In this document: piece after piece, positions 1 to 64,000 of the stretch
How the letters are laid out: the number at the start of each line of letters is the position of its first letter
Position numbering within the stretch: position 1 is the stretch's first letter
Assembly (NCBI RefSeq): GCF_001513785.1
Contig: NZ_LNQS01000008.1
Coordinates: forward strand, 744,001 to 808,000
Length of the DNA stretch: 64,000 nt
Source of the DNA: Rheinheimera sp. EpRS3
GTDB lineage: Bacteria; Pseudomonadota; Gammaproteobacteria; Enterobacterales; Alteromonadaceae
Direction: 5' to 3'
Program-made: the position numbers and the translations under genes
The notes under the pieces: model-generated
The model's input: only the letters and a program-made list of their open reading frames with translations
Told to the model about the DNA's origin: nothing
Database searches by the model: none

Positions 1-130
1 GCAGAAAAACCGAGGCGCCGGGCGCGAGTGCCAGCTGATTAAACCAACTGACTAACAAAGGATTGGCCGCCGCCTGATGAAAAGCAATCTGTCTTTTTTG
101 CCATTTTTCCTGCCAGAAATCCGGGTCCAC
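1..130 (-). CDS. tpm: Thiopurine S-methyltransferase, 5' part (runs off window start)
   Basis: Read on the minus strand, a GTG start at 130 is preceded by AGGAGG four bases upstream and opens 43 codons that run off the window edge. The product begins (M)DPDFWQEKWQKRQIAFHQ and continues with ANPLLVSWFNQLALAPGA. This is the N-terminal pattern of bacterial thiopurine methyltransferases: FW.EKW, then F-H-Q, then NPLL, then the approach to the SAM-binding loop. The family uses S-adenosylmethionine to methylate thiopurines and, in bacteria, selenium or tellurium compounds in the cytosol. The reading frame is clean up to the edge. The rest of the gene, including the catalytic core, is outside the window. 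It is shorter than a typical ORF-length cut-off and easily missed. Confidence 0.85.
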   Translation of the reverse strand, partial: MDPDFWQEKWQKRQIAFHQAAANPLLVSWFNQLALAPGASVFL

Positions 131-355
131 GCGCCCTCCTTTTGCTCTGATGCTAATAATGTGTTGCTGTCAGTTACTTCGGCAATGCCATTTCGCACAA
201 CCGGTTTGCTGTCGATACTAGCATTGTTTGTACGATTTCTTGCGCTAGCTCTTGCCCTGGCTCAGCTGCCGCCGGGCATTAATCGGAATTAGGTTAAAAG
301 TTTGAGCAAGGATAATTTTGATCTGGCCCTAAATATTATTATGATCGTCTTATAT

Positions 356-1264
356 TTACAGACGCCGCCTGAGATCATCGAGCAACCACTGGCCAGCCTG
401 CCCCAGGGGCCGGTTACGCGTATGTGCGGCATAAATCGTCAGGCCTTCCTCTGGCGTCGGATCGTTTTCAATACACAGCGGAACCAGGCGTCCATCTCGT
501 ATCAACGTTGATACGAGATGTTCAGGCATGCGGCACCATCCGAAACCACCGAGTAAAAAGTCGAGGCGCCGGCCGAGATCCACGAAGCGCCAAAATCTCA
601 CACTTGCCAGCCCAAAGTTTGCGCTTCCGGGATCAATTGGGTCCGATAGAACAAGCTGAACATGCGGCTCCAAATCGATTTGCGTCGCCGCACGGCCAAG
701 CCTGGCAAGCGGATGCCCCGGGGCTACCACCGCCTGCATCCGGACGCGTAGCAATGGATAAGCGGTAATGTCATCCGGAACAGCAGGAAGCAGCAAGCAG
801 ATACCGATTGCAGTCGAGTCATTTCTGAGTCGCCGCAACGAGCCGCCCAACCCTTCGGTTGAAAAACTGACAGGCAGATTCGGAAAGGCCAGGCTCAGGG
901 CGGACAGACTTTCGATGAATGGAGCCGAGGGCACTAAAGGATCGATTGCAATGACGAGCTCCGGTTCCAGGCCCATGCGAACCCCCTTTGCGACTCCCTC
1001 GAACCTTGCAGCGCTTGCCAATACCAAGCGCGCCTGTTCGACAAGAACCCGCCCGGTGTCTGTCAAAATTGGCCGGTAGCCACTGCGCTCAAACAGCGAC
1101 ACGCCTTGGATATCCTCAAGTGTCGAGATCGTTTGGCTTATCGCGGATTGGACGCGACCCAGCTTTCGCCCTGCAGCCGAAAAACTGCCCACATCCGCAA
1201 TTGTCACCAAAACCCGAAGCTGATCAAGTGTAAGACTTCCTATCAAGGTGCACTCCAAATCCAT
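356..1264 (-). CDS. LysR-family transcriptional regulator
   Basis: This 302-residue protein has a LysR-type helix-turn-helix at about residues 10-70 (LTLDQLRVLVTIADVGSFSA, then VQSAISQTISTLE). A periplasmic-binding-like effector domain follows from about residue 95 to the end. The ATG at 1264 is preferred over an adjacent GTG, although no strong ribosome site is visible. It is transcribed divergently from the azoreductase gene 130 bp away, the usual LysR arrangement, so control of that gene is a reasonable inference. The effector is unknown. Codon choice looks richer in GTC, CGC and ATC than that of most genes in the window, which would fit acquisition by transfer, but no statistic was computed. 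Confidence 0.85.
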   Translation of the reverse strand: MDLECTLIGSLTLDQLRVLVTIADVGSFSAAGRKLGRVQSAISQTISTLEDIQGVSLFERSGYRPILTDTGRVLVEQARLVLASAARFEGVAKGVRMGLEPELVIAIDPLVPSAPFIESLSALSLAFPNLPVSFSTEGLGGSLRRLRNDSTAIGICLLLPAVPDDITAYPLLRVRMQAVVAPGHPLARLGRAATQIDLEPHVQLVLSDPIDPGSANFGLASVRFWRFVDLGRRLDFLLGGFGWCRMPEHLVSTLIRDGRLVPLCIENDPTPEEGLTIYAAHTRNRPLGQAGQWLLDDLRRRL

Positions 1265-1327
1265 CACAAATACCGATATTCTCTATCATATTTTAATCAC
1301 TTATCTTAATAAAGAGGTTGTTATATA

Positions 1328-1353
1328 TTCTCCATACACCCAGCTTGGGAGAA
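1328..1353. promoter_or_regulatory. Inverted repeat in the lysR-azoR divergent promoter region
   Basis: TTCTCC (1328-1333) and GGAGAA (1348-1353) form perfect 6-bp arms 14 bp apart, 43 bp upstream of the azoR start. This position fits an operator for the divergent LysR protein or a sigma-70 promoter element. It does not match a canonical T-N11-A site exactly, so the role is only suggested. Confidence 0.3.
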
Positions 1354-1395
1354 AAGCCTTTGTGGCACTCCTGACTACTTTTTAGGAGATTTGAA

Positions 1396-2013
1396 ATGCT
1401 TAAGCTATTGGTCATAGAAGCCAGCCCCCGCGGTGAGCAATCGGTATCACACAACATGACGCGGCGTTTCGTGCATGACTGGGTTACAGCCCACGCCGAT
1501 GGCAAAGTCATCCACCGCAACCTTTTGGAGACTAAACTCCGGTTTGTCGACAACGCCTGGTTGCAAGCGTACTTCACACCTGCGGATAAACAGTCGCCCG
1601 GGATGGCAGACGCGCTGCGCCTATCAGACGAACTCGTGGAGGAATTACTCGCCGCTGATCACATTGTTATTGCAACGCCCGTGTACAACTACAATGTGCC
1701 GGCTGTCCTTAAAGCCTGGGTGGACCACATCGTTCGCAAAGGCATGACATTGGGCTTTGATGGAAGCGGACTCGTGACCGGCAAGAAAGCGACAGTACTG
1801 ATCGCATCAGGCGGTATCTATACCGAGGGATCACCCATTCAGGACCGCGACATCGCCTCCCGGTATCTGCGCCTGATCCTTGGCGTGATCGGTATCAGCG
1901 ACGTGACGCTCGTTGCTGGCGGTGGGGCGAAGGCGGTAGATTTAGGCGAGGAAACCATGCAGGGCTTCGTGGGAAAGCTCGGCGAGCAGCTTAAGCTAGC
2001 TGCGAACGTCTAA
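1396..2013 (+). CDS. azoR: FMN-dependent NADH-azoreductase
   Basis: This 205-residue flavodoxin-fold protein has the AzoR/AcpD layout. It starts with a first beta strand and phosphate-binding loop ([15 protein letters not shown], residues 4-18). The FMN-contacting [19 protein letters not shown] follows at about 93-111, and then SGGIYTEGS. The family reduces azo compounds and quinones by two-electron transfer from NADH and is cytosolic. An AGGAG ribosome site lies eight bases before the ATG. It is divergent from the LysR gene and probably controlled by it, as in quinone-sensing LysR/azoR pairs; that control is inferred. Length equals the family norm. Confidence 0.93.
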
Positions 2014-2166
2014 ACGTGAATGGAGGAATCGCGGTTTAACCGTATTTTGGGGATGCTTTCGCAGAAAACGCGTTCGGCGCTGCCGCTATGAGTCGATGGA
2101 GTCAGTGACGTTGATATTTCTGTAAGTAACTTTTGCCTACAGCAAATCAATGTCACCCTATTGATT

Positions 2167-2333
2167 TTATATGCCCTTCACCAGCACCGACGTTTTTCTT
2201 GATCCTACAGACCTCTTATTAGGGTCATAGAAGGTTTCTACCAGTTCAAAACCGGCTTTTCGCATCATGCCAGCAGAAGCTCTCTCATTTGTTTAAAATC
2301 ATCGTCATTCAGAGGTCTGGAATGTATTTTCAT
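2167..2333 (-). pseudogene. GNAT acetyltransferase remnant with internal deletion
   Basis: On the minus strand an ATG at 2333, with GGTGGA just upstream, opens 22 codons (MKIHSRPLNDDDFKQMRELL...) resembling the first strand and helix of a GNAT acetyltransferase, then meets TGA. Overlapping it in another frame are about 40 codons reading NERASAGMMRKAGFELVE, ending KTSVLVKGI and TAA at 2167. N-x-x-(A/S)-x-x-x-x-x-K-x-G-F is the typical GNAT C-terminal motif (acetyl-CoA helix followed by beta 6). Together they look like the two ends of one gene joined out of frame by loss of roughly 100 internal codons. It lies immediately downstream of, and co-directional with, the nuclease gene. The rest of the 332-bp gap (2014-2166) shows nothing I can assign. 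Confidence 0.55.
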
Positions 2334-2345
2334 GTTCCACCAGTT

Positions 2346-4610
2346 TTATTTTGTCGGAAGTTCTGCCGCACAGCGCCTGGCATTAATCAGCTTTAATAAC
2401 TCCACCGTTGCGGTTGCGTCATCCAGTGCACGGTGGTGGTTGGTGAGTTTAATGTCGAACTCTTCGCACAGCTTGCCCAGGCTGTAAGATTGCAGCCCCG
2501 GATAATAACGGCGCATATTAACTACGGTACAGAGCTGCGGCATATCAAAGGGTTGCTCTAAACGGGCGAACTCGCTGCGGATAAAGCCGTAATCGAACTT
2601 GGCGTTGTGTGCGACAAAAACAGCACCTTGTAAAAATTCGGCGAGCTTAGCGGCAATATCGGCAAAGCTGGGGGCATCCGCTACCATGGCGCTGTTAATA
2701 CCGGTTAGCCGGGTAATAAAAGACGGGATATAACGGCCCGGGTTTAACAGCGTACTAAAGGTGCCCAATACTTCACCGGCCTGCACCTTAACCGCGCCGA
2801 TTTCGATAACGCGATCTGTCCCCGCTTTGCCGCCGGTGGTTTCGACGTCCAGCACCACATACAGCCGGTTTGGGTCAACTATCCACTGCAGTTTTTCTAT
2901 GCGCGCGCTAAAACCGGCGTTTTGCAGCGCTAACAGCCGGGCTAACTGGTGACGCTGTATTTTATCGCCGGGGGCTTTTACTTCGATAAATTCAAGCTGG
3001 TTATCTTTGAGCAAAAACAGATCCGGGTAACCGCTACTATAGCGGCTAAAATCCTGCGCCATGGCGCGCAGTATTGGCACTAAGCTGTTTACCCCCTCTA
3101 CTTTGGGGGCGTGTTGCAATAGCGGCAGTAACTGCTCTGCTAAATCGTTGTGCCAGTAAAACAAGCTATTGGCTTTGCCGTAATGCGCCGTTAAAGCACT
3201 AAGCAGTGTGCTGGTTGCAGTTGGCGCGGCCAGCTGGTTTAGCTTTTGCTCAATCTCAGTGGCAAACTGCTGATAAAAGCCGCCGCTGGCTAAATTGCGC
3301 GGCCGGCGCTCAAACGGGTTATGCAGGGTGCTGTCGCTATGCTCGAATAATTCATGCCAGAACCACAGGCCAAACAGTGCCAGCCAGAGGTTGTTCTCGG
3401 CGTGAAATACCGTATAACCCTGTGCGGCATAATGCGCCATTAAGCCTTGCTCGGCTTTACCCAGATACAGCTCGTCTACCCCTACCTGCGGCGCATCGTG
3501 CAGTAATTGCGTAAGCTGCGATCTTTTACGGCCACTAGTGGTTTCACCAAACTTACGCTGGTAAAAATCTTCGGCAAACAACCATTCTTCGTCGCAGCTG
3601 GGGTCGTCTAATAACTGCTGTAAATACTGTTGGCAGCGCTCCTGATTACCCGTGGTTTGCCCTTGTTGCGCATATAAACGGGCCAGCCGCTCACTGGCCG
3701 GAAAGCCATTACTTTGCTGGTAAAACGCGATGGCAATATCGTTCAGCTTATATTGCTCGGCCAGCTTACCCAGCTGATAACAGCGATCGCTGCGCTTTAG
3801 CAGTAAGGCGTTATCATCTGGCAGTGGCCACTGCGCCACCTCCTTCAGCCACTGGCTCAGCAGCACTGCAGCATTATCCGGTTGTTTTTTTAGCTGCTTG
3901 CCAAGTTCGATAATGGCCGGTTTGGCTTTAGCCAGCTGATAGGCCAGCAGTGCCTGCTGGGCTTGCGTAAAGCGCGGCGTAAACTGCTGTTTAAACTGGC
4001 CGGTTTGGCGGATGCCTAAATCACGCAGGGTAAATAATGATAAGTTGGCTTCAAGGCGGCCAAAATAGAGAAAATAAATATAGTTAAGTGCGTCCTGCCG
4101 TTGCAGCACCACATAGCGCTGTGGCAACCGGGCAATAAGCACCAGCCAGTTTACCGGCAGCTTTAAGGCTGCGCCCAGCAGTTGCGGTTTGGTTTGGCTT
4201 TTCTTAATGCTGCTGGCATCGGTGTGGGCGTGCTCAGCGTTAGCCAGCTCTGCTTTTGCCAGTTGCAGTAATTGCCATAAAGTGTCTTTAGATAAACGCA
4301 GCCAAAAATCGGCGAGATCAGGTTCAGTTAACGTTGCAATAAAACCGGCCTGAGTTAACTCGTCCAGCACCGGTGCGGTTGGGCCAATTTCGCTGTAGCT
4401 AAGCTCGGTATCGGCAAATACGCTGCCTTTGCGGTTAAGCATGCGCACCAGCAGTTGCTGCGCTGCTGCGCTTAAGGCGGCAAAATCCTGCAATAAGGCA
4501 CGGCTATCGTTGGTTAATACGCCCTGATAGTGCGCCGCGACAAACTGCAGCAGCTCGTTAAAGTGCTGCAGGTAATATCCACTATCGAGTTCTTTGCGCG
4601 GCGCGGCCAT
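2346..4610 (-). CDS. FAN1-like VRR-NUC nuclease fused to a DEDDh 3'-5' exonuclease
   Basis: This is a 754-residue fusion. An AGGAG lies just before the ATG at 4610, so I start there and not at an upstream in-frame ATG. Residues are numbered here from that upstream Met (subtract 8). Residues 10-520 resemble the helical body of bacterial FAN1 proteins. The VRR-NUC active site follows: Y536-P-D-L, then E551-V-K with APGDK, matching the PD-(D/E)XK pattern. A complete DnaQ-type exonuclease then follows, with D596-x-E598, H-N-A-K-F-D681, and H734-x4-D739 in HHRALDDA. FAN1 proteins cut 5' flaps and unhook interstrand crosslinks; DEDDh domains digest 3' ends. One polypeptide could therefore process both ends of a repair intermediate. 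Neither catalytic set is missing a residue. The VRR-NUC and exonuclease calls are firm; the FAN1 body assignment is inferred. Confidence 0.85.
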   Translation of the reverse strand: MAAPRKELDSGYYLQHFNELLQFVAAHYQGVLTNDSRALLQDFAALSAAAQQLLVRMLNRKGSVFADTELSYSEIGPTAPVLDELTQAGFIATLTEPDLADFWLRLSKDTLWQLLQLAKAELANAEHAHTDASSIKKSQTKPQLLGAALKLPVNWLVLIARLPQRYVVLQRQDALNYIYFLYFGRLEANLSLFTLRDLGIRQTGQFKQQFTPRFTQAQQALLAYQLAKAKPAIIELGKQLKKQPDNAAVLLSQWLKEVAQWPLPDDNALLLKRSDRCYQLGKLAEQYKLNDIAIAFYQQSNGFPASERLARLYAQQGQTTGNQERCQQYLQQLLDDPSCDEEWLFAEDFYQRKFGETTSGRKRSQLTQLLHDAPQVGVDELYLGKAEQGLMAHYAAQGYTVFHAENNLWLALFGLWFWHELFEHSDSTLHNPFERRPRNLASGGFYQQFATEIEQKLNQLAAPTATSTLLSALTAHYGKANSLFYWHNDLAEQLLPLLQHAPKVEGVNSLVPILRAMAQDFSRYSSGYPDLFLLKDNQLEFIEVKAPGDKIQRHQLARLLALQNAGFSARIEKLQWIVDPNRLYVVLDVETTGGKAGTDRVIEIGAVKVQAGEVLGTFSTLLNPGRYIPSFITRLTGINSAMVADAPSFADIAAKLAEFLQGAVFVAHNAKFDYGFIRSEFARLEQPFDMPQLCTVVNMRRYYPGLQSYSLGKLCEEFDIKLTNHHRALDDATATVELLKLINARRCAAELPTK

Positions 4611-4642
4611 TAATCTCCTGTCTGTGTTAAACAATAGTCATG

Positions 4643-5614
4643 TTAAGCAATAACAGTACTAACCAGATAACCGGTATAACCGATAAACACTGCCAGCAAA
4701 ATACCGCCTTCTACCCGGTTTATACGGCCCTGCTTTTTATAGCCGTAGCCCATTACAAACACTGCTGCGGTTAATACGGCCATTAAGGTCCAGTCACGGG
4801 TTAACACCACGGCATCAACTGCCATTGGCTCTATAGCTGCCGCTATACCTACCACGGCCAGCGTATTAAACAGGTTTGAACCGATAATATTACCCAGCGC
4901 AATATCATGCTCGCCTTTTTTAATGGCGATTAACGACGATGCCAGCTCGGGCAGCGAGGTACCAACAGCAACAACAGTTAAACCAATCACCAGGTCGCTA
5001 ACGCCCAGGCCCTGGGCAATAAACACGGCGCCGTAAACCAGCATGCGCGACGCAACAATTAACAACACCAGGCCTACCAGTAACCAGATAATGGCCTGCT
5101 TCAATGTCATTTTGGTGCTGTCGGTCAGCTCGTCGTTCATTTCAGTAGCCAGCGCATCTTGCGGGTTACGCATGCCCTGCCAGATTGACCAGCCCATTAA
5201 TACAAAGAATACGCCCAGCAAACACGCAGCATCAAAGCTGGTTAGCTGATGATCAAACAACAACCAACCGGCGAATAAGGTAACCAGCATTAAAATAGGC
5301 AGCTCTTTGCGCAGCACCTGAGAGTGCACAGCAATAGGGCTAAGCAGGGCAACCAAGCCCAGAATAAGGGCGATATTGGTAATATTAGAACCATAAGCAT
5401 TGCCCAGCGCCAGTGCCGGGTTACCGTCGGCGGCGGCCATGGCCGACACCACCATTTCCGGTGCTGAGGTACCAAAACCGACAATAAGCATACCAATTAA
5501 TAACGGCGGCATACCGGCATAACGGGCGGTGGCTGCTGCACCATCTACAAAGCGGTCAGCACTCCATACCAGAAGTGCCAAACCGGCAATTAACGCGACT
5601 ACTGCCAATAACAT
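4643..5614 (-). CDS. yrbG: Calcium/sodium antiporter, YrbG/CaCA family
   Basis: This 323-residue inner-membrane protein has about ten hydrophobic segments and the two internal alpha-repeats of the CaCA superfamily. The first is GFGTSAPEMVVS with GNAYGSNITN; the second is AVGTSLPELASS with GNIIGSNLFN. The conserved Glu of each repeat (in APE and LPE) is the cation-binding residue. The family exchanges Na+ for Ca2+ across the inner membrane. AAGGAC precedes the ATG. It ends 32 bp before the nuclease gene on the same strand and is divergent from the small membrane protein gene upstream. The exact substrate ions are inferred from the family. Confidence 0.92.
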   Translation of the reverse strand: MLLAVVALIAGLALLVWSADRFVDGAAATARYAGMPPLLIGMLIVGFGTSAPEMVVSAMAAADGNPALALGNAYGSNITNIALILGLVALLSPIAVHSQVLRKELPILMLVTLFAGWLLFDHQLTSFDAACLLGVFFVLMGWSIWQGMRNPQDALATEMNDELTDSTKMTLKQAIIWLLVGLVLLIVASRMLVYGAVFIAQGLGVSDLVIGLTVVAVGTSLPELASSLIAIKKGEHDIALGNIIGSNLFNTLAVVGIAAAIEPMAVDAVVLTRDWTLMAVLTAAVFVMGYGYKKQGRINRVEGGILLAVFIGYTGYLVSTVIA

Positions 5615-5750
5615 TGTTTTGTCCTTAACTTAGCTGATAACTGCGCGCAGCATAGCATGCAGTTATTTTAGCGCGAAGCGGTGACAAGGCCTTTTTGAAA
5701 CTAAAGTTTAAACAGGTTAAGCTTGCCGCAACCTTGCAACGGAGCACACC

Positions 5751-5939
5751 ATGACCACGTTAATTACCATTTTAGCCCTGCTGTTTGCCGCGCTGTTTAT
5801 TCTGGTTACACTGGCAGAAAAGTTTGGCAGCCGCGACACAGAAAAAACCGCCAAACTCAGCCGTTATATTATTCCGCTGATGATTGCGCTGGTGGCGGCA
5901 CAGGTGATCCGTTTTGTGTTTTTCCCTGAACACGGCTAA
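5751..5939 (+). CDS. Small two-helix membrane protein of unknown function
   Basis: This 62-residue protein has two hydrophobic helices (about residues 4-21 and 42-57), separated by a charged stretch (EKFGSRDTEKTAKLSR). GGAG lies eight bases before the ATG. It is divergent from yrbG, so it has its own upstream region. The last 71 bases overlap the 3' end of the RND pump gene on the opposite strand, in antisense. I recognise no family. The good ribosome site and sensible membrane topology support a real gene. Because the overlap also encodes the pump's C-terminus, part of the hydrophobic pattern could be coincidental. Confidence 0.6.
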   Translation: MTTLITILALLFAALFILVTLAEKFGSRDTEKTAKLSRYIIPLMIALVAAQVIRFVFFPEHG

Positions 5940-8900
5940 GCACCGTTACCAGCAGCGCCGGTAAAAATGTCAGACTGATCAGCGTAGAAAACAACAAACC
6001 ACACAGCACTATAATGCCGACGCCGCGATACAGCTCTGTACCCTCGCCCGGAATTAACACCAGCGGCGCCAAACCAAAAACGGTGGTAGCGGTAGACATT
6101 AATATCGGCCGTAGCCGCGTTGCCACGGCCTCTACTACGGCTTCGGTTACCGCCATATGGCCACCACGCAGGTTATTGCGGCTTTGATCAACAATTAAAA
6201 TCGGGTTATTCACCACAGTACCCAACAAAATTAAAAAGCCCAGCATGGTGATCATATCAAACGGCTGATGAAAACCGCCCAGCCCCACCAGCGCCAACGC
6301 ACTGCTGACACCGTTAACCGCCGCCAGGCCAACCAAAGCGCCGGCCAGCCCCAGTGGCACAGTAGCCAGAATAAACAGCGGGTAACCCCAATGGGTGAAA
6401 ATGGCCACCAGCAGCAGGTAAATTAATACAATGGCGATAACAAAGTTACTGCCGAGTGCAGCTTTGGTTTCATCCAGCTGATCAGAAGCGCCGGAGATAT
6501 CCAGCGTAACGCCGGAACCTATAGCACCATCACGCTGCAATTGCGGCACCAGTTGCTGCTGCACTATCGCCACGGCCGTTTCCAGTGCGACCTCGCGCGG
6601 TGGCACTATGTACAGCGTTACGGTACGGCGGCCATCAACCCGGCGCAGAGTGTCACTGTCGGCCACCTCAACCAGATCAGCCAGGCTGTTAAGCGGCAAT
6701 ACGGCACCCTGTGGCGTTAATACAGGCATTTGTGCCAGCCTGGACAAGCTTTGCTCTGCCCCGGCGCTGCTGAACAGGAAAATATCGACTTTATCGTCTG
6801 CCAGAAAAAACTCATCCACAAAGGCGCCATCACTGAGTGCCGATACGGCAAAGCCAAAATCGGCGGCGCTAAAATTAAGCTCGGCCAGGCGCTGCCAGCG
6901 CGGACGGATCTCCACTAACGGCTGATCCAACGACAACGACGATGGCTCTGAGCTTAACTGTGGGTTGTCAAACAGCTGGCCTGCCGCCACATAAGCTGCA
7001 TCTGCGGTGCTATATAAACTGGCTAAATCCGGCCCGGAAATATCCAGCGCTACCGCCCGGGTACCGCCGTCATTGCTACTGATAATAGAGCCTCGCGACG
7101 AAAATGCCCGCATACCGGGATACTGGCGAAACAGCTCGGTTATCGCATCCATCATGGCACCGATATCCTGCGGCCGGGTGGGCTCGCTTAATACACGGAT
7201 GCGCCCTACCGATACACTGAGCGAGTAATACTGCAACGACGGCATAGTGGTTTCGCCGCGATCAAATAACGCCGGATCAGCATTTACCTGGGCGCTAAGG
7301 TAGGTTTTTACTTCCTCGGCGATCACAGCCATTTCTGACAGGTTATAACCGGGCGGCGCTATCATTGACGAAAAGGCTTTTGGCTCTTCGCCCTCGGGTA
7401 AATATTCGGCCGGGGGCAGCAAATACCAGGCAGCGCCCAGTGTGAGCAGTGCGGTAAGTGCCAATACCAAGCCACGGCGCAAACTGGTACGCACAACCGC
7501 CTGTACCATGCGTAATATGGCACCGGGTGCCAGGCTCTGGCTGTCTTCCTGTGCGTTGTCCTGGTGCATGCTGTCTTGGTGCATAGCTGCGCTTTTACCA
7601 AAGCCCAGCCGGGCAATGGCGGCTGGCACCACAAACACTGCCACCAGCATAGAAGCAATAATTGCCGCAGCAATGGCAATGGCGATATCGGAGTACAGCT
7701 GGCCGGCTTCCTGTTCGACAAATAAGATCGGCATAAAGACCAGCACTGTGGTCAGGGTTGAAGCCAGTACAGCAGGCCAGACATCGCGCACACCGCGTAT
7801 AGCGCCTTCAATACGGTCCAGGCCGCGCCTTCGCGCCTGCTCGATACTTTCCAGCACTACTATGGTGTTATCTACTGTCATGCCGATAGCAAAAGCGACA
7901 CCTGCCAGCGAAATAACATTGATGGTGCGGCCAAACGCCAGCAGGCCTAAAAACGCCGCTATAGTACAAATGGGCACACCAATTACCCCTACAAACGTAG
8001 CGCGGCCAGAGCGCAAAAACAGATACATCACTAAAGTAGCCAGTGAAGCGCCCAATGCCAGGTTGGTCCAGACATTGGCGATAGAATCTTCAACGTAGCG
8101 CACATCATCGCTTATCAGCATCAGTTGCAGGCCGTTGGGCGCCAGCATATCGCGGTTAACCTGCTCTACCACCTGCAGCATGCCTTGCTTAATGTTAATA
8201 ACATTAGAGCCGGGCTCACGCCGTACAGATAACCCCAGCGTTTGTTCACCATCGGCAAACGATAAATCGCGCACTTCAAAGTGGTCCAGCACTATGGTGG
8301 CCACATCTTTCAACCGCACCTGATTATCGCCCTGCTGGGTTAGGATCAGGTTTTCCAGCTCGTCGATACGATCAAACCGGCCCACCATCCGCAGCAAATA
8401 GCGCCGCTTACCGCTGTCGATATCACCGGCTGAGCTGTCACGGTTACGGGCGCGGATTACGTCACGCACATCAGTCAGGCTAATGCCGCGCTGCGCCAGC
8501 CTGGCCGGGTCAACCAACACCTGAACCTGGCGCTCGGCGCCGCCGCTAACACCCACTTCAGACACGCCTGGCACCCGCTCCATTTGCGGCCGCACATAGT
8601 CGTCGGCGTAATCGCGCAGCATATCCATATCCAGCTTAAGCGGGTTACCGCTTAGTGGCATCAGGCGAAAATACATAAAAGCATTGCTGGAATAGGAACT
8701 GCTAAATAAGCGCGGCTGGTCAACGTTTTCCGGATAAGCCGATACCTGGCTTAGCGCATTGCTAACGCGGATCAGTGCTTCGTTTACATCAACACCAAAC
8801 GGAAACTCCAGCTCTACCTCAGCCGAGCCGGTACTGGCGCGCGACACCATGCGCTTTAAATTCGGCAGGGTGCGTAAGTAGCGCTCCTGCTCAATCAGAA

Positions 8901-9081
8901 TTTCTTTTTCTACATCCTGTGGCGTGGCGCCGGGCCAGCCGGTAACCACACTGATGGTGCGTACTTCCAGATCGGGGATCATCTGCACCGGAATACGCAG
9001 TGCTGCCACAATGCCCAGTACGCAAATAATTAATACCGCTACGGTAAGAATAGTGCCACGGCGAATACCGGCTTCCAGCAT
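5869..9081 (-). CDS. RND efflux pump, inner-membrane permease subunit
   Basis: This 1070-residue protein is of normal length for RND permeases. It has TM1 at about residues 12-30, two large periplasmic porter/docking regions, and two clusters of transmembrane helices. The TM4 motif reads GMTVDNTIVVLESIE, with a single Asp where AcrB-type pumps have two. The equivalent in the second half is GTVVNNPILIVDQSRNN. The family uses the proton gradient to expel drugs, detergents or other hydrophobic compounds through a TolC-like channel. It starts three bases after the adaptor stop, so the two are co-transcribed. No outer-membrane channel gene is present nearby, so a TolC elsewhere must be shared. The substrate cannot be predicted. 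Confidence 0.93.
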   Translation of the reverse strand: MLEAGIRRGTILTVAVLIICVLGIVAALRIPVQMIPDLEVRTISVVTGWPGATPQDVEKEILIEQERYLRTLPNLKRMVSRASTGSAEVELEFPFGVDVNEALIRVSNALSQVSAYPENVDQPRLFSSSYSSNAFMYFRLMPLSGNPLKLDMDMLRDYADDYVRPQMERVPGVSEVGVSGGAERQVQVLVDPARLAQRGISLTDVRDVIRARNRDSSAGDIDSGKRRYLLRMVGRFDRIDELENLILTQQGDNQVRLKDVATIVLDHFEVRDLSFADGEQTLGLSVRREPGSNVINIKQGMLQVVEQVNRDMLAPNGLQLMLISDDVRYVEDSIANVWTNLALGASLATLVMYLFLRSGRATFVGVIGVPICTIAAFLGLLAFGRTINVISLAGVAFAIGMTVDNTIVVLESIEQARRRGLDRIEGAIRGVRDVWPAVLASTLTTVLVFMPILFVEQEAGQLYSDIAIAIAAAIIASMLVAVFVVPAAIARLGFGKSAAMHQDSMHQDNAQEDSQSLAPGAILRMVQAVVRTSLRRGLVLALTALLTLGAAWYLLPPAEYLPEGEEPKAFSSMIAPPGYNLSEMAVIAEEVKTYLSAQVNADPALFDRGETTMPSLQYYSLSVSVGRIRVLSEPTRPQDIGAMMDAITELFRQYPGMRAFSSRGSIISSNDGGTRAVALDISGPDLASLYSTADAAYVAAGQLFDNPQLSSEPSSLSLDQPLVEIRPRWQRLAELNFSAADFGFAVSALSDGAFVDEFFLADDKVDIFLFSSAGAEQSLSRLAQMPVLTPQGAVLPLNSLADLVEVADSDTLRRVDGRRTVTLYIVPPREVALETAVAIVQQQLVPQLQRDGAIGSGVTLDISGASDQLDETKAALGSNFVIAIVLIYLLLVAIFTHWGYPLFILATVPLGLAGALVGLAAVNGVSSALALVGLGGFHQPFDMITMLGFLILLGTVVNNPILIVDQSRNNLRGGHMAVTEAVVEAVATRLRPILMSTATTVFGLAPLVLIPGEGTELYRGVGIIVLCGLLFSTLISLTFLPALLVTVLSRVQGKTQNGSPVPPPAQSSAE

Positions 9082-9084
9082 GGC

Positions 9085-10146
9085 TTACTCCTTATCGTCG
9101 CTAAGTACGCGCACAGCCTGGCCGTCACGCAGTGTTTCATTGCCGCGCACAACCACCGCTTGTTGTTTCGGCAAGCCGGAGAGAATTTCCACGCCTTGCT
9201 CACTGCTACGGCCCAGCGTAACATTGTGGCGGTAGGCTTTATTATCGCGGATAGCAAACAGGCTGAAATTACCATCCGGGTGGCGCAGTAAAGCGTCTGG
9301 CGGCACCACCAGTACCGTGGCGTCATCGCGCTCAAAATAAAAAGTCGCACTGGCAGAGGTACCCGGCAGCAACGCCTGTTGCCCGTCGGTTACTTCAAGC
9401 CGGGCCAGAAAACTGCGTGCACTGCTGCTACCCACCGGCACCGTGGCCAGCAGCTTAGCACTGAGTTTTTCAGCAGGCAGCATATCGGCACGTACTTCAA
9501 TACGGCGCAGTGCCGACAGCGCAGCAAAATACTCCTGCGGTACCTGTACATCCAGCAATAGCGGCGTAAGGCTTACCAGTTGCAACACCGGCGTACCCAA
9601 CGCCACCCATTCCCCCACATCAGTCGTTCGCTGGGCAATAACACCGGCAAAAGGTGCGGTAAGAGTATGGCGGGCGACAATTTCCTGCTGTTGCTGCTGC
9701 TCAGCTTTAGCCTGTTGCAACATAGCGTCGGCCTCGGCCAGGGCGGCCCGGCGTAGGCTTAATTCGGTTTGTGGAAAGAGTTGCTGCTCGGTGAGTTTTT
9801 CCGCTTCAGTTACCAGACGCAGGCGCTCGGTTTGCAGCACCTCGGCGGCGCTTAATGCTGCCTGGCGCTGCGCCAGTTCGTGCTGCGCCAGGGCGGTGTC
9901 CAGTTTCAGTAGCGGCTGACCTTTTTTTACTGTGCTACCGGCATCAACCAGCAATTCAGCCACTAAACCGGCGGTGCGGCTGGACAAACTGGCATCTTGC
10001 TGCGCAGTTAAACTACCGCTGAGTACCAATTGCTCTGACAGGCCTTTTTCCTGCGGCATGGCTACCCGTACCGGCACTTGCTCCTGAGCCTGCACCATTA
10101 TTGACACTGTATTGCAAAGCAAAGCTGTTGCTATCAACCAACGCAT
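9085..10146 (-). CDS. RND efflux periplasmic adaptor (membrane fusion protein)
   Basis: This 353-residue protein has an N-terminal signal peptide (about 1-20, ending near VQAQ). A split biotinyl-lipoyl domain follows (AGLVAELLVDAGSTVKKGQP, about 63-82, and TLTAPFAGVIAQRTTDVGEW, about 161-180). Between them is an alpha-helical hairpin rich in Gln, Ala and Glu, and then beta-barrel and membrane-proximal domains. This is the HlyD/AcrA adaptor plan. It bridges the permease to an outer-membrane channel. GGGA lies six bases before the ATG. It is the first gene of the efflux operon, and a perfect palindrome sits 19 bp upstream of its start. Confidence 0.92.
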   Translation of the reverse strand: MRWLIATALLCNTVSIMVQAQEQVPVRVAMPQEKGLSEQLVLSGSLTAQQDASLSSRTAGLVAELLVDAGSTVKKGQPLLKLDTALAQHELAQRQAALSAAEVLQTERLRLVTEAEKLTEQQLFPQTELSLRRAALAEADAMLQQAKAEQQQQQEIVARHTLTAPFAGVIAQRTTDVGEWVALGTPVLQLVSLTPLLLDVQVPQEYFAALSALRRIEVRADMLPAEKLSAKLLATVPVGSSSARSFLARLEVTDGQQALLPGTSASATFYFERDDATVLVVPPDALLRHPDGNFSLFAIRDNKAYRHNVTLGRSSEQGVEILSGLPKQQAVVVRGNETLRDGQAVRVLSDDKE

Positions 10147-10164
10147 AACGCATCCCTAACCAAA

Positions 10165-10179
10165 TAAGAACTGTTCTTA
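10165..10179. promoter_or_regulatory. Palindromic operator candidate upstream of the RND operon
   Basis: TAAGAAC-T-GTTCTTA is a perfect 7-bp inverted repeat around one base, 19 bp upstream of the adaptor start. Its size and location fit a TetR- or MarR-type repressor site overlapping the promoter or leader. No such repressor gene is adjacent. Confidence 0.5.
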
Positions 10180-10238
10180 ATAAGCTAAAGAGTATGCCGT
10201 AAAGCGGGTTTCAGATCACTTTTTTGTTAGTTATAACC

Positions 10239-11060
10239 TTAGTGCCAGCTAAGCGGATTCAGCCGGTAAAACCGGCTTAACTGCTGATACAGCTGCGGGT
10301 GCTGCGCAGATAGTTGTTCTGGTTGTTCAAAAAACACTTCGCTGATTACTGCAAAAAACTCGGCCGGGTTAGTGGCGCCGTAATGGTCAAATAAACTGCC
10401 TTCTCCCTTTAGCGCCTGTAACTGTAAGGTGCTAAATTCCGTTGCCATAATGCCAGACCACTGCTGATAATCGCCGCTGCGCTCAAGCAGCGGTGCGCCA
10501 TTGGCAATGCCTTTTTCCTGATCCAGCTGATGGGCAAACTCATGGATCACCACATTGCGGCCATCACAAGGGTTAGCGGCACCATTTAAGGTGTCGGCCC
10601 AGCTTAAAATAACCTTGCCTAAACCCCAGGATTCGCCCGACAGCACCCGGCGCTGTTCATGCATTACCCCGGCGCTGTCAGGGCTGTTACCACTGACCAC
10701 AAAAGCGGCCGGGTACAGCAGAATCTGTTTTAGTTTCGGGTAGTAATAATCCGGCCGGTTTAGCAGCAACAGGCAAGCCTGCGCGGCTATGGTTACGCGC
10801 ATTTCATCAGTAACGGTTAAGCCATCGCAGCCAATAAATTGTTTTTCGGCAACAAACACCTGGATATGTTTTTTCAGCTGCAGCTGTAAATCGGCCGGTA
10901 AGGCACGAAAATAAGGCAGGCGGCGTTTTAAAATATCGCGCCAGGGCGCCGGAAAGGGTTTTGCCATCAGTTGTTTGCGCTTATAACGCTGCCACAGAGG
11001 CGATAATAACACCAGCGCAATGATCGCTGCGCCCAGTAACACTGTAATCAGGATAGCCAA
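10239..11060 (-). CDS. mtfA: MtfA-like zinc metallopeptidase (M90 family)
   Basis: This 273-residue protein carries the zinc-protease motif H173-E-F-A-H177 in VVIHEFAHQLD. A downstream Glu in NPAEFFAVISE (about 234) can serve as the third metal ligand. This is the arrangement of MtfA, which binds the glucose regulator Mlc in E. coli and has aminopeptidase activity. A hydrophobic helix at residues 3-20 suggests membrane anchoring. The chosen start is TTG at 11060, with GAGGTG five bases upstream; the next Met would remove the membrane helix. It is divergent from the TerB-like gene. Regulation of Mlc here is not established. Confidence 0.88.
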   Translation of the reverse strand: MAILITVLLGAAIIALVLLSPLWQRYKRKQLMAKPFPAPWRDILKRRLPYFRALPADLQLQLKKHIQVFVAEKQFIGCDGLTVTDEMRVTIAAQACLLLLNRPDYYYPKLKQILLYPAAFVVSGNSPDSAGVMHEQRRVLSGESWGLGKVILSWADTLNGAANPCDGRNVVIHEFAHQLDQEKGIANGAPLLERSGDYQQWSGIMATEFSTLQLQALKGEGSLFDHYGATNPAEFFAVISEVFFEQPEQLSAQHPQLYQQLSRFYRLNPLSWH

Positions 11061-11242
11061 GCTTCACCTCAGACTAAGGCAACGGTATGCTGCCAGCACT
11101 ATGCTGCAAGTTTATTGCTACCAGCTTAATGCGGTGTTGTGGCTTGTTTTTCAAGTTCGGTATGCTTTAGCCTACAAACAGCCTTAGCAGAACTTTGCGC
11201 CGGCAGTGGCCTCTAATGGCGGTAATCAATAAAGGAAATTCA

Positions 11243-11704
11243 ATGTTTCAGTTATTTAAAACCTTACTTGATAAAGTAAATGATGGTTTGTCTGCTCCGG
11301 CAGCCAGCAAAACAACCTATGGCCTGACAGAGGCCGAACTGGCTTGTGTATCGTTAATGCTAATGGTGGCACACGCCGATTTTAGCAGCAGCAACGAAGA
11401 GCTGGCACTGGCAGAGCAGTATGTAAAAGATGAATTTGAGCTGTCGGCAGCGGATGCTAAAGCGGTAGTGGCGCTGGCAGAGCAACAGGCAAAAGACGCC
11501 ACCTCGCTGCACCAGTTTACCGCGCAGTTAAAGCAACTTAGTTATGACGCCCGGCTGGCGCTGCTGGATAGCTTGTGGCAGCAGGCGTATGCCGACGGTG
11601 TGCTGGACCCGAATGAAGAGGCCATGCTGCGTAAAATTGCTGACTTATTGTTTATCCGCCACGGTGACTATATTCAGGCCAAGCTGGCTGTGTGTGGCGC
11701 CTGA
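11243..11704 (+). CDS. TerB-like (tellurite resistance fold) protein
   Basis: This 153-residue, all-helical acidic protein has a TerB-like domain over about residues 28-145. It contains LMLMVAHADFSSSNEELALAE and, in the second half, AYADGVLDPNEEAMLRKIAD, both with the acidic metal-binding pattern D-G-x-L-x-x-x-E. AAGGAA lies six bases before the ATG at 11243, so I reject a longer upstream start. No other ter genes are nearby, so a tellurite phenotype should not be assumed. Many stand-alone TerB proteins have no known role. Confidence 0.82.
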   Translation: MFQLFKTLLDKVNDGLSAPAASKTTYGLTEAELACVSLMLMVAHADFSSSNEELALAEQYVKDEFELSAADAKAVVALAEQQAKDATSLHQFTAQLKQLSYDARLALLDSLWQQAYADGVLDPNEEAMLRKIADLLFIRHGDYIQAKLAVCGA

Positions 11705-11722
11705 TAACAGCTAAATGCTTAA

Positions 11723-11827
11723 CCGCCAACCGGTTTGCTCACACCAACACGCCGTAAATATGTCCCTATAGGCTCGATTCAGGCATCCATGCCTTCAACG
11801 GTTGGTTTAGAGCAAGCCGGTTGCCGG
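11723..11827. repeat. Extragenic palindromic element (nested hairpins)
   Basis: Outer arms at 11723-11740 and 11810-11827 are inverted repeats matching at 16 of 18 positions (core AACCGGTTTGCTC against GAGCAAGCCGGTT). Inside are the palindrome CCTATAGG (11765-11772) and the perfect hairpin AGGCAT-CC-ATGCCT (11781-11794). The element fills the gap between the convergent TerB and small membrane protein genes. The compact nested fold resembles a REP/MITE-like intergenic element and may also stop transcription from both sides. Only one copy was seen in the window. Confidence 0.6.
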
Positions 11828-11854
11828 CCGTATTCCTGAGATGTATGCCTCGGG

Positions 11855-12163
11855 TTAATCTTCCCGCTTACGCAGCACTTCGCCTTCAATTACACTGCGT
11901 GGCTGCTCTGCCGATTGCCCTGTACTACCCGCGCCAGCTTGCTGGCGTTGCTGCCAGGCTTTAATTTTAGCGCGGTGGCGAAACAGCAGTATTGGAATTA
12001 AAATCCAGCTTAGTAACAGCATAAACACCAAAATAGCCGCACCGGCCAGCAACATCAGCCCCAGTATTAACCATGCCAGTAAGCGCTGCAGCGGGCCCGC
12101 ACTTTGGCGCCGGGCAAACATTTGCTGCCACTGACTACCCTGCTGTTTAAACGATGAAAACAT
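11855..12163 (-). CDS. Small membrane protein of unknown function
   Basis: This 102-residue protein has a basic N-terminus and one long hydrophobic region (about residues 28-61) that can form two tight helices. A basic stretch (FRHRAKIKAWQQRQQ) follows, and then a disordered tail ending VIEGEVLRKRED. GAGGT lies four bases before the ATG. The I-E-G-E tail recurs in several small inner-membrane proteins, but I cannot name a family. It is convergent with the TerB-like gene. Confidence 0.7.
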   Translation of the reverse strand: MFSSFKQQGSQWQQMFARRQSAGPLQRLLAWLILGLMLLAGAAILVFMLLLSWILIPILLFRHRAKIKAWQQRQQAGAGSTGQSAEQPRSVIEGEVLRKRED

Positions 12164-12295
12164 AATTACCTCAATTCAGGCCTTTGCCCACAAGTATACA
12201 GCCTTAGTGTGGGTGACAGCGCTGAAGTTCAACCCCAACCCGGCTTACTGGCTGCTATACTTGGTGCCGGCTACAAGACACTGTGGATCATCGAT

Positions 12296-13474
12296 ATGTT
12301 CTTAGCTTTGTCGCTCAGCACCTTAATTGTTATTTCTGACGTAGGCGGCGCAGTGCTGCTGGGCACCAATGTGCCTGCCAACAGCGGCAACACCAGCCAT
12401 CAGCAAATTAACTGCATTATGCAACAAACCCAGCAACCTTATAAGTTATTGCCGATGCCCTGGCGCCGGGCCAAGCAAGAAGTAAAAATGGGCCGCATTG
12501 ACGGCTACTTTACCGCTATTCCCAACGATGAAATGAACGATTACGCCAAGCTGTCGGCGCCGTTGTTTCTGGAAAACTGGTATTGGTTCTGGCATCCGCG
12601 CCACAGCGGGCCAGACAGCAGCGGTAAAGTGCGTTATGGCGCTATTTTAGGCAGCCATCAGGCCGACTGGTTTAATAGCCAGAACTACAAGCTGGAAGTG
12701 GAAGTCAGTGACATTGCGCAGTTGGTGCAGTTATTAGCGATAGGGCGCATCGATGCTGTGCTGGCCGATCTGGAAGAATTTACCCACACCGCCAGCCGGT
12801 TAAAACTGCCGGCCGATCAGTTTGAACAGCGCTTTTTTCGTTATGTGCCGCTGGGCGTGTATTTTTCGCAGTTGCGCTTACAACAAAAACCCGGTTTTAT
12901 GCGCCATTTTAATGCCGCCGTGCATTTATGTGCTTCAGCGCCTTTTGCACTGGCACAGAGCGAGCAACAACAAATTCTGACCTTATTGCTTAGCAACGCA
13001 CAACAACTGGCCCGCAGCAACACCTTGCTGGAGGCCGTGCAACAGCAAAACCTTGCAGCAACAACACTGGCAGAAATTCGCCGGCAAGACACCCTGTGGC
13101 AGCAGCAATTACTGCAAGGCCAAAACGACGGCAGCCTGGCATATAAGCTGCTGGAAACCAAAGCTTCGGCCCAGCTGCGCAACTGGCAGGCAAACTACAG
13201 CGGCCTGGTAACAGAAGTGATCCTAATGGACAATCAGGGCGCTAATGTGGCGATCAGCGAAATAACCACAGACTACTGGCAGGGGGATGAAACGCCATTT
13301 CTCAGTGTATTTGGCCAGCAAAGTGACTATTTTATCGATGTGGTGGAATATGATCAGTCTACCCGGCGTTTTCAGGTAAAGCTCAGTGTGCCGGTAGCGG
13401 ATGCACAGGGCCGCCATAGCGGCGCACTCAGCATCGGTATTGATGTTGAGCGCGCTTTGTCGGCAAACGATTAG
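12296..13474 (+). CDS. Periplasmic substrate-binding-like protein with C-terminal Cache-like domain
   Basis: Starting at the ATG at 12296, the product is about 392 residues. It begins with a hydrophobic signal-like segment (MFLALSLSTLIVISDVGGA). Residues of roughly 30-230 resemble the bacterial extracellular solute-binding fold type 3: PMPWRRAKQEVKMGRIDGYF, then IGRIDAVLADLEEF. The C-terminal 130 residues end VKLSVPVADAQGRHSGALSI, a strand-turn pattern typical of Cache/PDC sensor domains. No transmembrane helix or output domain follows, so it would act as a soluble periplasmic binding or sensing protein. The ribosome site is weak, so the start is uncertain. The 3' end overlaps the ABC permease gene by four bases, tail to tail. 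Confidence 0.7.
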   Translation: MFLALSLSTLIVISDVGGAVLLGTNVPANSGNTSHQQINCIMQQTQQPYKLLPMPWRRAKQEVKMGRIDGYFTAIPNDEMNDYAKLSAPLFLENWYWFWHPRHSGPDSSGKVRYGAILGSHQADWFNSQNYKLEVEVSDIAQLVQLLAIGRIDAVLADLEEFTHTASRLKLPADQFEQRFFRYVPLGVYFSQLRLQQKPGFMRHFNAAVHLCASAPFALAQSEQQQILTLLLSNAQQLARSNTLLEAVQQQNLAATTLAEIRRQDTLWQQQLLQGQNDGSLAYKLLETKASAQLRNWQANYSGLVTEVILMDNQGANVAISEITTDYWQGDETPFLSVFGQQSDYFIDVVEYDQSTRRFQVKLSVPVADAQGRHSGALSIGIDVERALSAND

Positions 13475-14649
13475 TCGGCTTTATTACTCAGCGCCCAGCG
13501 CACTATATCGCCCCATGACGGCTCTTTACCGTACATTTGCATACCGCGTAAAAACACCCGGCCGGCAACGCGGCGCATCCAGTATACGGTGGCCAGCAGT
13601 AGCAACAGTGAGAGCAGCGGCTGCCACCAGGACACCGTTACCATAGCCATTTTTACCGGCATAGCAGCAAAAGACGTTAGCGGTACAAAGCTCAGTATTG
13701 TCATGCCGATACCTGCCGGGCTATCAATCACTATGAACGTAAACACCATTGGCAACCAGGTGATCATCATTACCGCACTTTTACCGCTGTTGTTCGGATC
13801 GTCAATTGATGCCGCTATCGCGCCCATAAAGCTGGCACATAACACTACGCCCAGTAGCGCAAACGGAATCAGCCACAGCACCACACTGATATCCAGCCAG
13901 CTTAAGTCGACGGCTTTTTTCGTAAACACACTGACCACGGCAAAAGACAGCAACATTACCAAAGCTGAGGTAAGCATAGCCTTAAGCGCACTGAAACTAT
14001 GGCCCAGCACTTTGCCATCCATCCATTGCTGCGGTGTTACTATGGCGTAAAGCTGCTCGGTTACGCGCTGCTGTTTTTCTCCGGTAATGCTTACCAGCAC
14101 CTGACCAAAAGCCGTACTTAAGCCGACAAACAGCAAAATTAACGCGCCGATGGCAATTATCTTCTCCGGGGTATCTTTGCCTTTGTAGGATTGGTCCAGG
14201 TAACGGGTTTCAATCTCTATCGGTTGCTCCAGCGCTGCCAGTTGCGCCGCATTTAACCCCATCTGCTGTGCAGCCTGATGCCGGTAATGCTGTTGCAGTA
14301 CCTCGTCCAGCTGTTGTAACCATTTTTTACCAGTAAGGGTATGCACAACCAGTTGGCCGTCCTGCTGGCTGATCACGGCATGCCAGGAGTCATCGTTTTG
14401 CATCTGCATAAGTTGTGTTTCCAGCGCTATACCGGGGCGCTGAAACTGAAATTGCTCGGTGTTGGTTATTTGCAGCTCGGCCGGCACCGCAATGCGATAT
14501 TGCTGCTGGCTCTCATCGGTGAAAAAACTCCATAACGCTATAGCCGCAATCACGGCCAGCATCAGTAAATACGACACCAGTTGCTGTTTCCATTTAAAAA
14601 AACGTAAAAACTCCCACCTGGCCACAATTAAACTTTGCCGCGATATCAT
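13471..14649 (-). CDS. ABC-2 type exporter permease (NatB-like)
   Basis: This 392-residue membrane protein has one N-terminal helix (about 25-42), a large extracytoplasmic loop of about 120 residues, and then five or six helices from about 165 to the end. This is the NatB/ABC-2 plan, including the T-G-E-K-Q-Q-R-V-T-E-Q-L cytoplasmic coupling helix. In NatAB systems the pair exports Na+ or other small substrates; here the substrate is unknown. The start overlaps the ATPase stop as ATGA, so translation is coupled. Confidence 0.87.
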   Translation of the reverse strand: MISRQSLIVARWEFLRFFKWKQQLVSYLLMLAVIAAIALWSFFTDESQQQYRIAVPAELQITNTEQFQFQRPGIALETQLMQMQNDDSWHAVISQQDGQLVVHTLTGKKWLQQLDEVLQQHYRHQAAQQMGLNAAQLAALEQPIEIETRYLDQSYKGKDTPEKIIAIGALILLFVGLSTAFGQVLVSITGEKQQRVTEQLYAIVTPQQWMDGKVLGHSFSALKAMLTSALVMLLSFAVVSVFTKKAVDLSWLDISVVLWLIPFALLGVVLCASFMGAIAASIDDPNNSGKSAVMMITWLPMVFTFIVIDSPAGIGMTILSFVPLTSFAAMPVKMAMVTVSWWQPLLSLLLLLATVYWMRRVAGRVFLRGMQMYGKEPSWGDIVRWALSNKAD

Positions 14650-15575
14650 ACTGCTGCCTCCGGTTTGTGCCTAGCCATTGCCGCCAGATAAAGCTGATGT
14701 AAATCGGCCGACTGCATTTCAACCTGGGTCAGCTCACCATATTGCAGTAGCTGCTTCAGGCAATCTGACACACTAGCCTGCTCTGCCAGCGTTAGCAGAT
14801 AATGCCGCGCCTGCAGTTGCTGTACCGTGACAACGGCTGCCAGTTGCTCTAACTGTGCCGCATTTACCTCACTGCTAAAGCCCACTTTCATCTGACGCTG
14901 GTTCTGGCTTTGTTGCTGAATTTGCTGCAGGGTGCCGGCCAGCACAACCTGGCCTTGTGCCATCAGCAGCATATGGTCGGCCAGTTTTTCTACCATTGCC
15001 ATCTGGTGGGCACTTAAGATCACCGTCATGCCTTTGGCTTTCAGTTGCTGTAAAAACAGCACGACTTTTTCCTGGTTTATCGGATCCAGCCCGGAGAAGG
15101 GTTCATCCAGAATAACCAACGCGGGCTGGTGCAATACGGCTGCGATCAGTTGTACCTTTTGCTGATTGCCCTTCGACAACTGTTTTAACTCGTCGTGGCG
15201 CCGCGCTGTCAGCTCAAATACATCCAGCCAGTAGTCCATTTCACTGAGGGCTTTGCTTTTGCTTAAACCATGTAACTGCGCCAGATACAGCAGGTTTTTT
15301 TCTATGCTTTTGTCGGGATACAGCCCTCTGTCTTCTGGCAGATAACCCAGCAGGCGGCGCGGCACATGGTCGTAGTGCTGGCTCTGATAGCTGACCATAA
15401 TGCTGCCGCTGTCAGGTTTGGTCATGCCAACCAGCATACGGATAATGGACGATTTACCGGCGCCATTTGGGCCTAACAAGGCAAAAATTTCGCCGCTGTT
15501 AATATGAAAGCTGACATTTTTAACAGCCTGTACTGAGCTGTAAGCTTTATTAATGGCGGTAACAATTAACTGCAT
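14646..15575 (-). CDS. ABC transporter ATP-binding protein (NatA-like)
   Basis: This 309-residue ATPase has Walker A GPNGAGKS (35-42), signature LSKGNQQ (133-139), and Walker B LVILDEP (153-159), with the D-loop SGLD just after. A C-terminal extension of about 90 residues is typical of ABC-2 exporters. AGGAAA precedes the ATG. It forms a two-gene operon with the permease downstream and energises it at the cytoplasmic face. All catalytic motifs are intact. Confidence 0.92.
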   Translation of the reverse strand: MQLIVTAINKAYSSVQAVKNVSFHINSGEIFALLGPNGAGKSSIIRMLVGMTKPDSGSIMVSYQSQHYDHVPRRLLGYLPEDRGLYPDKSIEKNLLYLAQLHGLSKSKALSEMDYWLDVFELTARRHDELKQLSKGNQQKVQLIAAVLHQPALVILDEPFSGLDPINQEKVVLFLQQLKAKGMTVILSAHQMAMVEKLADHMLLMAQGQVVLAGTLQQIQQQSQNQRQMKVGFSSEVNAAQLEQLAAVVTVQQLQARHYLLTLAEQASVSDCLKQLLQYGELTQVEMQSADLHQLYLAAMARHKPEAAV

Positions 15576-15682
15576 GTAGGTTTCCTGTTAATAATATGGC
15601 GCCAAGCTTATCACCGGCAAAGCGTTTTATTCCAACGCCAAAGTGTGAGCAAGTATGTAAAACACTGGTACTAGCCGTTGTA

Positions 15683-17959
15683 TTAATAATGTTTGCCAAA
15701 CGACAGATACACCGCATCAGAGTAATCAGACTCGCCCTGCTCAGCCATGCCTACGCCAAAATACAAAGGCCCCAGCGGCGTATCCCAGCCCAGAAATACA
15801 CTGCCTGCCCACAACCAATTGGTGGCGTCAGCGCCGCCGGAAGCACCGAACAGATCTTTACGTACCCGGCCGCGTTCCAATGAGGTACCAAAATACAGCG
15901 GCGCATTAAAAAATGAGATTTTCTGCTCGGTAAGCCGGTACAGATACACCAGGCTGCCAAACTGGATTTGGCTGCCAAACAGTGAATCAGCCGGATAACC
16001 GGACAAATTCAGAAAACCGCCCAGATTAAACTGCTCCAGCGCAAAGCTGTCTTCGTCGGCGTTGTAATGGTCAAAGCGCCAGCGGGTGCGCAGCGTGTGC
16101 TGTTGCCAGGTTTTAGCCGCCAACACTTCGGTACTGCTGCTTTTACTGGACACTGCAGTGCCCAGAGCATCATCATTCAGAAAGCGGTAGTTACTGGCCA
16201 AACGAATACCGCGGGTGGGAAAGCTGCGGCTGTTCAGCGTATCCCAGATAAACTGCACCTCCGGCCCGTTGCGCTGGTAGCTGACAGTGTCAGTACCAAT
16301 CTGGCTGGCATACAAACTGGGTAATAAGTATTTGCCGTCGCGCAAGGTCCAGCCCAGTTGCAGACGGGCGTGATCCGATATATTCCAGCCGGTACTTAGC
16401 AGCAGGCTGTTTTCTGTGTTTTTCAGCTCACCGGCAGATAACGCCTGCGTATCCTGCAGTGACTGGGTATCTCGGCGGTGGTGGTAACTGGCTTCGGTAT
16501 AAAAACCGCTGTCTGCCAGCGGCCAGTATAGTTCGGTATGCAGGTATTTATTGCTGCCAAGCGCCAGTTCAGAGTGCCACTCTGCCCCCCAGGGTGACAA
16601 ATTACTGCGGGTATAACCTGCGGCCAGCTGGTATTGATGGTTATTGCGAAAATCATCTTCAAACATCAGACGGAAGTTCATATATCCCGGCCCCCAGCTT
16701 TTCTCTTCGGCCCGCACTGTTAACAGGGTTTCACCGTTATCATCGACGGTAAGCTGCTGGGTAATGCGCTCAAAGGTGTCCAGGCCATACATCTGGCGCA
16801 AGCCGCGGCGGATACTGCGCTCGGTATAAAAGTCGCCCGGTTGCAACTCCAGCCGTGCCAGCAACAGCTCGTCACTAAGGCGGGAATCATTTTGCAGGGC
16901 AATATTGTCAATTTTAACAGCGGCGGCGTCGGTATGTTCAAACCGGCTGAACCATTCGCGATAGACTTTTTGCGGCTGGCTAAAATCGGCCAGTGCCTGC
17001 ACAAAGCGGATAGCACTTTGCCGCCCCGACTGCACAGCCTGGGCAATATTGCCAAAATCCAGCATGCTGATATTTACCAGATCCGGTTGCAACAGCAGAT
17101 CACGCTCGGTCAGCAATTGCATTTGCTGCTGCACCCCGGCCCGCACCAGAAAACTGGTTAGCTGTTCAGTAACGCTAAAGGCAGATTCCATCTGCTCGCG
17201 GCGCAACAGTGGCGAATCGATGCTAACAGCAATAATTCGGTCTACCCCCAGTTGCCGCGCCACACTGATTGGCAGGTTGTTTACCACGCCACCATCTACC
17301 AGCAACTTACCGTTTAGCTCCAGCGGCCGCACCACACCGGGCAGACTCATTGAAGCCTGAACGGCTTGCACCAGGCTGCCATCGCTGAGAATAACTTCTT
17401 CCTGGGTAAGTAAATCTGTTGCCACTGCGCGAAAAGGTACCGGTAAGTCATCAAAATGCTTCAGGTTAGCAAAAGGGCCAAAGGTGCCGTTAAGAATTTC
17501 TGCCAGCGCCTGACCGCTTAAAATGCCCTTGGGCAAGCGCACCCCCTCTTCTGATACCCCCAAATCCAGATTTACCGGTAAGTCGTCGCTTTTATGTTTA
17601 CGCCGCAGCGGCATTTCATCACGGTATACGCGGTCACGAAAGCCATCCGCCCAGGGGGTGTTTTCCAGCCGGGCAGCAATTTCGCTGGCACTATGGCCGC
17701 TGGCATACAAACCACCAATAAAGGCGCCAATACTGGTGCCTACTACCAGATCGATCGGTATTTGCTGGCGCTCCAGTTGTTCAATCACCCCCAGATGCGC
17801 GCCACCACGGGCGCCGCCGCCGCCCAGCACCAGTGCCACACAAGGCCGCTGCTGCTGCCTGGCTTGCTGGCAAATATCAGCAGCTGTGGCAGCTGGGCTA
17901 TAAAGTAATGCAATAACCGGCAGTAACAACCCCAGTTGAATGGCTAATCCTGTCTTCAT
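15683..17959 (-). CDS. Patatin-like phospholipase with POTRA and beta-barrel (type Vd autotransporter)
   Basis: This 758-residue protein has a signal peptide (about 1-27, ending AATAA). A patatin domain follows at about 41-330 with all active-site elements: oxyanion loop GGGGARGG (46-53), nucleophile Ser76 in GTSIG, and Asp222 in DGG. A POTRA-like segment lies at about 345-425 (SDELLLARLELQPGDFYTER, then IRRGLRQMYGLDTFE). The remainder is rich in alternating aromatic strands and ends VYLSFGKHY, an outer-membrane barrel. This is the PlpD/FplA architecture, in which the barrel secretes the N-terminal lipase across the outer membrane. It is divergent from the GGDEF-EAL gene. Whether the lipase is released or stays attached cannot be told. 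Confidence 0.9.
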   Translation of the reverse strand: MKTGLAIQLGLLLPVIALLYSPAATAADICQQARQQQRPCVALVLGGGGARGGAHLGVIEQLERQQIPIDLVVGTSIGAFIGGLYASGHSASEIAARLENTPWADGFRDRVYRDEMPLRRKHKSDDLPVNLDLGVSEEGVRLPKGILSGQALAEILNGTFGPFANLKHFDDLPVPFRAVATDLLTQEEVILSDGSLVQAVQASMSLPGVVRPLELNGKLLVDGGVVNNLPISVARQLGVDRIIAVSIDSPLLRREQMESAFSVTEQLTSFLVRAGVQQQMQLLTERDLLLQPDLVNISMLDFGNIAQAVQSGRQSAIRFVQALADFSQPQKVYREWFSRFEHTDAAAVKIDNIALQNDSRLSDELLLARLELQPGDFYTERSIRRGLRQMYGLDTFERITQQLTVDDNGETLLTVRAEEKSWGPGYMNFRLMFEDDFRNNHQYQLAAGYTRSNLSPWGAEWHSELALGSNKYLHTELYWPLADSGFYTEASYHHRRDTQSLQDTQALSAGELKNTENSLLLSTGWNISDHARLQLGWTLRDGKYLLPSLYASQIGTDTVSYQRNGPEVQFIWDTLNSRSFPTRGIRLASNYRFLNDDALGTAVSSKSSSTEVLAAKTWQQHTLRTRWRFDHYNADEDSFALEQFNLGGFLNLSGYPADSLFGSQIQFGSLVYLYRLTEQKISFFNAPLYFGTSLERGRVRKDLFGASGGADATNWLWAGSVFLGWDTPLGPLYFGVGMAEQGESDYSDAVYLSFGKHY

Positions 17960-18154
17960 TTAATATCTGTCCGTCTCATTAGCATTACTTTGCTACCAGT
18001 TTTTATTTGAGCCTGCTCTGGCTTATTGCTATTGTTAATAAAATTTCCAATTTGGTATCCAGCATTATGCCTTATTCTTGCCTTTTGGCGCCCCTGTTCG
18101 TCGTGCTGTTTTGCTAAACCTTATTGTTGTTTTAATAAACATAGTTAAGCCCTG

Positions 18155-20488
18155 ATGACATTCAGCTCTTTACGCACCAAACTAATACTTATTCTGTTGG
18201 TATTGTTAAGCCTGCTGGCTACAGCGACCGGGCTGGCTACGCTTAGCGCCATGAAACGCGACAGTGAGTTACAGGCCGGGCATATTCTGAGCGTGGCCAG
18301 TAAAGTACTACGTGAAGCACTGAATAACAGAGCTGGCCAGTTAAGCAGCAGCGTGCAAATTCTGGCTACCGATTTTGGCTTTCGCCGTGCTGTTGCCACT
18401 GCAGAGCAGGAAACTATAAAATCGGTACTGGCTAACCATGGCAGCCGCATTAATGCCAGCCTTACCTTACTGTTGTCGCCCGACGGTGCTTTGCTGGCCA
18501 GCTCGGATACAGCAATTAAAGCCGCCGATATAGCACCGCTGTTTCAACAAACACAGGGCAACAGTACAGCGCCGGTAAACGATATTTTGCATCTGGCTGG
18601 CCAACCCTATCAACTGGTATTGGCCCCGGTAAGAGCGCCAGCGTTAATTGCCTGGGTTGGCATGGGTTTTCCGCTTGATAGTACCTTAGCCAAACAGATC
18701 CGCGGCATAACTGATCTGGATATCAGCTTTGTGGCCGAGCAGGCGCAAGGTTATCAGTTATATACTTCTACGCTTGATGCAGCTTATCAACAGCAACTAC
18801 CTGCATTGCTTGATACATTGATAAACGATGCCGGTGTGCCGCATAGCAACACACAGCAAGATTATATCTCGCTGGCGCTGCCGCTGGATCAACAACAGCA
18901 GTTATGGGCTGTGCAGCATTTATCTAACCAGCGCTGGCTTAGCAGCTATCAGCAGTTCCGGCATCAGTTGCTGCTTATTTTCAGCGCGGCGTTATCACTT
19001 ACCTTACTGGCAGGTATTATTTTTGCCCGCAGCATTACCCAGCCACTCAAAGCGCTAAGCTACTATGCCAGACGCATAGGCCAGGGGTTTGACGAAACTA
19101 TTCCGGTGCGCGGTAAAGACGAAGTAGCGTTGCTGAGCCGCACCCTTAGCGCCATGCAGCATGATATCCGCCAGCGTGAGCAACAATTACAGTTTAATGC
19201 CGAGCATGACTCACTGACGGGCTTATATAACCGCAACGCTGTCGAGCGTTTACTGCCAAGCCTGCTGACCAGCAGCGACGGCAGCCTGCTGCAAATTAAC
19301 ATTCAGCAGTTTAAGCATATCAATGACGTACTGGGGTTTAGCAACGGCGATATCTTGTTGCAACAGCTGGCACGGCGGCTACAACTGGGGCCTGAAACGC
19401 CGGCAATGCTGGCACGGCTGGGCGGCGATGAGTTTTTACTGGTATACAATACCTTACTAACCGAAGGCCAGGTGCGGGCAAAGCTGGCGGCTTTGGGAGA
19501 GGGTTATCAGTTAGCTAACTCTCAAATCAACCTGAAAATTTGTATTGGTATTTATCACTTTTTCCGCCAGCAAAGCAGCGTTAATGACGCCCTGCGCAGA
19601 GTCGATATCGCGCTGGACAATGCCCGGCTGGCACCACAACGCACTGCTATTTATCTGCAAGGCCAGGATGAAAGCCACCAGCGAGAGCTGATGCTGATTC
19701 GTGACCTGCCTGAGGCGCTGCACAATGGCCAGTTTTACGCTGTATATCAGCCCAAAATTGATCTTGCCTCACAGCAGTGCCACAGTGCTGAAGCATTGAT
19801 CCGCTGGCAACACCCGAAACTGGGCCCGATTGCCCCGGACGAGTTTATTCGTCTGGCGGAGCATTCCGGCAATATCAGCCTGATTTCTGACTGGATGCTG
19901 CAACAGGTCATAGCCCAAACAGCAAAATGGTGGCAGCAAGGGCTACGGCTGCAAATAGCCGTAAATCTGTCGGTACATGATCTGCTAAACCCGGCTTTAG
20001 CTGACAATATCAATGCTCAACTGCAGCAATACAAGTTAAGCGCCGCAGCATTAGCGCTGGAAGTTACCGAAAGCGCCATTATGCAGGATGCAGCAACGGT
20101 AATAGCGCAGTTGCAGCGTATCCGCAGCCTGGGTATTACGTTGGCGATTGACGATTTTGGCACCGGGCAGTCGTCTTTGGCCTATCTGAAGCAATTGCCG
20201 GTGCATGAAATTAAAATTGACCGCGCTTTTGTTAAAGATATTGAACACAACAGCAATGATGCTCTGATTGTTGCCGCAACAACCCAACTGGCGCATAGCC
20301 TGGGCTTTGTTGTTACCGCTGAAGGTCTGGAGAATCAGGCCGGGCTGACCAAACTGCAACAATGTGGTTGCGATAAAGTGCAGGGTTATTATTTTTCCCG
20401 GCCGCTGCAGGCCGACGCCTTTGCAACCTGGCTACAGCAATATAGCAGCCATCATCCGCACTGGCTTAATGCTCAAACCGTTAAATAA
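18155..20488 (+). CDS. Membrane GGDEF-EAL cyclic-di-GMP protein, probably a phosphodiesterase
   Basis: This 777-residue protein has TM1 at about 9-31, a periplasmic sensory region of about 240 residues, TM2 at about 271-291, a HAMP-like linker, GGDEF at about 350-500, and EAL at about 510-765. The GGDEF signature is present (423-427), but the first metal-binding Asp of the usual D-x-D-x-F-K motif is Asn382 (INIQQFKHIND), so cyclase activity is doubtful. The EAL site looks complete: E546-A-L, NLS, EVTES, IDDFG, IKIDRAFV, AEGLE, and QGYYFSRP. I therefore expect cyclic-di-GMP breakdown, possibly with GTP-regulated control. It starts with no clear ribosome site and stands alone. Confidence 0.9.
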   Translation: MTFSSLRTKLILILLVLLSLLATATGLATLSAMKRDSELQAGHILSVASKVLREALNNRAGQLSSSVQILATDFGFRRAVATAEQETIKSVLANHGSRINASLTLLLSPDGALLASSDTAIKAADIAPLFQQTQGNSTAPVNDILHLAGQPYQLVLAPVRAPALIAWVGMGFPLDSTLAKQIRGITDLDISFVAEQAQGYQLYTSTLDAAYQQQLPALLDTLINDAGVPHSNTQQDYISLALPLDQQQQLWAVQHLSNQRWLSSYQQFRHQLLLIFSAALSLTLLAGIIFARSITQPLKALSYYARRIGQGFDETIPVRGKDEVALLSRTLSAMQHDIRQREQQLQFNAEHDSLTGLYNRNAVERLLPSLLTSSDGSLLQINIQQFKHINDVLGFSNGDILLQQLARRLQLGPETPAMLARLGGDEFLLVYNTLLTEGQVRAKLAALGEGYQLANSQINLKICIGIYHFFRQQSSVNDALRRVDIALDNARLAPQRTAIYLQGQDESHQRELMLIRDLPEALHNGQFYAVYQPKIDLASQQCHSAEALIRWQHPKLGPIAPDEFIRLAEHSGNISLISDWMLQQVIAQTAKWWQQGLRLQIAVNLSVHDLLNPALADNINAQLQQYKLSAAALALEVTESAIMQDAATVIAQLQRIRSLGITLAIDDFGTGQSSLAYLKQLPVHEIKIDRAFVKDIEHNSNDALIVAATTQLAHSLGFVVTAEGLENQAGLTKLQQCGCDKVQGYYFSRPLQADAFATWLQQYSSHHPHWLNAQTVK

Positions 20489-20500
20489 TGCTGCATGCTG

Positions 20501-20740
20501 TTAAACAACGTGGGTATCCGTTTTAACCAGCTTTGCCGTGATCTTGCGGCTTAGCGGTGCAAAAATAAATACCAGCGGAAAAGCACAGGCATGTGCATAT
20601 AAATAGGCTTTAAGCCAGGCACTGATAAAAGCATCAAACCAACCCAGATTAATAAATGTCAAAATGCCTGACATCAGAAACGCCATAAAGCCAGACATAA
20701 TAAAAGCAAAAATAAACGGCTGAAAACGCACTGGAAACAT
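20501..20740 (-). CDS. DUF2798 small membrane protein
   Basis: This 79-residue protein is built of two hydrophobic helices (about 7-30 and 43-64). It has the repeated M-S-x-x-M-x-x-x-M-S-G pattern and the T-x-x-N-x-G segment that mark DUF2798 proteins. The tail is basic. Function is unknown. The ribosome site is weak. It is convergent with the GGDEF-EAL gene, 12 bp away. Confidence 0.75.
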   Translation of the reverse strand: MFPVRFQPFIFAFIMSGFMAFLMSGILTFINLGWFDAFISAWLKAYLYAHACAFPLVFIFAPLSRKITAKLVKTDTHVV

Positions 20741-20878
20741 GAGCGAGCCACACTATAAGAAAGGTTTTGTTGGTATGCGACTTTAGCATAATTCAGAGCC
20801 ATAACAGTTTACCGCTCGCCCAAGCGCTGGTATAACGCGCTGGAACAATAACGTCGGCCGCTTTAACAGGACAATATT

Positions 20879-21829
20879 ATGCATAATATGGTTTTTCTCG
20901 ATACAGACTCTATGGGCGATGCCGACTTATCGCCACTACGCAGCAGCACCACACCCCTGCAGTGTTATCCTTACACCACGCCGCAGCAGGTAGTCAGCCG
21001 GTTGCAGCCAGCCAGTATTGCTATCGTTAACAAGGTAGAGCTGACAGCAGAGATGCTGCAGGCCTTACCCGGTTTAAAACTAATTTGCGTAGCCGCCACC
21101 GGGGTAAATAATGTCGATGTTGCAGCGGCCCGCCAGCTGGGCATTACCGTCTGCAACGTGCGCGGCTATGCCGACACTGCCGTGCCACAACATGTTTTTG
21201 CGCTGTTGCTGCAACTTACCAACAAAGTTCAGCAATACCATCAGGCCGTGCTTCACGGCAAATGGAGCCAGAGTAAACACTTTTGCCTGCTGGATTACCC
21301 GGTAACTGAACTGGCAAATAAAAACTTTGTCGTAGTGGGCTATGGCGCTCTGGGCCAGGCCAGTGCTGCACTGGCACAGGCATTTGGTATGCAGCTGATT
21401 ATTGCCGAACAGCCAGGCGCAGTGTCTTGCCGCCCCGGCAGAGTGTCATTTACCGACGCTCTGGCACAGGCTGATGTAATATCGCTGCACTGCCCGCTGA
21501 CAACTGCCACTACAAAGCTGTTTAACGCTGAGGTTTTTGCCGCAGTTAAACCTAACGCCCTGCTGATTAATACCGCCCGTGGCGGCCTGATTGATGAGGC
21601 CGCACTGCTTGACGCCCTGCAAAACGGTACTTTGGGCGGCGCGGCGCTGGATGTGGTTACACAAGAGCCACCTGCGCCAGACAATATACTGATCCGCACC
21701 AATTTACCCAACCTGCTGATTACACCCCATATGGCCTGGGCCAGCGCCGAAGCCCGCCAGCGCATGGTGTTACAACTGGCCGATAACATACAGGCATTTA
21801 TACAAGGCAGCCCACGGCATCAGGTGTAG
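20879..21829 (+). CDS. D-2-hydroxyacid dehydrogenase (glycerate/hydroxypyruvate type)
   Basis: This 316-residue protein belongs to the D-isomer-specific 2-hydroxyacid dehydrogenases. It has the Rossmann motif VVGYGALGQASAAL, the signature LLINTARGGLIDEAAL with the catalytic Arg in the preceding region and Glu in LDVVTQEPP, and His in NLLITPHMAW. These catalyse NAD(P)H-linked interconversion of 2-keto and D-2-hydroxy acids in the cytosol. AGGA lies eight bases before the ATG. The N-terminal substrate domain looks most like HprA-type glycerate dehydrogenases, but substrate cannot be fixed from sequence. Confidence 0.9.
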   Translation: MHNMVFLDTDSMGDADLSPLRSSTTPLQCYPYTTPQQVVSRLQPASIAIVNKVELTAEMLQALPGLKLICVAATGVNNVDVAAARQLGITVCNVRGYADTAVPQHVFALLLQLTNKVQQYHQAVLHGKWSQSKHFCLLDYPVTELANKNFVVVGYGALGQASAALAQAFGMQLIIAEQPGAVSCRPGRVSFTDALAQADVISLHCPLTTATTKLFNAEVFAAVKPNALLINTARGGLIDEAALLDALQNGTLGGAALDVVTQEPPAPDNILIRTNLPNLLITPHMAWASAEARQRMVLQLADNIQAFIQGSPRHQV

Positions 21830-21882
21830 CTGCCAGGGTGAAATAAGGCTAAACTGCGATAAAAATAAAAACAGTTATTATT

Positions 21883-23937
21883 ATGCCAATACGTAACGCC
21901 CTGCTGTATATAGCTCTGCTATCGCTAGCGCTGCCATCTGCGGCACAGGCTTCTGAGCGCTTACAGTTGCGCCTGAATGAAGCCAGCAGCAATGCCGAAC
22001 AAGTCAGCAATAAGTTACTGTCGCAGCCAGCGGCGTCTTTCAGTAGTGAAGACTGGCTGGTGCTGGGTTTGACACAGTTGCGGTTGCGTAATAAAGAAGC
22101 CGCCATGGACGCCACCGAGCGCGTGCTGCAAAGTTCAGCTCCGGTGTATTTGCAGGCGCAGGCATACTTATTAAAAGCGCAAATTTATGGCATTTTATAC
22201 CGCGACACTGCCATTGCAATTACCCAACTGGAACGGGCAGAGCTAATACTGCAGGACGAAACCGATCCTTTCAGCCTGCAACTATACAGCGATGTGCTGC
22301 AAAATTTCGCTCAGGCTTATAATCAGCTGGGTCATGTGCAAAAAGCCATTCCTTATGCCGAGCGCAGCCTGACACTGGCATTAACCGGACAACAGCCTGA
22401 AGCTGAACTAAAAGCCCGCATTATACTGGGCCGGCTGGCGCTGCAGAACAACGCCTATAATCAGGCTTATCAGAATCTTAATCTGGCGCTGCAACTGGCC
22501 ACAGCACTGCAGGATAACGAAGCGCTGGCTTCCATTCACTTTCGTCTTGGTATGGCGTACCGCAAAATTGAAGACCACAAAAATGCGTTATCTCACTTAC
22601 TGCAGGCAAAACAGCGCTACCAGCAACTGCAGCAGCATTCCAGCTATACCTATACCCTGTTGTTTATCGGTGAAACCTATCTGGAAGATACTAATACCGC
22701 AGAGCAAGCCAGCCAATATCTGAACGAAGCGCTGACACTGGCCAGACAGCAAGATGATTTACTCCGGGTGGGTATGGCCATGCAGGGTCTTGGCCGGCTG
22801 GCGGTGTTACAAAAAGAGGATGAGCAGGCACTACAGTATTTTAATGATGCCTTACAGTTATTCCGCCAGCAAAACCTGCAAACATACCTGCATGAGAGCA
22901 GCTTAGCCCTGGCCGAGTTATTGTTTCAGCGCCAACAATATGCAGAGGCAAACGCGCTACTGGCAGAGCTGCTACCACATATTCCACAGTTGGCAGCTTA
23001 CCTGCAATACCGCTACAACGAGCTGGCGTCTAAACTGGCGGCACAACAGGGTAACTGGCAACTGGCCTACACCCGCATGCAGCAAGCCAGTACCCAGCGC
23101 TTTGAGCAATTTGCCGAGCAAAATAAACTACAGCTGGATTTAATTAATAACGGCTTAAGCCAGGTTGCAGCGGCCAGCCAGCACCAGACTGAACTGGCAC
23201 AACTGCAACAGCAATTGCAGCAACAACAGCGCTACAGCCAGTTACTGGCGCTGGCTGTACTGCTGCTGTTTCTGGCAGCGATATCAGCGTTAGTGTGGCG
23301 TAAGTGGCGCAAACCTGTAACCCAAAGCACCGTAAGACTGACCTCTGCCGACTGGCACAACTTTTGTCAGCGTACACAACATCAGTCGGCAAAGACCACG
23401 CTGCATATCCTGGCGTTTACGCCAGCGGCAATAACAGAGCTAAAATTACAGTTTGGTGAACAACGCTTGCAGCAGGCGGTGCAAACCTTTATGCAACAAC
23501 TGGATTGTGCGCAGCTAACCGCCAGTTGCGTTAACGACGATGTGCTATGGCTGGCTTTGCATACCGACGACGATACTGCCAAAGCGTTGCAACAACAGCT
23601 GGCGGCACAGCTGCAGGCTTTACTGCCGGAGCGTTTTGCCAACCAGGCTTTTATCAGTTTACGCCTGGCATTACCGCAGTTGTCAGATACGCCCTGGCAA
23701 CTGACAGAACTTAACGCCCTGCCGGAAGCCTTCTGGCTAAGCTGGGCGCTGGCGGCCACTTCGCCACCACAGCAACAACTGTGGTTACTGGCACTGCACG
23801 GTAAATCGGCCAGAGCCTGTGAATGGCACAGTAATATGGTACGGCAAGACTTACTCAATGCTATCCGGCTGGGGAGTATTGAACTTAGCTGCAATAACAC
23901 GCTACTGCCCGCCAGTATTGCCGACGAGCTCACCTGA
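21883..23937 (+). CDS. TPR membrane protein with probable degenerate GGDEF-like domain
   Basis: This 684-residue protein has a signal peptide (about 1-24). A run of tetratricopeptide-type helix pairs covers roughly 40-400, and a Gln-rich coiled coil of about 40 residues follows. One transmembrane helix (about 450-470, LLALAVLLLFLAAISALVW) is followed by a cytoplasmic domain of about 200 residues. In that domain, the strand LHILAF, helix LQQAVQTFMQQL, and hairpin ASCVNDDVLWLAL follow the layout of a GGDEF domain. The GGDEF motif itself is replaced by VNDDV and metal-site Asps are absent. I infer a non-catalytic signalling module. Similar TPR-TM-cyclase proteins occur in Shewanella-type genomes. 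The ribosome site is weak. Confidence 0.75.
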   Translation: MPIRNALLYIALLSLALPSAAQASERLQLRLNEASSNAEQVSNKLLSQPAASFSSEDWLVLGLTQLRLRNKEAAMDATERVLQSSAPVYLQAQAYLLKAQIYGILYRDTAIAITQLERAELILQDETDPFSLQLYSDVLQNFAQAYNQLGHVQKAIPYAERSLTLALTGQQPEAELKARIILGRLALQNNAYNQAYQNLNLALQLATALQDNEALASIHFRLGMAYRKIEDHKNALSHLLQAKQRYQQLQQHSSYTYTLLFIGETYLEDTNTAEQASQYLNEALTLARQQDDLLRVGMAMQGLGRLAVLQKEDEQALQYFNDALQLFRQQNLQTYLHESSLALAELLFQRQQYAEANALLAELLPHIPQLAAYLQYRYNELASKLAAQQGNWQLAYTRMQQASTQRFEQFAEQNKLQLDLINNGLSQVAAASQHQTELAQLQQQLQQQQRYSQLLALAVLLLFLAAISALVWRKWRKPVTQSTVRLTSADWHNFCQRTQHQSAKTTLHILAFTPAAITELKLQFGEQRLQQAVQTFMQQLDCAQLTASCVNDDVLWLALHTDDDTAKALQQQLAAQLQALLPERFANQAFISLRLALPQLSDTPWQLTELNALPEAFWLSWALAATSPPQQQLWLLALHGKSARACEWHSNMVRQDLLNAIRLGSIELSCNNTLLPASIADELT

Positions 23938-23949
23938 GCAATTAAGCGG

Positions 23950-24795
23950 TTATTGCTTTGGTGAACGGTGCAACCTGAGCTCTGGCGGCACACTGAAACT
24001 TTGGCTTTTGTGCCGCAACGGGCAGCTAAAGCTAAGCGTAACCGCCTGTAATGCTAAACCAGTGGCATCTTTATTGCCCTGGCCGTATTGCGGATCTCCC
24101 ATTACCGGATGGCCAACCGCGGCAAAGTGCCGCCGGATCTGATGCTTACGACCACTGATAAGATCAACCTCCAGCCAGCTTTGTTGCGTTAGCGCATCAA
24201 ACTGCAACAACTGGAAACGGGTAAGGCAAACTTTGTCGTCCAGCGGCAAACTGATTTCGCCCTGCTGCAATAAGCTGTCAGGCAGCGGCCCCTTCACCCG
24301 GATAACATATTGTTTGCTGATTTTATGCCCGGCAATCAGCTGGCTAAATGCCGCCGCTGCATTTTTACTATGGGCAACAATAACCACACCACTGGCTTCG
24401 CGGTCCAGCCGGTGCAGTAAAAACACCTGGCGCTTTGCGGCAAAATGTTGCTCAACTGCGCGCAGCAGCGCCAGATGGTCGCCCCATTCGTTGCCCTGCG
24501 ACAACATACCTGCCGGTTTAAACCACACACTGTACTGCTGCTGATCGCTTATTAGCTGTGCCGGCTCACAAGTGCGTTGTAATAGCTCGTCATCATAATG
24601 CAGTTGTAATTGCTGACCTGTTTGTAATGCAGTTTGCGCCCGGCGCAGCCGTTTTTGCGGTTTGCCACTTAGCAGCACCGCGCCCTTGGCCATGGCATCT
24701 TTCAAACGGCCTTTTGACAGCTCTGGCACACGAAGGCTAAGTAAATCAATTGCATTTATGCTGCCCTCAGCCACTACAGTGCGAACCAGTCTCAT
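23950..24795 (-). CDS. RluA-family RNA pseudouridine synthase
   Basis: This protein of about 281 residues has an S4-like N-terminal segment (LSKGRLKDAMAKGAVLLSG). The RluA catalytic motif HRLDREASGVVI has Asp131 as the nucleophile, and the later SGRKHQIRRHFAAVGHPVMGD matches the second conserved block. The family isomerises specific uridines in rRNA or tRNA. I start at the second in-frame ATG because AAGG abuts the first one and is better spaced for the second. The target is not identifiable. It is distinct from the true RluA encoded at 32.2 kb. Confidence 0.9.
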   Translation of the reverse strand: MRLVRTVVAEGSINAIDLLSLRVPELSKGRLKDAMAKGAVLLSGKPQKRLRRAQTALQTGQQLQLHYDDELLQRTCEPAQLISDQQQYSVWFKPAGMLSQGNEWGDHLALLRAVEQHFAAKRQVFLLHRLDREASGVVIVAHSKNAAAAFSQLIAGHKISKQYVIRVKGPLPDSLLQQGEISLPLDDKVCLTRFQLLQFDALTQQSWLEVDLISGRKHQIRRHFAAVGHPVMGDPQYGQGNKDATGLALQAVTLSFSCPLRHKSQSFSVPPELRLHRSPKQ

Positions 24796-24880
24796 TGCTT
24801 TACACATCCTTTACGTTGAAGTTCAGCCAAAATTCATCCCGCCAGCCTGTAATAGTAACAAAGCATAAGGAGATACCGTT

Positions 24881-25537
24881 ATGAAAAATATCAGCTTAAG
24901 CCTGCTAAGTTGCCTGCTGCTGTGGTTTGCTGCACCAATCGAAGCCAGTAGTGCTGACAGCACTACCACTGAGCGGCGTAGTGAACACAAACCGCTGCTA
25001 AAAACCGTGAAAGATACCAGGGTAACGACTCAGGCTTACCAGAGCCATGTCTGGTTTCACAGTGTTGATGTGTTTATCAGCGGCGATCTGAATGACAACG
25101 GTTATTACCACAGGTTGGAAGTTGAACTGGATGCCGATACTTCAGTATCGTATCAACAGGTATTTGCTGAATTTACCCTGCTGCCCACCTATGGCGATGA
25201 GCGGGTATATTACACCAGCAGTATATTTGAATTGTACGGCCAAAGCCCTGACGACTGGCTGGCAATTGATACCGTGCTGGAAAACCGCTTTGCACCAGAC
25301 GACTATTTGCTGACTGTCCGTCTGTTTGACGCGGCAACCGGCTACCTGCTGGCAGAGATCTCCGGTTTTGATGACGCAAACCTTGATTACATTCCACTGG
25401 AAGATTACAACAGAGACAGCTACATCGGCAGCAGCACAACGGTTGAAGCATCAGGCGGTGCCACTGGTATCTTGTTGCTGCTGGTATTATGCTTATTGTC
25501 TGGTCAACGTTATCGGGCATTACGTCAGCGGAGCTAA
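24881..25537 (+). CDS. Choice-of-anchor H-type protein with GlyGly-CTERM-like tail
   Basis: This 218-residue secreted protein has a signal peptide (about 1-23). The body is rich in beta strands, Asp and Tyr (HSVDVFISGDLNDNGYYHRL). The C-terminal sorting signal is EASGGATG followed by 13 hydrophobic residues and a basic tail (RYRALRQRS). S-G-G-x-x-G + helix + basic end is the GlyGly-CTERM pattern, which rhombosortase cleaves in the inner membrane before surface display through type II secretion. AAGGAG lies eight bases before the ATG. The stop codon is immediately followed by the ATG of the transglutaminase-like gene, so both are one operon. No rhombosortase lies in the window. Confidence 0.78.
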   Translation: MKNISLSLLSCLLLWFAAPIEASSADSTTTERRSEHKPLLKTVKDTRVTTQAYQSHVWFHSVDVFISGDLNDNGYYHRLEVELDADTSVSYQQVFAEFTLLPTYGDERVYYTSSIFELYGQSPDDWLAIDTVLENRFAPDDYLLTVRLFDAATGYLLAEISGFDDANLDYIPLEDYNRDSYIGSSTTVEASGGATGILLLLVLCLLSGQRYRALRQRS

Positions 25538-26461
25538 ATGAAATTTATCCTGTTGTTTTTTCTGCTGCTGCCGCCATTACTGGCGGCAGATACGTTACGT
25601 TTTTCCCTGCAACAGGATGACGGCCAGGCACATTTTAATTACCGCTTCAGTGTGGCCGGGCAGGCACAGCAACTGAACTTTAGCATCGCACAACCTACGT
25701 TAAGCAATCATTTCCGCCAGTTTCGCCGTTTTCAAACCAGCGTTATGCAGCAGTATTTATGGCGGGATCTGCAAATGCATATGGCAAAATACCCAAACGC
25801 CCGCCTGATACGCCAGCCAGACAGAAATGCGCTGAGTTATCAGATCGCCAGTGCCGATAACACACTATTGCCACAGCTGCAGCAGGAGCTAAGCCAACTC
25901 ACTACTGAGCGCAGCCAGTTTTATCTGCAGCAAGCTTATTATTATCAACTGAGCCTGCCCTGGAGCGGGCCTGTTATTGTGCCCGACCACCAGCGGCTGA
26001 TGCAGGACAGCCTGAAAGACCTGTTGCCGGTAGCCAAAGCCTTGCATGATAAACTGGTTAACACGGCCAGCCGGGATACGGTGGCATACATTAGTAGTTG
26101 GTTACAGCAACTGCCCTATCAGGATTTATCTGATCGCCGAAATTCCACCGGCAATACTTTTAGCCCACCGCTAAGAGTGTTGCAGGAGAACCGTGGTGAC
26201 TGCGACAGTAAAACGGTGTTACTTGCTGCGCTGATCCGTATGCTGTTACCGGATGTAAAACTGGCTATTGTGTACTTACCGCAGCATGCCATGCTGGCAG
26301 TACAATTGCCGGTTACCGGCGCTGACGATAAAGCCACCATAGAGGGCAAAGAGTATTTACTGGTAGACCCTACCGGCCCGGCACTGTTCGCCCCCGGTAA
26401 GATAAGCCAGGACTATATTATGTATACCCGCAGTGGCCAGTTTGGTTATCGTTTACTCTGA
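25538..26461 (+). CDS. Exported transglutaminase-like cysteine protein
   Basis: This 307-residue protein has a signal peptide (about 1-16). A transglutaminase-like fold shows the catalytic Cys in NRGDCDSKTVLLAALIR, His in YLPQHAMLAV, and Asp in EYLLVDPTGPA. The order Cys-His-Asp and the spacing fit the superfamily of peptidases and transamidases. The ATG follows the previous stop with no gap, so translation is likely coupled to the anchor-H protein; a joint role in envelope processing is an inference. The 3' end overlaps the sensor gene on the other strand by nine bases. Confidence 0.82.
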   Translation: MKFILLFFLLLPPLLAADTLRFSLQQDDGQAHFNYRFSVAGQAQQLNFSIAQPTLSNHFRQFRRFQTSVMQQYLWRDLQMHMAKYPNARLIRQPDRNALSYQIASADNTLLPQLQQELSQLTTERSQFYLQQAYYYQLSLPWSGPVIVPDHQRLMQDSLKDLLPVAKALHDKLVNTASRDTVAYISSWLQQLPYQDLSDRRNSTGNTFSPPLRVLQENRGDCDSKTVLLAALIRMLLPDVKLAIVYLPQHAMLAVQLPVTGADDKATIEGKEYLLVDPTGPALFAPGKISQDYIMYTRSGQFGYRLL

Positions 26462-27523
26462 ATCCGACTTTTTGCTGTCGTGCAGCTGGTACACCTTATC
26501 GAATACCTCTGCCCAGCCTTGTGGAATATGCCGCACTCCATGGGGCTGGCCCGCAGCCAGCCGGTCAATGTGCACAATTAAGCGGCCTACAGCAGACAAG
26601 GTGCGTTTTTTATAACGCAATTGTAACGCCACCAACAGCGCCCCCAGCAGCAGCAAATACCCCAGCCAGTGCCAGAAAAATGTCTGCAGCCCGGCTGCAA
26701 ACACATTGGTTTTAAATTCCAGCACTGCCAGTGACCAGGGAGTACTGCTTAAACGCTGAACCTGCAACATATGCTCATCGGCACGCTGCGGACGTTTTAT
26801 ATTGCCCGCGCCGCCTACCAGCTCGCCAGACTGATCCAGCAACATAAAATCCAGCTGCGGATACTGGCTGTGCACCGGTGCCAGCAAAGAGTCGGTTGCC
26901 ACTATGTATAAAAAGCTGCCCAGCTTTTTATCCTGATAACTCAGCGGCACCATCATGGCTGCCTGCTGTGGCGAAAAATGCGAATAAAACACTAAGTCGC
27001 GTTCAAAGCTTAAAGTTTGCGCGGTGTCCTGTCGCCATTTTAACAATTGCTCGGCCAGGTAATCCGGCCATTTTGAGGCGCCGTTATAAGCAAAACCCTG
27101 CTCCGAAAAATAATACAGTCCTTTGACAACCGGCTGCGTTTCACCAGCCAGCTCAAAATAAGGCTGTAAGCGCAACAACATCTGTAGCTCCAGATTAAGC
27201 GCCGCATTTTCGCCGTAAAGTGGTAGCTGCTCGGTATCACTCGTGGTAACCGATAACACCGGCAGGCTGTCATCACTTTTTATGGCGGGTAATTGCAGTT
27301 TAATCTGTGCATTGCGCCGCAGTGCCTCAGCAAACCCCATCAACGGCAGCAAGGTGCTGTCTAACTGTTGCACTGCATTATCCAGCAGACTTTTGCTATG
27401 CACGACTTTGCTGTCAATAGTCAGTAAATAATGCCCGGTGGCGCCCAATAGTGACAGAGCCAGCACCAGCAGCCCCCCCAGCAAGCTACTGCGTTTATAT
27501 TCGGTGTAGACAGGGTTTTTCAT
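26453..27523 (-). CDS. Membrane sensor-like protein without output domain
   Basis: From the ATG at 27523 (AAGGAG four bases upstream) the protein has 356 residues. TM1 lies at about 14-36, a periplasmic domain of about 250 residues resembles a double-Cache sensor (AAMMVPLSYQDKKLGSFLYI, then FMLLDQSGELVG), and TM2 lies at about 285-305. Only a short cytoplasmic tail of about 45 residues follows, partly like a HAMP segment (VGRLIVHIDRLAAGQPHG). No kinase, GGDEF or methyl-accepting domain follows, and the frame ends normally. It may work through a partner. The first 26 codons of the longer open frame overlap the phoH terminator and are rejected. Confidence 0.72.
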   Translation of the reverse strand: MKNPVYTEYKRSSLLGGLLVLALSLLGATGHYLLTIDSKVVHSKSLLDNAVQQLDSTLLPLMGFAEALRRNAQIKLQLPAIKSDDSLPVLSVTTSDTEQLPLYGENAALNLELQMLLRLQPYFELAGETQPVVKGLYYFSEQGFAYNGASKWPDYLAEQLLKWRQDTAQTLSFERDLVFYSHFSPQQAAMMVPLSYQDKKLGSFLYIVATDSLLAPVHSQYPQLDFMLLDQSGELVGGAGNIKRPQRADEHMLQVQRLSSTPWSLAVLEFKTNVFAAGLQTFFWHWLGYLLLLGALLVALQLRYKKRTLSAVGRLIVHIDRLAAGQPHGVRHIPQGWAEVFDKVYQLHDSKKSDSE

Positions 27524-27567
27524 GCAACTCCTTTGCATGTCCGGATGGACCTTAGGGTAATAAGAAC

Positions 27568-27611
27568 AAAAAAAGCCTAGTTGAACTATATAATTAGTCA
27601 ACCAGGCTTTT
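27568..27611 (-). terminator. Rho-independent terminator of phoH
   Basis: On the minus strand a 14-bp stem (AAAAGCCTGGTTGA paired with TCAACTAGGCTTTT, one G-U pair) with a 13-base AT-rich loop is followed by seven T residues. It lies 20 bp past the phoH stop. Confidence 0.85.
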
Positions 27612-27630
27612 CATAAACAACATAACCAGC

Positions 27631-29022
27631 TTACAAATTAGCTTCGGCAAAAGACGCCAGACGGCTGCGTACCACACCATTTAAGTTAATAGTGGTACTG
27701 CCTTCAAAGTTCTTAAATCGTTCAACTATATAAGTTAAGCCTGATGTTACTGCCGTTAAATAGTTACTGTCAATCTGCGATAAATTACCGGAACAAATCA
27801 GTTTGGTTCCTTCACCGCAACGGGTAATAATGGTTTTTAATTGTGCTGCGCTTAAATTCTGACATTCATCCAGAATAACGATCGCATTCTGAATACTACG
27901 CCCACGCATAAAGTTAACTGACTTGAACTGAATGTTGGCCTTTTCCATAATGTAATTTACGCTGGCATGCGGATGTTCGTCGGTTTTGTGCAGCACTTCC
28001 AGCGAATCGGTAATCGCGGCCAGCCAGGGCGCCATTTTCTCTTCCTCTGTGCCGGGTAAAAACCCGATAGACTCGGCAATTTCTGGCGTATTGCGCGTAA
28101 CAATTACTTTGTCATACATACCTTTTTCTATTACCAGCTCCAGCGCAGCAGCCAGAGCAATTAAGGTTTTACCGCAGCCTGCCGGGCCGGTCAGGATCAC
28201 TAAATCCATTTGTGGATCCAATAGCGCCTGCATAGCCATGGCCTGATAAATATTTTTCGGGTGAATACCCCAGGCATGACGGTGCATTAAGCGTTCATAA
28301 CCAAAATCAATGATACGGATCTCTTTATCGGTTATCGCCACCACTTTACCGGCGAAGCCTTCCACTTCATCAATCAGGTATTCATTAAGATAAGCATTAG
28401 GCAGCACGCTGCGGCTAACGTAATGATAGGTTTCACGGCCTTCGTTCTCGGTGCGGCACTCGCCTACCTGGCTCCAGAAATCACCGGGGAATTTGTAATA
28501 GCCTTTATATAAAAAGCGGACATCATCAATCAGCTGGTCAGTACGATAATCCTCTACCAGTTTTAAACCGGCTCCCTTGGCTTTAAGCCGCATATTGATG
28601 TCTTTGGTAACCAGAATTACCTTAGTCGGGCTTTTTTCCCGCTGCAGGTAGAGCGCAGTGTTTATAATTAAGTGATCATTTTCGCCGCCGGGTAAGCCGG
28701 GGATTTCATCGGTAATGTGATGATCATTAACAATAAACAAATGGCCGCCCTGCTTTTGTTCACCCTGGCGCGGCATAGCCACACCTTGCAGCATCTGATC
28801 CGGCGACGCATCTTTTAACACATCTTCCAGAGCACGAATGGCAACACGGGCGTCACGGCTGACGTCTTTGTTGCGGTCTTTGATATGATCAAGTTCTTCC
28901 AGCACCGTCATCGGTATTACAACATCATGTTCTTGGAAGTTAAGGAAGGCAAAAGGTTCGTGTAGCAGGATATTGGTGTCTAGAACGTAGATTTTTTTTT
29001 CTTTACTTTTTCTTCGCGCCAT
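27631..29022 (-). CDS. phoH: PhoH family protein with N-terminal PIN domain (YlaK type)
   Basis: This 463-residue protein has a PIN nuclease domain at about 8-150 (acidic residues in YVLDTNILLHEP and VTKDINMR). A PhoH ATPase domain follows at about 255-455, with Walker A GPAGCGKT (279-286) and Walker B FVILDE-like AIVILDECQN. The combination is the PIN-PhoH/PhoH2 architecture, linked to RNA unwinding and cleavage. The ATG at 29022 is chosen because AGGAG sits six bases upstream, ahead of an earlier in-frame Met. A perfect 24-bp hairpin lies just upstream in the leader. It is divergent from rapA. Confidence 0.92.
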   Translation of the reverse strand: MARRKSKEKKIYVLDTNILLHEPFAFLNFQEHDVVIPMTVLEELDHIKDRNKDVSRDARVAIRALEDVLKDASPDQMLQGVAMPRQGEQKQGGHLFIVNDHHITDEIPGLPGGENDHLIINTALYLQREKSPTKVILVTKDINMRLKAKGAGLKLVEDYRTDQLIDDVRFLYKGYYKFPGDFWSQVGECRTENEGRETYHYVSRSVLPNAYLNEYLIDEVEGFAGKVVAITDKEIRIIDFGYERLMHRHAWGIHPKNIYQAMAMQALLDPQMDLVILTGPAGCGKTLIALAAALELVIEKGMYDKVIVTRNTPEIAESIGFLPGTEEEKMAPWLAAITDSLEVLHKTDEHPHASVNYIMEKANIQFKSVNFMRGRSIQNAIVILDECQNLSAAQLKTIITRCGEGTKLICSGNLSQIDSNYLTAVTSGLTYIVERFKNFEGSTTINLNGVVRSRLASFAEANL

Positions 29023-29040
29023 ACGGGGCTCCTCTTCGCC

Positions 29041-29064
29041 TGACACTGGTCCTTACCAGTGTCA
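29041..29064. promoter_or_regulatory. Perfect hairpin/palindrome in the phoH leader
   Basis: TGACACTGGT and ACCAGTGTCA (10-bp perfect arms, CCTT loop) lie just 5' of the phoH ribosome site. As DNA it could be an operator; as RNA it would form a stable stem next to the AGGAG and could control translation. No T-run follows on either strand, so it is not a terminator. Confidence 0.55.
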
Positions 29065-29262
29065 TAAAACAAGCATAGTGCAACTAATAAACTTTGCCTC
29101 AGCTTATGCAAAAATTTACTGTAACTTCAGCCACTCTTACTGTGACGTTATGATATGTCAAATAGATGACAAAATACTCTGCGCTATTTAATACGAATAC
29201 AGATGCAGCAAAGCATGATTCCTAGTACCATAGCGCCCCCGTTTTAGCTGATAGGGTACAAG

Positions 29263-32175
29263 ATGAAGTTTGCTCTGGGACAACGCTGGATTAGTGACAC
29301 AGAATCCGATTTAGGTTTAGGCACCATAGTCGCGCTGGAAGGCCGCAATGTAACATTGCTGTTTCCCGCCAGCGGAGAAACCCGGCTTTATGCCCAGGCC
29401 GAAGCGCCATTAACCCGGGTACAATTTAATATCGGTGACGAAGTCGCCAGCGCTGAAGGTTTTAAACTGCAGATCAGTGCTATCAAACCGTTGCACGACA
29501 CGCTGGTATATTGCGGCAGCAGGCTGGATGACGGCAGCTACACCGAGCTGCGTGAAACCTTTCTTGATCACTTTATCAGCTTCAACCAACCGCAAGACCG
29601 CCTGTTCGCTGGCCAGATTGACCGCTTTGATTGGTTTACCCTACGCTATCAGGCGTGGCAACAGCTGCATTTGCAACAAAAGAACCCGTTACAGGGCTTA
29701 TCCGGCCCGCGGGTCAGCTTAATTGCGCATCAGCTGCATATTGCCAACGAAGTGGCGCAGCGCCACGCGCCGAGGGTACTGCTGGCTGACGAAGTGGGCC
29801 TTGGCAAAACCATTGAAGCCGGTTTTATCATTCACCAGCAAATTATCAGCGGCTTAGCCAGCCGGGTAATGATAGTGGTGCCCGACTCATTGCAGCATCA
29901 GTGGCTGGTAGAAATGCTGCGCCGCTTTAATCTGCACTTTGCTGTTTTTGATCAGGAGCGCTGCGAGCAGTCGCTGCTGGATAATCCTAATCCGTTTGAT
30001 ACCGAACAACTGGTACTATGCAGCCTGGCATTTCTGAAAAATCATCCGCGCTGGCATCAGTTAGCCACACAAAGCCAGTGGGATTTATTAGTGGTTGACG
30101 AAGCTCACCACCTGCAATGGCATGAACAGGCGCCAAGCGAAGAATATCAGCGCGTAAGTGAGCTGGCAGCCAATACGGCAGGATTAATTCTGCTTACCGC
30201 CACGCCTGATCAACTGGGCCATGAAAGCCACTTTGCCCGGCTAAAATTACTCGACCCGGCACGTTTTCACAGCTACAGCGCGTTTTTGCAGGAAGAACAA
30301 AGCTATCAGCATATTGCTGTTGTCGCCAAACCACTGTTAACGCAGCGCAACCTGAGCCAGACTGAAGCTCAGGCACTGCAGCAGGTGCTTAATGAAAGCG
30401 ATATTACTGCTGAACTGGCCTCACTAACCGATGCCAGCAGCGATCCAGAGCAACAAACCACAGCGCGGCAGCAATTACTGGCCCAGTTGCTGGACCGTCA
30501 CGGCACCGGCCGGATTTTATTCCGCAACAGCCGCGCCAGTGTAAAAGGCTTTCCCAAGCGCCAGGCACGACTTTACCCACTTAGCTTGCCTGAGCAATAT
30601 CAGAATGCATTAAAAGTGCATTTCAGCCTGAACCCGACACTAACGGAGGCAGAGCGGATTAATGCCAACCTGTTTCCGGAGCAAGTGTTTCAGCAGTTAG
30701 ATGCGCAAAGCAACTGGTGGCAGTTTGACCCCAGAGTAGAGCAACTGCTGCAATTACTGAAACAACATAAGCACGACAAATTTTTACTGATTTGTGCCCG
30801 ACCGCAAACCGCTATTGCGCTGGAAGAAGCTGTGCGGGTGCGTGAAGGTATCCGTGCCGCAGTATTTCATGAAGGGATGAGCATACTGGAGCGTGACAAA
30901 GCTGCCGCCTATTTTGCCCAGGAAGAATACAGCGCCCAGTTGCTGCTGTGCTCAGAAATAGGTAGTGAAGGGCGTAACTTTCAGTTTGCCCATCATCTGG
31001 TGTTGTTTGACCTGCCGCTAAATCCGGATTTACTTGAGCAGCGCATTGGCCGCCTGGACCGTATCGGCCAGCGGGAAGATATTCAGATCCACCTGCCGTA
31101 TTTTAGCGGCCATGCCCAGCAGGTACTGCTCGATTGGTATCAGCAGGGGCTAAATGCGTTGGAGCATACCTGCCAAACCGGCCGTACAGTGTTTGAGCAG
31201 TTTGCACCACAGCTACTGCCGCTGCTGGCAGCACAAACTGCAGACGACAATGCATTGCACCAGCTTATCGCCCAAACCAGTCAGTTTAACCAACAATTAA
31301 AACAACAGCTGGAACAAGGCCGGGATCAACTGCTGGAAATAAACTCCGGTGGCGGCGCGGCTGCCAAAACACTGGTAACAGCGCTGGCAGCGCAGGACAA
31401 CGACACTGCCCTGCCAATGCTAATGTTTAAAGCCTGGGACATGTTGGGTATTAACCAGGAAGACCGCAGCGACACTAGTATTATCCTTACCCAGTCTGAG
31501 CATATGCACTGCGCCAGCTATCCGATGCTAAATGATGACGGCATTACCATTACCTTTGATCGCACTACCGCGCTGGCCGAAGAAGATATCCAGTTGCTGA
31601 GCTGGGATCACCCGATGGTACGCGGTACGCTGGATATTTTAACCACCGAAATGCATGGCAGCAGCTCAGTGGCGCTACTGGCTAATAAAGCCCTGCCAGT
31701 TGGCAGTTATTTGCTGGAGTTTATTTTTATTGTTGAAGCCAGCGCCCCAGCTGCTTTACAGCTTAACCGCTATTTACCGGCAACACCGCTGCGTTTATTG
31801 CTGGATAAAAGCGCCAACAACCTGTCGGCTAAAGTCAGCTTCGAGCAGTTAAATAAACAACTGAAACCTGTTGGTCGCCAAACCGGCAGCAAGCTGGCGG
31901 GTGCGCTGCAAAGCTTAATTCATCCGTTAATTGCCAATGCCTCTGCGATGGCAGAACAACAATTAGCAGATATTATGCAGGCTGCGCAACAAAGCGCAGA
32001 GCAAGCACTGAACGAACAACAGCAGCGCCTTACTGCCTTGCGTAAATACAACCCGTCTGTAAGACAAGACGAAATTGATGCTTTGGCTCAGCAACAACAG
32101 CAACTAACACATTACATCAGTAAAGCACGGCTGAAGCTTGATGCCATCCGCCTTATTGTTGTAAGCCACGATTAA
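29263..32175 (+). CDS. rapA: RNA polymerase-associated ATPase RapA
   Basis: This 970-residue SWI2/SNF2 protein closely matches E. coli RapA (968 residues). It has two N-terminal Tudor-like domains (about 1-105), Walker A ADEVGLGKT (175-183), and Walker B VVDEAHH (about 278). The helicase C lobe has SEIGSEGRNFQFAHHLVLFD and the arginine-finger block QRIGRLDRIGQ (about 600). Spacer and C-terminal domains follow. It recycles stalled RNA polymerase in the cytosol. AGGG precedes the ATG. It is followed after two bases by rluA, an arrangement also found in E. coli. Confidence 0.97.
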   Translation: MKFALGQRWISDTESDLGLGTIVALEGRNVTLLFPASGETRLYAQAEAPLTRVQFNIGDEVASAEGFKLQISAIKPLHDTLVYCGSRLDDGSYTELRETFLDHFISFNQPQDRLFAGQIDRFDWFTLRYQAWQQLHLQQKNPLQGLSGPRVSLIAHQLHIANEVAQRHAPRVLLADEVGLGKTIEAGFIIHQQIISGLASRVMIVVPDSLQHQWLVEMLRRFNLHFAVFDQERCEQSLLDNPNPFDTEQLVLCSLAFLKNHPRWHQLATQSQWDLLVVDEAHHLQWHEQAPSEEYQRVSELAANTAGLILLTATPDQLGHESHFARLKLLDPARFHSYSAFLQEEQSYQHIAVVAKPLLTQRNLSQTEAQALQQVLNESDITAELASLTDASSDPEQQTTARQQLLAQLLDRHGTGRILFRNSRASVKGFPKRQARLYPLSLPEQYQNALKVHFSLNPTLTEAERINANLFPEQVFQQLDAQSNWWQFDPRVEQLLQLLKQHKHDKFLLICARPQTAIALEEAVRVREGIRAAVFHEGMSILERDKAAAYFAQEEYSAQLLLCSEIGSEGRNFQFAHHLVLFDLPLNPDLLEQRIGRLDRIGQREDIQIHLPYFSGHAQQVLLDWYQQGLNALEHTCQTGRTVFEQFAPQLLPLLAAQTADDNALHQLIAQTSQFNQQLKQQLEQGRDQLLEINSGGGAAAKTLVTALAAQDNDTALPMLMFKAWDMLGINQEDRSDTSIILTQSEHMHCASYPMLNDDGITITFDRTTALAEEDIQLLSWDHPMVRGTLDILTTEMHGSSSVALLANKALPVGSYLLEFIFIVEASAPAALQLNRYLPATPLRLLLDKSANNLSAKVSFEQLNKQLKPVGRQTGSKLAGALQSLIHPLIANASAMAEQQLADIMQAAQQSAEQALNEQQQRLTALRKYNPSVRQDEIDALAQQQQQLTHYISKARLKLDAIRLIVVSHD

Positions 32176-32177
32176 TT

Positions 32178-32816
32178 ATGTTGCTGGAGTACAAGCCACC
32201 GATGTCGCCTTATCTGGATATTTTGTATCAGGATGAGGCGCTGGTGGTGTTTAATAAGCCCAGCGGCTTGCTGACAGTGCCAGGCAAAGCAGCAGAGCAC
32301 AAAGACAGCCTGGAATACCGCGCACGGTTAGTCTGGCCTGGGGTACGAATAGTACACCGGCTGGATATGGCAACATCAGGTATTGTTGTTATGGCGCTGA
32401 CAGCCGACAGCCAGCGCGAACTTAACCGCCAGTTTCAACAACGTGAAACTGAAAAGCATTATATTGCGCGCGTTAGTGGGCGGGTTGAAGCTGACAGCGG
32501 CAGTATAAACCTGCCGTTAATCTGTGACTGGCCAAACAGGCCAAAGCAAAAAGTCTGCTTTGAACATGGTAAGCCATCATTGACGCATTATCAGGTACTA
32601 CAGCGTGAAGAGCATTTCAGCCGGCTAAAGTTAACCCCGGTGACCGGTCGCTCGCATCAGTTACGGGTGCACCTGCAATGGCTGCAACACCCTATTCTTG
32701 GCGACAAATTTTATGGTGATGCAAAGGGCAGGCTGCAGTTACATGCCGAAAAACTGATATTAACCCACCCCACCACGGGCCTGAAGTTACATTTTGTTAC
32801 TAAAAGTCCTTTTTAA
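32178..32816 (+). CDS. rluA: Dual-specificity rRNA/tRNA pseudouridine synthase RluA
   Basis: This 212-residue protein aligns end to end with E. coli RluA. The catalytic Asp63 lies in HRLDMATSGIVV. LPLICDWPNRPKQKVC and TGRSHQLRVHLQWLQHPILG are near-identical signature blocks. It modifies 23S rRNA U746 and U32 of several tRNAs. No N-terminal S4 domain is present, as expected. The start lies two bases after the rapA stop with no ribosome site of its own, so translation is probably coupled. Confidence 0.96.
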   Translation: MLLEYKPPMSPYLDILYQDEALVVFNKPSGLLTVPGKAAEHKDSLEYRARLVWPGVRIVHRLDMATSGIVVMALTADSQRELNRQFQQRETEKHYIARVSGRVEADSGSINLPLICDWPNRPKQKVCFEHGKPSLTHYQVLQREEHFSRLKLTPVTGRSHQLRVHLQWLQHPILGDKFYGDAKGRLQLHAEKLILTHPTTGLKLHFVTKSPF

Positions 32817-32895
32817 TAAGATATTACTGCATTTATTAACCCGCGGTTCATATAAGTGGTATATCATATGCAAATACAAATAAGATTGTTAGTTA

Positions 32896-32913
32896 ATAGA
32901 AATTAATTTCTAT
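32896..32913. promoter_or_regulatory. Perfect 18-bp palindrome upstream of ompA
   Basis: ATAGAAATTAATTTCTAT is a perfect palindrome 72 bp upstream of the OmpA start, in an AT-rich leader. It may be a regulator site or form a stem in the leader RNA. A TTGTTA at about 32887 could be part of a promoter here, but the matching -10 is unclear. Confidence 0.4.
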
Positions 32914-32985
32914 CTACAAAAAATCAAAAACCAACGCATAATAACTTAATTGTTAAAAGTGTCAGTGTAGTCTAAGGAGATATGG

Positions 32986-34065
32986 ATGAAACTTAATAAA
33001 ACTTTTCTGGCTGTAGCAGCAGCTTTACCATTGTTCAGCTTTGCAGTTAATGCAGATACTGTAACGTCAGCTGATCTGAAAGAGCGCGTATTTGGTTCTT
33101 TATTCGGTGAGTATTACATGCCGGATACTGACAAAACTGAATCTCCAGATTGGAATTACATGGAGAAAGATTGGGGCTACGGTGTTGAGTTAGGTTATTA
33201 CCTGACTGAACAGTGGGCTATCCGTGCAGAATATGCCCGCATGGAAATGCAATCAAAGCTGGACGGTTCAGATGTTAACGGTAACCGTTATGGTTTAGAT
33301 GTAATGTATCATTTGCCACAGTGGTCTTCTGTTTATCTGGTAGGTGGTTTAAAGCGTTTTGATGCGGCTCAAAATACCACAGCATTTAATGTGGGTTTAG
33401 GCTACAAACATTTCTTTAATCAAAACTTCGCTTTATACGCTGAAGCTAACCGTTATCAGGGCATTGACGAAACATACGGCGATGCTGGTATCAAACTGGG
33501 TATGACTTACGCATTTGGTTCTGCTGCAGCAAAAGCGGCACCAACTCCGGCTCCTGCGCCAGTTGCACCAGTTCAGGCTGCACCAGTAGATTCTGACGGT
33601 GACGGCGTGCCAGATACTGCAGACAAGTGTGCAAACACTCCTGCAAACCATAAAGTAGATGCGACCGGTTGTAGCATTTTCGAAGAGAAAATGGCTGCTG
33701 TTGGTGATGTAGATATCGAAGTTCGCTTCGCATTCGATTCTGCCGCTATTCCAGCAAACCAGATTTCTGATGTAGAAGGCTTGGGTGCATTTATGCAACG
33801 TTTCCCAGAGTCGACAGTGATGATTGAAGGCCACGCTTCCAGCATCGGTCAGGACGATTACAACATGCGTTTATCTGAGCGTCGTGCTAAATCTGTCGCC
33901 GATATGCTGAAAAGCAAATTTAACATTGCGCCTTCACGTATTACGTCAGTAGGCTACGGTGAAACCAGACCACGCGTTGAAGGTAATACACCTGCTGCAC
34001 ATGCCGCTAACCAGCGCATTGAAGCTAAAGTAACGGCAACGATTAAAGAGCCAGTACTGCGTTAA
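32986..34065 (+). CDS. ompA: OmpA family outer-membrane porin
   Basis: This 359-residue protein has a signal peptide (about 1-23, ending VNADT). An eight-strand barrel domain runs to about 180, followed by an Ala-Pro hinge and a calcium-binding thrombospondin type 3 repeat (DSDGDGVPDTADKCANTP). The OmpA peptidoglycan-binding domain lies at about 245-345 (FAFDSAAIP, GHASSIGQDDYNMRLSERRA, GYGETRP). It links the outer membrane to the wall. AAGGAG lies seven bases upstream of the ATG. Codon use is visibly biased to a few preferred codons, as in a highly expressed gene, and a strong terminator follows. Confidence 0.93.
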   Translation: MKLNKTFLAVAAALPLFSFAVNADTVTSADLKERVFGSLFGEYYMPDTDKTESPDWNYMEKDWGYGVELGYYLTEQWAIRAEYARMEMQSKLDGSDVNGNRYGLDVMYHLPQWSSVYLVGGLKRFDAAQNTTAFNVGLGYKHFFNQNFALYAEANRYQGIDETYGDAGIKLGMTYAFGSAAAKAAPTPAPAPVAPVQAAPVDSDGDGVPDTADKCANTPANHKVDATGCSIFEEKMAAVGDVDIEVRFAFDSAAIPANQISDVEGLGAFMQRFPESTVMIEGHASSIGQDDYNMRLSERRAKSVADMLKSKFNIAPSRITSVGYGETRPRVEGNTPAAHAANQRIEAKVTATIKEPVLR

Positions 34066-34080
34066 TTTAAATTTTTCATA

Positions 34081-34111
34081 AAAAAAGCCGCTGTAAATCA
34101 GCGGCTTTTTT
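34081..34111 (+). terminator. Rho-independent terminator of ompA
   Basis: GCCGCTG/CAGCGGC stem with a TAAAT loop, flanked by six A residues before and six T residues after, 15 bp past the ompA stop. Confidence 0.9.
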
Positions 34112-34278
34112 ATTTTGTCGCCCACTTAGTAAAAAACAGGCTGCACCTTGTAAAAAAGCTGTGCTAGCATGTCGCCGTGCGCTGGTGATGCCACAGTGAT
34201 ATGACAGCCAGTCTGTCTTTATTGCCTAAAAGCGGCAACAGGGAGTGAAGTACCGCTTTTTCTGGTCTGGAGTCTGTT

Positions 34279-34638
34279 ATGTCAAAGTATTATCGGCCAA
34301 TTCGTTTGTGGTGTTGTGTCAGTATCTTCAGCTGTTTTGCCACATTTGCGGAACAAGCTCCTGTTATTGTTAACCTGATGGAAAACTCGCACGTCTGCAA
34401 TTCAGAGACAGAAACTGCCCGGCTGGCAGAGAATGAACAACTGCAGGAAATGGCCCGGGCGCTGGTAGAGTTTAAAGCAACAAAATTCTGTTTTATTCTG
34501 CCCTCAGCAGCGGCCGTGCAGGTACTGGAACAGCATGCGACTTATATAAAGTTCGACTATAAATCGCAAATTCTTTATACCTTCGCCAAATATGTACAGG
34601 TTCAAACTCACACCCTCGCGCAGGAACCAACCTACTAA
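34279..34638 (+). CDS. Small exported protein of unknown function
   Basis: This 119-residue protein has a likely signal peptide (about 1-24, ending CFATFAEQ). It has two Cys in the mature part (HVCNSE and KFCFIL) that could form a disulfide in the periplasm. GGAG lies six bases before the ATG. No family recognised. It precedes the DUF3530 gene on the same strand by 72 bp, so co-transcription is possible. Confidence 0.65.
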   Translation: MSKYYRPIRLWCCVSIFSCFATFAEQAPVIVNLMENSHVCNSETETARLAENEQLQEMARALVEFKATKFCFILPSAAAVQVLEQHATYIKFDYKSQILYTFAKYVQVQTHTLAQEPTY

Positions 34639-34710
34639 CAAGAGTAAAGCTGTTAAAGAGTTGTCACGAACAGCCGATAACGGATTATTCGCCGCAAATA
34701 AGATCAGGCT

Positions 34711-35487
34711 ATGCCTTACCTACTTTTTGGACTACTGATTGCAATGTTTGGCGTGGCAGCTAGCGGCTATGCCAGTATAATAACACCCGAGCAGGCCTTT
34801 ACAGCAGATTTAAACCGCCAGTTACCCGCTTATGAGCGGACAGAGCAAACAGTAAATGGCAGCACTTTTTTATTGCTGCAACGTGAGAGCATGACCAGCT
34901 TTACCAAAGGTACTGCAATATTAGTTCCCGACTGGTCACAGCATGCTGCAAGCCCGAAACATATTGATCATTTGCGCCAGCAACTAACGGACTATGGCTG
35001 GCACACATTGGCACTTATGCCCCCTTCTTACCCTGAGCACCCACTGACTGAAGACAGCCTGCAACAGTATCAGCTTAGCCTGAAAGACAGAATGGAAGCG
35101 GTGCAACGTACTGCTGAGCAACAACCTGGTGTTAGTATAGTGATAGCCCAGGGCAGTAGCGCTGCGGTACTCAATCGTTTGTATGCCGACAAACAACTGC
35201 AAGAACCTGCCGCATTTATTATGCTTGGAGCCTACTTGCCTGATCCCGAACTGAACCGGCAGTTGGCCAAAGCTATGGCCTCTCACCAGATCCCGACTCT
35301 GGATATTAATCATCAATACGACAACGACTATGTCAGCAGCCAGTTAAAACTGCGCCAGCAACTGGCAAAAAAGCAGCTCAAAGCCATTTACCGCCAACGC
35401 CAGATTGTCGGTTCAGGCTATCACAACGATGAGCAAGAATGGGTATTGCAGGAAATATATGGTTGGCTTACATCAGTCGGCTTATAG
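34711..35487 (+). CDS. DUF3530 family protein (alpha/beta-hydrolase-like, exported)
   Basis: This 258-residue protein has a hydrophobic signal segment (about 1-20). Conserved pieces of DUF3530 follow: TAILVPDWSQHA, YGWHTLALMPPSYP, and IVIAQGSSAAVLNRLY. The last corresponds to the nucleophile elbow of alpha/beta hydrolases, here G-S-S-A. The hydrolytic residues are not all evident, so activity is unproven. The final six bases overlap the convergent djlA gene. Confidence 0.8.
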   Translation: MPYLLFGLLIAMFGVAASGYASIITPEQAFTADLNRQLPAYERTEQTVNGSTFLLLQRESMTSFTKGTAILVPDWSQHAASPKHIDHLRQQLTDYGWHTLALMPPSYPEHPLTEDSLQQYQLSLKDRMEAVQRTAEQQPGVSIVIAQGSSAAVLNRLYADKQLQEPAAFIMLGAYLPDPELNRQLAKAMASHQIPTLDINHQYDNDYVSSQLKLRQQLAKKQLKAIYRQRQIVGSGYHNDEQEWVLQEIYGWLTSVGL

Positions 35488-36291
35488 TTTATTGCGGTTT
35501 CGTTGTTGCTTGATCAATTCATAAGCCGCCTGAATATCCTGCGTTCTGCGTTTTGCTACTTCCAGCATATCTGCTGGCACCCCCTGAGCCATTAGCTTAT
35601 CCGGATGGTGTTGTGCCATGAGCTTGCGGTAGGCTTTCTTTAATACAGCATCACTGGCTGACTCAGCTACATCAAGCACCTTATAGGCATCTGCCAGGCT
35701 GTGCCTTGTGCTGTTGGCAGGTTGATTACGTCCGGCAAAACGGCTCTGCGCCTGAAATGCCATAATTAATGCATCCAGCTGCACACTGCTAAAGTTTAAA
35801 TGTCCGGCAACCTGTTGCAGTAAAGCATATTGCTCTGCGGTCATCTGGCCGTTAACACAGGCTGTGTTAATCTGAATTTCGACAAAAAGTTGTAACACAT
35901 CCCGGCGGCGCCGGTACGCCTGATAAAAACTGTTTAGCTGCGGTTGCAATGGAAAACTCACCGCCTTACCGTCACGAAATGCAGCCTGAGCTTCTTTTTG
36001 TTGTGCTGGTGTTAAACCAAGCTGATTCATAAACTGCGTGGCCTGGCTGATATGAGCAGACGTCACAACTCCAGTGGCTTTAGCAACGTGCCCCATAGTC
36101 GAAAAAGTGGTATAGCGAAATAATGCCTGTTCGTCGAGATTGTCGTTAAACAGCCCGCTAAAGCCGCCATTTCTCTCAAATTGCTGTTTAAAAGCACGAT
36201 CAAACCAATGGCCAATAATCACGCCAATCAACAGGCCGGGCAGTTTCAGTAATGCCAAACCAAACAAGGCCCCGAGAATTTTACCCCACAC
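35482..36291 (-). CDS. djlA: Membrane-anchored J-domain co-chaperone DjlA
   Basis: This 269-residue protein has an N-terminal membrane helix with WGKILGALFGLALLKLPG, like E. coli DjlA. A TerB-like central helical domain follows, and then a C-terminal J domain carrying HHPDKL. It stimulates DnaK at the inner membrane. I use the GTG at 36291: AGGG lies seven bases upstream and the encoded start M-W-G-K-I matches DjlA. A TTG two codons earlier has no usable ribosome site. It is divergent from lptD, as is djlA in E. coli. Confidence 0.93.
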   Translation of the reverse strand: MWGKILGALFGLALLKLPGLLIGVIIGHWFDRAFKQQFERNGGFSGLFNDNLDEQALFRYTTFSTMGHVAKATGVVTSAHISQATQFMNQLGLTPAQQKEAQAAFRDGKAVSFPLQPQLNSFYQAYRRRRDVLQLFVEIQINTACVNGQMTAEQYALLQQVAGHLNFSSVQLDALIMAFQAQSRFAGRNQPANSTRHSLADAYKVLDVAESASDAVLKKAYRKLMAQHHPDKLMAQGVPADMLEVAKRRTQDIQAAYELIKQQRNRNKL

Positions 36292-36430
36292 AATCAAACC
36301 CTTTTGTCACAACGAGATTATCGACTGATTGCACTATATCGGATTAGCAGGATTTCTAAAATTGATTTATCATAGCAAGTCCTTTGCACACCTGATAATG
36401 TTAACCTTTACGTAAGGCAAGAGTAGCTGC

Positions 36431-38704
36431 ATGAAGCATGGTTTAGCGCTGTTTTTTTTCGTTCCGGTTGGTGCTGCCTGCTTTGACAGCCATGCTCAGA
36501 CTTCGCAAGCGGCTATGTGTTATTTGCCAGTCCAGCCCCCGGTAGCATTTAACCAGCTAAATGCGAAGGACCCGGCAATCCGCATTAGTTCTGAAAATGT
36601 CAATTTATCCGGTAATCAAACTGCTGAATTTATTGGCAATGTTGAAATAAGTTATCGTGATACCTTGTTAATTGCCCCCAAAGCGAATTTTAGTAGCAGC
36701 CAACAGACGGTGTTAGCTGCAGGGGGTATCGAGTACTTTAACAGTTCCATTCAGGTAAGCGGCTCAGAATTTAGCGCCGATCTTATTAATGATAAAGCCA
36801 GCCTTAATGATGCCAACTACCGGTTTTTAGAACAGGCTGGCCGCGGCTATGCTGCTGAGCTTACTGCAACAGAGCAGGTGCTGACATTAGACAGCGCATT
36901 ATTTACTACCTGCCCGGTTGACGATAACAGCTGGGCATTGCATGCCAGCGAGATCCGCATTGAAGAAAGTGAAGGCTGGGGCGAAGCCCGCAATGCTGTG
37001 TTTAAAATTAAAGATATTCCGGTATTTTATTTGCCTTATCTGACCTTCCCGGTCAACGAGAACAGACGTAGCGGCCTTTTACTACCCAAAATCAGTAACT
37101 CGCAGCGCTTAGGTTTGGATCTTGAGCAGCCGTATTATATTAATCTGGCTGAAAACTATGATATGACTCTGACACCGCGTTATATGAGTAAACGCGGCAC
37201 TCAGCTCAAATCAGAGTTTCGTTATCTGACCGAGCAACACCGCGGTAATTTACAGCTGGAATATTTACACTCTGACAATGACAAGCCATCAGATTTTGGC
37301 AGCCGTTATCTGGGACACATTAGCCATTTAAGCGATTTTACATCAGAGATCAGAGGCTACATTGACTTTACCGACGTCAGCGACGATGCCTATTTAACCG
37401 AACTGGGCTCAGACTACAGCAACCAAAGCGATACCCAGTTGCTGCGTCAGGCCGCGTTAAGTTATTACGGTACTCAGGTGCATTCGCAGCTTAAAGTGCA
37501 GGGCTTTGAGGTGCTGGGTAACTATAGTAACGCTTACAGTACCTTACCCGAACTTAGCCTGAGTTCAGCCAAGCCTTACAGCCTGTTACCCAATGTTAAT
37601 TTTAACTGGCAGGCGCAATACGCTCATTTTGAAAACAGTACAGCGCAAATAAGCAATGCCGATCGCCTGCATATCGAGCCTGGTATTGAAATTCCGTTTA
37701 TCACACCGGCACTGGAGCTTACGGCTCAAGCCAGTCTGATGTATACCTATTATCAGCAAGACTTTGATGATAACAACATCGATTACATCAGCAGCAACGT
37801 CACCCGCACCATACCTAAGGTACGTTTGCATTCCCGCGTAAATTTTGAGCGCGAATACGAATGGTTTGGTGAACCGGCACTGCATACCTTTGAACCACAG
37901 ATCCAGTATCTGTATATCCCCTACCGCGATCAGAGTAATATCGGCTTATATGACACTACCCGTCTGCAGGATGACTACTACGGCTTATTCCGGGAAAACC
38001 GCTATTCTGGCCTGGATCGGATTAACGAAGCAAACCAGCTTACAGTAGGCTGGACTACCCGTTTCTACGATAATATCGATAACGAGTTGTTTCGTTTTAG
38101 TCTGGGCCAGATTTTCTTTCTGTCAGATCCCAAACCTCAACCTGACAAAACAGAAACCGTTGACGATCTGACATCAACAGAATCTATGCTGGCTGCAGAG
38201 ATGATTTGGCACTGGTTCAGTAAATGGTATTTCAGTACGGCCGTGCAGTACGATATAGACAGCGATCAGTTAATCAAAAGCAATGCCTCGCTGGATTACC
38301 GTGGCAGTGGTAAAAGCCTGTTCCAGTTGAACCATAGATACAGTCGGGCAGTCTCAGGTCAGGAAATCCAACAAATGGGCGTGTTGGGAACTATGCCAGT
38401 AAGTGACAACTGGCAACTGGTGGGTACTTACTATCGGGATGTGACAAATAATCGTATGATAGACGCCAGTTTTGGTGTGCAATACGAATCATGTTGCTGG
38501 GCCGTGCGTTTAGTTGCACGACGTCAGGTACTGACCGATCTTGAACTACCGGTTGATGCTATTAATGGCACCAGCAGGCTGGATAGCAGCATTGGATTAC
38601 AATTCGTCCTTAAAGGCTTTGGTGACAGTGCAGGCTTCGGTGTAACCGACATGCTGTCTAACGGTATTTTCAGTTACCGCAAGCCATACTTATTAACTAA
38701 TTGA
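36431..38704 (+). CDS. lptD: LPS-assembly outer-membrane protein LptD
   Basis: This 757-residue protein has a signal peptide (about 1-23). The OstA/LptA-like N-terminal domain (about 50-170: RISSENVNLSGNQTAEFIGN) is followed by a large barrel. It keeps the Cys pattern of LptD: one in AAMCYLP (Cys30), one in LFTTCPVDD, and the adjacent pair in YESCCWAV. These form the disulfides needed for function. With LptE it inserts lipopolysaccharide into the outer leaflet. It is first of the lptD-surA-pdxA-rsmA-apaG-apaH cluster, with the order known from E. coli. Confidence 0.95.
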   Translation: MKHGLALFFFVPVGAACFDSHAQTSQAAMCYLPVQPPVAFNQLNAKDPAIRISSENVNLSGNQTAEFIGNVEISYRDTLLIAPKANFSSSQQTVLAAGGIEYFNSSIQVSGSEFSADLINDKASLNDANYRFLEQAGRGYAAELTATEQVLTLDSALFTTCPVDDNSWALHASEIRIEESEGWGEARNAVFKIKDIPVFYLPYLTFPVNENRRSGLLLPKISNSQRLGLDLEQPYYINLAENYDMTLTPRYMSKRGTQLKSEFRYLTEQHRGNLQLEYLHSDNDKPSDFGSRYLGHISHLSDFTSEIRGYIDFTDVSDDAYLTELGSDYSNQSDTQLLRQAALSYYGTQVHSQLKVQGFEVLGNYSNAYSTLPELSLSSAKPYSLLPNVNFNWQAQYAHFENSTAQISNADRLHIEPGIEIPFITPALELTAQASLMYTYYQQDFDDNNIDYISSNVTRTIPKVRLHSRVNFEREYEWFGEPALHTFEPQIQYLYIPYRDQSNIGLYDTTRLQDDYYGLFRENRYSGLDRINEANQLTVGWTTRFYDNIDNELFRFSLGQIFFLSDPKPQPDKTETVDDLTSTESMLAAEMIWHWFSKWYFSTAVQYDIDSDQLIKSNASLDYRGSGKSLFQLNHRYSRAVSGQEIQQMGVLGTMPVSDNWQLVGTYYRDVTNNRMIDASFGVQYESCCWAVRLVARRQVLTDLELPVDAINGTSRLDSSIGLQFVLKGFGDSAGFGVTDMLSNGIFSYRKPYLLTN

Positions 38705-38715
38705 TGTAGGAATTT

Positions 38716-40005
38716 ATGAAGTTATCACAACTTATCTGTACCGCCTTATTATGCGGTTTCAGCTGCAGCAGCATGGCTGCTGAGCGTGAAATAGACCGGG
38801 TAGCCGTTATTGTTGATAACAGCGTGGTACTTGAAAGCGACATTACAGATATCGTTGAGCGGGTAAAGCGTAATGCCGCCAGCCAGGGGCAAACCTTGCC
38901 ATCTGATGCAGCGCTACGTACCCAGGCATCAGAACGTTTAATTATGACCAACCTGCAGTTGCAGATGGCGCAGCGTATGGGTTTACAGATAAGTGATGCC
39001 CAACTTGACGACACCATTCGAAACATCGCACAAGGCGAAAACCTGTCACTTGATGCTTTTCGCCAACAGGTTATTGCAGAAGAAGGTAACTACGAGCGTT
39101 TTCGTGAGCGCTTGCGTGAAGAAATGATTACCGGCGAAGTAGTCAGAGCCAACGTACAGCGCCGGGTTTACATCAGCCCGCAAGAAGTAGACAGCCTGCT
39201 TAAACTGATGGAAGAACAAGGCGCCAGCAACGAGCAGTACAATTTGGGTCATATCCTGATTTCTATTCCAAGCCAGGCTACCTCAGACGACATTAACGAC
39301 GCCAAAGAGCGGGCAGATAAAGTCATGGAGCTACTGCGCACTGGCAGTGATTTCAAACGTATAGCCATTGCTTCATCATCAGGAGCCAATGCCCTTGAAG
39401 GTGGCGATTTAGGCTGGATGAATATTAATGAAATGCCCACCTTGTTCTCAGAAGCTATTCGTGGCCGCAAAAAAACCGATATTGTTGGCCCATTGCGCTC
39501 AGGTGCAGGCTTTCATATCCTGACTATTTTTGACATACGCGGTGAGAATGTTGCAGAAATTAACGAAGTTAAATCACGGCACATCTTAATTAAACCATCA
39601 ATCATTCTGAGCGAAGATCGCGCCCGCACTATGCTGACCGATTTTGCCGCCAAGCTGCGCGCCGGCGAAGCAGACTTTGCCGAATTAGCCAAACAGCACT
39701 CTGAAGATCCAGGTTCAAAACTCAATGGTGGCGATCTGGGCTGGAGCGAACCGGATGTGTTTGTGCCTGCATTTCGCGATACGTTAAACCGTTTGCAGGT
39801 TAATGAAATAAGCGAACCCTTTAGAACCGAACACGGCTGGCATATTGCCCAGGTACTGGAGAAACGTACTGTAGACGCTACCGCCGATAAAAAGCGCCAG
39901 CAAGTATACCGGATGATTTTCAACCGCCGCTACAACGAAGAGTCGGCTAACTTTTTGCGCGAACTTCGCTCAGACGCACATATTGAAGTAAGGTCAGAGG
40001 GCTGA
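38716..40005 (+). CDS. surA: Periplasmic peptidyl-prolyl isomerase/chaperone SurA
   Basis: This 429-residue protein has a signal peptide (about 1-22, ending SMAAE). An N-terminal SurA chaperone domain is followed by two parvulin domains (about 175-275 and 285-385) with paired motifs such as [13 protein letters not shown] and [16 protein letters not shown]. It carries unfolded outer-membrane proteins, including LptD, through the periplasm. AGGA is four bases before the ATG. It starts 11 bp after lptD, and the stop overlaps the pdxA start. Confidence 0.96.
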
Positions 40006-41000
40006 TGACACTGCGAATTGGCATTACACCGGGTGAACCGGCAGGTATAGGGCCAGATTTAGTTATTACCCTTGCCCAGCAGGCGTGGCCGGTAGAGCTG
40101 GTTGTGTGTGCCAATGCAGCATTGTTAACCGAACGCGCAGCCCAGCTCGGGCTGGCGCTGAGCATTATACCTTACGACGCTTCAGCGGCTCCCAGACCAC
40201 AACAGGCTGGCACACTGACAGTCGTAGACTTTGCGCTGGCAGAGCCGGTTATTGCCGGCACGCTTAACGTAGCTAATGGCCGTTATGTGGTTGATACGTT
40301 AACCTTCGCTGGCGAAAAATGCATAAGCAGTGAATTTGCAGCTATTGTTACCGGCCCGGTGCACAAAGGCATTATTAATCAGGCTGGCATTCCTTTTAGC
40401 GGCCATACTGAATTCTTTGCTTTGCAATCTAACACCCCTTATGTGGTAATGATGCTGGCAACAGAAGGCCTGCGCGTCGCACTGGCCACCACGCATATTC
40501 CGTTAGCCTATGTGGCAAAAGCCATTACCAGAGAACGTTTACTGAAAGTTCTGACAATACTGCATCAGGATTTACAGCAAAAATTTGCTATTGCTGCACC
40601 CAGGATCTACGTGTGTGGCCTTAACCCCCACGCCGGAGAAGATGGCCACCTTGGCAGAGAAGAGCTGGATATTATTATTCCAACCCTGAATGAACTGCGG
40701 GCAGAAGGCATGCAACTGATTGGGCCGCTACCGGCGGATACATTGTTTCAGAGTAAATATCTGGATCATGCCGATGCGGTGCTGGCGATGTATCATGATC
40801 AGGGCTTACCGGTACTCAAACATATGGGCTTTGGCCGTTCTGTTAATATCAGTCTTGGCTTGCCATTAATCCGAACCTCGGTTGATCACGGTACCGCACT
40901 GGATTTAGCCGGTACCGGCAAAGCCGATGCCGGCAGTTTATTTCACGCAGTTAATCAGGCTATTACCCTGGCCAATAAAACGACGACTCTACATGACTGA
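40005..41000 (+). CDS. pdxA: 4-hydroxythreonine-4-phosphate dehydrogenase
   Basis: This 331-residue PdxA begins [17 protein letters not shown]. It carries the metal and substrate residues in [39 protein letters not shown], and [19 protein letters not shown]. It oxidises 4-phosphohydroxy-L-threonine with NAD+ in pyridoxal phosphate synthesis. TGATG overlaps the surA stop, and the 3' end overlaps rsmA by eight bases, giving translational coupling in the operon. Confidence 0.96.
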
Positions 41001-41805
41001 TAATGTACATTTAGGCCACCGCGCCCGTAAACGCTTTGGCCAGAACTTCCTGCACGACCTTCAGGTAATAGGCCGTATTGTTAAAGCCATCGCGCCAAAA
41101 CCCAACGATCTGCTGGTTGAGATTGGCCCTGGCTTGGGCGCACTGACAGAGCCCGTCGCCGAAGCTGCTGGCCATCTGACCGTTATCGAACTGGACAGAG
41201 ACTTAGCTGAGCGTCTGGTGCAACACCCAACGCTGGCCAGTAAGTTGACCGTACATCAGGCAGATGCAATGAAATTTGATTTTACTGCATTGGTACAAGA
41301 AGGAAAAAAACTGAAGATTTTCGGTAATTTACCTTACAACATCTCTACACCGTTGTTATTTCATCTGTTTCAATACGCAGACCTTATCGAAAACATGCAT
41401 TTTATGCTGCAAAAAGAAGTCGTGCAGCGCATGACGGCCGTGCATGGCAGCAAGGCATTTGGTCGTTTAAGTGTAATGACTCAGTACTACTGTGAAGCTA
41501 TGCCAGTAGTTGAAGTAGGGCCAGGCGCATTTAAACCGGCGCCTAAAGTAGATTCTGCCGTGGTACGTTTGCTGCCCCGGGCGGTAGCTGAACGCGCTGC
41601 GGTGCCCGCAGAGGTGTTAAACCGGGTTTGTCTGGAAGCATTTAACCAGCGGCGCAAGACAATTCGTAATTGTTTTAGTAATTTTGCCAGCGCAGAACAA
41701 TTAGAACAGTTAGGGCTGAATCCTGGCCTGCGCCCGGAACAACTTGCAGTGGCCGATTTTGTACGTGTAGCCCAATGGTTGCAACAGCAGGAAACCACAG
41801 TATGA
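40993..41805 (+). CDS. rsmA: 16S rRNA dimethyladenosine transferase RsmA (KsgA)
   Basis: This 270-residue methyltransferase has [11 protein letters not shown] at the start, the SAM-binding motif [14 protein letters not shown], and the catalytic NLPYNIS. It dimethylates A1518 and A1519 of 16S rRNA during 30S assembly. The ATG at 40993 matches the family N-terminus ([16 protein letters not shown]); an upstream in-frame start inside pdxA is rejected. It ends in an ATGA overlap with apaG. Confidence 0.97.
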
Positions 41806-42179
41806 CATCACATTTTAACGTACCGGTAGAAGTTGAAACCTACTATATTGCTGCACAATCAGATCCGGTAGCAGAACGTTATGTGTTTGCCTATACCATT
41901 ACCATCCGCAATCACAGTAGTGAGCCAATACAACTGCTAAGGCGTTACTGGCTAATTACAGACGCCAATGGCAAACAAACCGAAGTGGAAGGTGAAGGCG
42001 TTATTGGTGAGCAGCCCCACCTGGCGTCGGGCGGAAGTTATCGTTATACCAGCGGTGCAGTACTGGAAACCCCGGTCGGTACCATGCAAGGTCACTATGA
42101 AATGATAACCACTCAGCAGGAGCGCTTTCACGCCACTATCCCACTGTTTCGCCTGGCTATGCCAAACATTCTTAACTAA
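41802..42179 (+). CDS. apaG: ApaG protein
   Basis: This 125-residue single-domain ApaG has a fibronectin-like beta fold. It includes the hallmark [20 protein letters not shown] and [20 protein letters not shown] (GTMQGHYEM). Molecular role is still unclear; in bacteria the gene travels with apaH. It begins in the rsmA stop (ATGA), and its own stop overlaps apaH (TAATG). Confidence 0.96.
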
Positions 42180-42997
42180 TGGCCACTTATGTCATTGGTG
42201 ATTTGCAAGGCTGCTATGACGCTTTACAGCGCTTGCTTGAACATATCAGTTATAACCCACAGCAGGATCAGCTCTGGTTTTGTGGTGACCTGATCGCCAG
42301 AGGCCCGCAGTCATTGGAATGCCTTACTTTTGTTAAAGAATTAGGCGACAAAGCCGTTACAGTACTTGGCAACCACGATCTGCATTTTATTGCTTGTCAT
42401 TATGGCCTGAGCACGGTTAAACCGCAGGATAAATTGCAGCCATTACTGGACAGTCCGCAGCGGGATGAACTGGTGCAGTGGTTATGCCAGCAACCGTTGC
42501 TGCATTTTAGTGCTGATCGACGTTTTATGATGGTTCATGCCGGCCTGGCACCGGAATGGCAATTAGAAGACGCCATTACCGCTACTGCAAAAGTTCAGCA
42601 ATTACTGCAAGACGACCCGGTAACACTATTAAGCAGCATGTACGGCAACAAACCCGAACGCTACAGCGAGGCAATATCAGACGAACAGCGCTGGCGCTTC
42701 ACTATTAACAGTTGCACCCGAATGCGCTTTTGCCGCCAGGACGGCTCGCTTGAACTGAAAGAGAAAGGACATCCAAGGAATCAGGCACAACTGGTACCCT
42801 GGTATGAATTCTGGCGCACAAAAACACATCCTGAGCTGTTCTTTGGTCACTGGGCAGCATTAAATGGTTATAGTCCGGTAGCAAATATTCATGCACTTGA
42901 CACCGGTTGTGTCTGGGGTAATGCGTTAACTGCATATTGTATTGATACGCAACAACGTTATAGTGTGGCAGGGATTACACGGAACCTGTATATTTAA
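42179..42997 (+). CDS. apaH: Diadenosine tetraphosphatase (symmetrical)
   Basis: This 272-residue metallophosphatase has the motif series GDLQGCYD, GDLIARGP, GNHDLH, and later MVHAGL and GHWAAL. It cleaves Ap4A to two ADP, limiting Np4A alarmones and RNA caps. It is the last gene of the lptD operon in this window. A chemoreceptor gene follows after 73 bp, whereas folA, its usual neighbour in enterics, lies 2.6 kb away on the other strand. Confidence 0.96.
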   Translation: MATYVIGDLQGCYDALQRLLEHISYNPQQDQLWFCGDLIARGPQSLECLTFVKELGDKAVTVLGNHDLHFIACHYGLSTVKPQDKLQPLLDSPQRDELVQWLCQQPLLHFSADRRFMMVHAGLAPEWQLEDAITATAKVQQLLQDDPVTLLSSMYGNKPERYSEAISDEQRWRFTINSCTRMRFCRQDGSLELKEKGHPRNQAQLVPWYEFWRTKTHPELFFGHWAALNGYSPVANIHALDTGCVWGNALTAYCIDTQQRYSVAGITRNLYI

Positions 42998-43070
42998 CGG
43001 TGTTGTCCGGACTTGTTAAGTTTTGCAATCTGAACTACGTTGCATAAAAAAACAAAAAATGGGAGTTATT

Positions 43071-45083
43071 ATGAAGTTAACCGTAGCATTACGGGTGATT
43101 GGTGGGTTTGGCATCATTTCGCTACTCCTGTTAATCATAGGTACAACATCTTATGTAAGTTTGAACAATATCAGCGCATCAACTGCAGAAGTAAACGAAG
43201 TTTCCATACCTGCTCTGGAACAAAGCGCGCTAATGCAAAGCGGCTTCGTGGTAATGAGCAAACAAAGCCTGCAAGCGTTTTACTCTACATCACTGGAAGA
43301 AGTGTCTTCTTTACGTAAATTGTTCTCTGAAGAGCAACAGCGTTATGGGCAGGCTGCAAAAAACTTGAGTGCTGCAGTACAAAATGAGGCTACGCTGAGA
43401 AGAGCGGCTGAAACAGTAAACGAAGCCTATAGTAATTTCACACCGGTAACCACGCAGTTATTTCAGCAGCTGGAAAATAATTTAACCTTGCGTGACAATA
43501 TTGACAGCAACCTGTCTGACTTGGAAACTCATGCAGATGATATGGCGTCATTGATCCTGGATTTCACCGACGTGCGCGATGTTCAACGCCGCTTTCCACG
43601 TTCCTATCAGGCTGCAACCGCCATTGAAACGGGTATAAACACCCTGATTAGCAATGTGGTAGATTTAAACCGTACTACATCAGACACCACTGCCAATACT
43701 ATCAGTAACGAAATTGCGTTTCGGCTGAAAGAGCTTAATGATCAGTTCGAAACAATTAGAACAGAAACAGCAGGCCAAGTAAGCCTGATTGATGATTTGG
43801 CAGAAAAGTTTGCTGAAATTAATAAATTGCTCGCTGGTAGTGGCAGCATTGTAGAACTAAAAACCCGCCGTCTACAAAGTACTACAGAAGCAACAGCGTT
43901 GTTGGCTTCTGCCGAACAGCAAACTGCCAGTGCGATGGCCAGCCTTGCTGGCTTGTTAAACCAGGCCAGCACAGCGGCAGAAACTATCCAGCAAGACTCA
44001 GCTTCAGGTGTATCTAATGCTATTACACTGATTTTTACCGTGGTATTGATCTCCATTATTGTTTCAGTTGTTATTGCAACAGTAACCGTGCGTAGTATTT
44101 CTATTCCACTGGCTAAGGTAAATCAAATTCTTGGTGTGGTGGCTTCCGGTGATATGACACAAAAACTGGATGACAGTGCCAAAGATGAATTCGGTGAACT
44201 GGCCCGCAACTGCAATAAGGTTATTGCTAACCTGCAGCAGCTAATTCAGGGTATTATTTCACGCTCTACTCAGTTAGCAGCAGCATCTGAGCAAACGTCA
44301 GCGATTACTGTACAAACCACACAAGCGATCCGTGAGCAGAAATCTCAGGTTACCCAAGCAGCAACCGCTACCACAGAAATGAGCAGCACAGCGCAAGGTG
44401 TATTACAGAGTTCTAACGATGCGGTAGCGGAAATTAAGAACGCCGACAATGAAGCAGAACGTGTTAAAGGCATCTCTCTGGAAAATAAAGCTATTATTCT
44501 GCAGTTGTCACACGAAGTTGAGCAGGCATCGGTTGTTATCAACAAATTACACAAAGACAGCGCCTCTATCGGTAGCATTTTGGATGTAATACGTGGCATT
44601 GCCGAGCAAACTAACCTGCTGGCACTAAATGCGGCTATTGAAGCAGCCCGCGCCGGTGAGCAAGGCCGCGGTTTTGCCGTAGTAGCAGACGAAGTTCGGT
44701 CACTTGCCAGTAAAACCCAGGCATCTACCCAGGAAATTCAGGCGATGATCCAGGTGCTGCAAAGCGGCGCCCAGGCTGCGGTAGAAGCAATGAACAAAGG
44801 TAAAAAACAAGCTGAAAATTGTGTGGCAAAAACGGAGGTTGCTACCAAGGCGCTGGACTCTATCACCCATGCTGTGCATCTGGCACATGATATGAGTACA
44901 CAAATCTCTGATGCAGCTAAAGAGCAAAATCAGGTGTCGCATGAGATCAGTAAGCTATTGGAGTCTATTGTTTCTATTGCAGAAGAAACAGCATCAGGTG
45001 CAGAACAAACCTCTGAATCCAGTCATGAAGTGGCAAGATTGGCAGAAGAGTTACGTGTTTCTGTAGAGCAATTCAAAGTCTGA
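43071..45083 (+). CDS. Methyl-accepting chemotaxis protein
   Basis: This 670-residue receptor has TM1 at about 8-30 and a long helical periplasmic region (about 31-314) with no recognised PAS or Cache fold. TM2 is at about 315-340, HAMP at about 342-395, and a signalling coiled coil runs to the end. The conserved hairpin tip reads [20 protein letters not shown], then [15 protein letters not shown] (about 510-546). It couples to CheA/CheW. GGGAG lies five bases upstream of the ATG at 43071; an earlier in-frame Met is rejected. It has no C-terminal CheR-binding pentapeptide. Ligand unknown. Confidence 0.93.
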
Positions 45084-45100
45084 TTTAACTGCTAGCAATA

Positions 45101-45128
45101 AAAAAATCCGCCAGCTGGCGGATTTTTT
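45101..45128. terminator. Bidirectional terminator between chemoreceptor and DUF3718 genes
   Basis: AAAAAATCCGCC-AGCT-GGCGGATTTTTT is a perfect 12-bp stem with A and T runs on both sides, midway between convergent genes. It can stop transcription from either direction. Confidence 0.9.
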
Positions 45129-45144
45129 TATTTGCAAACTAAAT

Positions 45145-45525
45145 TTAGTCGCCTTCACCGGCGCGGCTTTTCAGCACAGCAAGCAGTGGTGAAGCCGAAA
45201 ACCCATTTGCTTCAGCCCAGGCTATATCACCTGACGCGCCAACAGCAGACCCCGGTAACTGTTTAACAATAAATTCGCCAACATCTGCAGCATTGCTTTT
45301 AAAAGCGTGCCGGACCAGACTTTCACCGTTACATACAACACCGTCATAAATATTGCGTAAACGCAGACGATAGTCACTAAGAACTTTTCTCAGACGGTTC
45401 TTATCATCAGCTGCCACATAATCACACATAGAAGCAGCTAACTGATCATCTGCTACCGCAACCGGCGATACCAGCGCGGCAACAGTTAAAGCAGCACCGC
45501 AAAACAACGTTGGTAATAATCTCAT
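45145..45525 (-). CDS. DUF3718 exported protein
   Basis: This 126-residue protein has a signal peptide (about 1-25, ending PVAVADD). A mature domain has two Cys (ASMCDYVA and GVVCNGES) and the DUF3718 core LRKVLSDYRLRLRNIYDGVV, then LVRHAF and VGEFIVKQLP. Function unknown; probably periplasmic with one disulfide. It is monocistronic between a terminator and folA. Confidence 0.8.
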   Translation of the reverse strand: MRLLPTLFCGAALTVAALVSPVAVADDQLAASMCDYVAADDKNRLRKVLSDYRLRLRNIYDGVVCNGESLVRHAFKSNAADVGEFIVKQLPGSAVGASGDIAWAEANGFSASPLLAVLKSRAGEGD

Positions 45526-45601
45526 TTACTACTCCTTGCTGAACACAACCTGAAGCATCTTAACAATATGCAGCTGCAGGTGCAAATATAGCCAGCAGAA
45601 G

Positions 45602-46090
45602 CTAATTACGTATTAAGGTGATAAAACGACAGTCGTACGGGTTACTATCGTCAGCAGGCAAAAAATGTTGCTCGGCTAAAGTCCAGTTGCCTGCAGCGTG
45701 GTAATCAGGGAAGCAGGCATCCCCCTCTGTTTCCAGAGTTATTTCAGTCAAATATAAGCGTTGAGCTAAGGGCAAACACTGGCGGTATATCTCAGCGCCG
45801 CCAATGACCATTACCTCAGGTTGGTCCTGCAATAGCTCAAAAGCTTGCGCTAAGCTGTTAACCCATTCTGCGCCACGTTGATCTGTTACTGTTTGACGAC
45901 TAACAACAATATTGCGCCGCCCGGGCAGCACGCGGCCGATAGATTCAAAGGTTTTACGCCCCATCACAACCGGTTTGCCCAGTGTCACTGCCTTAAAATG
46001 CTTTAAATCTGCTGGCAAATGCCAGGGCATCTGATTATCTTTGCCTATTACACGATTGGCAGCCATCGCTGCCACCATAGAGATGATCAT
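45602..46090 (-). CDS. folA: Dihydrofolate reductase
   Basis: This 162-residue FolA starts MIISMVAAMAANRVIGKDNQ. It has MPWHLPADLKHFK (substrate Asp of E. coli enzyme replaced by the Asp in LPADL), VVMGRKTFESIG, GRRNIVVSR, and VMVIGGAEIY. It reduces dihydrofolate with NADPH and is the target of trimethoprim. AAGGT lies six bases upstream of the ATG. It starts nine bases after obgE and is likely co-transcribed with it. Confidence 0.96.
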   Translation of the reverse strand: MIISMVAAMAANRVIGKDNQMPWHLPADLKHFKAVTLGKPVVMGRKTFESIGRVLPGRRNIVVSRQTVTDQRGAEWVNSLAQAFELLQDQPEVMVIGGAEIYRQCLPLAQRLYLTEITLETEGDACFPDYHAAGNWTLAEQHFLPADDSNPYDCRFITLIRN

Positions 46091-46099
46091 GAGCTTACC

Positions 46100-47275
<1,176 letters not shown>

Positions 47276-47380
47276 TCAGATTAGAACCAGCTAACAGCTA
47301 ACTGGTGATAAGTATAACTTAGGTTAAGTACAAGTGTCCCGCTAACATCACGTTACGCAGTCTGCTGCACCTTGTTTAAT

Positions 47381-47409
47381 AAAAAACCCCGCACTTAGGC
47401 GGGGTTTTT
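47381..47409 (-). terminator. Rho-independent terminator of rplU-rpmA
   Basis: On the minus strand, AAAAACCCCGC pairs with GCGGGGTTTTTT around a short loop, ending in a run of T residues. It lies 16 bp past the rpmA stop. Confidence 0.88.
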
Positions 47410-47424
47410 CTGAAGCCTATCAGC

Positions 47425-47682
47425 TTATTCGCTGACGATGCTTACGAAATTGCGGTTGTACTCGCCTTTCACTTCAAACTTCACTTTACCTTCAGTTAAA
47501 GCGAACAAAGTGTGGTCTTTACCGATACCAACGTTAGTGCCAGGGTGGAATTTAGTACCACGCTGACGCACGATGATGCTACCAGCTAAAACTGTTTCGC
47601 CACCGAAGCGCTTAACACCTAAACGTTTAGCTTCTGAATCGCGACCGTTACGAGTGCTACCTACACCTTTCTTACTTGCCAT
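47425..47682 (-). CDS. rpmA: 50S ribosomal protein L27
   Basis: This 85-residue L27 begins [20 protein letters not shown] and continues [40 protein letters not shown]. The conserved N-terminal tail reaches the peptidyl-transferase centre. Length equals the E. coli protein. It follows rplU by 15 bp in one operon and is followed by a strong terminator. Confidence 0.98.
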
Positions 47683-47697
47683 GTGTCGATACTCCTG

Positions 47698-48006
47698 TTA
47701 CGCGCTGATGCTGGTAATTTTCACTTCAGTGAACCACTGGCGGTGGCCCATCTGTTTACGTGAATGCTTACGACGACGGAATTTAACGATTTTAAGCTTA
47801 TCGCCACGGCCATGAGTGACCACTTCCGCTACTACTTTACCACCTTCAACTAAAGGTGCACCGATACTGATATCTTCGCCATTAGCGACCATCAACGGTG
47901 TAAATTCGATTGTTGCGCCGGTTTCTAAATCTAGTTTTTCTAGACGTAGAGTTTGACCTTCCGTCACACGGTGCTGTTTGCCACCACTTTGGAAAACCGC
48001 GTACAT
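47698..48006 (-). CDS. rplU: 50S ribosomal protein L21
   Basis: This 102-residue L21 begins [20 protein letters not shown] and ends [13 protein letters not shown]. The ATG at 48006 has GGAG six bases upstream and matches the family start, so an upstream in-frame Met is rejected. It binds 23S rRNA early in 50S assembly. It is first of the rplU-rpmA operon and divergent from ispB. Confidence 0.98.
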
Positions 48007-48074
48007 AGTTAACTCCGTACAAAGCACGCCATCGCTTGGTTAAGGGGCGTGTTAATTCAATTCACAGGGCGCGA

Positions 48075-48103
48075 ATTGTACGCAATTTCCCCTACCCCCG
48101 CAA
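48075..48103 (-). promoter_or_regulatory. Sigma-70 promoter of rplU-rpmA
   Basis: On the minus strand TTGCGG (-35), 17 bp spacer, then TACAAT (-10), followed by a GC-rich discriminator (TTCGCGCCC). GC-rich discriminators are typical of stringently controlled ribosomal promoters. The start of transcription should fall near 48068, 60 bp before the ATG. Confidence 0.6.
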
Positions 48104-48153
48104 GTAGTAATATAAAAAAGATCACTCTGTTCAGAAAAGGATCCGGTTTTGCT

Positions 48154-48182
48154 TTGGGACTGCCCGGCCGATAGTGTAGAAT
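48154..48182 (+). promoter_or_regulatory. Sigma-70 promoter of ispB
   Basis: TTGGGA (-35), 17 bp spacer, TAGAAT (-10). It places transcription start near 48189, giving a leader of under 30 bases before the ispB ATG. Confidence 0.5.
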
Positions 48183-48216
48183 TAGCAGCATTCTATGGTT
48201 TAAGCAGTTGTTTTTC

Positions 48217-49188
48217 ATGACGCTCGAACAGATCCAGCAGCTAACGTCTGCCGATATGGCTGACGTTAATCAACATATTTTTTCTCAGTTAAATTCAGAT
48301 GTCGCCCTGATTAATCAACTAGGCATTTATATCGTCAATAGTGGCGGCAAACGCCTGCGCCCTTTATTAGCCGTATTGGCGGCAAAAGCGCTGGGCTATC
48401 GGGGCAATGCTCATGTTACGGTTGCAGCTATTATCGAATTTATTCACACCTCAACACTGCTGCACGATGACGTGGTTGATGAATCTACTTTACGCCGGGG
48501 CAAACAAACTGCTAATGCAGTGTTTGGTAACCAGGCCAGCGTATTAGTGGGTGACTTCCTCTATAGCCGCTCGTTTCAGATGATGGTATCGCTGGACAAC
48601 ATGCGTATTATGCAAATTCTTGCTGACGCCACCAACGTGATAGCTGAAGGTGAAGTGCTGCAATTAATGAACGTAAATGACCCGGATACGACTGAGCAAA
48701 GCTATATGCAGGTTATTTACTGTAAAACAGCAAAGCTGTTTGAAGCCGCCACCCAGCTAGCCGCTATTATTGCTAACCAACCTGAAGCTATCGTGAACAG
48801 TATGAAGCTTTACGGCATGCACCTTGGCACTGCTTTCCAGCTGATTGACGATGTACTAGATTATCAGGCTGATGCCAGTGAGCTGGGGAAAAATATTGGC
48901 GACGACCTTGCTGAAGGCAAACCCACGTTGCCGTTAATCCATGCACTGAAACACGGCACTGCAGCCCAACAGGCGCTGATCCGTGAAGCAATAGTAGAAG
49001 GCAATGGCATGGCACATCTTGAGGCCATTATGGCCGCGTTGCATGAAACCAAGGCCTTTGATTACACCCGCGACCTTGCAGAGCAAGAAGCAGAAAAAGC
49101 CCGTCAGGCATTGGCGATTTTACCAGAGTCTGAACATAAGCAGGCATTACTGGCATTAGCCAATATTGCCGTGTCCAGAACCCACTAA
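48217..49188 (+). CDS. ispB: Octaprenyl diphosphate synthase
   Basis: This 323-residue trans-prenyltransferase has the two Asp-rich motifs LLHDDVVDES and LIDDVLDYQ and the GGKRLRP block. It extends farnesyl diphosphate with isopentenyl units to make the C40 side chain of ubiquinone. The ATG at 48217 matches the E. coli IspB start (MxLExI); a TTG nine bases upstream is rejected. There is no clear ribosome site and the leader is short. Divergent from rplU, as in E. coli. Confidence 0.95.
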   Translation: MTLEQIQQLTSADMADVNQHIFSQLNSDVALINQLGIYIVNSGGKRLRPLLAVLAAKALGYRGNAHVTVAAIIEFIHTSTLLHDDVVDESTLRRGKQTANAVFGNQASVLVGDFLYSRSFQMMVSLDNMRIMQILADATNVIAEGEVLQLMNVNDPDTTEQSYMQVIYCKTAKLFEAATQLAAIIANQPEAIVNSMKLYGMHLGTAFQLIDDVLDYQADASELGKNIGDDLAEGKPTLPLIHALKHGTAAQQALIREAIVEGNGMAHLEAIMAALHETKAFDYTRDLAEQEAEKARQALAILPESEHKQALLALANIAVSRTH

Positions 49189-49202
49189 ATTTTGCCAGGT
49201 AT

Positions 49203-49230
49203 AAAAAAAGGCGCTGACGCGCCTTTTTTT
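49203..49230. terminator. Bidirectional terminator between ispB and mdh
   Basis: Seven A residues, GGCGC-TGAC-GCGCC stem, then seven T residues. Because the stem is extended by A-T pairs, it can serve both convergent genes. Confidence 0.9.
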
Positions 49231-49244
49231 ATACTGTGGCTAAC

Positions 49245-50183
49245 TTAGTTATTCTTTACAAACTCTTCGCCTAAGCTGATATCAGCTTTTAAAGTGCCAA
49301 GCATGTCGTTCATAGCTTTTTGCTCATAGCCACTTAAAGTACCGATTGGCAGTAATGCTTCTACGCCATTTTTACCCAGCGTAATAGGTTGAGCGAAGAA
49401 GCGTGCGTACTCGCCGTTACCTTCAACATAAGCATATTCCGTTACTTTTTCGCCCTGCAAGCCCTTGATTAAGGAAATACAGAAACGCGCAGCAGCCTGG
49501 CCCATTGATAACGTAGCAGATCCACCACCGGCTTTAGCTTCAACCACTTCGGTACCGGCGTTCTGGATACGGTGCGTTAATGATGCGACTTCGTCATCAG
49601 AGAAACTAACACCTGCAACCTGTGATAATAACGGCAGAATAGTAGTACCACTGTGACCACCGATTACCGGCACTGTTACTTCCGTTGGATTTTTACCTTT
49701 TAATTCACCGATAAAGGTTTCTGCACGGATCACATCCAGTGTAGTCACACCGAACAAGCGACGCGGATCGTAGGTACCGGCCTTTTTGAAAACGTCAGCA
49801 GCAATAGCAACAGTGGTATTTACCGGGTTAGTAATAATACCCACCAGCGCTTTCGGGCACTGTTGCACAATCGCTTCAGCTAAAGTTTTTACCACACCGG
49901 CATTAATGTTGAATAAATCTGAACGGTCCATACCTGGCTTGCGTGGCATACCGGCAGGGATCATCACAATGTCTGCACCAGCCAGTGCAGTGTGTAAGTC
50001 TTCTTTACCGTAACCTGTTACTTTAACAGCGGTAGGGATATGGCTTAAATCAACCGCAACACCCGGGGTTACCGGCGCCAAATCATATAACGCTAAATCT
50101 GTGCCTGCAGGTAAGTCTAATTTAAGCAATAACGATAATGCCTGGCCAATACCACCGGCGGCACCTAATACGGCAACTTTCAT
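49245..50183 (-). CDS. mdh: Malate dehydrogenase
   Basis: This 312-residue enzyme has the NAD-binding [20 protein letters not shown]. Catalytic residues lie in [17 protein letters not shown] (substrate Arg) and [13 protein letters not shown], with the proton-relay His in [15 protein letters not shown]. It oxidises malate to oxaloacetate in the TCA cycle. Length and sequence match the E. coli type. AGGGAG lies upstream of the ATG. It is divergent from argR, the conserved gammaproteobacterial arrangement. Confidence 0.98.
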
Positions 50184-50302
50184 AATTATCTCCCTAGATA
50201 ACGGTTGAATGAAAACGCGCCAACAATACTGAAACCGCGTTGAAAATACAAATAGCTTAAGCCTAAAGTCTAAGCATTTTAGCGAATTTTAGTGTACTTT
50301 AC

Positions 50303-50315
50303 TTCACAAAGTGAA
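50303..50315. promoter_or_regulatory. Inverted repeat between mdh and argR
   Basis: TTCAC-AAA-GTGAA lies 56 bp upstream of the argR start. It does not match the ARG-box half-site orientation (TGAAT...ATTCA), so I note it only as a possible operator in this divergent region. Confidence 0.25.
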
Positions 50316-50370
50316 TGCGGCCACGAACTTTGCTAAGATAACGCCACGAAACAAGAGGTAAGAGTGTTAT

Positions 50371-50844
50371 ATGACCAGGCAAGCCAAACAGGAAGTGTTA
50401 ATTCAGGCTTTTAAAGCGCTGTTGAAGATGGAAAAATTTGGTTCTCAAAGTGAAATTGTCGACGCCCTGAAAAACGAGGGCTTTGATAATATCAGCCAGT
50501 CAAAAGTATCACGCATGCTGAGCAAATATGGCGCTGTGCGCACCCGTAATGCTAAGCAGGAAATGGTATACACCCTGCCGCCCGAATTGGGTATGCCAAC
50601 GACTAAAAGCTCATTACGCCAGTTAGTACTGGATATCGAACACAACGATGTCATGATCATTATCCGCACCAGCCCGGGCGCAGCGCAGCTTATAGCACGT
50701 ATGCTCGACTCTATTGGCAAGGCAGAAGGTGTGCTGGGTACTATTGCCGGTGACGACACCATCTTTATCGCGCCAAATAAGGTGCAGAATATTAATGAGA
50801 TCCTGCAGACAGTAACGCAGCTATTTGAAGGCAAGCTAGCCTAA
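50371..50844 (+). CDS. argR: Arginine repressor ArgR
   Basis: This 157-residue protein has an N-terminal winged helix (about 1-70; [20 protein letters not shown] then [20 protein letters not shown]). A C-terminal arginine-binding/hexamer domain follows ([33 protein letters not shown]). With L-arginine it represses arginine biosynthesis genes. The GTxAGDDT block that contacts arginine is intact. Confidence 0.96.
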
Positions 50845-51765
50845 TTACAGTTTTGCTGCCAGCTCAAGAAAACTTATAGACGGCACAAAAAACGCGGCAC
50901 TAAAATCAATGCGGCTGTAATTTAGTAGCTGATCATAGCCCTGAGTTTGCTCTGCCAGCCCTAACCTGCGTTTGAGTTGCTGCAGCAGAACGCCCGCATC
51001 TGCTGCATAGGTTAACTGCAACATCCCTTGTACCTTTGGTTGTGAAAAAGGCATGTTTTGCTGCAAAAAAATACCCTGCGCGGTATCTGGCTGCATCACT
51101 GCATAATGGCTATCAGCGGCCTGTCGCCCTGCTAGAAAGGGTTTACCCGACACTTTATCCATTCCCATTATGTCTTCCTGTTGCCCAGTATTCAGTTGCT
51201 GCCAACTGCTCAGATCAAAATTAAGACAATGTAAATACAAGTAACTGCCGCCGGCAAAGACCGGCTGCTGAAGATGGTCAACTAATGCTGCCACACGCTT
51301 GGTTTTTCCTTTTGGATTACACGGTGCATCAATGAAACCGGTAAGGCTGCGGCCATCAAGATAACGAAACCCCTGAATATGCTCCTGCAACTCAGCATGG
51401 CCCTGTAACAGCTGCAACACCTGTTGCGTGGCAATAAAATTAACGTCCAGACGGTCAGAGCGGATTTGAATCATTAAATCCAGTGGCACAGGCGCAAGAT
51501 CAATATCCTCAGCCGGTAAATCAGGAAAAGGGCTAAGGCCCGCAGGTCTGGCATCCGGATACAACATATCCCAGTAGTTGCTACCAATAGCCACGACACT
51601 GGTTAACAATGCTTCAGAGAAATGCGTGGCCAAGCGATCAAATAGCTGTGGCAAACGGGCAAGTTTGTGCCGCAATACCCGCTCGTGCCCCTCCAGCGCG
51701 TTAAAGAATAAATAGCCACCATGCAGGTTTGCTTCAGTACAAATTCCCAGTTGCTCTCTGGCCAT
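50845..51765 (-). CDS. DyP-type peroxidase-like protein with altered active site
   Basis: This 306-residue protein has the two ferredoxin-like halves of the DyP family (YfeX-like). The GXXDG motif reads G143-F-I-D146-A: catalytic Asp present, final Gly changed to Ala. The proximal haem ligand fits His220 (ADSHYAV). The distal Arg expected four residues before the conserved Pro (R-Q-S-L-P-Y-G in YfeX) is Gln235 in LQQNMPFS. Loss of the distal Arg should lower peroxide cleavage, so haem binding or another activity may be retained. AAGGA lies five bases upstream of the ATG. It stands beside the csrB locus. Confidence 0.82.
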   Translation of the reverse strand: MAREQLGICTEANLHGGYLFFNALEGHERVLRHKLARLPQLFDRLATHFSEALLTSVVAIGSNYWDMLYPDARPAGLSPFPDLPAEDIDLAPVPLDLMIQIRSDRLDVNFIATQQVLQLLQGHAELQEHIQGFRYLDGRSLTGFIDAPCNPKGKTKRVAALVDHLQQPVFAGGSYLYLHCLNFDLSSWQQLNTGQQEDIMGMDKVSGKPFLAGRQAADSHYAVMQPDTAQGIFLQQNMPFSQPKVQGMLQLTYAADAGVLLQQLKRRLGLAEQTQGYDQLLNYSRIDFSAAFFVPSISFLELAAKL

Positions 51766-51817
51766 AACAATCCTTTTTTAACTACATGCCACAATAACCG
51801 CTTTCAGGCCGGTATTC

Positions 51818-51837
51818 TTGTGAGATATATCTCACAA
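51818..51837. promoter_or_regulatory. GacA/UvrY binding site of csrB
   Basis: TTGTGAGATATATCTCACAA is a perfect 20-bp palindrome. Its core TGTGAG-N6-CTCACA fits the GacA/UvrY box (TGTAAG-N6-CTTACA; E. coli form TGTGAGAGATCTCTTACA). It is centred about 160 bp upstream of the predicted csrB start, a distance similar to that in enterics. The AT-rich stretch between (51840-51960) could hold a DNA-bending site. Confidence 0.75.
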
Positions 51838-51977
51838 AAGAGTAAGTTTAAACGCTATTTTACATAGAAAGCACAAAGATGGAAAAACTGTATCACTATG
51901 AAATTAAAAGCAAAATTACAAAAAATAACACTTTTACAATAATATTACATAGTGCAAATGATAAAAAAGCCATGCCG

Positions 51978-51983
51978 TATACT
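51978..51983 (+). promoter_or_regulatory. -10 box of csrB promoter
   Basis: TATACT matches the sigma-70 -10 consensus at five of six bases. No good -35 hexamer lies 16-18 bp upstream, as expected for an activator-dependent promoter. Transcription would begin near 51990. Confidence 0.55.
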
Positions 51984-51989
51984 CACAAT

Positions 51990-52340
51990 AAAGCGCATAC
52001 TTTCTTCGTCAACGGATAAGCAGGCTGACAGGATGTCAGCGTTAAATGCACGAAGCAATACCTTGCTAGGATAGCACAGCGGTAGCAGACAGGACATGCT
52101 CAGGATGAGCACAGAATTTTCAGATTCTTCACCGGCGCTGAAAATAAAATGGAAGAAAGCAGGACCTCTCAGGATGAGAGTACATTATCAGGATGATAAT
52201 GTTTATGGATGACAGGACCAGGCAAGATGCCTTTTGGACACTCCGGGATGGAGCCAGGGATGAAATGCTACGGATAGTATCGACACGGATGACGAAAAAG
52301 GACCTTAGGTGGCCGCGTAGTTTGCGGCCTACCTTCTTTA
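51990..52340 (+). ncRNA. csrB: CsrB-family regulatory RNA (CsrA-sequestering)
   Basis: A 705-bp gap without a believable gene holds 17 GGA motifs between 52014 and 52302, all on the plus strand. Many sit in hairpin loops. GCTGAC-AGGAT-GTCAGC is at 52024-52040, TGCTA-GGA-TAGCA at 52064-52076, and TGCTC-AGGAT-GAGCA at 52097-52111. CTCTC-AGGAT-GAGAG is at 52166-52180, ACATTATC-AGGAT-GATAATGT at 52182-52202, and CTCC-GGGAT-GGAG at 52241-52253. CAGGATG in loops is the repeat of CsrB RNAs, which bind many CsrA dimers and relieve repression of target mRNAs. Predicted length is about 350 nt, close to E. coli CsrB. A -10 box and UvrY palindrome precede it and a terminator ends it. Exact ends are inferred. 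Confidence 0.92.
52307..52339 (+). terminator. Terminator of csrB
   Basis: AGGT-GGCCGC pairs with GCGGCC-T-ACCT (one bulged T) around a seven-base loop, followed by TTCTTT. The T run is interrupted, so termination efficiency is uncertain, but the location right after the last GGA motif fits. Confidence 0.7.
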
Positions 52341-52470
52341 CCGATACCGCAACAATATCTACCTGCACCACACTCGTTTATCTCATCTTCAGTGCAAAAT
52401 CCAATGTAATATTATCTTACTCAGGCTACACTTGCCCTTGCTGTAATCTGTCAAAGGACCTGTATCTGAT

Positions 52471-55284
52471 ATGCTATTAAATGGACGTAAAACCTGCATT
52501 ATATTGTTGTGGTGTTTATCATTAACGCCCGGGACATTGTTTGCCTCAGCAGAGGCTGATTATGAGAAAGCACTACAAGCCTTTCAGCAAAACGAGCAAC
52601 AGGCCGCTTATATTCACCTGAAAAATGTCCTGCAACAAGCCCCCGATCATATCCCTGCCAAAGTGCTGATGGGAAAGATCCTGCTACAAAAAGGTTATTT
52701 CAACGAGGCAATTGTCGAGTTTGAAGAATCCCTGCGTGAAGGCGCCGATATTGAGCTTATGTTAGCTGAACTGGCAAATAGCTATTTATTTACCGGCAAA
52801 CATCAACAGGTTATTGCTTTGGGCCAGGACCATAAGCTATCTGCCGACAGTCAGTTTGACTGGCATTTATTTACCGCTGCGGCCTATCTTAATCTGAATG
52901 ACACTGACAACGCGCGGCAGCATTTTCAATTGGCGGGCAAACTGCAGCCAGACTCTGTGCGGCTGTTAAACAGCCAGGCTGCATTGCTGTTAAAAGAAAA
53001 GCGTTTAAAAGAAGCCGAATTACTGATAGAGCAAGCGTTGCAACAAAATAACGCTAACCCCCAGTCACTGCAGTTGAAGGCTGAGTTATTACAATTACAA
53101 GGACAGTTGCCCAAAGCGCAGCACTACTATGAACAAGCGGTTCAGCTCAGCCCTCAGGATCCCTTACTTCGGCGTGCTTTACTACGCAACTATGTCAGCC
53201 AGTATAAAACCGAGCTGGCAGAAAAAACGCTGCAAATAATTTTACAGCAAACCCCGGATGACCCTTATGCCTTGCTATTATCAGCCTGGCTGTCATCATT
53301 AAAACAAAATCTGGCTGATGCCACAGCTGTCAGCACTCAGCTTAGCGAAAAATTGTGGCAACTGACGAAAGAGCAAGTAGTTAACCAACCATCACTGCTG
53401 TTTTCCCGCGCTTTGTTATCTTACGTCGACGGCAACTATGAGAAAGCCCGCAGTGATCTGGTTTCTTATAATCAGGCGGTGCCGGCAGATCTCAACGCTG
53501 TTGCTATCCTGACAGATGTTTATATCAGACAGGGCGATAACGGCGTAGCAATACAATTGTTGGAGCGCCATTTAGCCCAGCTTAATAATATGCCGGAACT
53601 GGCACAGCGCCTGATAACACTTTATATAAGAACAAACCGGGCTTATAAAGCGGAGCAGCTCATAGCCAATTTACGCTTACAGTTTCCAGACAATATCGAT
53701 TTTACACTGCTTCATGCTGCTGTATTAAAGCAAATAGCCCAGGATCAACAAGCCCGTGATTTAATCGCCGAGCAGTCAGCACTGCATAGCGATAACCTAT
53801 TGCTGCGTATAAACCATGCGTTGCTTGCTTTGGATAATAAAGATTATGCCCAGGCACTGACGCTGGCGGATCAACTGCTGTCGGAAGACGCCGATAATGT
53901 GCATTATCTGAATTTTAAAGCTGCGACACTGATCAAAAGTGGCCAGGCACAGCTAGCTATTCCTGTGCTGGAGCATATATTAACGTTGCAGCCAGCACAT
54001 ACGGCAGCGCAGTTTAATCTGGCAACGCTGGCTATTCACCAGCAGCAGTATCAACAGGCCATTGCATTGCTGGAACCTTTGGTACAGCTTTATCCACAGC
54101 ATAAACCAGCCAGTACCTTATTGGGCATGGCGTATTTCAGGGCTGAGCAGTTTGAAAAAGCTGAAGCGGTGCTGCTGAAAACCGTTGCCAGTAAACCCTA
54201 TCCACCGGCAGACGAACTGCTGTTTGACCTGTACTTTCAGCAAGGCCGTTACCAGCAAGCTCTGGTTGTAACAGAACAAGCGCTTAAACGTTCTTTTATG
54301 GATGAAACACTGCTGTGGAAGAAAGCCCAACTATTGCTGTTATTAAAGCAATCTGACGAAAGCATAAAAGTACAGAACTTGCTGGTTGGCCTGATAACGG
54401 CAGATGCAGACAAAATGCTACGCCTGGCCCTGATGCAGCGTGAAAGCGCAGATCTTGCAGCATCCGGCCAGTCACTGCACAGCGCACTGCAACTTGCTCC
54501 GCAACATAAGCTATTACAGCTGGAACTGGTCAACCATTACCTTATTACTGAGCAGTACAACAAAGCAGAGCAACAGCTTAAACCGCTGGCAGCTAAGTTT
54601 CCATCTGATCCGAACATACTGATGTTACAAGGTGATATTGTCGCCGCTCAGCGGCAATACGAAGCTGCCAGAAAAATCTACTTAAATGCTATAGGGCACG
54701 ACCCACAGTTCAGACTAGCCTGGGTTAAGCTGTACCAGCTGGCAAAATCTGGCTATGGCGCAAATGCCTTTACTGACGCAGCGTTAAAAACACTAAATAC
54801 CAGCAAAGATCCAAGTTGGCTTCGAAGATTACTGGCAGAACATTATGTGAATAAGCAACTCACAGCAGAAGCTATTACTCAGTATGAAACGTTGCTGGCC
54901 AACGGCGACTTTACGGAAGACGCTTTACTGCACAATAACCTGGCTAACCTGTATCTGGGCTCTGATACCGCAAAAGCCTTACAACATGCCGAAAAAACGC
55001 TGGCACTGGCACCCAAACAGGCATTCTCGTTAGATACCTACGGCTGGGTATTGGCGCAATCGGGTCAGTATCAGCAAGCGGTGGCAATCTTGCGGCAGGC
55101 AAATGCACTGAATGCCACTGATCCGGCGATTCGTTTTCATATAGCTTATACACTAGTAAAACTGCAGCGTCAGGCTGAAGCTATCGAACTGCTGCGACAA
55201 TTGCTGGCAAATAGCAATGACTTTACCGAAAAGCAACAAGCGACACAGTTGCTAGAGCAGCTTGTTGCAGCCAACTCAGCCTGA
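52471..55284 (+). CDS. Large exported TPR protein (PrsT-like)
   Basis: This 937-residue protein has a signal peptide (about 1-26). Some 20 or more tetratricopeptide-like helix pairs then cover almost the full length, for example AKVLMGKILLQKGYFNEAIV near the start and FSLDTYGWVLAQSGQYQQAV near the end. Size, start (ADYEKALQAFQQNEQQAAYI) and layout resemble the TPR proteins named PrsT that accompany exosortase/PEP-CTERM polysaccharide loci, but no exosortase or polysaccharide gene is near. A scaffold role in the periplasm is inferred. AAGGA lies about 12 bases before the ATG, a long spacing. It lies 130 bp downstream of csrB, and the end overlaps mgsA by nine bases. Confidence 0.8.
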   Translation: MLLNGRKTCIILLWCLSLTPGTLFASAEADYEKALQAFQQNEQQAAYIHLKNVLQQAPDHIPAKVLMGKILLQKGYFNEAIVEFEESLREGADIELMLAELANSYLFTGKHQQVIALGQDHKLSADSQFDWHLFTAAAYLNLNDTDNARQHFQLAGKLQPDSVRLLNSQAALLLKEKRLKEAELLIEQALQQNNANPQSLQLKAELLQLQGQLPKAQHYYEQAVQLSPQDPLLRRALLRNYVSQYKTELAEKTLQIILQQTPDDPYALLLSAWLSSLKQNLADATAVSTQLSEKLWQLTKEQVVNQPSLLFSRALLSYVDGNYEKARSDLVSYNQAVPADLNAVAILTDVYIRQGDNGVAIQLLERHLAQLNNMPELAQRLITLYIRTNRAYKAEQLIANLRLQFPDNIDFTLLHAAVLKQIAQDQQARDLIAEQSALHSDNLLLRINHALLALDNKDYAQALTLADQLLSEDADNVHYLNFKAATLIKSGQAQLAIPVLEHILTLQPAHTAAQFNLATLAIHQQQYQQAIALLEPLVQLYPQHKPASTLLGMAYFRAEQFEKAEAVLLKTVASKPYPPADELLFDLYFQQGRYQQALVVTEQALKRSFMDETLLWKKAQLLLLLKQSDESIKVQNLLVGLITADADKMLRLALMQRESADLAASGQSLHSALQLAPQHKLLQLELVNHYLITEQYNKAEQQLKPLAAKFPSDPNILMLQGDIVAAQRQYEAARKIYLNAIGHDPQFRLAWVKLYQLAKSGYGANAFTDAALKTLNTSKDPSWLRRLLAEHYVNKQLTAEAITQYETLLANGDFTEDALLHNNLANLYLGSDTAKALQHAEKTLALAPKQAFSLDTYGWVLAQSGQYQQAVAILRQANALNATDPAIRFHIAYTLVKLQRQAEAIELLRQLLANSNDFTEKQQATQLLEQLVAANSA

Positions 55285-55713
55285 TACTTTATCCAGCCGT
55301 TGCTGATATACAGAGAAATCTGGCACCTCGCGCTGGTAGTCTTGTTGATAAAGCGAAGAGTGGACAATAAAATCTGCTGTAGCCTGATTACAGGCTACAG
55401 GTATATTCCATACCACAGCCAAACGTATAAGCGCTTTCACATCAGGATCATGAGGTTGCGATGACAGCGGATCCCAGAAAAATACCAGCCAGTCAATTTT
55501 CTGCTCAGCAATCATCGCACCAATCTGCTGATCGCCCCCCAAAGGCCCGCTGGCTAAACACAGCACCGGTTGTTGCAAGGCTTCAGCCACTAACTTACCG
55601 GTAGTGCCGGTTGCTACCAGCTGTTTATCAGCAAAAAAATCTTTGTGCGTAGTCACCCAGCGCAGCAATGCCTGCTTTTTACCATCATGGGCGACCAGTG
55701 CTATGGTTTTCAT
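55276..55713 (-). CDS. mgsA: Methylglyoxal synthase
   Basis: This 145-residue enzyme begins MKTIALVAHDGKKQALLRWV. It carries the phosphate loop ATGTTGKLV, the catalytic Asp61 in GPLGGDQQIGAMI, and FFWDPLSSQPHDPDVKALIR. It converts dihydroxyacetone phosphate to methylglyoxal and phosphate, an overflow valve of glycolysis. AAGGAG lies ten bases upstream of the ATG. All key residues are present. Confidence 0.96.
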   Translation of the reverse strand: MKTIALVAHDGKKQALLRWVTTHKDFFADKQLVATGTTGKLVAEALQQPVLCLASGPLGGDQQIGAMIAEQKIDWLVFFWDPLSSQPHDPDVKALIRLAVVWNIPVACNQATADFIVHSSLYQQDYQREVPDFSVYQQRLDKVSG

Positions 55714-55777
55714 ATCTATCGTGCTCCTTAATCTGCATTGCTACGCGTAGGGCGTGAGTGTGGTTAATATATCAGAT

Positions 55778-55802
55778 AAAAAAAAGCCCTGCATAGCAGG
55801 GC
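55778..55802 (-). terminator. Rho-independent terminator downstream of ilvC
   Basis: On the minus strand GCCCTGC-TAT-GCAGGGC is followed by eight T residues, about 95 bp past the ilvC stop. Confidence 0.9.
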
Positions 55803-55896
55803 AAAACAACCAAGGTCCACGTATAACATCGTTATTGGTCAGGTAACACAGCAGCTTCTGGCGGCTTGTGTACCTTTAACCACATAATTATTCCGG

Positions 55897-57378
55897 TTAC
55901 TGATTCGACTCCACTATGCGTTTCATCGCTGTCATATAACCACGTAACTTTTTACCTACTGTTTCTACCGGGTGTTGGCGGATAGCATCGTTTACCGCAA
56001 TCAACTTCAGGTTATCCACGCCATTACTGCCGTTGATACCCTTACCGATATATTCGCTGCTTAAACTATTGACAGTGTCTTTTAACAACGGCACTGCGGC
56101 ATGGGCAAACAGGTAGTTACCATATTCTGCTGTATCTGAAATCACTACGTTCATCTCATACAAACGCTTACGCGCTATGGTATTGGCAATTAACGGTGTT
56201 TCATGTAACGACTCATAGTACGCCGATTCAGCCACTATGCCGGCATCTACCATGGTTTCAAACGCCAGCTCTACGCCCGCTTTAACCATAGCGACTAACA
56301 ACAAACCACGGTCAAAATAATCCTGCTCAGCGATTTTTTCATCTGACACCGGAGCTTGCTCAAAACCACTGCTGCGGGTTTGTTCACGCCAGGTCAGCAG
56401 ATTTTTATCATCATTGGCCCAGTCCGCCATCATGGTGCGCGAAAACTCGCCGCTGATAATGTCGTCCATATGTTTTTCAAATAAAGGCCGTAGTGTGTGT
56501 TTCAGCTGCTCAGCTAAATCAAAGGCTTTAATTTTTGCCGGGTTACTTAAGCGGTCCATCATGTTGGTAATACCACCATGTTTTAACGCTTCGGTTACTG
56601 TTTCCCAGCCGTACTGAATCAACTTGGCGGCATAACCTGCCTCCACCCCATCGGCGACCATTTTATCGAATGCTAAAATAGCGCCGGTTTGTAACATGCC
56701 ACACAGTATGGTTTGCTCGCCCATCAGGTCGGATTTCACTTCCGCCACGAAAGACGACTGCAGCACACCAGCCCGATCTCCCCCCGTTGCCGATGCGTAT
56801 GCTTTGGCAATTTCCAAGCCTTGTCCTTTGGGATCATTTTCCGGGTGTACCGCGATTAATGTCGGTACCCCAAATCCTCTTTTATATTCTTCCCGCACTT
56901 CCGTCCCCGGGCATTTAGGTGCCACCATCACTACCGTGATGTCAGGCCGGATTTGCTTACCTTCCTCTACTATATTAAAACCGTGTGAGTAAGCTAAGGT
57001 TGCACCTTGCTTCATCAGCGGCATAATTGCATCTACTACACTGCTATGTTGTTTATCCGGCGTCAGGTTTAATACTAAATCTGCCGTCGGAATTAACTCT
57101 TCGTATGTACCGACAACAAAACCGTTGCTGCTGGCCTTTTGAAACGATGCGCGTTTTTCTGCAATCGCTTCGGCGCGCAATGCATAACTGATATTTAAAC
57201 CTGAGTCACGCATATTCAGGCCCTGGTTTAACCCCTGAGCACCGCAACCTACAATAACAATATTCCAGCCTTGTAACAGTGCGCAGCCATTGGCAAACTC
57301 AGATTTATCCATAAAGCGACATTGGCCTAACTGGCCCAACTGCTGACGTAAATTCAGCGTATTAAAATAATTTGTCAT
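55897..57378 (-). CDS. ilvC: Ketol-acid reductoisomerase, class II
   Basis: This 493-residue enzyme is the long (class II) form with a duplicated C-terminal domain, as in E. coli. The NADPH site reads [20 protein letters not shown]. Metal-binding acidic residues lie in [12 protein letters not shown], and the second knotted domain ends [18 protein letters not shown]. It performs the second step of isoleucine, leucine and valine synthesis. It is divergent from ilvY, whose product activates ilvC in E. coli when acetolactate or acetohydroxybutyrate accumulates. Confidence 0.97.
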
Positions 57379-57536
57379 ACTACATCTCGGAATTTAGTGA
57401 AGTTTGCTCCAGCCAGTTTTGGCGAGCATAAGCAGAGCACAGGCTTTGCTTTAATAACGACATCATAGTTGCTGGATATAATTGCGTGAAGTGATATATT
57501 TACAACTCTGTATTTCACTTTATGGAATATAAGTCG

Positions 57537-58421
57537 ATGGATATTCGCAGCGCACAGCTATTTCAGCACCTGGCCAGCAGCCTGAACTTCAGTAAAACCA
57601 GTGAGCAACTGTATGTTAGCCCGCCCACGCTGACCCGGGTGATCCAACGTCTGGAGCAGGAGTTAAATACGGAACTGTTCTATCGTGACAAGCGCTCAGT
57701 AAAACTGACACCCGCTGGCCATCGTTTTCAGCAGTTCGTGCGGTTATGGCTCGATGAATGGCATCAGCTACAAATTGATCTGCAATTGGCCAGCGCCGGG
57801 CTCAGCGGTGAGATCAGACTATTCTGCACTGTCACTGCCAGTTATAGCCATTTGCCCGCTATTCTGGACAGGTTCCGCCTTATGTGTCCCAAAGCAGAAA
57901 TAAAACTGACTACCGGTGATGCATCAGCCGCGATCGAAAAAGTGCGGTTGGACGAGGCTGATATCGCGCTTGCTGCCCACCCTACGACCTTACCGGCAAA
58001 TATGGCTTTTCGCAGTATCGCCAAGCTGCCGGTCATGATGATTGCGCCGGTTATTCCCTGCAAAGTAAACGACCTGCTGCAAAAAAAACCTATTCCCTGG
58101 CAGGATATACCGGTGATTCTGCCCGAGCATGGCCCTGCCCGCAGCCGTTTTGATCGCTGGTTACACGATACCGGCATTAACCCGCCGGTAGTGGCTAAAG
58201 TAGATGGGCATGAAGCGATGGTATCTATGGTAGCCTTGGGTACAGGTATTGCGCTGGCAGCTGACGCAGTAGTGCTACATAGCCCTGTACGTGAGCGGGT
58301 GCGCAGCCTGGAGTTGGGGTATCAGTTTGAAGCTTTTGATTTAGGCGTGTGTATGCTGAGCAAACGTTTAAATGAGCCGCTGATCCAGGCATTCTGGCAA
58401 GTCGCTGTAGCAAAAAACTAG
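57537..58421 (+). CDS. ilvY: LysR-type activator IlvY
   Basis: This 294-residue regulator has a helix-turn-helix at about 1-62 (MDIRSAQLFQHLASSLNFSK, VSPPTLTRVIQRLEQEL). A substrate-binding-like effector domain follows. The chosen ATG matches E. coli IlvY (MDLRxLxxFLHLA) and has GGAA nine bases upstream; an ATG 15 bases earlier is rejected. Position opposite ilvC supports the name. The 158-bp shared region should contain its operators, which I could not delimit. Confidence 0.93.
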   Translation: MDIRSAQLFQHLASSLNFSKTSEQLYVSPPTLTRVIQRLEQELNTELFYRDKRSVKLTPAGHRFQQFVRLWLDEWHQLQIDLQLASAGLSGEIRLFCTVTASYSHLPAILDRFRLMCPKAEIKLTTGDASAAIEKVRLDEADIALAAHPTTLPANMAFRSIAKLPVMMIAPVIPCKVNDLLQKKPIPWQDIPVILPEHGPARSRFDRWLHDTGINPPVVAKVDGHEAMVSMVALGTGIALAADAVVLHSPVRERVRSLELGYQFEAFDLGVCMLSKRLNEPLIQAFWQVAVAKN

Positions 58422-58440
58422 AAGCTGCCTTAGCAGCTTC
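58412..58440 (-). terminator. Terminator of sspAB, overlapping the ilvY end
   Basis: GAAGCTGC-CTTA-GCAGCTTC is a perfect 8-bp stem. On the minus strand it is followed by TAGTTTTTTG. It starts at the last base of the ilvY stop and may also terminate ilvY weakly. Confidence 0.75.
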
Positions 58441-58441
58441 A

Positions 58442-58861
58442 TTATTTAATCACTTTCAGGTGTGAGCCTTTCTTCGGTTTGGGTGGCTCAGGATGGGTAT
58501 CGTCGTGGTCAAAGTTTTCACTGAAAATATCAGCTTCATCTTCCTCTTCTTCCAGCGTAAACACTGTACCAGCGCCATTTTCACGGGCATATATTGCTAA
58601 TACTGCATTTACCGGAATATATAGCGAAAATGGCTGACCACCAAAGCGGGCATTAAACGTAACCGCATCATTGCCCAGTTGCAGATTACCCACTGCTGAG
58701 GGCGTAACATTTAGCACAATCTGGCCATTTTGAATAAACTGAGTGGGCACTTTCACCCGTTCAAAAGTAGCATCAACAACCAGATAAGGCGTGCAATTGT
58801 TATCCACAATCCACTCGTAAAACGCCCTTAATAAATAAGGGCGGTTTGCCGTCATCTTCAT
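58442..58861 (-). CDS. sspB: ClpXP adaptor SspB
   Basis: This 139-residue protein has the ssrA-tag-binding beta domain (about 1-105: RPYLLRAFYEWIVDNNCTPY, FNARFGGQPFSLYIPVNAVL). A disordered acidic linker is followed by the ClpX-docking tail HLKVIK. It delivers ssrA-tagged proteins to ClpXP. The start overlaps the sspA stop by one base (TAATG). Confidence 0.96.
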   Translation of the reverse strand: MKMTANRPYLLRAFYEWIVDNNCTPYLVVDATFERVKVPTQFIQNGQIVLNVTPSAVGNLQLGNDAVTFNARFGGQPFSLYIPVNAVLAIYARENGAGTVFTLEEEEDEADIFSENFDHDDTHPEPPKPKKGSHLKVIK

Positions 58862-59499
58862 TAGAACTTCATTCCTCTGCGGATCTCACGCTCAATATCT
58901 GTTAAAGATGCCTGGAATGCGTCACGTTCGAAAATTCGCGTCATGTAGTTTTTCAGTTCTTTACTTCCCGGGCCGTTCAGCTCAATACCCAGTAAAGGCA
59001 AGCGCCACAACAAGGCAGCCATGTAGCAATCAACCAGCCCAAATTCTTCACTCATAAAGAATGGCGCTTCGTTAAACAGCGGCGCTATAGATAACAAGCC
59101 TTCTTTCAGCTCCTGACGTGCCGTTGCAGCGTTATCATCGTTATTCAGTATGGCTGCAGCCTGGCGGTACCAGTCTTTTTCAATGCGGTACATCATCAGC
59201 CGCGCCTGACCACGTGCAACCGGATACACCGGCATCAATGGCGGATGCGGAAAACGCTCATCCAGGTATTCCATAATAATATTGGCTTGATACAGCGCCA
59301 GCTCACGGTCAAGCAAAGTTGGCAGGCTACCATACGGGTTTACTTCGTACAGATCCTCCGGCAAATTATCTTGTGCGACCTGAAGAATATCGACAGTTAC
59401 GCCTTTTTCAGCCAGTACTATACGTACCTGATGACTGAACATGTCATCAGCTGCTGAGAACAATGTCATCACAGGGCGTTTATTGGCAGTGATCGCCAT
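58861..59499 (-). CDS. sspA: Stringent starvation protein A
   Basis: This 212-residue GST-fold protein begins with a thioredoxin-like half (PVMTLFSAADDMFSHQVRIV, VNPYGSLPTLLDRELALYQA). A helical half containing EFGLVDCYMAALLWRLPLLG follows. It lacks a catalytic GST residue, as usual, and binds RNA polymerase under starvation and acid stress. It lies upstream of sspB in one operon and downstream of the cytochrome bc1 terminator. Confidence 0.96.
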   Translation of the reverse strand: MAITANKRPVMTLFSAADDMFSHQVRIVLAEKGVTVDILQVAQDNLPEDLYEVNPYGSLPTLLDRELALYQANIIMEYLDERFPHPPLMPVYPVARGQARLMMYRIEKDWYRQAAAILNNDDNAATARQELKEGLLSIAPLFNEAPFFMSEEFGLVDCYMAALLWRLPLLGIELNGPGSKELKNYMTRIFERDAFQASLTDIEREIRRGMKF

Positions 59500-59519
59500 G
59501 TCTTCCTCCGGTAAAATCT

Positions 59520-59549
59520 AAAAAACGGCAAAGGGGCGCAAAGGCCCCT
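59520..59549 (-). terminator. Terminator of petABC
   Basis: On the minus strand AGGGGC and GCCCCT pair around a six-base loop, and six T residues follow after TTTGCCG. The spacing between stem and T run is seven bases, so strength is uncertain. Confidence 0.6.
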
Positions 59550-59576
59550 GTAAACATATCTAGTTGATATAACTAG

Positions 59577-60314
59577 TTAATGTACATCTTTCCAATATTC
59601 TTTCTTCAGCAAATAAGCCAGCACAAAGAAAATCAGCAGGAACACCATAACCTTGGTACCAAGTTCACGAGCTTCCAGTTTGGTTGGCTCACCAACGTAT
59701 TCCAGGTAGTTTACCAGATCTGCTACAGCGCGATCATATTCTTCTGCGTTAAGCTCACCGCTACCATCTGTACTAAGGCCAACATAAACTTCTTTTGACT
59801 CGCCATCTACCAACCGGGTTTCATATGCCTTATAGGGCATGCCTTGCAGCTCCTGTAACACGTGTGGCATACCAACCAGTGGAAACACTTCATTGTTCAC
59901 TCCAAAGGGCCGTGACGGATCAGCATAGAAACTGCGTAAATAGGTATATAACCAATCAGGACCGCGTACACGGGCTACGTTAGTTAAATCCGGTGGCGTG
60001 GCACCGAACCACTTCTCACCGTCTTTTGCTGACATATTGTTGGTAATATGATCACCCACCTTCTCACCGGTGAACATCAGGTTTTCCATACCTACTTCTT
60101 CAGGGATATCTAAATCGCTAAAGGTACGGGAATAACGCTGATACTGCATCTGGTGACAGCCCAGACAGTAGTTCTGAAACAACCGGGCACCGTTTTGCAG
60201 CGAGGCTTTATCTGTCAGATCAATAGGTGCTTTGTCCAGATGAACAGCCGGGCCGGCAGCCATCGCCCATGACGACGCTACCAATGCAATTACTGAAAAT
60301 AAGTTCTTCATCAT
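59577..60314 (-). CDS. petC: Cytochrome c1 of the bc1 complex
   Basis: This 245-residue protein has a signal peptide (about 1-19) and a single haem c motif C50-L-G-C53-H54. Typical cytochrome c1 blocks PPDLTNVARVRGPDWLYTYL and PFGVNNEVFPLVGMPHVLQE follow, the Met ligand lying downstream. A C-terminal anchor helix is at about 219-238. It passes electrons from the Rieske protein to soluble cytochrome c. The ATG shares one base with the petB stop (TGATG). Confidence 0.96.
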   Translation of the reverse strand: MMKNLFSVIALVASSWAMAAGPAVHLDKAPIDLTDKASLQNGARLFQNYCLGCHQMQYQRYSRTFSDLDIPEEVGMENLMFTGEKVGDHITNNMSAKDGEKWFGATPPDLTNVARVRGPDWLYTYLRSFYADPSRPFGVNNEVFPLVGMPHVLQELQGMPYKAYETRLVDGESKEVYVGLSTDGSGELNAEEYDRAVADLVNYLEYVGEPTKLEARELGTKVMVFLLIFFVLAYLLKKEYWKDVH

Positions 60315-61588
60315 CAGGTTAACCTTACTGGTAATGGCTTGGTTTTTTCATTTTTGCTGTAAAACCACAACAAAATAAAGAAGCCAAAATATGTAAATGA
60401 GAATATCTGCGCCAATAAGGTATAGATACCTTCAGCTGGCAACACACCTAATACACCCAGAGCCACAAAGCTGATACAGAAGTTGATCAGGTTCGCAGTA
60501 TGTAAACCACTACGATAACGGATAGAACGTACTCTGCCTCTGTCCAGCCAAGGCAACAAGGCTAATGCGACAATAGCAGCAAACATCGCCACAGCGCCCA
60601 TAAATGGATGAGGAATAGCACGTAAAATGGCATAAAACGGGGTGAAATACCAAACAGGGGCAATGTGCGCAGGCGTCTTCAGAGCATTTGCCGGTTCAAA
60701 GTTAGGCGGCTCCAGGAAGTAGCCACCACCTTCAGGGAAGAAGAAGATAACCCAGGCAAAAATTAACAGGAAACCGGCAACGCCTAGTAAGTCTTTAACC
60801 GTGTAGTACGGATGGAAAGGTATCGCGTCTACAATGATCTTTTTGCCACCACGGGTAAAATATTGGTGGAAAGTGAATTTTTTATCTGCTTCAGTCTGCA
60901 CAACAGAACCGTCATTATCTTTCTTTATGTCGATACCGTCTGGGTTATTTGAACCCACTTCATGCAGCGCCATAATGTGCAGGAATACTAAAATAACCAG
61001 CACCAGTGGCAGCGCAATAACATGCAACGCAAAGAAACGGTTTAACGTGGCACCAGAGATAACATAATCACCGCGGATCCACAGGGTTAAGTCTTCACCA
61101 ACAAAGGGGATAGTACCAAAGATACCGATAATTACCTGTGCTCCCCAGAATGACATCTGTCCCCAGGGTAACAAGTAGCCCATGAACGCTTCAGCCATTA
61201 ACACCAGGAAAATCAGCATCCCGAAAATCCACAGCAGCTCGCGCGGTTTCTGGTAAGAGCCATACATCATGCCGCGTAGCATGTGTAAATAAACGACAAC
61301 GAAAAACGCCGAAGCGCCGGTAGAATGCATATAGCGCAGCAACCAGCCGTAGTCTACGTCGCGCATAATGTACTCAACAGAAGCAAAGGCGCCTTCTGCT
61401 GATGGTACATAGTTCATCGTTAACCAAATACCGGTCAGGATCTGATTAACCAGCACCAGCATGGCAAGCGAACCGAAAAAGTACCAGAAGTTAAAGTTTT
61501 TTGGTGCCGGATACTGCATAACATGCAGATTCATCTTATCCATAAAGGGTAAGCGGTATTCAATCCAGCTCATCAGATTTTTAAACAT
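60314..61588 (-). CDS. petB: Cytochrome b of the bc1 complex
   Basis: This 424-residue membrane protein has eight helices. Haem-ligand histidines lie in LLRYMHSTGASAFFVVVYLH and RFFALHVIALPLVLVILVFL. It carries the quinol-site WGAQVIIG and P-E-G-type regions. The bc1 complex oxidises ubiquinol and pumps protons by the Q cycle. It is the second gene of petABC and overlaps petA and petC by one base each. Confidence 0.97.
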   Translation of the reverse strand: MFKNLMSWIEYRLPFMDKMNLHVMQYPAPKNFNFWYFFGSLAMLVLVNQILTGIWLTMNYVPSAEGAFASVEYIMRDVDYGWLLRYMHSTGASAFFVVVYLHMLRGMMYGSYQKPRELLWIFGMLIFLVLMAEAFMGYLLPWGQMSFWGAQVIIGIFGTIPFVGEDLTLWIRGDYVISGATLNRFFALHVIALPLVLVILVFLHIMALHEVGSNNPDGIDIKKDNDGSVVQTEADKKFTFHQYFTRGGKKIIVDAIPFHPYYTVKDLLGVAGFLLIFAWVIFFFPEGGGYFLEPPNFEPANALKTPAHIAPVWYFTPFYAILRAIPHPFMGAVAMFAAIVALALLPWLDRGRVRSIRYRSGLHTANLINFCISFVALGVLGVLPAEGIYTLLAQIFSFTYFGFFILLWFYSKNEKTKPLPVRLT

Positions 61589-62178
61589 CAGACAGTCCCC
61601 TCATCTTCACCAATCACAATGGTATTGTCGTCGATAAACATATATGGAGGGATCTGCAGGTTTTTCGGCGCGGGTACGCTTTGAAATACACGACCGGCCA
61701 TATCAAACTTAGAACCATGACAAGGGCAGAAAAAGCCTGATTTAACGCCTTCTACCTGAGCGGCAAAATCATTAATGATATAAGTTGGTGAACAGCCCAG
61801 GTGAGTACAGATACCAACTGCAACAAAAATCTCCGGCTTTTTCGAACGGTGACGGTTTTGTGCATAAGCCGGTTGTTGTTCAACTTCAGATTCAGGATCA
61901 CGCAGTTTATCTTCGTGTGTAGCCAGCTCATCCAGCATAGCTTGAGGCCGTTTTACAATCCACACTGGCTTACCACGCCATTCAACCCGAATTAACTGAC
62001 CCGGTTCAAGCTTACTGATGTCCGCACTGACCGCTGCCCCAGCCTGTTTTGCCTTTTCACTTGGCATCCAGGACGCGACAAAAGGCACAGCAGCTCCGAC
62101 AGCACCCACGCCCCCTACAACTGAGGTTGCAATGGTAAGGAAGCGGCGGCGACCATGATCTACAGGCGCATTGCTCAT
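61588..62178 (-). CDS. petA: Rieske iron-sulfur subunit of the bc1 complex
   Basis: This 196-residue protein has a Tat-type anchor (HGRRRFLTIATSVVGGVGAV). The Rieske cluster motifs are C124-T-H126-L-G-C129 and C151-P-C153-H154. Cys124, His126, Cys151 and His154 bind the 2Fe-2S cluster; Cys129 and Cys153 form the disulfide. It takes electrons from ubiquinol. It is first gene of the petABC operon. The 258-bp gap upstream contains the rpsI terminator and presumably the pet promoter, which I could not pinpoint. Confidence 0.97.
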   Translation of the reverse strand: MSNAPVDHGRRRFLTIATSVVGGVGAVGAAVPFVASWMPSEKAKQAGAAVSADISKLEPGQLIRVEWRGKPVWIVKRPQAMLDELATHEDKLRDPESEVEQQPAYAQNRHRSKKPEIFVAVGICTHLGCSPTYIINDFAAQVEGVKSGFFCPCHGSKFDMAGRVFQSVPAPKNLQIPPYMFIDDNTIVIGEDEGTV

Positions 62179-62390
62179 CCACTCATCTCCACGTTAACGC
62201 TTAAACAGAATTTAAGCGGCTGAATTTCAGCAATTATTATAAATCGAAAAAATATCGCCGATCATAATGAAAAGCCCTGCTTTACACAAGGATTAAGGCG
62301 GGCTGAATCAGTATTATCTTAAAGCTTTGCGTTATACGGCAAGCTATAGCCGCCAGTTTGCAGCCACAAAACAACGCAAATTATAGGCGA

Positions 62391-62417
62391 AAAAAACCCG
62401 GCAACTGGTGCCGGGTT
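62391..62417 (-). terminator. Rho-independent terminator of rplM-rpsI
   Basis: On the minus strand AACCCGGCA and TGCCGGGTT pair around a five-base loop and run into six T residues, about 20 bp past the rpsI stop. Confidence 0.9.
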
Positions 62418-62436
62418 CTGGTACTTGATAAAACGA

Positions 62437-62829
62437 TTAACGTTTTGAGTACTGTGGACGTTTACGTGCTTTACGCAGACCCACTTTCTTACGTTCAACC
62501 TGACGGGCGTCACGGGTAACGAAGCCTGCTTTACGCAGTGCAGGACGCAGTGACTCGTCAAACTCCATCAGTGCACGGGTAATACCGTGACGGATAGCGC
62601 CGGCCTGACCGCTGATACCACCACCTTTAACAGTGATGTACAGGTCGAATTTCTCAACCATACCAACCAGCTCTAATGGTTGCTTAACAATCATACAAGC
62701 GGTTTCGCGACCGAAGTATTCAGTTAACGCGCGCTGATTAACAACGATGTTACCTGAACCGGCTTTGATGAATACACGGGCCGTTGAGCTTTTACGACGA
62801 CCAGTTCCGTAATATTGATTCTGTGCCAT
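62437..62829 (-). CDS. rpsI: 30S ribosomal protein S9
   Basis: This 130-residue S9 begins [20 protein letters not shown] and ends [16 protein letters not shown]. The C-terminal K-R tail reaches the P-site tRNA anticodon stem. Length equals E. coli S9. It follows rplM by 12 bp. Confidence 0.98.
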
Positions 62830-62841
62830 GTTATGCTCCGA

Positions 62842-63270
62842 TTAAATATCTAATACTTGCGGTTGCTGAGCAGCATGCTGATGCTCGGCGCCGGCGTAAA
62901 CTTTCAACTTACGGAACATAGCGCGGCCCAGAGGGCCTTTTGGTAACATGCCTTTAATAGCAAGTTCCAGAACCATTTCTGGTTTCTTCGCGATCAATTT
63001 CTCGAAGCTGATTTCCTTGATACCACCAGGGAAGCCAGTGTGAGAATAATACATTTTGTTCTGTGCTTTGTTGCCGGTAACAGCCACTTTTTCCGCGTTT
63101 ACCACGATGATGTAATCACCGGTATCCACGTGTGGGGTGTACTCTGGCTTGTGCTTGCCACGTAAACGGGCAGCGATTTCTGTTGCGATACGGCCCAGTG
63201 TTTTACCTGACGCATCAACAACGAACCAGTCGCGGGTTACGCTTTCTGGCTTAGCAGTAAAAGTTTTCAT
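62842..63270 (-). CDS. rplM: 50S ribosomal protein L13
   Basis: This 142-residue L13 begins [20 protein letters not shown] and contains [20 protein letters not shown] and [20 protein letters not shown]. It is first of the rplM-rpsI operon. The 203-bp leader up to zapE can fold locally (for example GTAC-TCGAAGGG-GTAC), fitting the known feedback control of this operon by L13, but the binding site itself was not identified. Confidence 0.98.
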
Positions 63271-63406
63271 TTATCTATCCAAAAATAACTTAGTTACACC
63301 TGACACCGTGCAGGGCTGATGCAGCGGATGTCGTTAGCGTACCCCTTCGAGTACAAAAACTACCGGGCTAACGGCAGTATTAGGCTGTAACGTAGGCCGG
63401 GCGCGG

Positions 63407-63412
63407 ATTATA
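63407..63412 (-). promoter_or_regulatory. -10 box of the rplM promoter
   Basis: On the minus strand a perfect TATAAT lies about 137 bp before the rplM start in the zapE-rplM gap, followed by a GC-rich stretch (CCGCGCCCGGCC). No convincing -35 was found at 16-18 bp. Confidence 0.4.
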
Positions 63413-63473
63413 TATTAACCAATTATAAAAATCAGCACTCTGTGCAGAAATTTCCACTGAAATGGCAAAAAAA

Positions 63474-64000
63474 CTATGGCAGGTGCGCTTTGGCCAGATA
63501 ATCACGTGATTGCATTTCCTGTAGCCGGCTGATGCAGCGTTTAAATTCAAAATTTAAAATGCCCTCGGTATAAAGTTGTTCCAGCGCAGCTTCTGCCGAA
63601 ATAATCAGCTTAACGTGGCGCTCATAAAACTCATCTACCAGGGCAATAAAACGCCGCGCCACATCGTCATTCTGCCGCCCCATTGTTTTAACACCAGACA
63701 GCAACACCGTATGATAACAGCGGCTTAGCTCCATATAGTCATATTGGCTGCGGGCGGTTTCGCATAACTCATTAAACGCAAACCAGACTATACCGTCAGC
63801 TTCATGCCGGGCGTGAAGTTTACGGTTGGCGACTTCTATTTGGGCATCTTGCTGGCGCGGCTCTGTAGATAACGCATTAAAATACTGCAACAGGTTTGTT
63901 TCTGCCTGTGTATCAAGCGGAAAATGGTAAATTTCAGCTTTTTCCAGCGTGCGCAGCCGGTAGTCTATACCGCTGTCTACATTGACGGTTTGGGTATGTT
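63474..64000 (-). CDS. zapE: Cell-division ATPase ZapE (AFG1-like), C-terminal part
   Basis: The frame is open from the TAG at 63474 to the window edge (about 175 codons) and continues beyond. It reads VDSGIDYRLRTLEKAEIYHF, then WFAFNELCETARSQYDYMEL and TMGRQNDDVARRFIALVDEF. These are C-terminal AAA+ blocks of ZapE, which acts on the Z ring in low oxygen. A TTG inside could be mistaken for a start, but homology extends upstream of it. zapE-rplM-rpsI order is conserved in E. coli. Confidence 0.93.
   Translation of the reverse strand, partial: HTQTVNVDSGIDYRLRTLEKAEIYHFPLDTQAETNLLQYFNALSTEPRQQDAQIEVANRKLHARHEADGIVWFAFNELCETARSQYDYMELSRCYHTVLLSGVKTMGRQNDDVARRFIALVDEFYERHVKLIISAEAALEQLYTEGILNFEFKRCISRLQEMQSRDYLAKAHLP

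Follow-up and report, generated by a model that had tools for sequence, protein, structure and literature searches.

The window, i.e. the whole 64-kb stretch of Rheinheimera DNA considered here, contains a gene-free gap of 705 bp at 51766-52470, and the flanking genes confirm the length given in the initial annotation. On one side lies a gene for a Dyp-type peroxidase, encoded on the minus strand and ending at 51765, with argR beyond it. On the other side is a gene for a PrsT-like TPR protein on the plus strand (52471-55284), whose product matches the XrtA/PEP-CTERM TPR protein PrsT (360.3 against a cut-off of 312.2). The identity of the peroxidase gene is 98% with Rheinheimera hassiensis, 91-92% with R. 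oceanensis and two R. pacifica, and 95% with a gammaproteobacterial MAG.

The plus strand of the gap is rich in GGA triplets. Region 51990-52340 contains 18 of them, the first at 52014 and the last at 52300, and the minus strand of the same region only one. The strand bias noted initially thus stands, and the count of 17 given with it is corrected to 18. Nine of these triplets occur as AGGA, seven as CAGGA and four as CAGGATG. Dinucleotide shuffles of the region have on average 9.8 GGA, 3.3 AGGA and 0.06 CAGGATG; the observed numbers were reached or exceeded in one, eight and none of 2000 shuffles, respectively. In all other 351-bp stretches of the window the maximum is 10 GGA on the plus strand and 11 on the minus strand.

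Many of the triplets are presented in hairpin loops. Nine hairpins of at least four pairs with GGA in the loop were found in 51990-52340, a number reached in none of 1000 shuffles, and six of them have at least five Watson-Crick pairs (shuffled mean 0.3, six in 0/1000), in agreement with the six or more hairpins reported initially. In the order in which helices are numbered in the covariation count below, GGA-loop hairpins are located on the plus strand at 52025-52039 (helix 1, CTGAC/GTCAG), 52064-52076 (helix 3, TGCTA/TAGCA), 52097-52111 (helix 4, TGCTC/GAGCA), 52166-52180 (helix 5, CTCTC/GAGAG), 52183-52201 (helix 6, CATTATC/GATAATG), 52241-52253 (helix 8, CTCC/GGAG) and 52265-52280 (helix 9, ATGCTA/TAGTAT), helices 4, 5 and 6 carrying CAGGATG. 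Helix 10 is a probable intrinsic terminator at 52307-52341 on the same strand, with the stem at 52307-52334 followed by a short T-rich tail. The terminator scan produced one terminator-like site, 52311-52329, versus 0.6 expected by chance. The fold of the whole molecule is only slightly more stable than those of shuffled sequences (z = -1.44, with 9 of 100 shuffles equally stable), a result that is neutral or counts against a structured RNA.

Helix 2 is a short plus-strand hairpin at 52047-52057 (TGC/GCA). Its loop is ACGAA in the window and in five near relatives, and contains GGA in the remaining 11 sequences of the 17-member alignment. Thus one probable CsrA site has been lost here.

The same region matches the CsrB family of Rfam, RF00018, at 52006-52341. 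The match covers the full length of the model (1-356) with a score of 42.6 bits and E-value 2.8e-10, and the CAGGATG loops correspond to the repeat of the RF00018 consensus. By E-value, this is the only significant family in the gap; the matches to OmrA-B (14.4 bits, E = 7.7, gathering score 40) and sR4 (12.9 bits, E = 3.3, gathering score 50) were rejected as chance. However, the gathering score of RF00018 is 71 bits, and a search of the window at gathering thresholds yields no Rfam family. The comparison with the Rfam model proposed initially is therefore favourable in length and E-value and falls short of the curated cut-off. As this cut-off is a score set by curators, the low score is read as divergence and not as a sign of a different kind of RNA. 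In a search with stricter filters, 45 of 60 relatives had an RF00018 match, nine of them above the cut-off, all from other families. Within the genus a match was found in 29 of 30 relatives, in no case above the cut-off. In the only genome of the genus where it was missed (G006), the UvrY-type palindrome described below is present next to the peroxidase gene, with 21 GGA in the 385 nt that follow it. That no match in the window or in the 30 same-genus relatives reaches the cut-off bears out the earlier remark that such RNAs are often left unannotated.

By the initial annotation, a lack of conservation of the GGA-loop hairpins in related genomes would speak against it. An alignment of 17 sequences was built from this genome and 16 same-genus relatives out of 30, L020 being left out, and ten hairpins with 51 stem pairs, read from the window sequence itself, were scored. 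Pairing is retained in 91.5% of the cells (shuffled mean 86.3, 0/500 as high). Both sides have changed in 21 of 51 pairs (shuffled mean 7.5) and in 42 cells (shuffled mean 9.1), and neither number was reached in 500 shuffles. Three of ten pairs of the terminator stem covary. Further pair types set the structure apart less clearly: there are 36, versus a shuffled mean of 32.2, and 26 of 500 shuffles reach that number. Slid controls had 25-54% of cells paired and 3-7 pairs with changes on both sides, a comparison that favours the observed structure, as it was taken from the window itself. RNAalifold, run independently on the alignment, placed hairpins at the same ten positions. Thus the hairpins are both kept and covarying. 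In three relatives (L025, L026 and L028) the RNA contains an extra stretch with additional GGA hairpins (alignment columns 114-190), which indicates that the number of CsrA sites grows and shrinks within the genus.

Downstream, the TPR gene has the same orientation, and a 95-codon open reading frame (52193-52480, plus strand) overlaps the conserved region. One might thus consider an untranslated leader of the TPR gene, or a small protein gene belonging to it, with CsrA regulating in cis. This is very improbable. In one relative (L016) the TPR gene is absent and the methylglyoxal synthase gene mgsA, on the opposite strand, directly follows the RNA with no intervening TPR frame. Moreover, the terminator-like hairpin would end the RNA ahead of the TPR gene. 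The coding reading of the 95-codon plus-strand frame was rejected: a stop codon interrupts it in 10 of the 17 sequences of the alignment, and in seven it is intact within the aligned part.

The upstream part of the gap contains several conserved elements. The palindrome TGTGAGATATATCTCACA at 51819-51836 is of the UvrY/GacA type, is kept in the genus, and is the only exact match in the window to TGTRAGN6CTYACA; the published UvrY box is TGTAAGN6CTTACA (as given in PMC3171408). It is adjoined by a conserved block GTAAGTTTAAACGCTATTT (51842-51860, plus strand), which may hold a half-site. Another conserved block, TTTTACAATAATATTACA (51932-51949, plus strand), is AT-rich and matches no recognised factor. 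An IHF consensus, at eight or more of nine positions, had no match in this promoter or in that of the second RNA described below. The likely -10 element is CATACT at 51996-52001 on the plus strand. All 17 genus loci have a hexamer [CG]ATA[AC]T whose spacing from the palindrome hardly varies, and the form kept in the genus is CATACT/CATAAT. The initial annotation noted a near-consensus -10 box upstream of the RNA; the conserved one is this CATACT, and the upstream TATACT was rejected, as it is not kept in the genus alignment. The promoter scan returned four promoter-like sites versus 2.1 expected, none at the favoured -10, for which it recognised no -35 partner. Neither this result nor that of the terminator scan is significant on its own. 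With this -10, transcription would start near 52008, placing the centre of the palindrome at about -181. This nearly coincides with the situation in E. coli csrB, where the box TGTGAGAGATCTCTTACA is described as centred at -183/-182 (PMC4682653).

The 4.4-Mb genome contains the protein components of the Csr circuit: one csrA-family match (99.7 bits against a cut-off of 70.1) and, above the respective cut-offs, one uvrY (355.9 bits, cut-off 280) and one barA (900.6 bits, cut-off 890). The pattern TGTRAGN6CTYACA occurs in this genome at 17 places if one mismatch is allowed, versus five for the reversed control, and four of the 17 are exact. The pattern by itself is not specific, since two exact sites of the form TGTAAGTGnnCACTYACA (L034:1501-1518 and L037:1501-1518) have no GGA-rich stretch nearby: the best 351-bp counts are seven and eight GGA, with no CAGGATG. 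These palindromes are perhaps sites of another regulator. Six of the 13 one-mismatch places were examined (L038-L043), and the best 351-bp counts there were five to nine GGA with at most one CAGGATG.

The narrower palindrome TGTGAGANATNTCTCACA behaves differently, and it is for this form alone, not for the looser pattern, that the box is confined to positions upstream of Csr RNAs. All but one of the 31 genus genomes contain it, at 42 places in total with each palindrome counted once, and all 42 were inspected; the reversed control had none. A csrB-like stretch with 18-25 GGA in approximately 350-385 nt follows at 29 places, and the remaining 13 are in a csrC-like position with 8-9 GGA in 385 nt. 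The marks of neighbouring genes, sought by regular expressions, were not seen in five of the 42 loci (L077, L090, L091, L101, L102); among the five, the mark of mgsA is present in L091, and L101 and L102 carry the same long frame for a cytochrome. One genome (G020) has an RF00018 match and the peroxidase mark on the fetched stretch, but no TGTGAGANATNTCTCACA palindrome. In another (G011) the palindrome is at the csrC-like place only, and the RF00018 match is elsewhere.

Taken together, the RF00018 match, the covarying hairpins, the UvrY/GacA-type box and the csrA, uvrY and barA genes identify, on sequence evidence, the plus-strand region 52008-52341 as very probably the csrB gene of a Rheinheimera species. 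Its product would be an RNA of about 330 nt that encodes no protein and titrates CsrA through its GGA hairpins. The start of the gene follows from the conserved -10 element and its end from the RF00018 match. The gene is apparently unannotated and belongs to a known family. In the predicted circuit, phosphorylated UvrY, with BarA as its kinase, would activate transcription of the RNA from 52008-52341 by binding to the palindrome some 180 bp before it; the GGA-loop hairpins would bind CsrA dimers, and the RNA would thereby draw CsrA off the leaders of target mRNAs, sequestration being the mode of action of the family. As CsrA binding is predicted and the Rfam score lies under the cut-off, one could imagine a GGA-rich RNA that has a different protein partner, or base pairing as its mode of action, and does not titrate CsrA. 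This seems exceedingly improbable, since the CAGGATG loops repeat the family consensus and the UvrY-type box, together with csrA, uvrY and barA, ties the RNA to the Csr circuit.

This RNA is not the sole candidate of its kind. A second RF00018 match was found in the same genome, on a different contig (G000:C10:244446-244738, 26.9 bits, E = 2.3e-5). It has the same palindrome upstream and contains three CAGGATG; the region with the palindrome is G000:C10:244244-244738 (L002:1299-1793). It is flanked on one side by genes for a c-type cytochrome and the GTPase YihA/EngB (191.6 bits, cut-off 124.45), and on the other by genes for YihI (123.1 bits, cut-off 90) and for a protein that resembles methyltransferases by no more than a weak match. 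In E. coli K-12, csrC is located between yihA and yihI. The second RNA is thus a probable csrC partner, which would be expressed under the same box as csrB. The initial annotation took the RNA in the window for the global Csr antagonist of the host: the CsrB identity is upheld, its being the only Csr RNA is not.

At least 13 of the 31 genus genomes have the csrC-like RNA. The alignment of these 13 sequences extends from the palindrome as far as a strong terminator, GGCGATAAG/CTTATCGCC with a T run; each has CATCAGGA loops and 8-9 GGA, and CAGGATG is absent in four. In the own genome and others of the 13, TGTAGGA is situated 5 bp downstream of the palindrome; the E. coli csrB palindrome is described as likewise followed by TGTAGGAGA (PMC4682653). 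The significance of the RF00018 match refers to the own genome, and the stricter-filter search listed one match per same-genus genome; thus the other 12 csrC-like RNAs are identified by palindrome, neighbours and alignment. The RF00018 loci from other families and genera (L003-L015, L021), each about 3 kb long, showed no short peptide marks of engB or yihI, and the csrC position is therefore supported for the genus and E. coli only.

The resemblance to E. coli CsrB includes the full-length match to the model, the CAGGATG hairpin loops and the UvrY-type palindrome at nearly equal distance; the score is below the gathering cut-off of the family, and the neighbours, argR, the Dyp peroxidase gene and the PrsT-like TPR gene, are different. 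The second RNA resembles E. coli CsrC in its place between engB (yihA) and yihI, the directions of the genes being the same in both genomes. However, the Rheinheimera stretch also holds the cytochrome c and methyltransferase-like genes, and the likeness described here is one of position. In the same order, the Pf1 sRNA of Pseudoalteromonas fuliginea is described as having 21 GGA motifs, GGA-bearing loops and a GacA-type box, and as acting on CsrA in an E. coli glycogen assay (PMC9927453). Compared by this description, it has the same design as the Rheinheimera RNA, whereas its matches, as reported there, are confined to Pseudoalteromonas. Shewanella oneidensis has two Csr RNAs, as Rheinheimera probably does. 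CsrB1 and CsrB2 are described as BarA/UvrY-dependent with predicted UvrY boxes, and they adjoin with a transposase gene between them (PMC3171408), whereas the Rheinheimera pair is on different contigs. Thus RNAs of the CsrB kind are well known in this order. In the collection of papers searched, none treats CsrB together with Rheinheimera.

For this genus, two RNAs that likely antagonise Csr can now be named along with their promoters, and it is an example of a genus whose CsrB-type RNAs are missed by the Rfam cut-off. The second RNA, at the place of E. coli csrC, provides a test of the age of the csrB/csrC pair. It is possible, and we propose it tentatively, leaning slightly against all three parts holding at once, that in Rheinheimera the strong UvrY box occurs solely before csrB and a csrC retaining its E. 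coli place between engB and yihI, that UvrY is almost wholly dedicated to the Csr RNAs, and that the pair predates the split of Enterobacterales and Alteromonadales.
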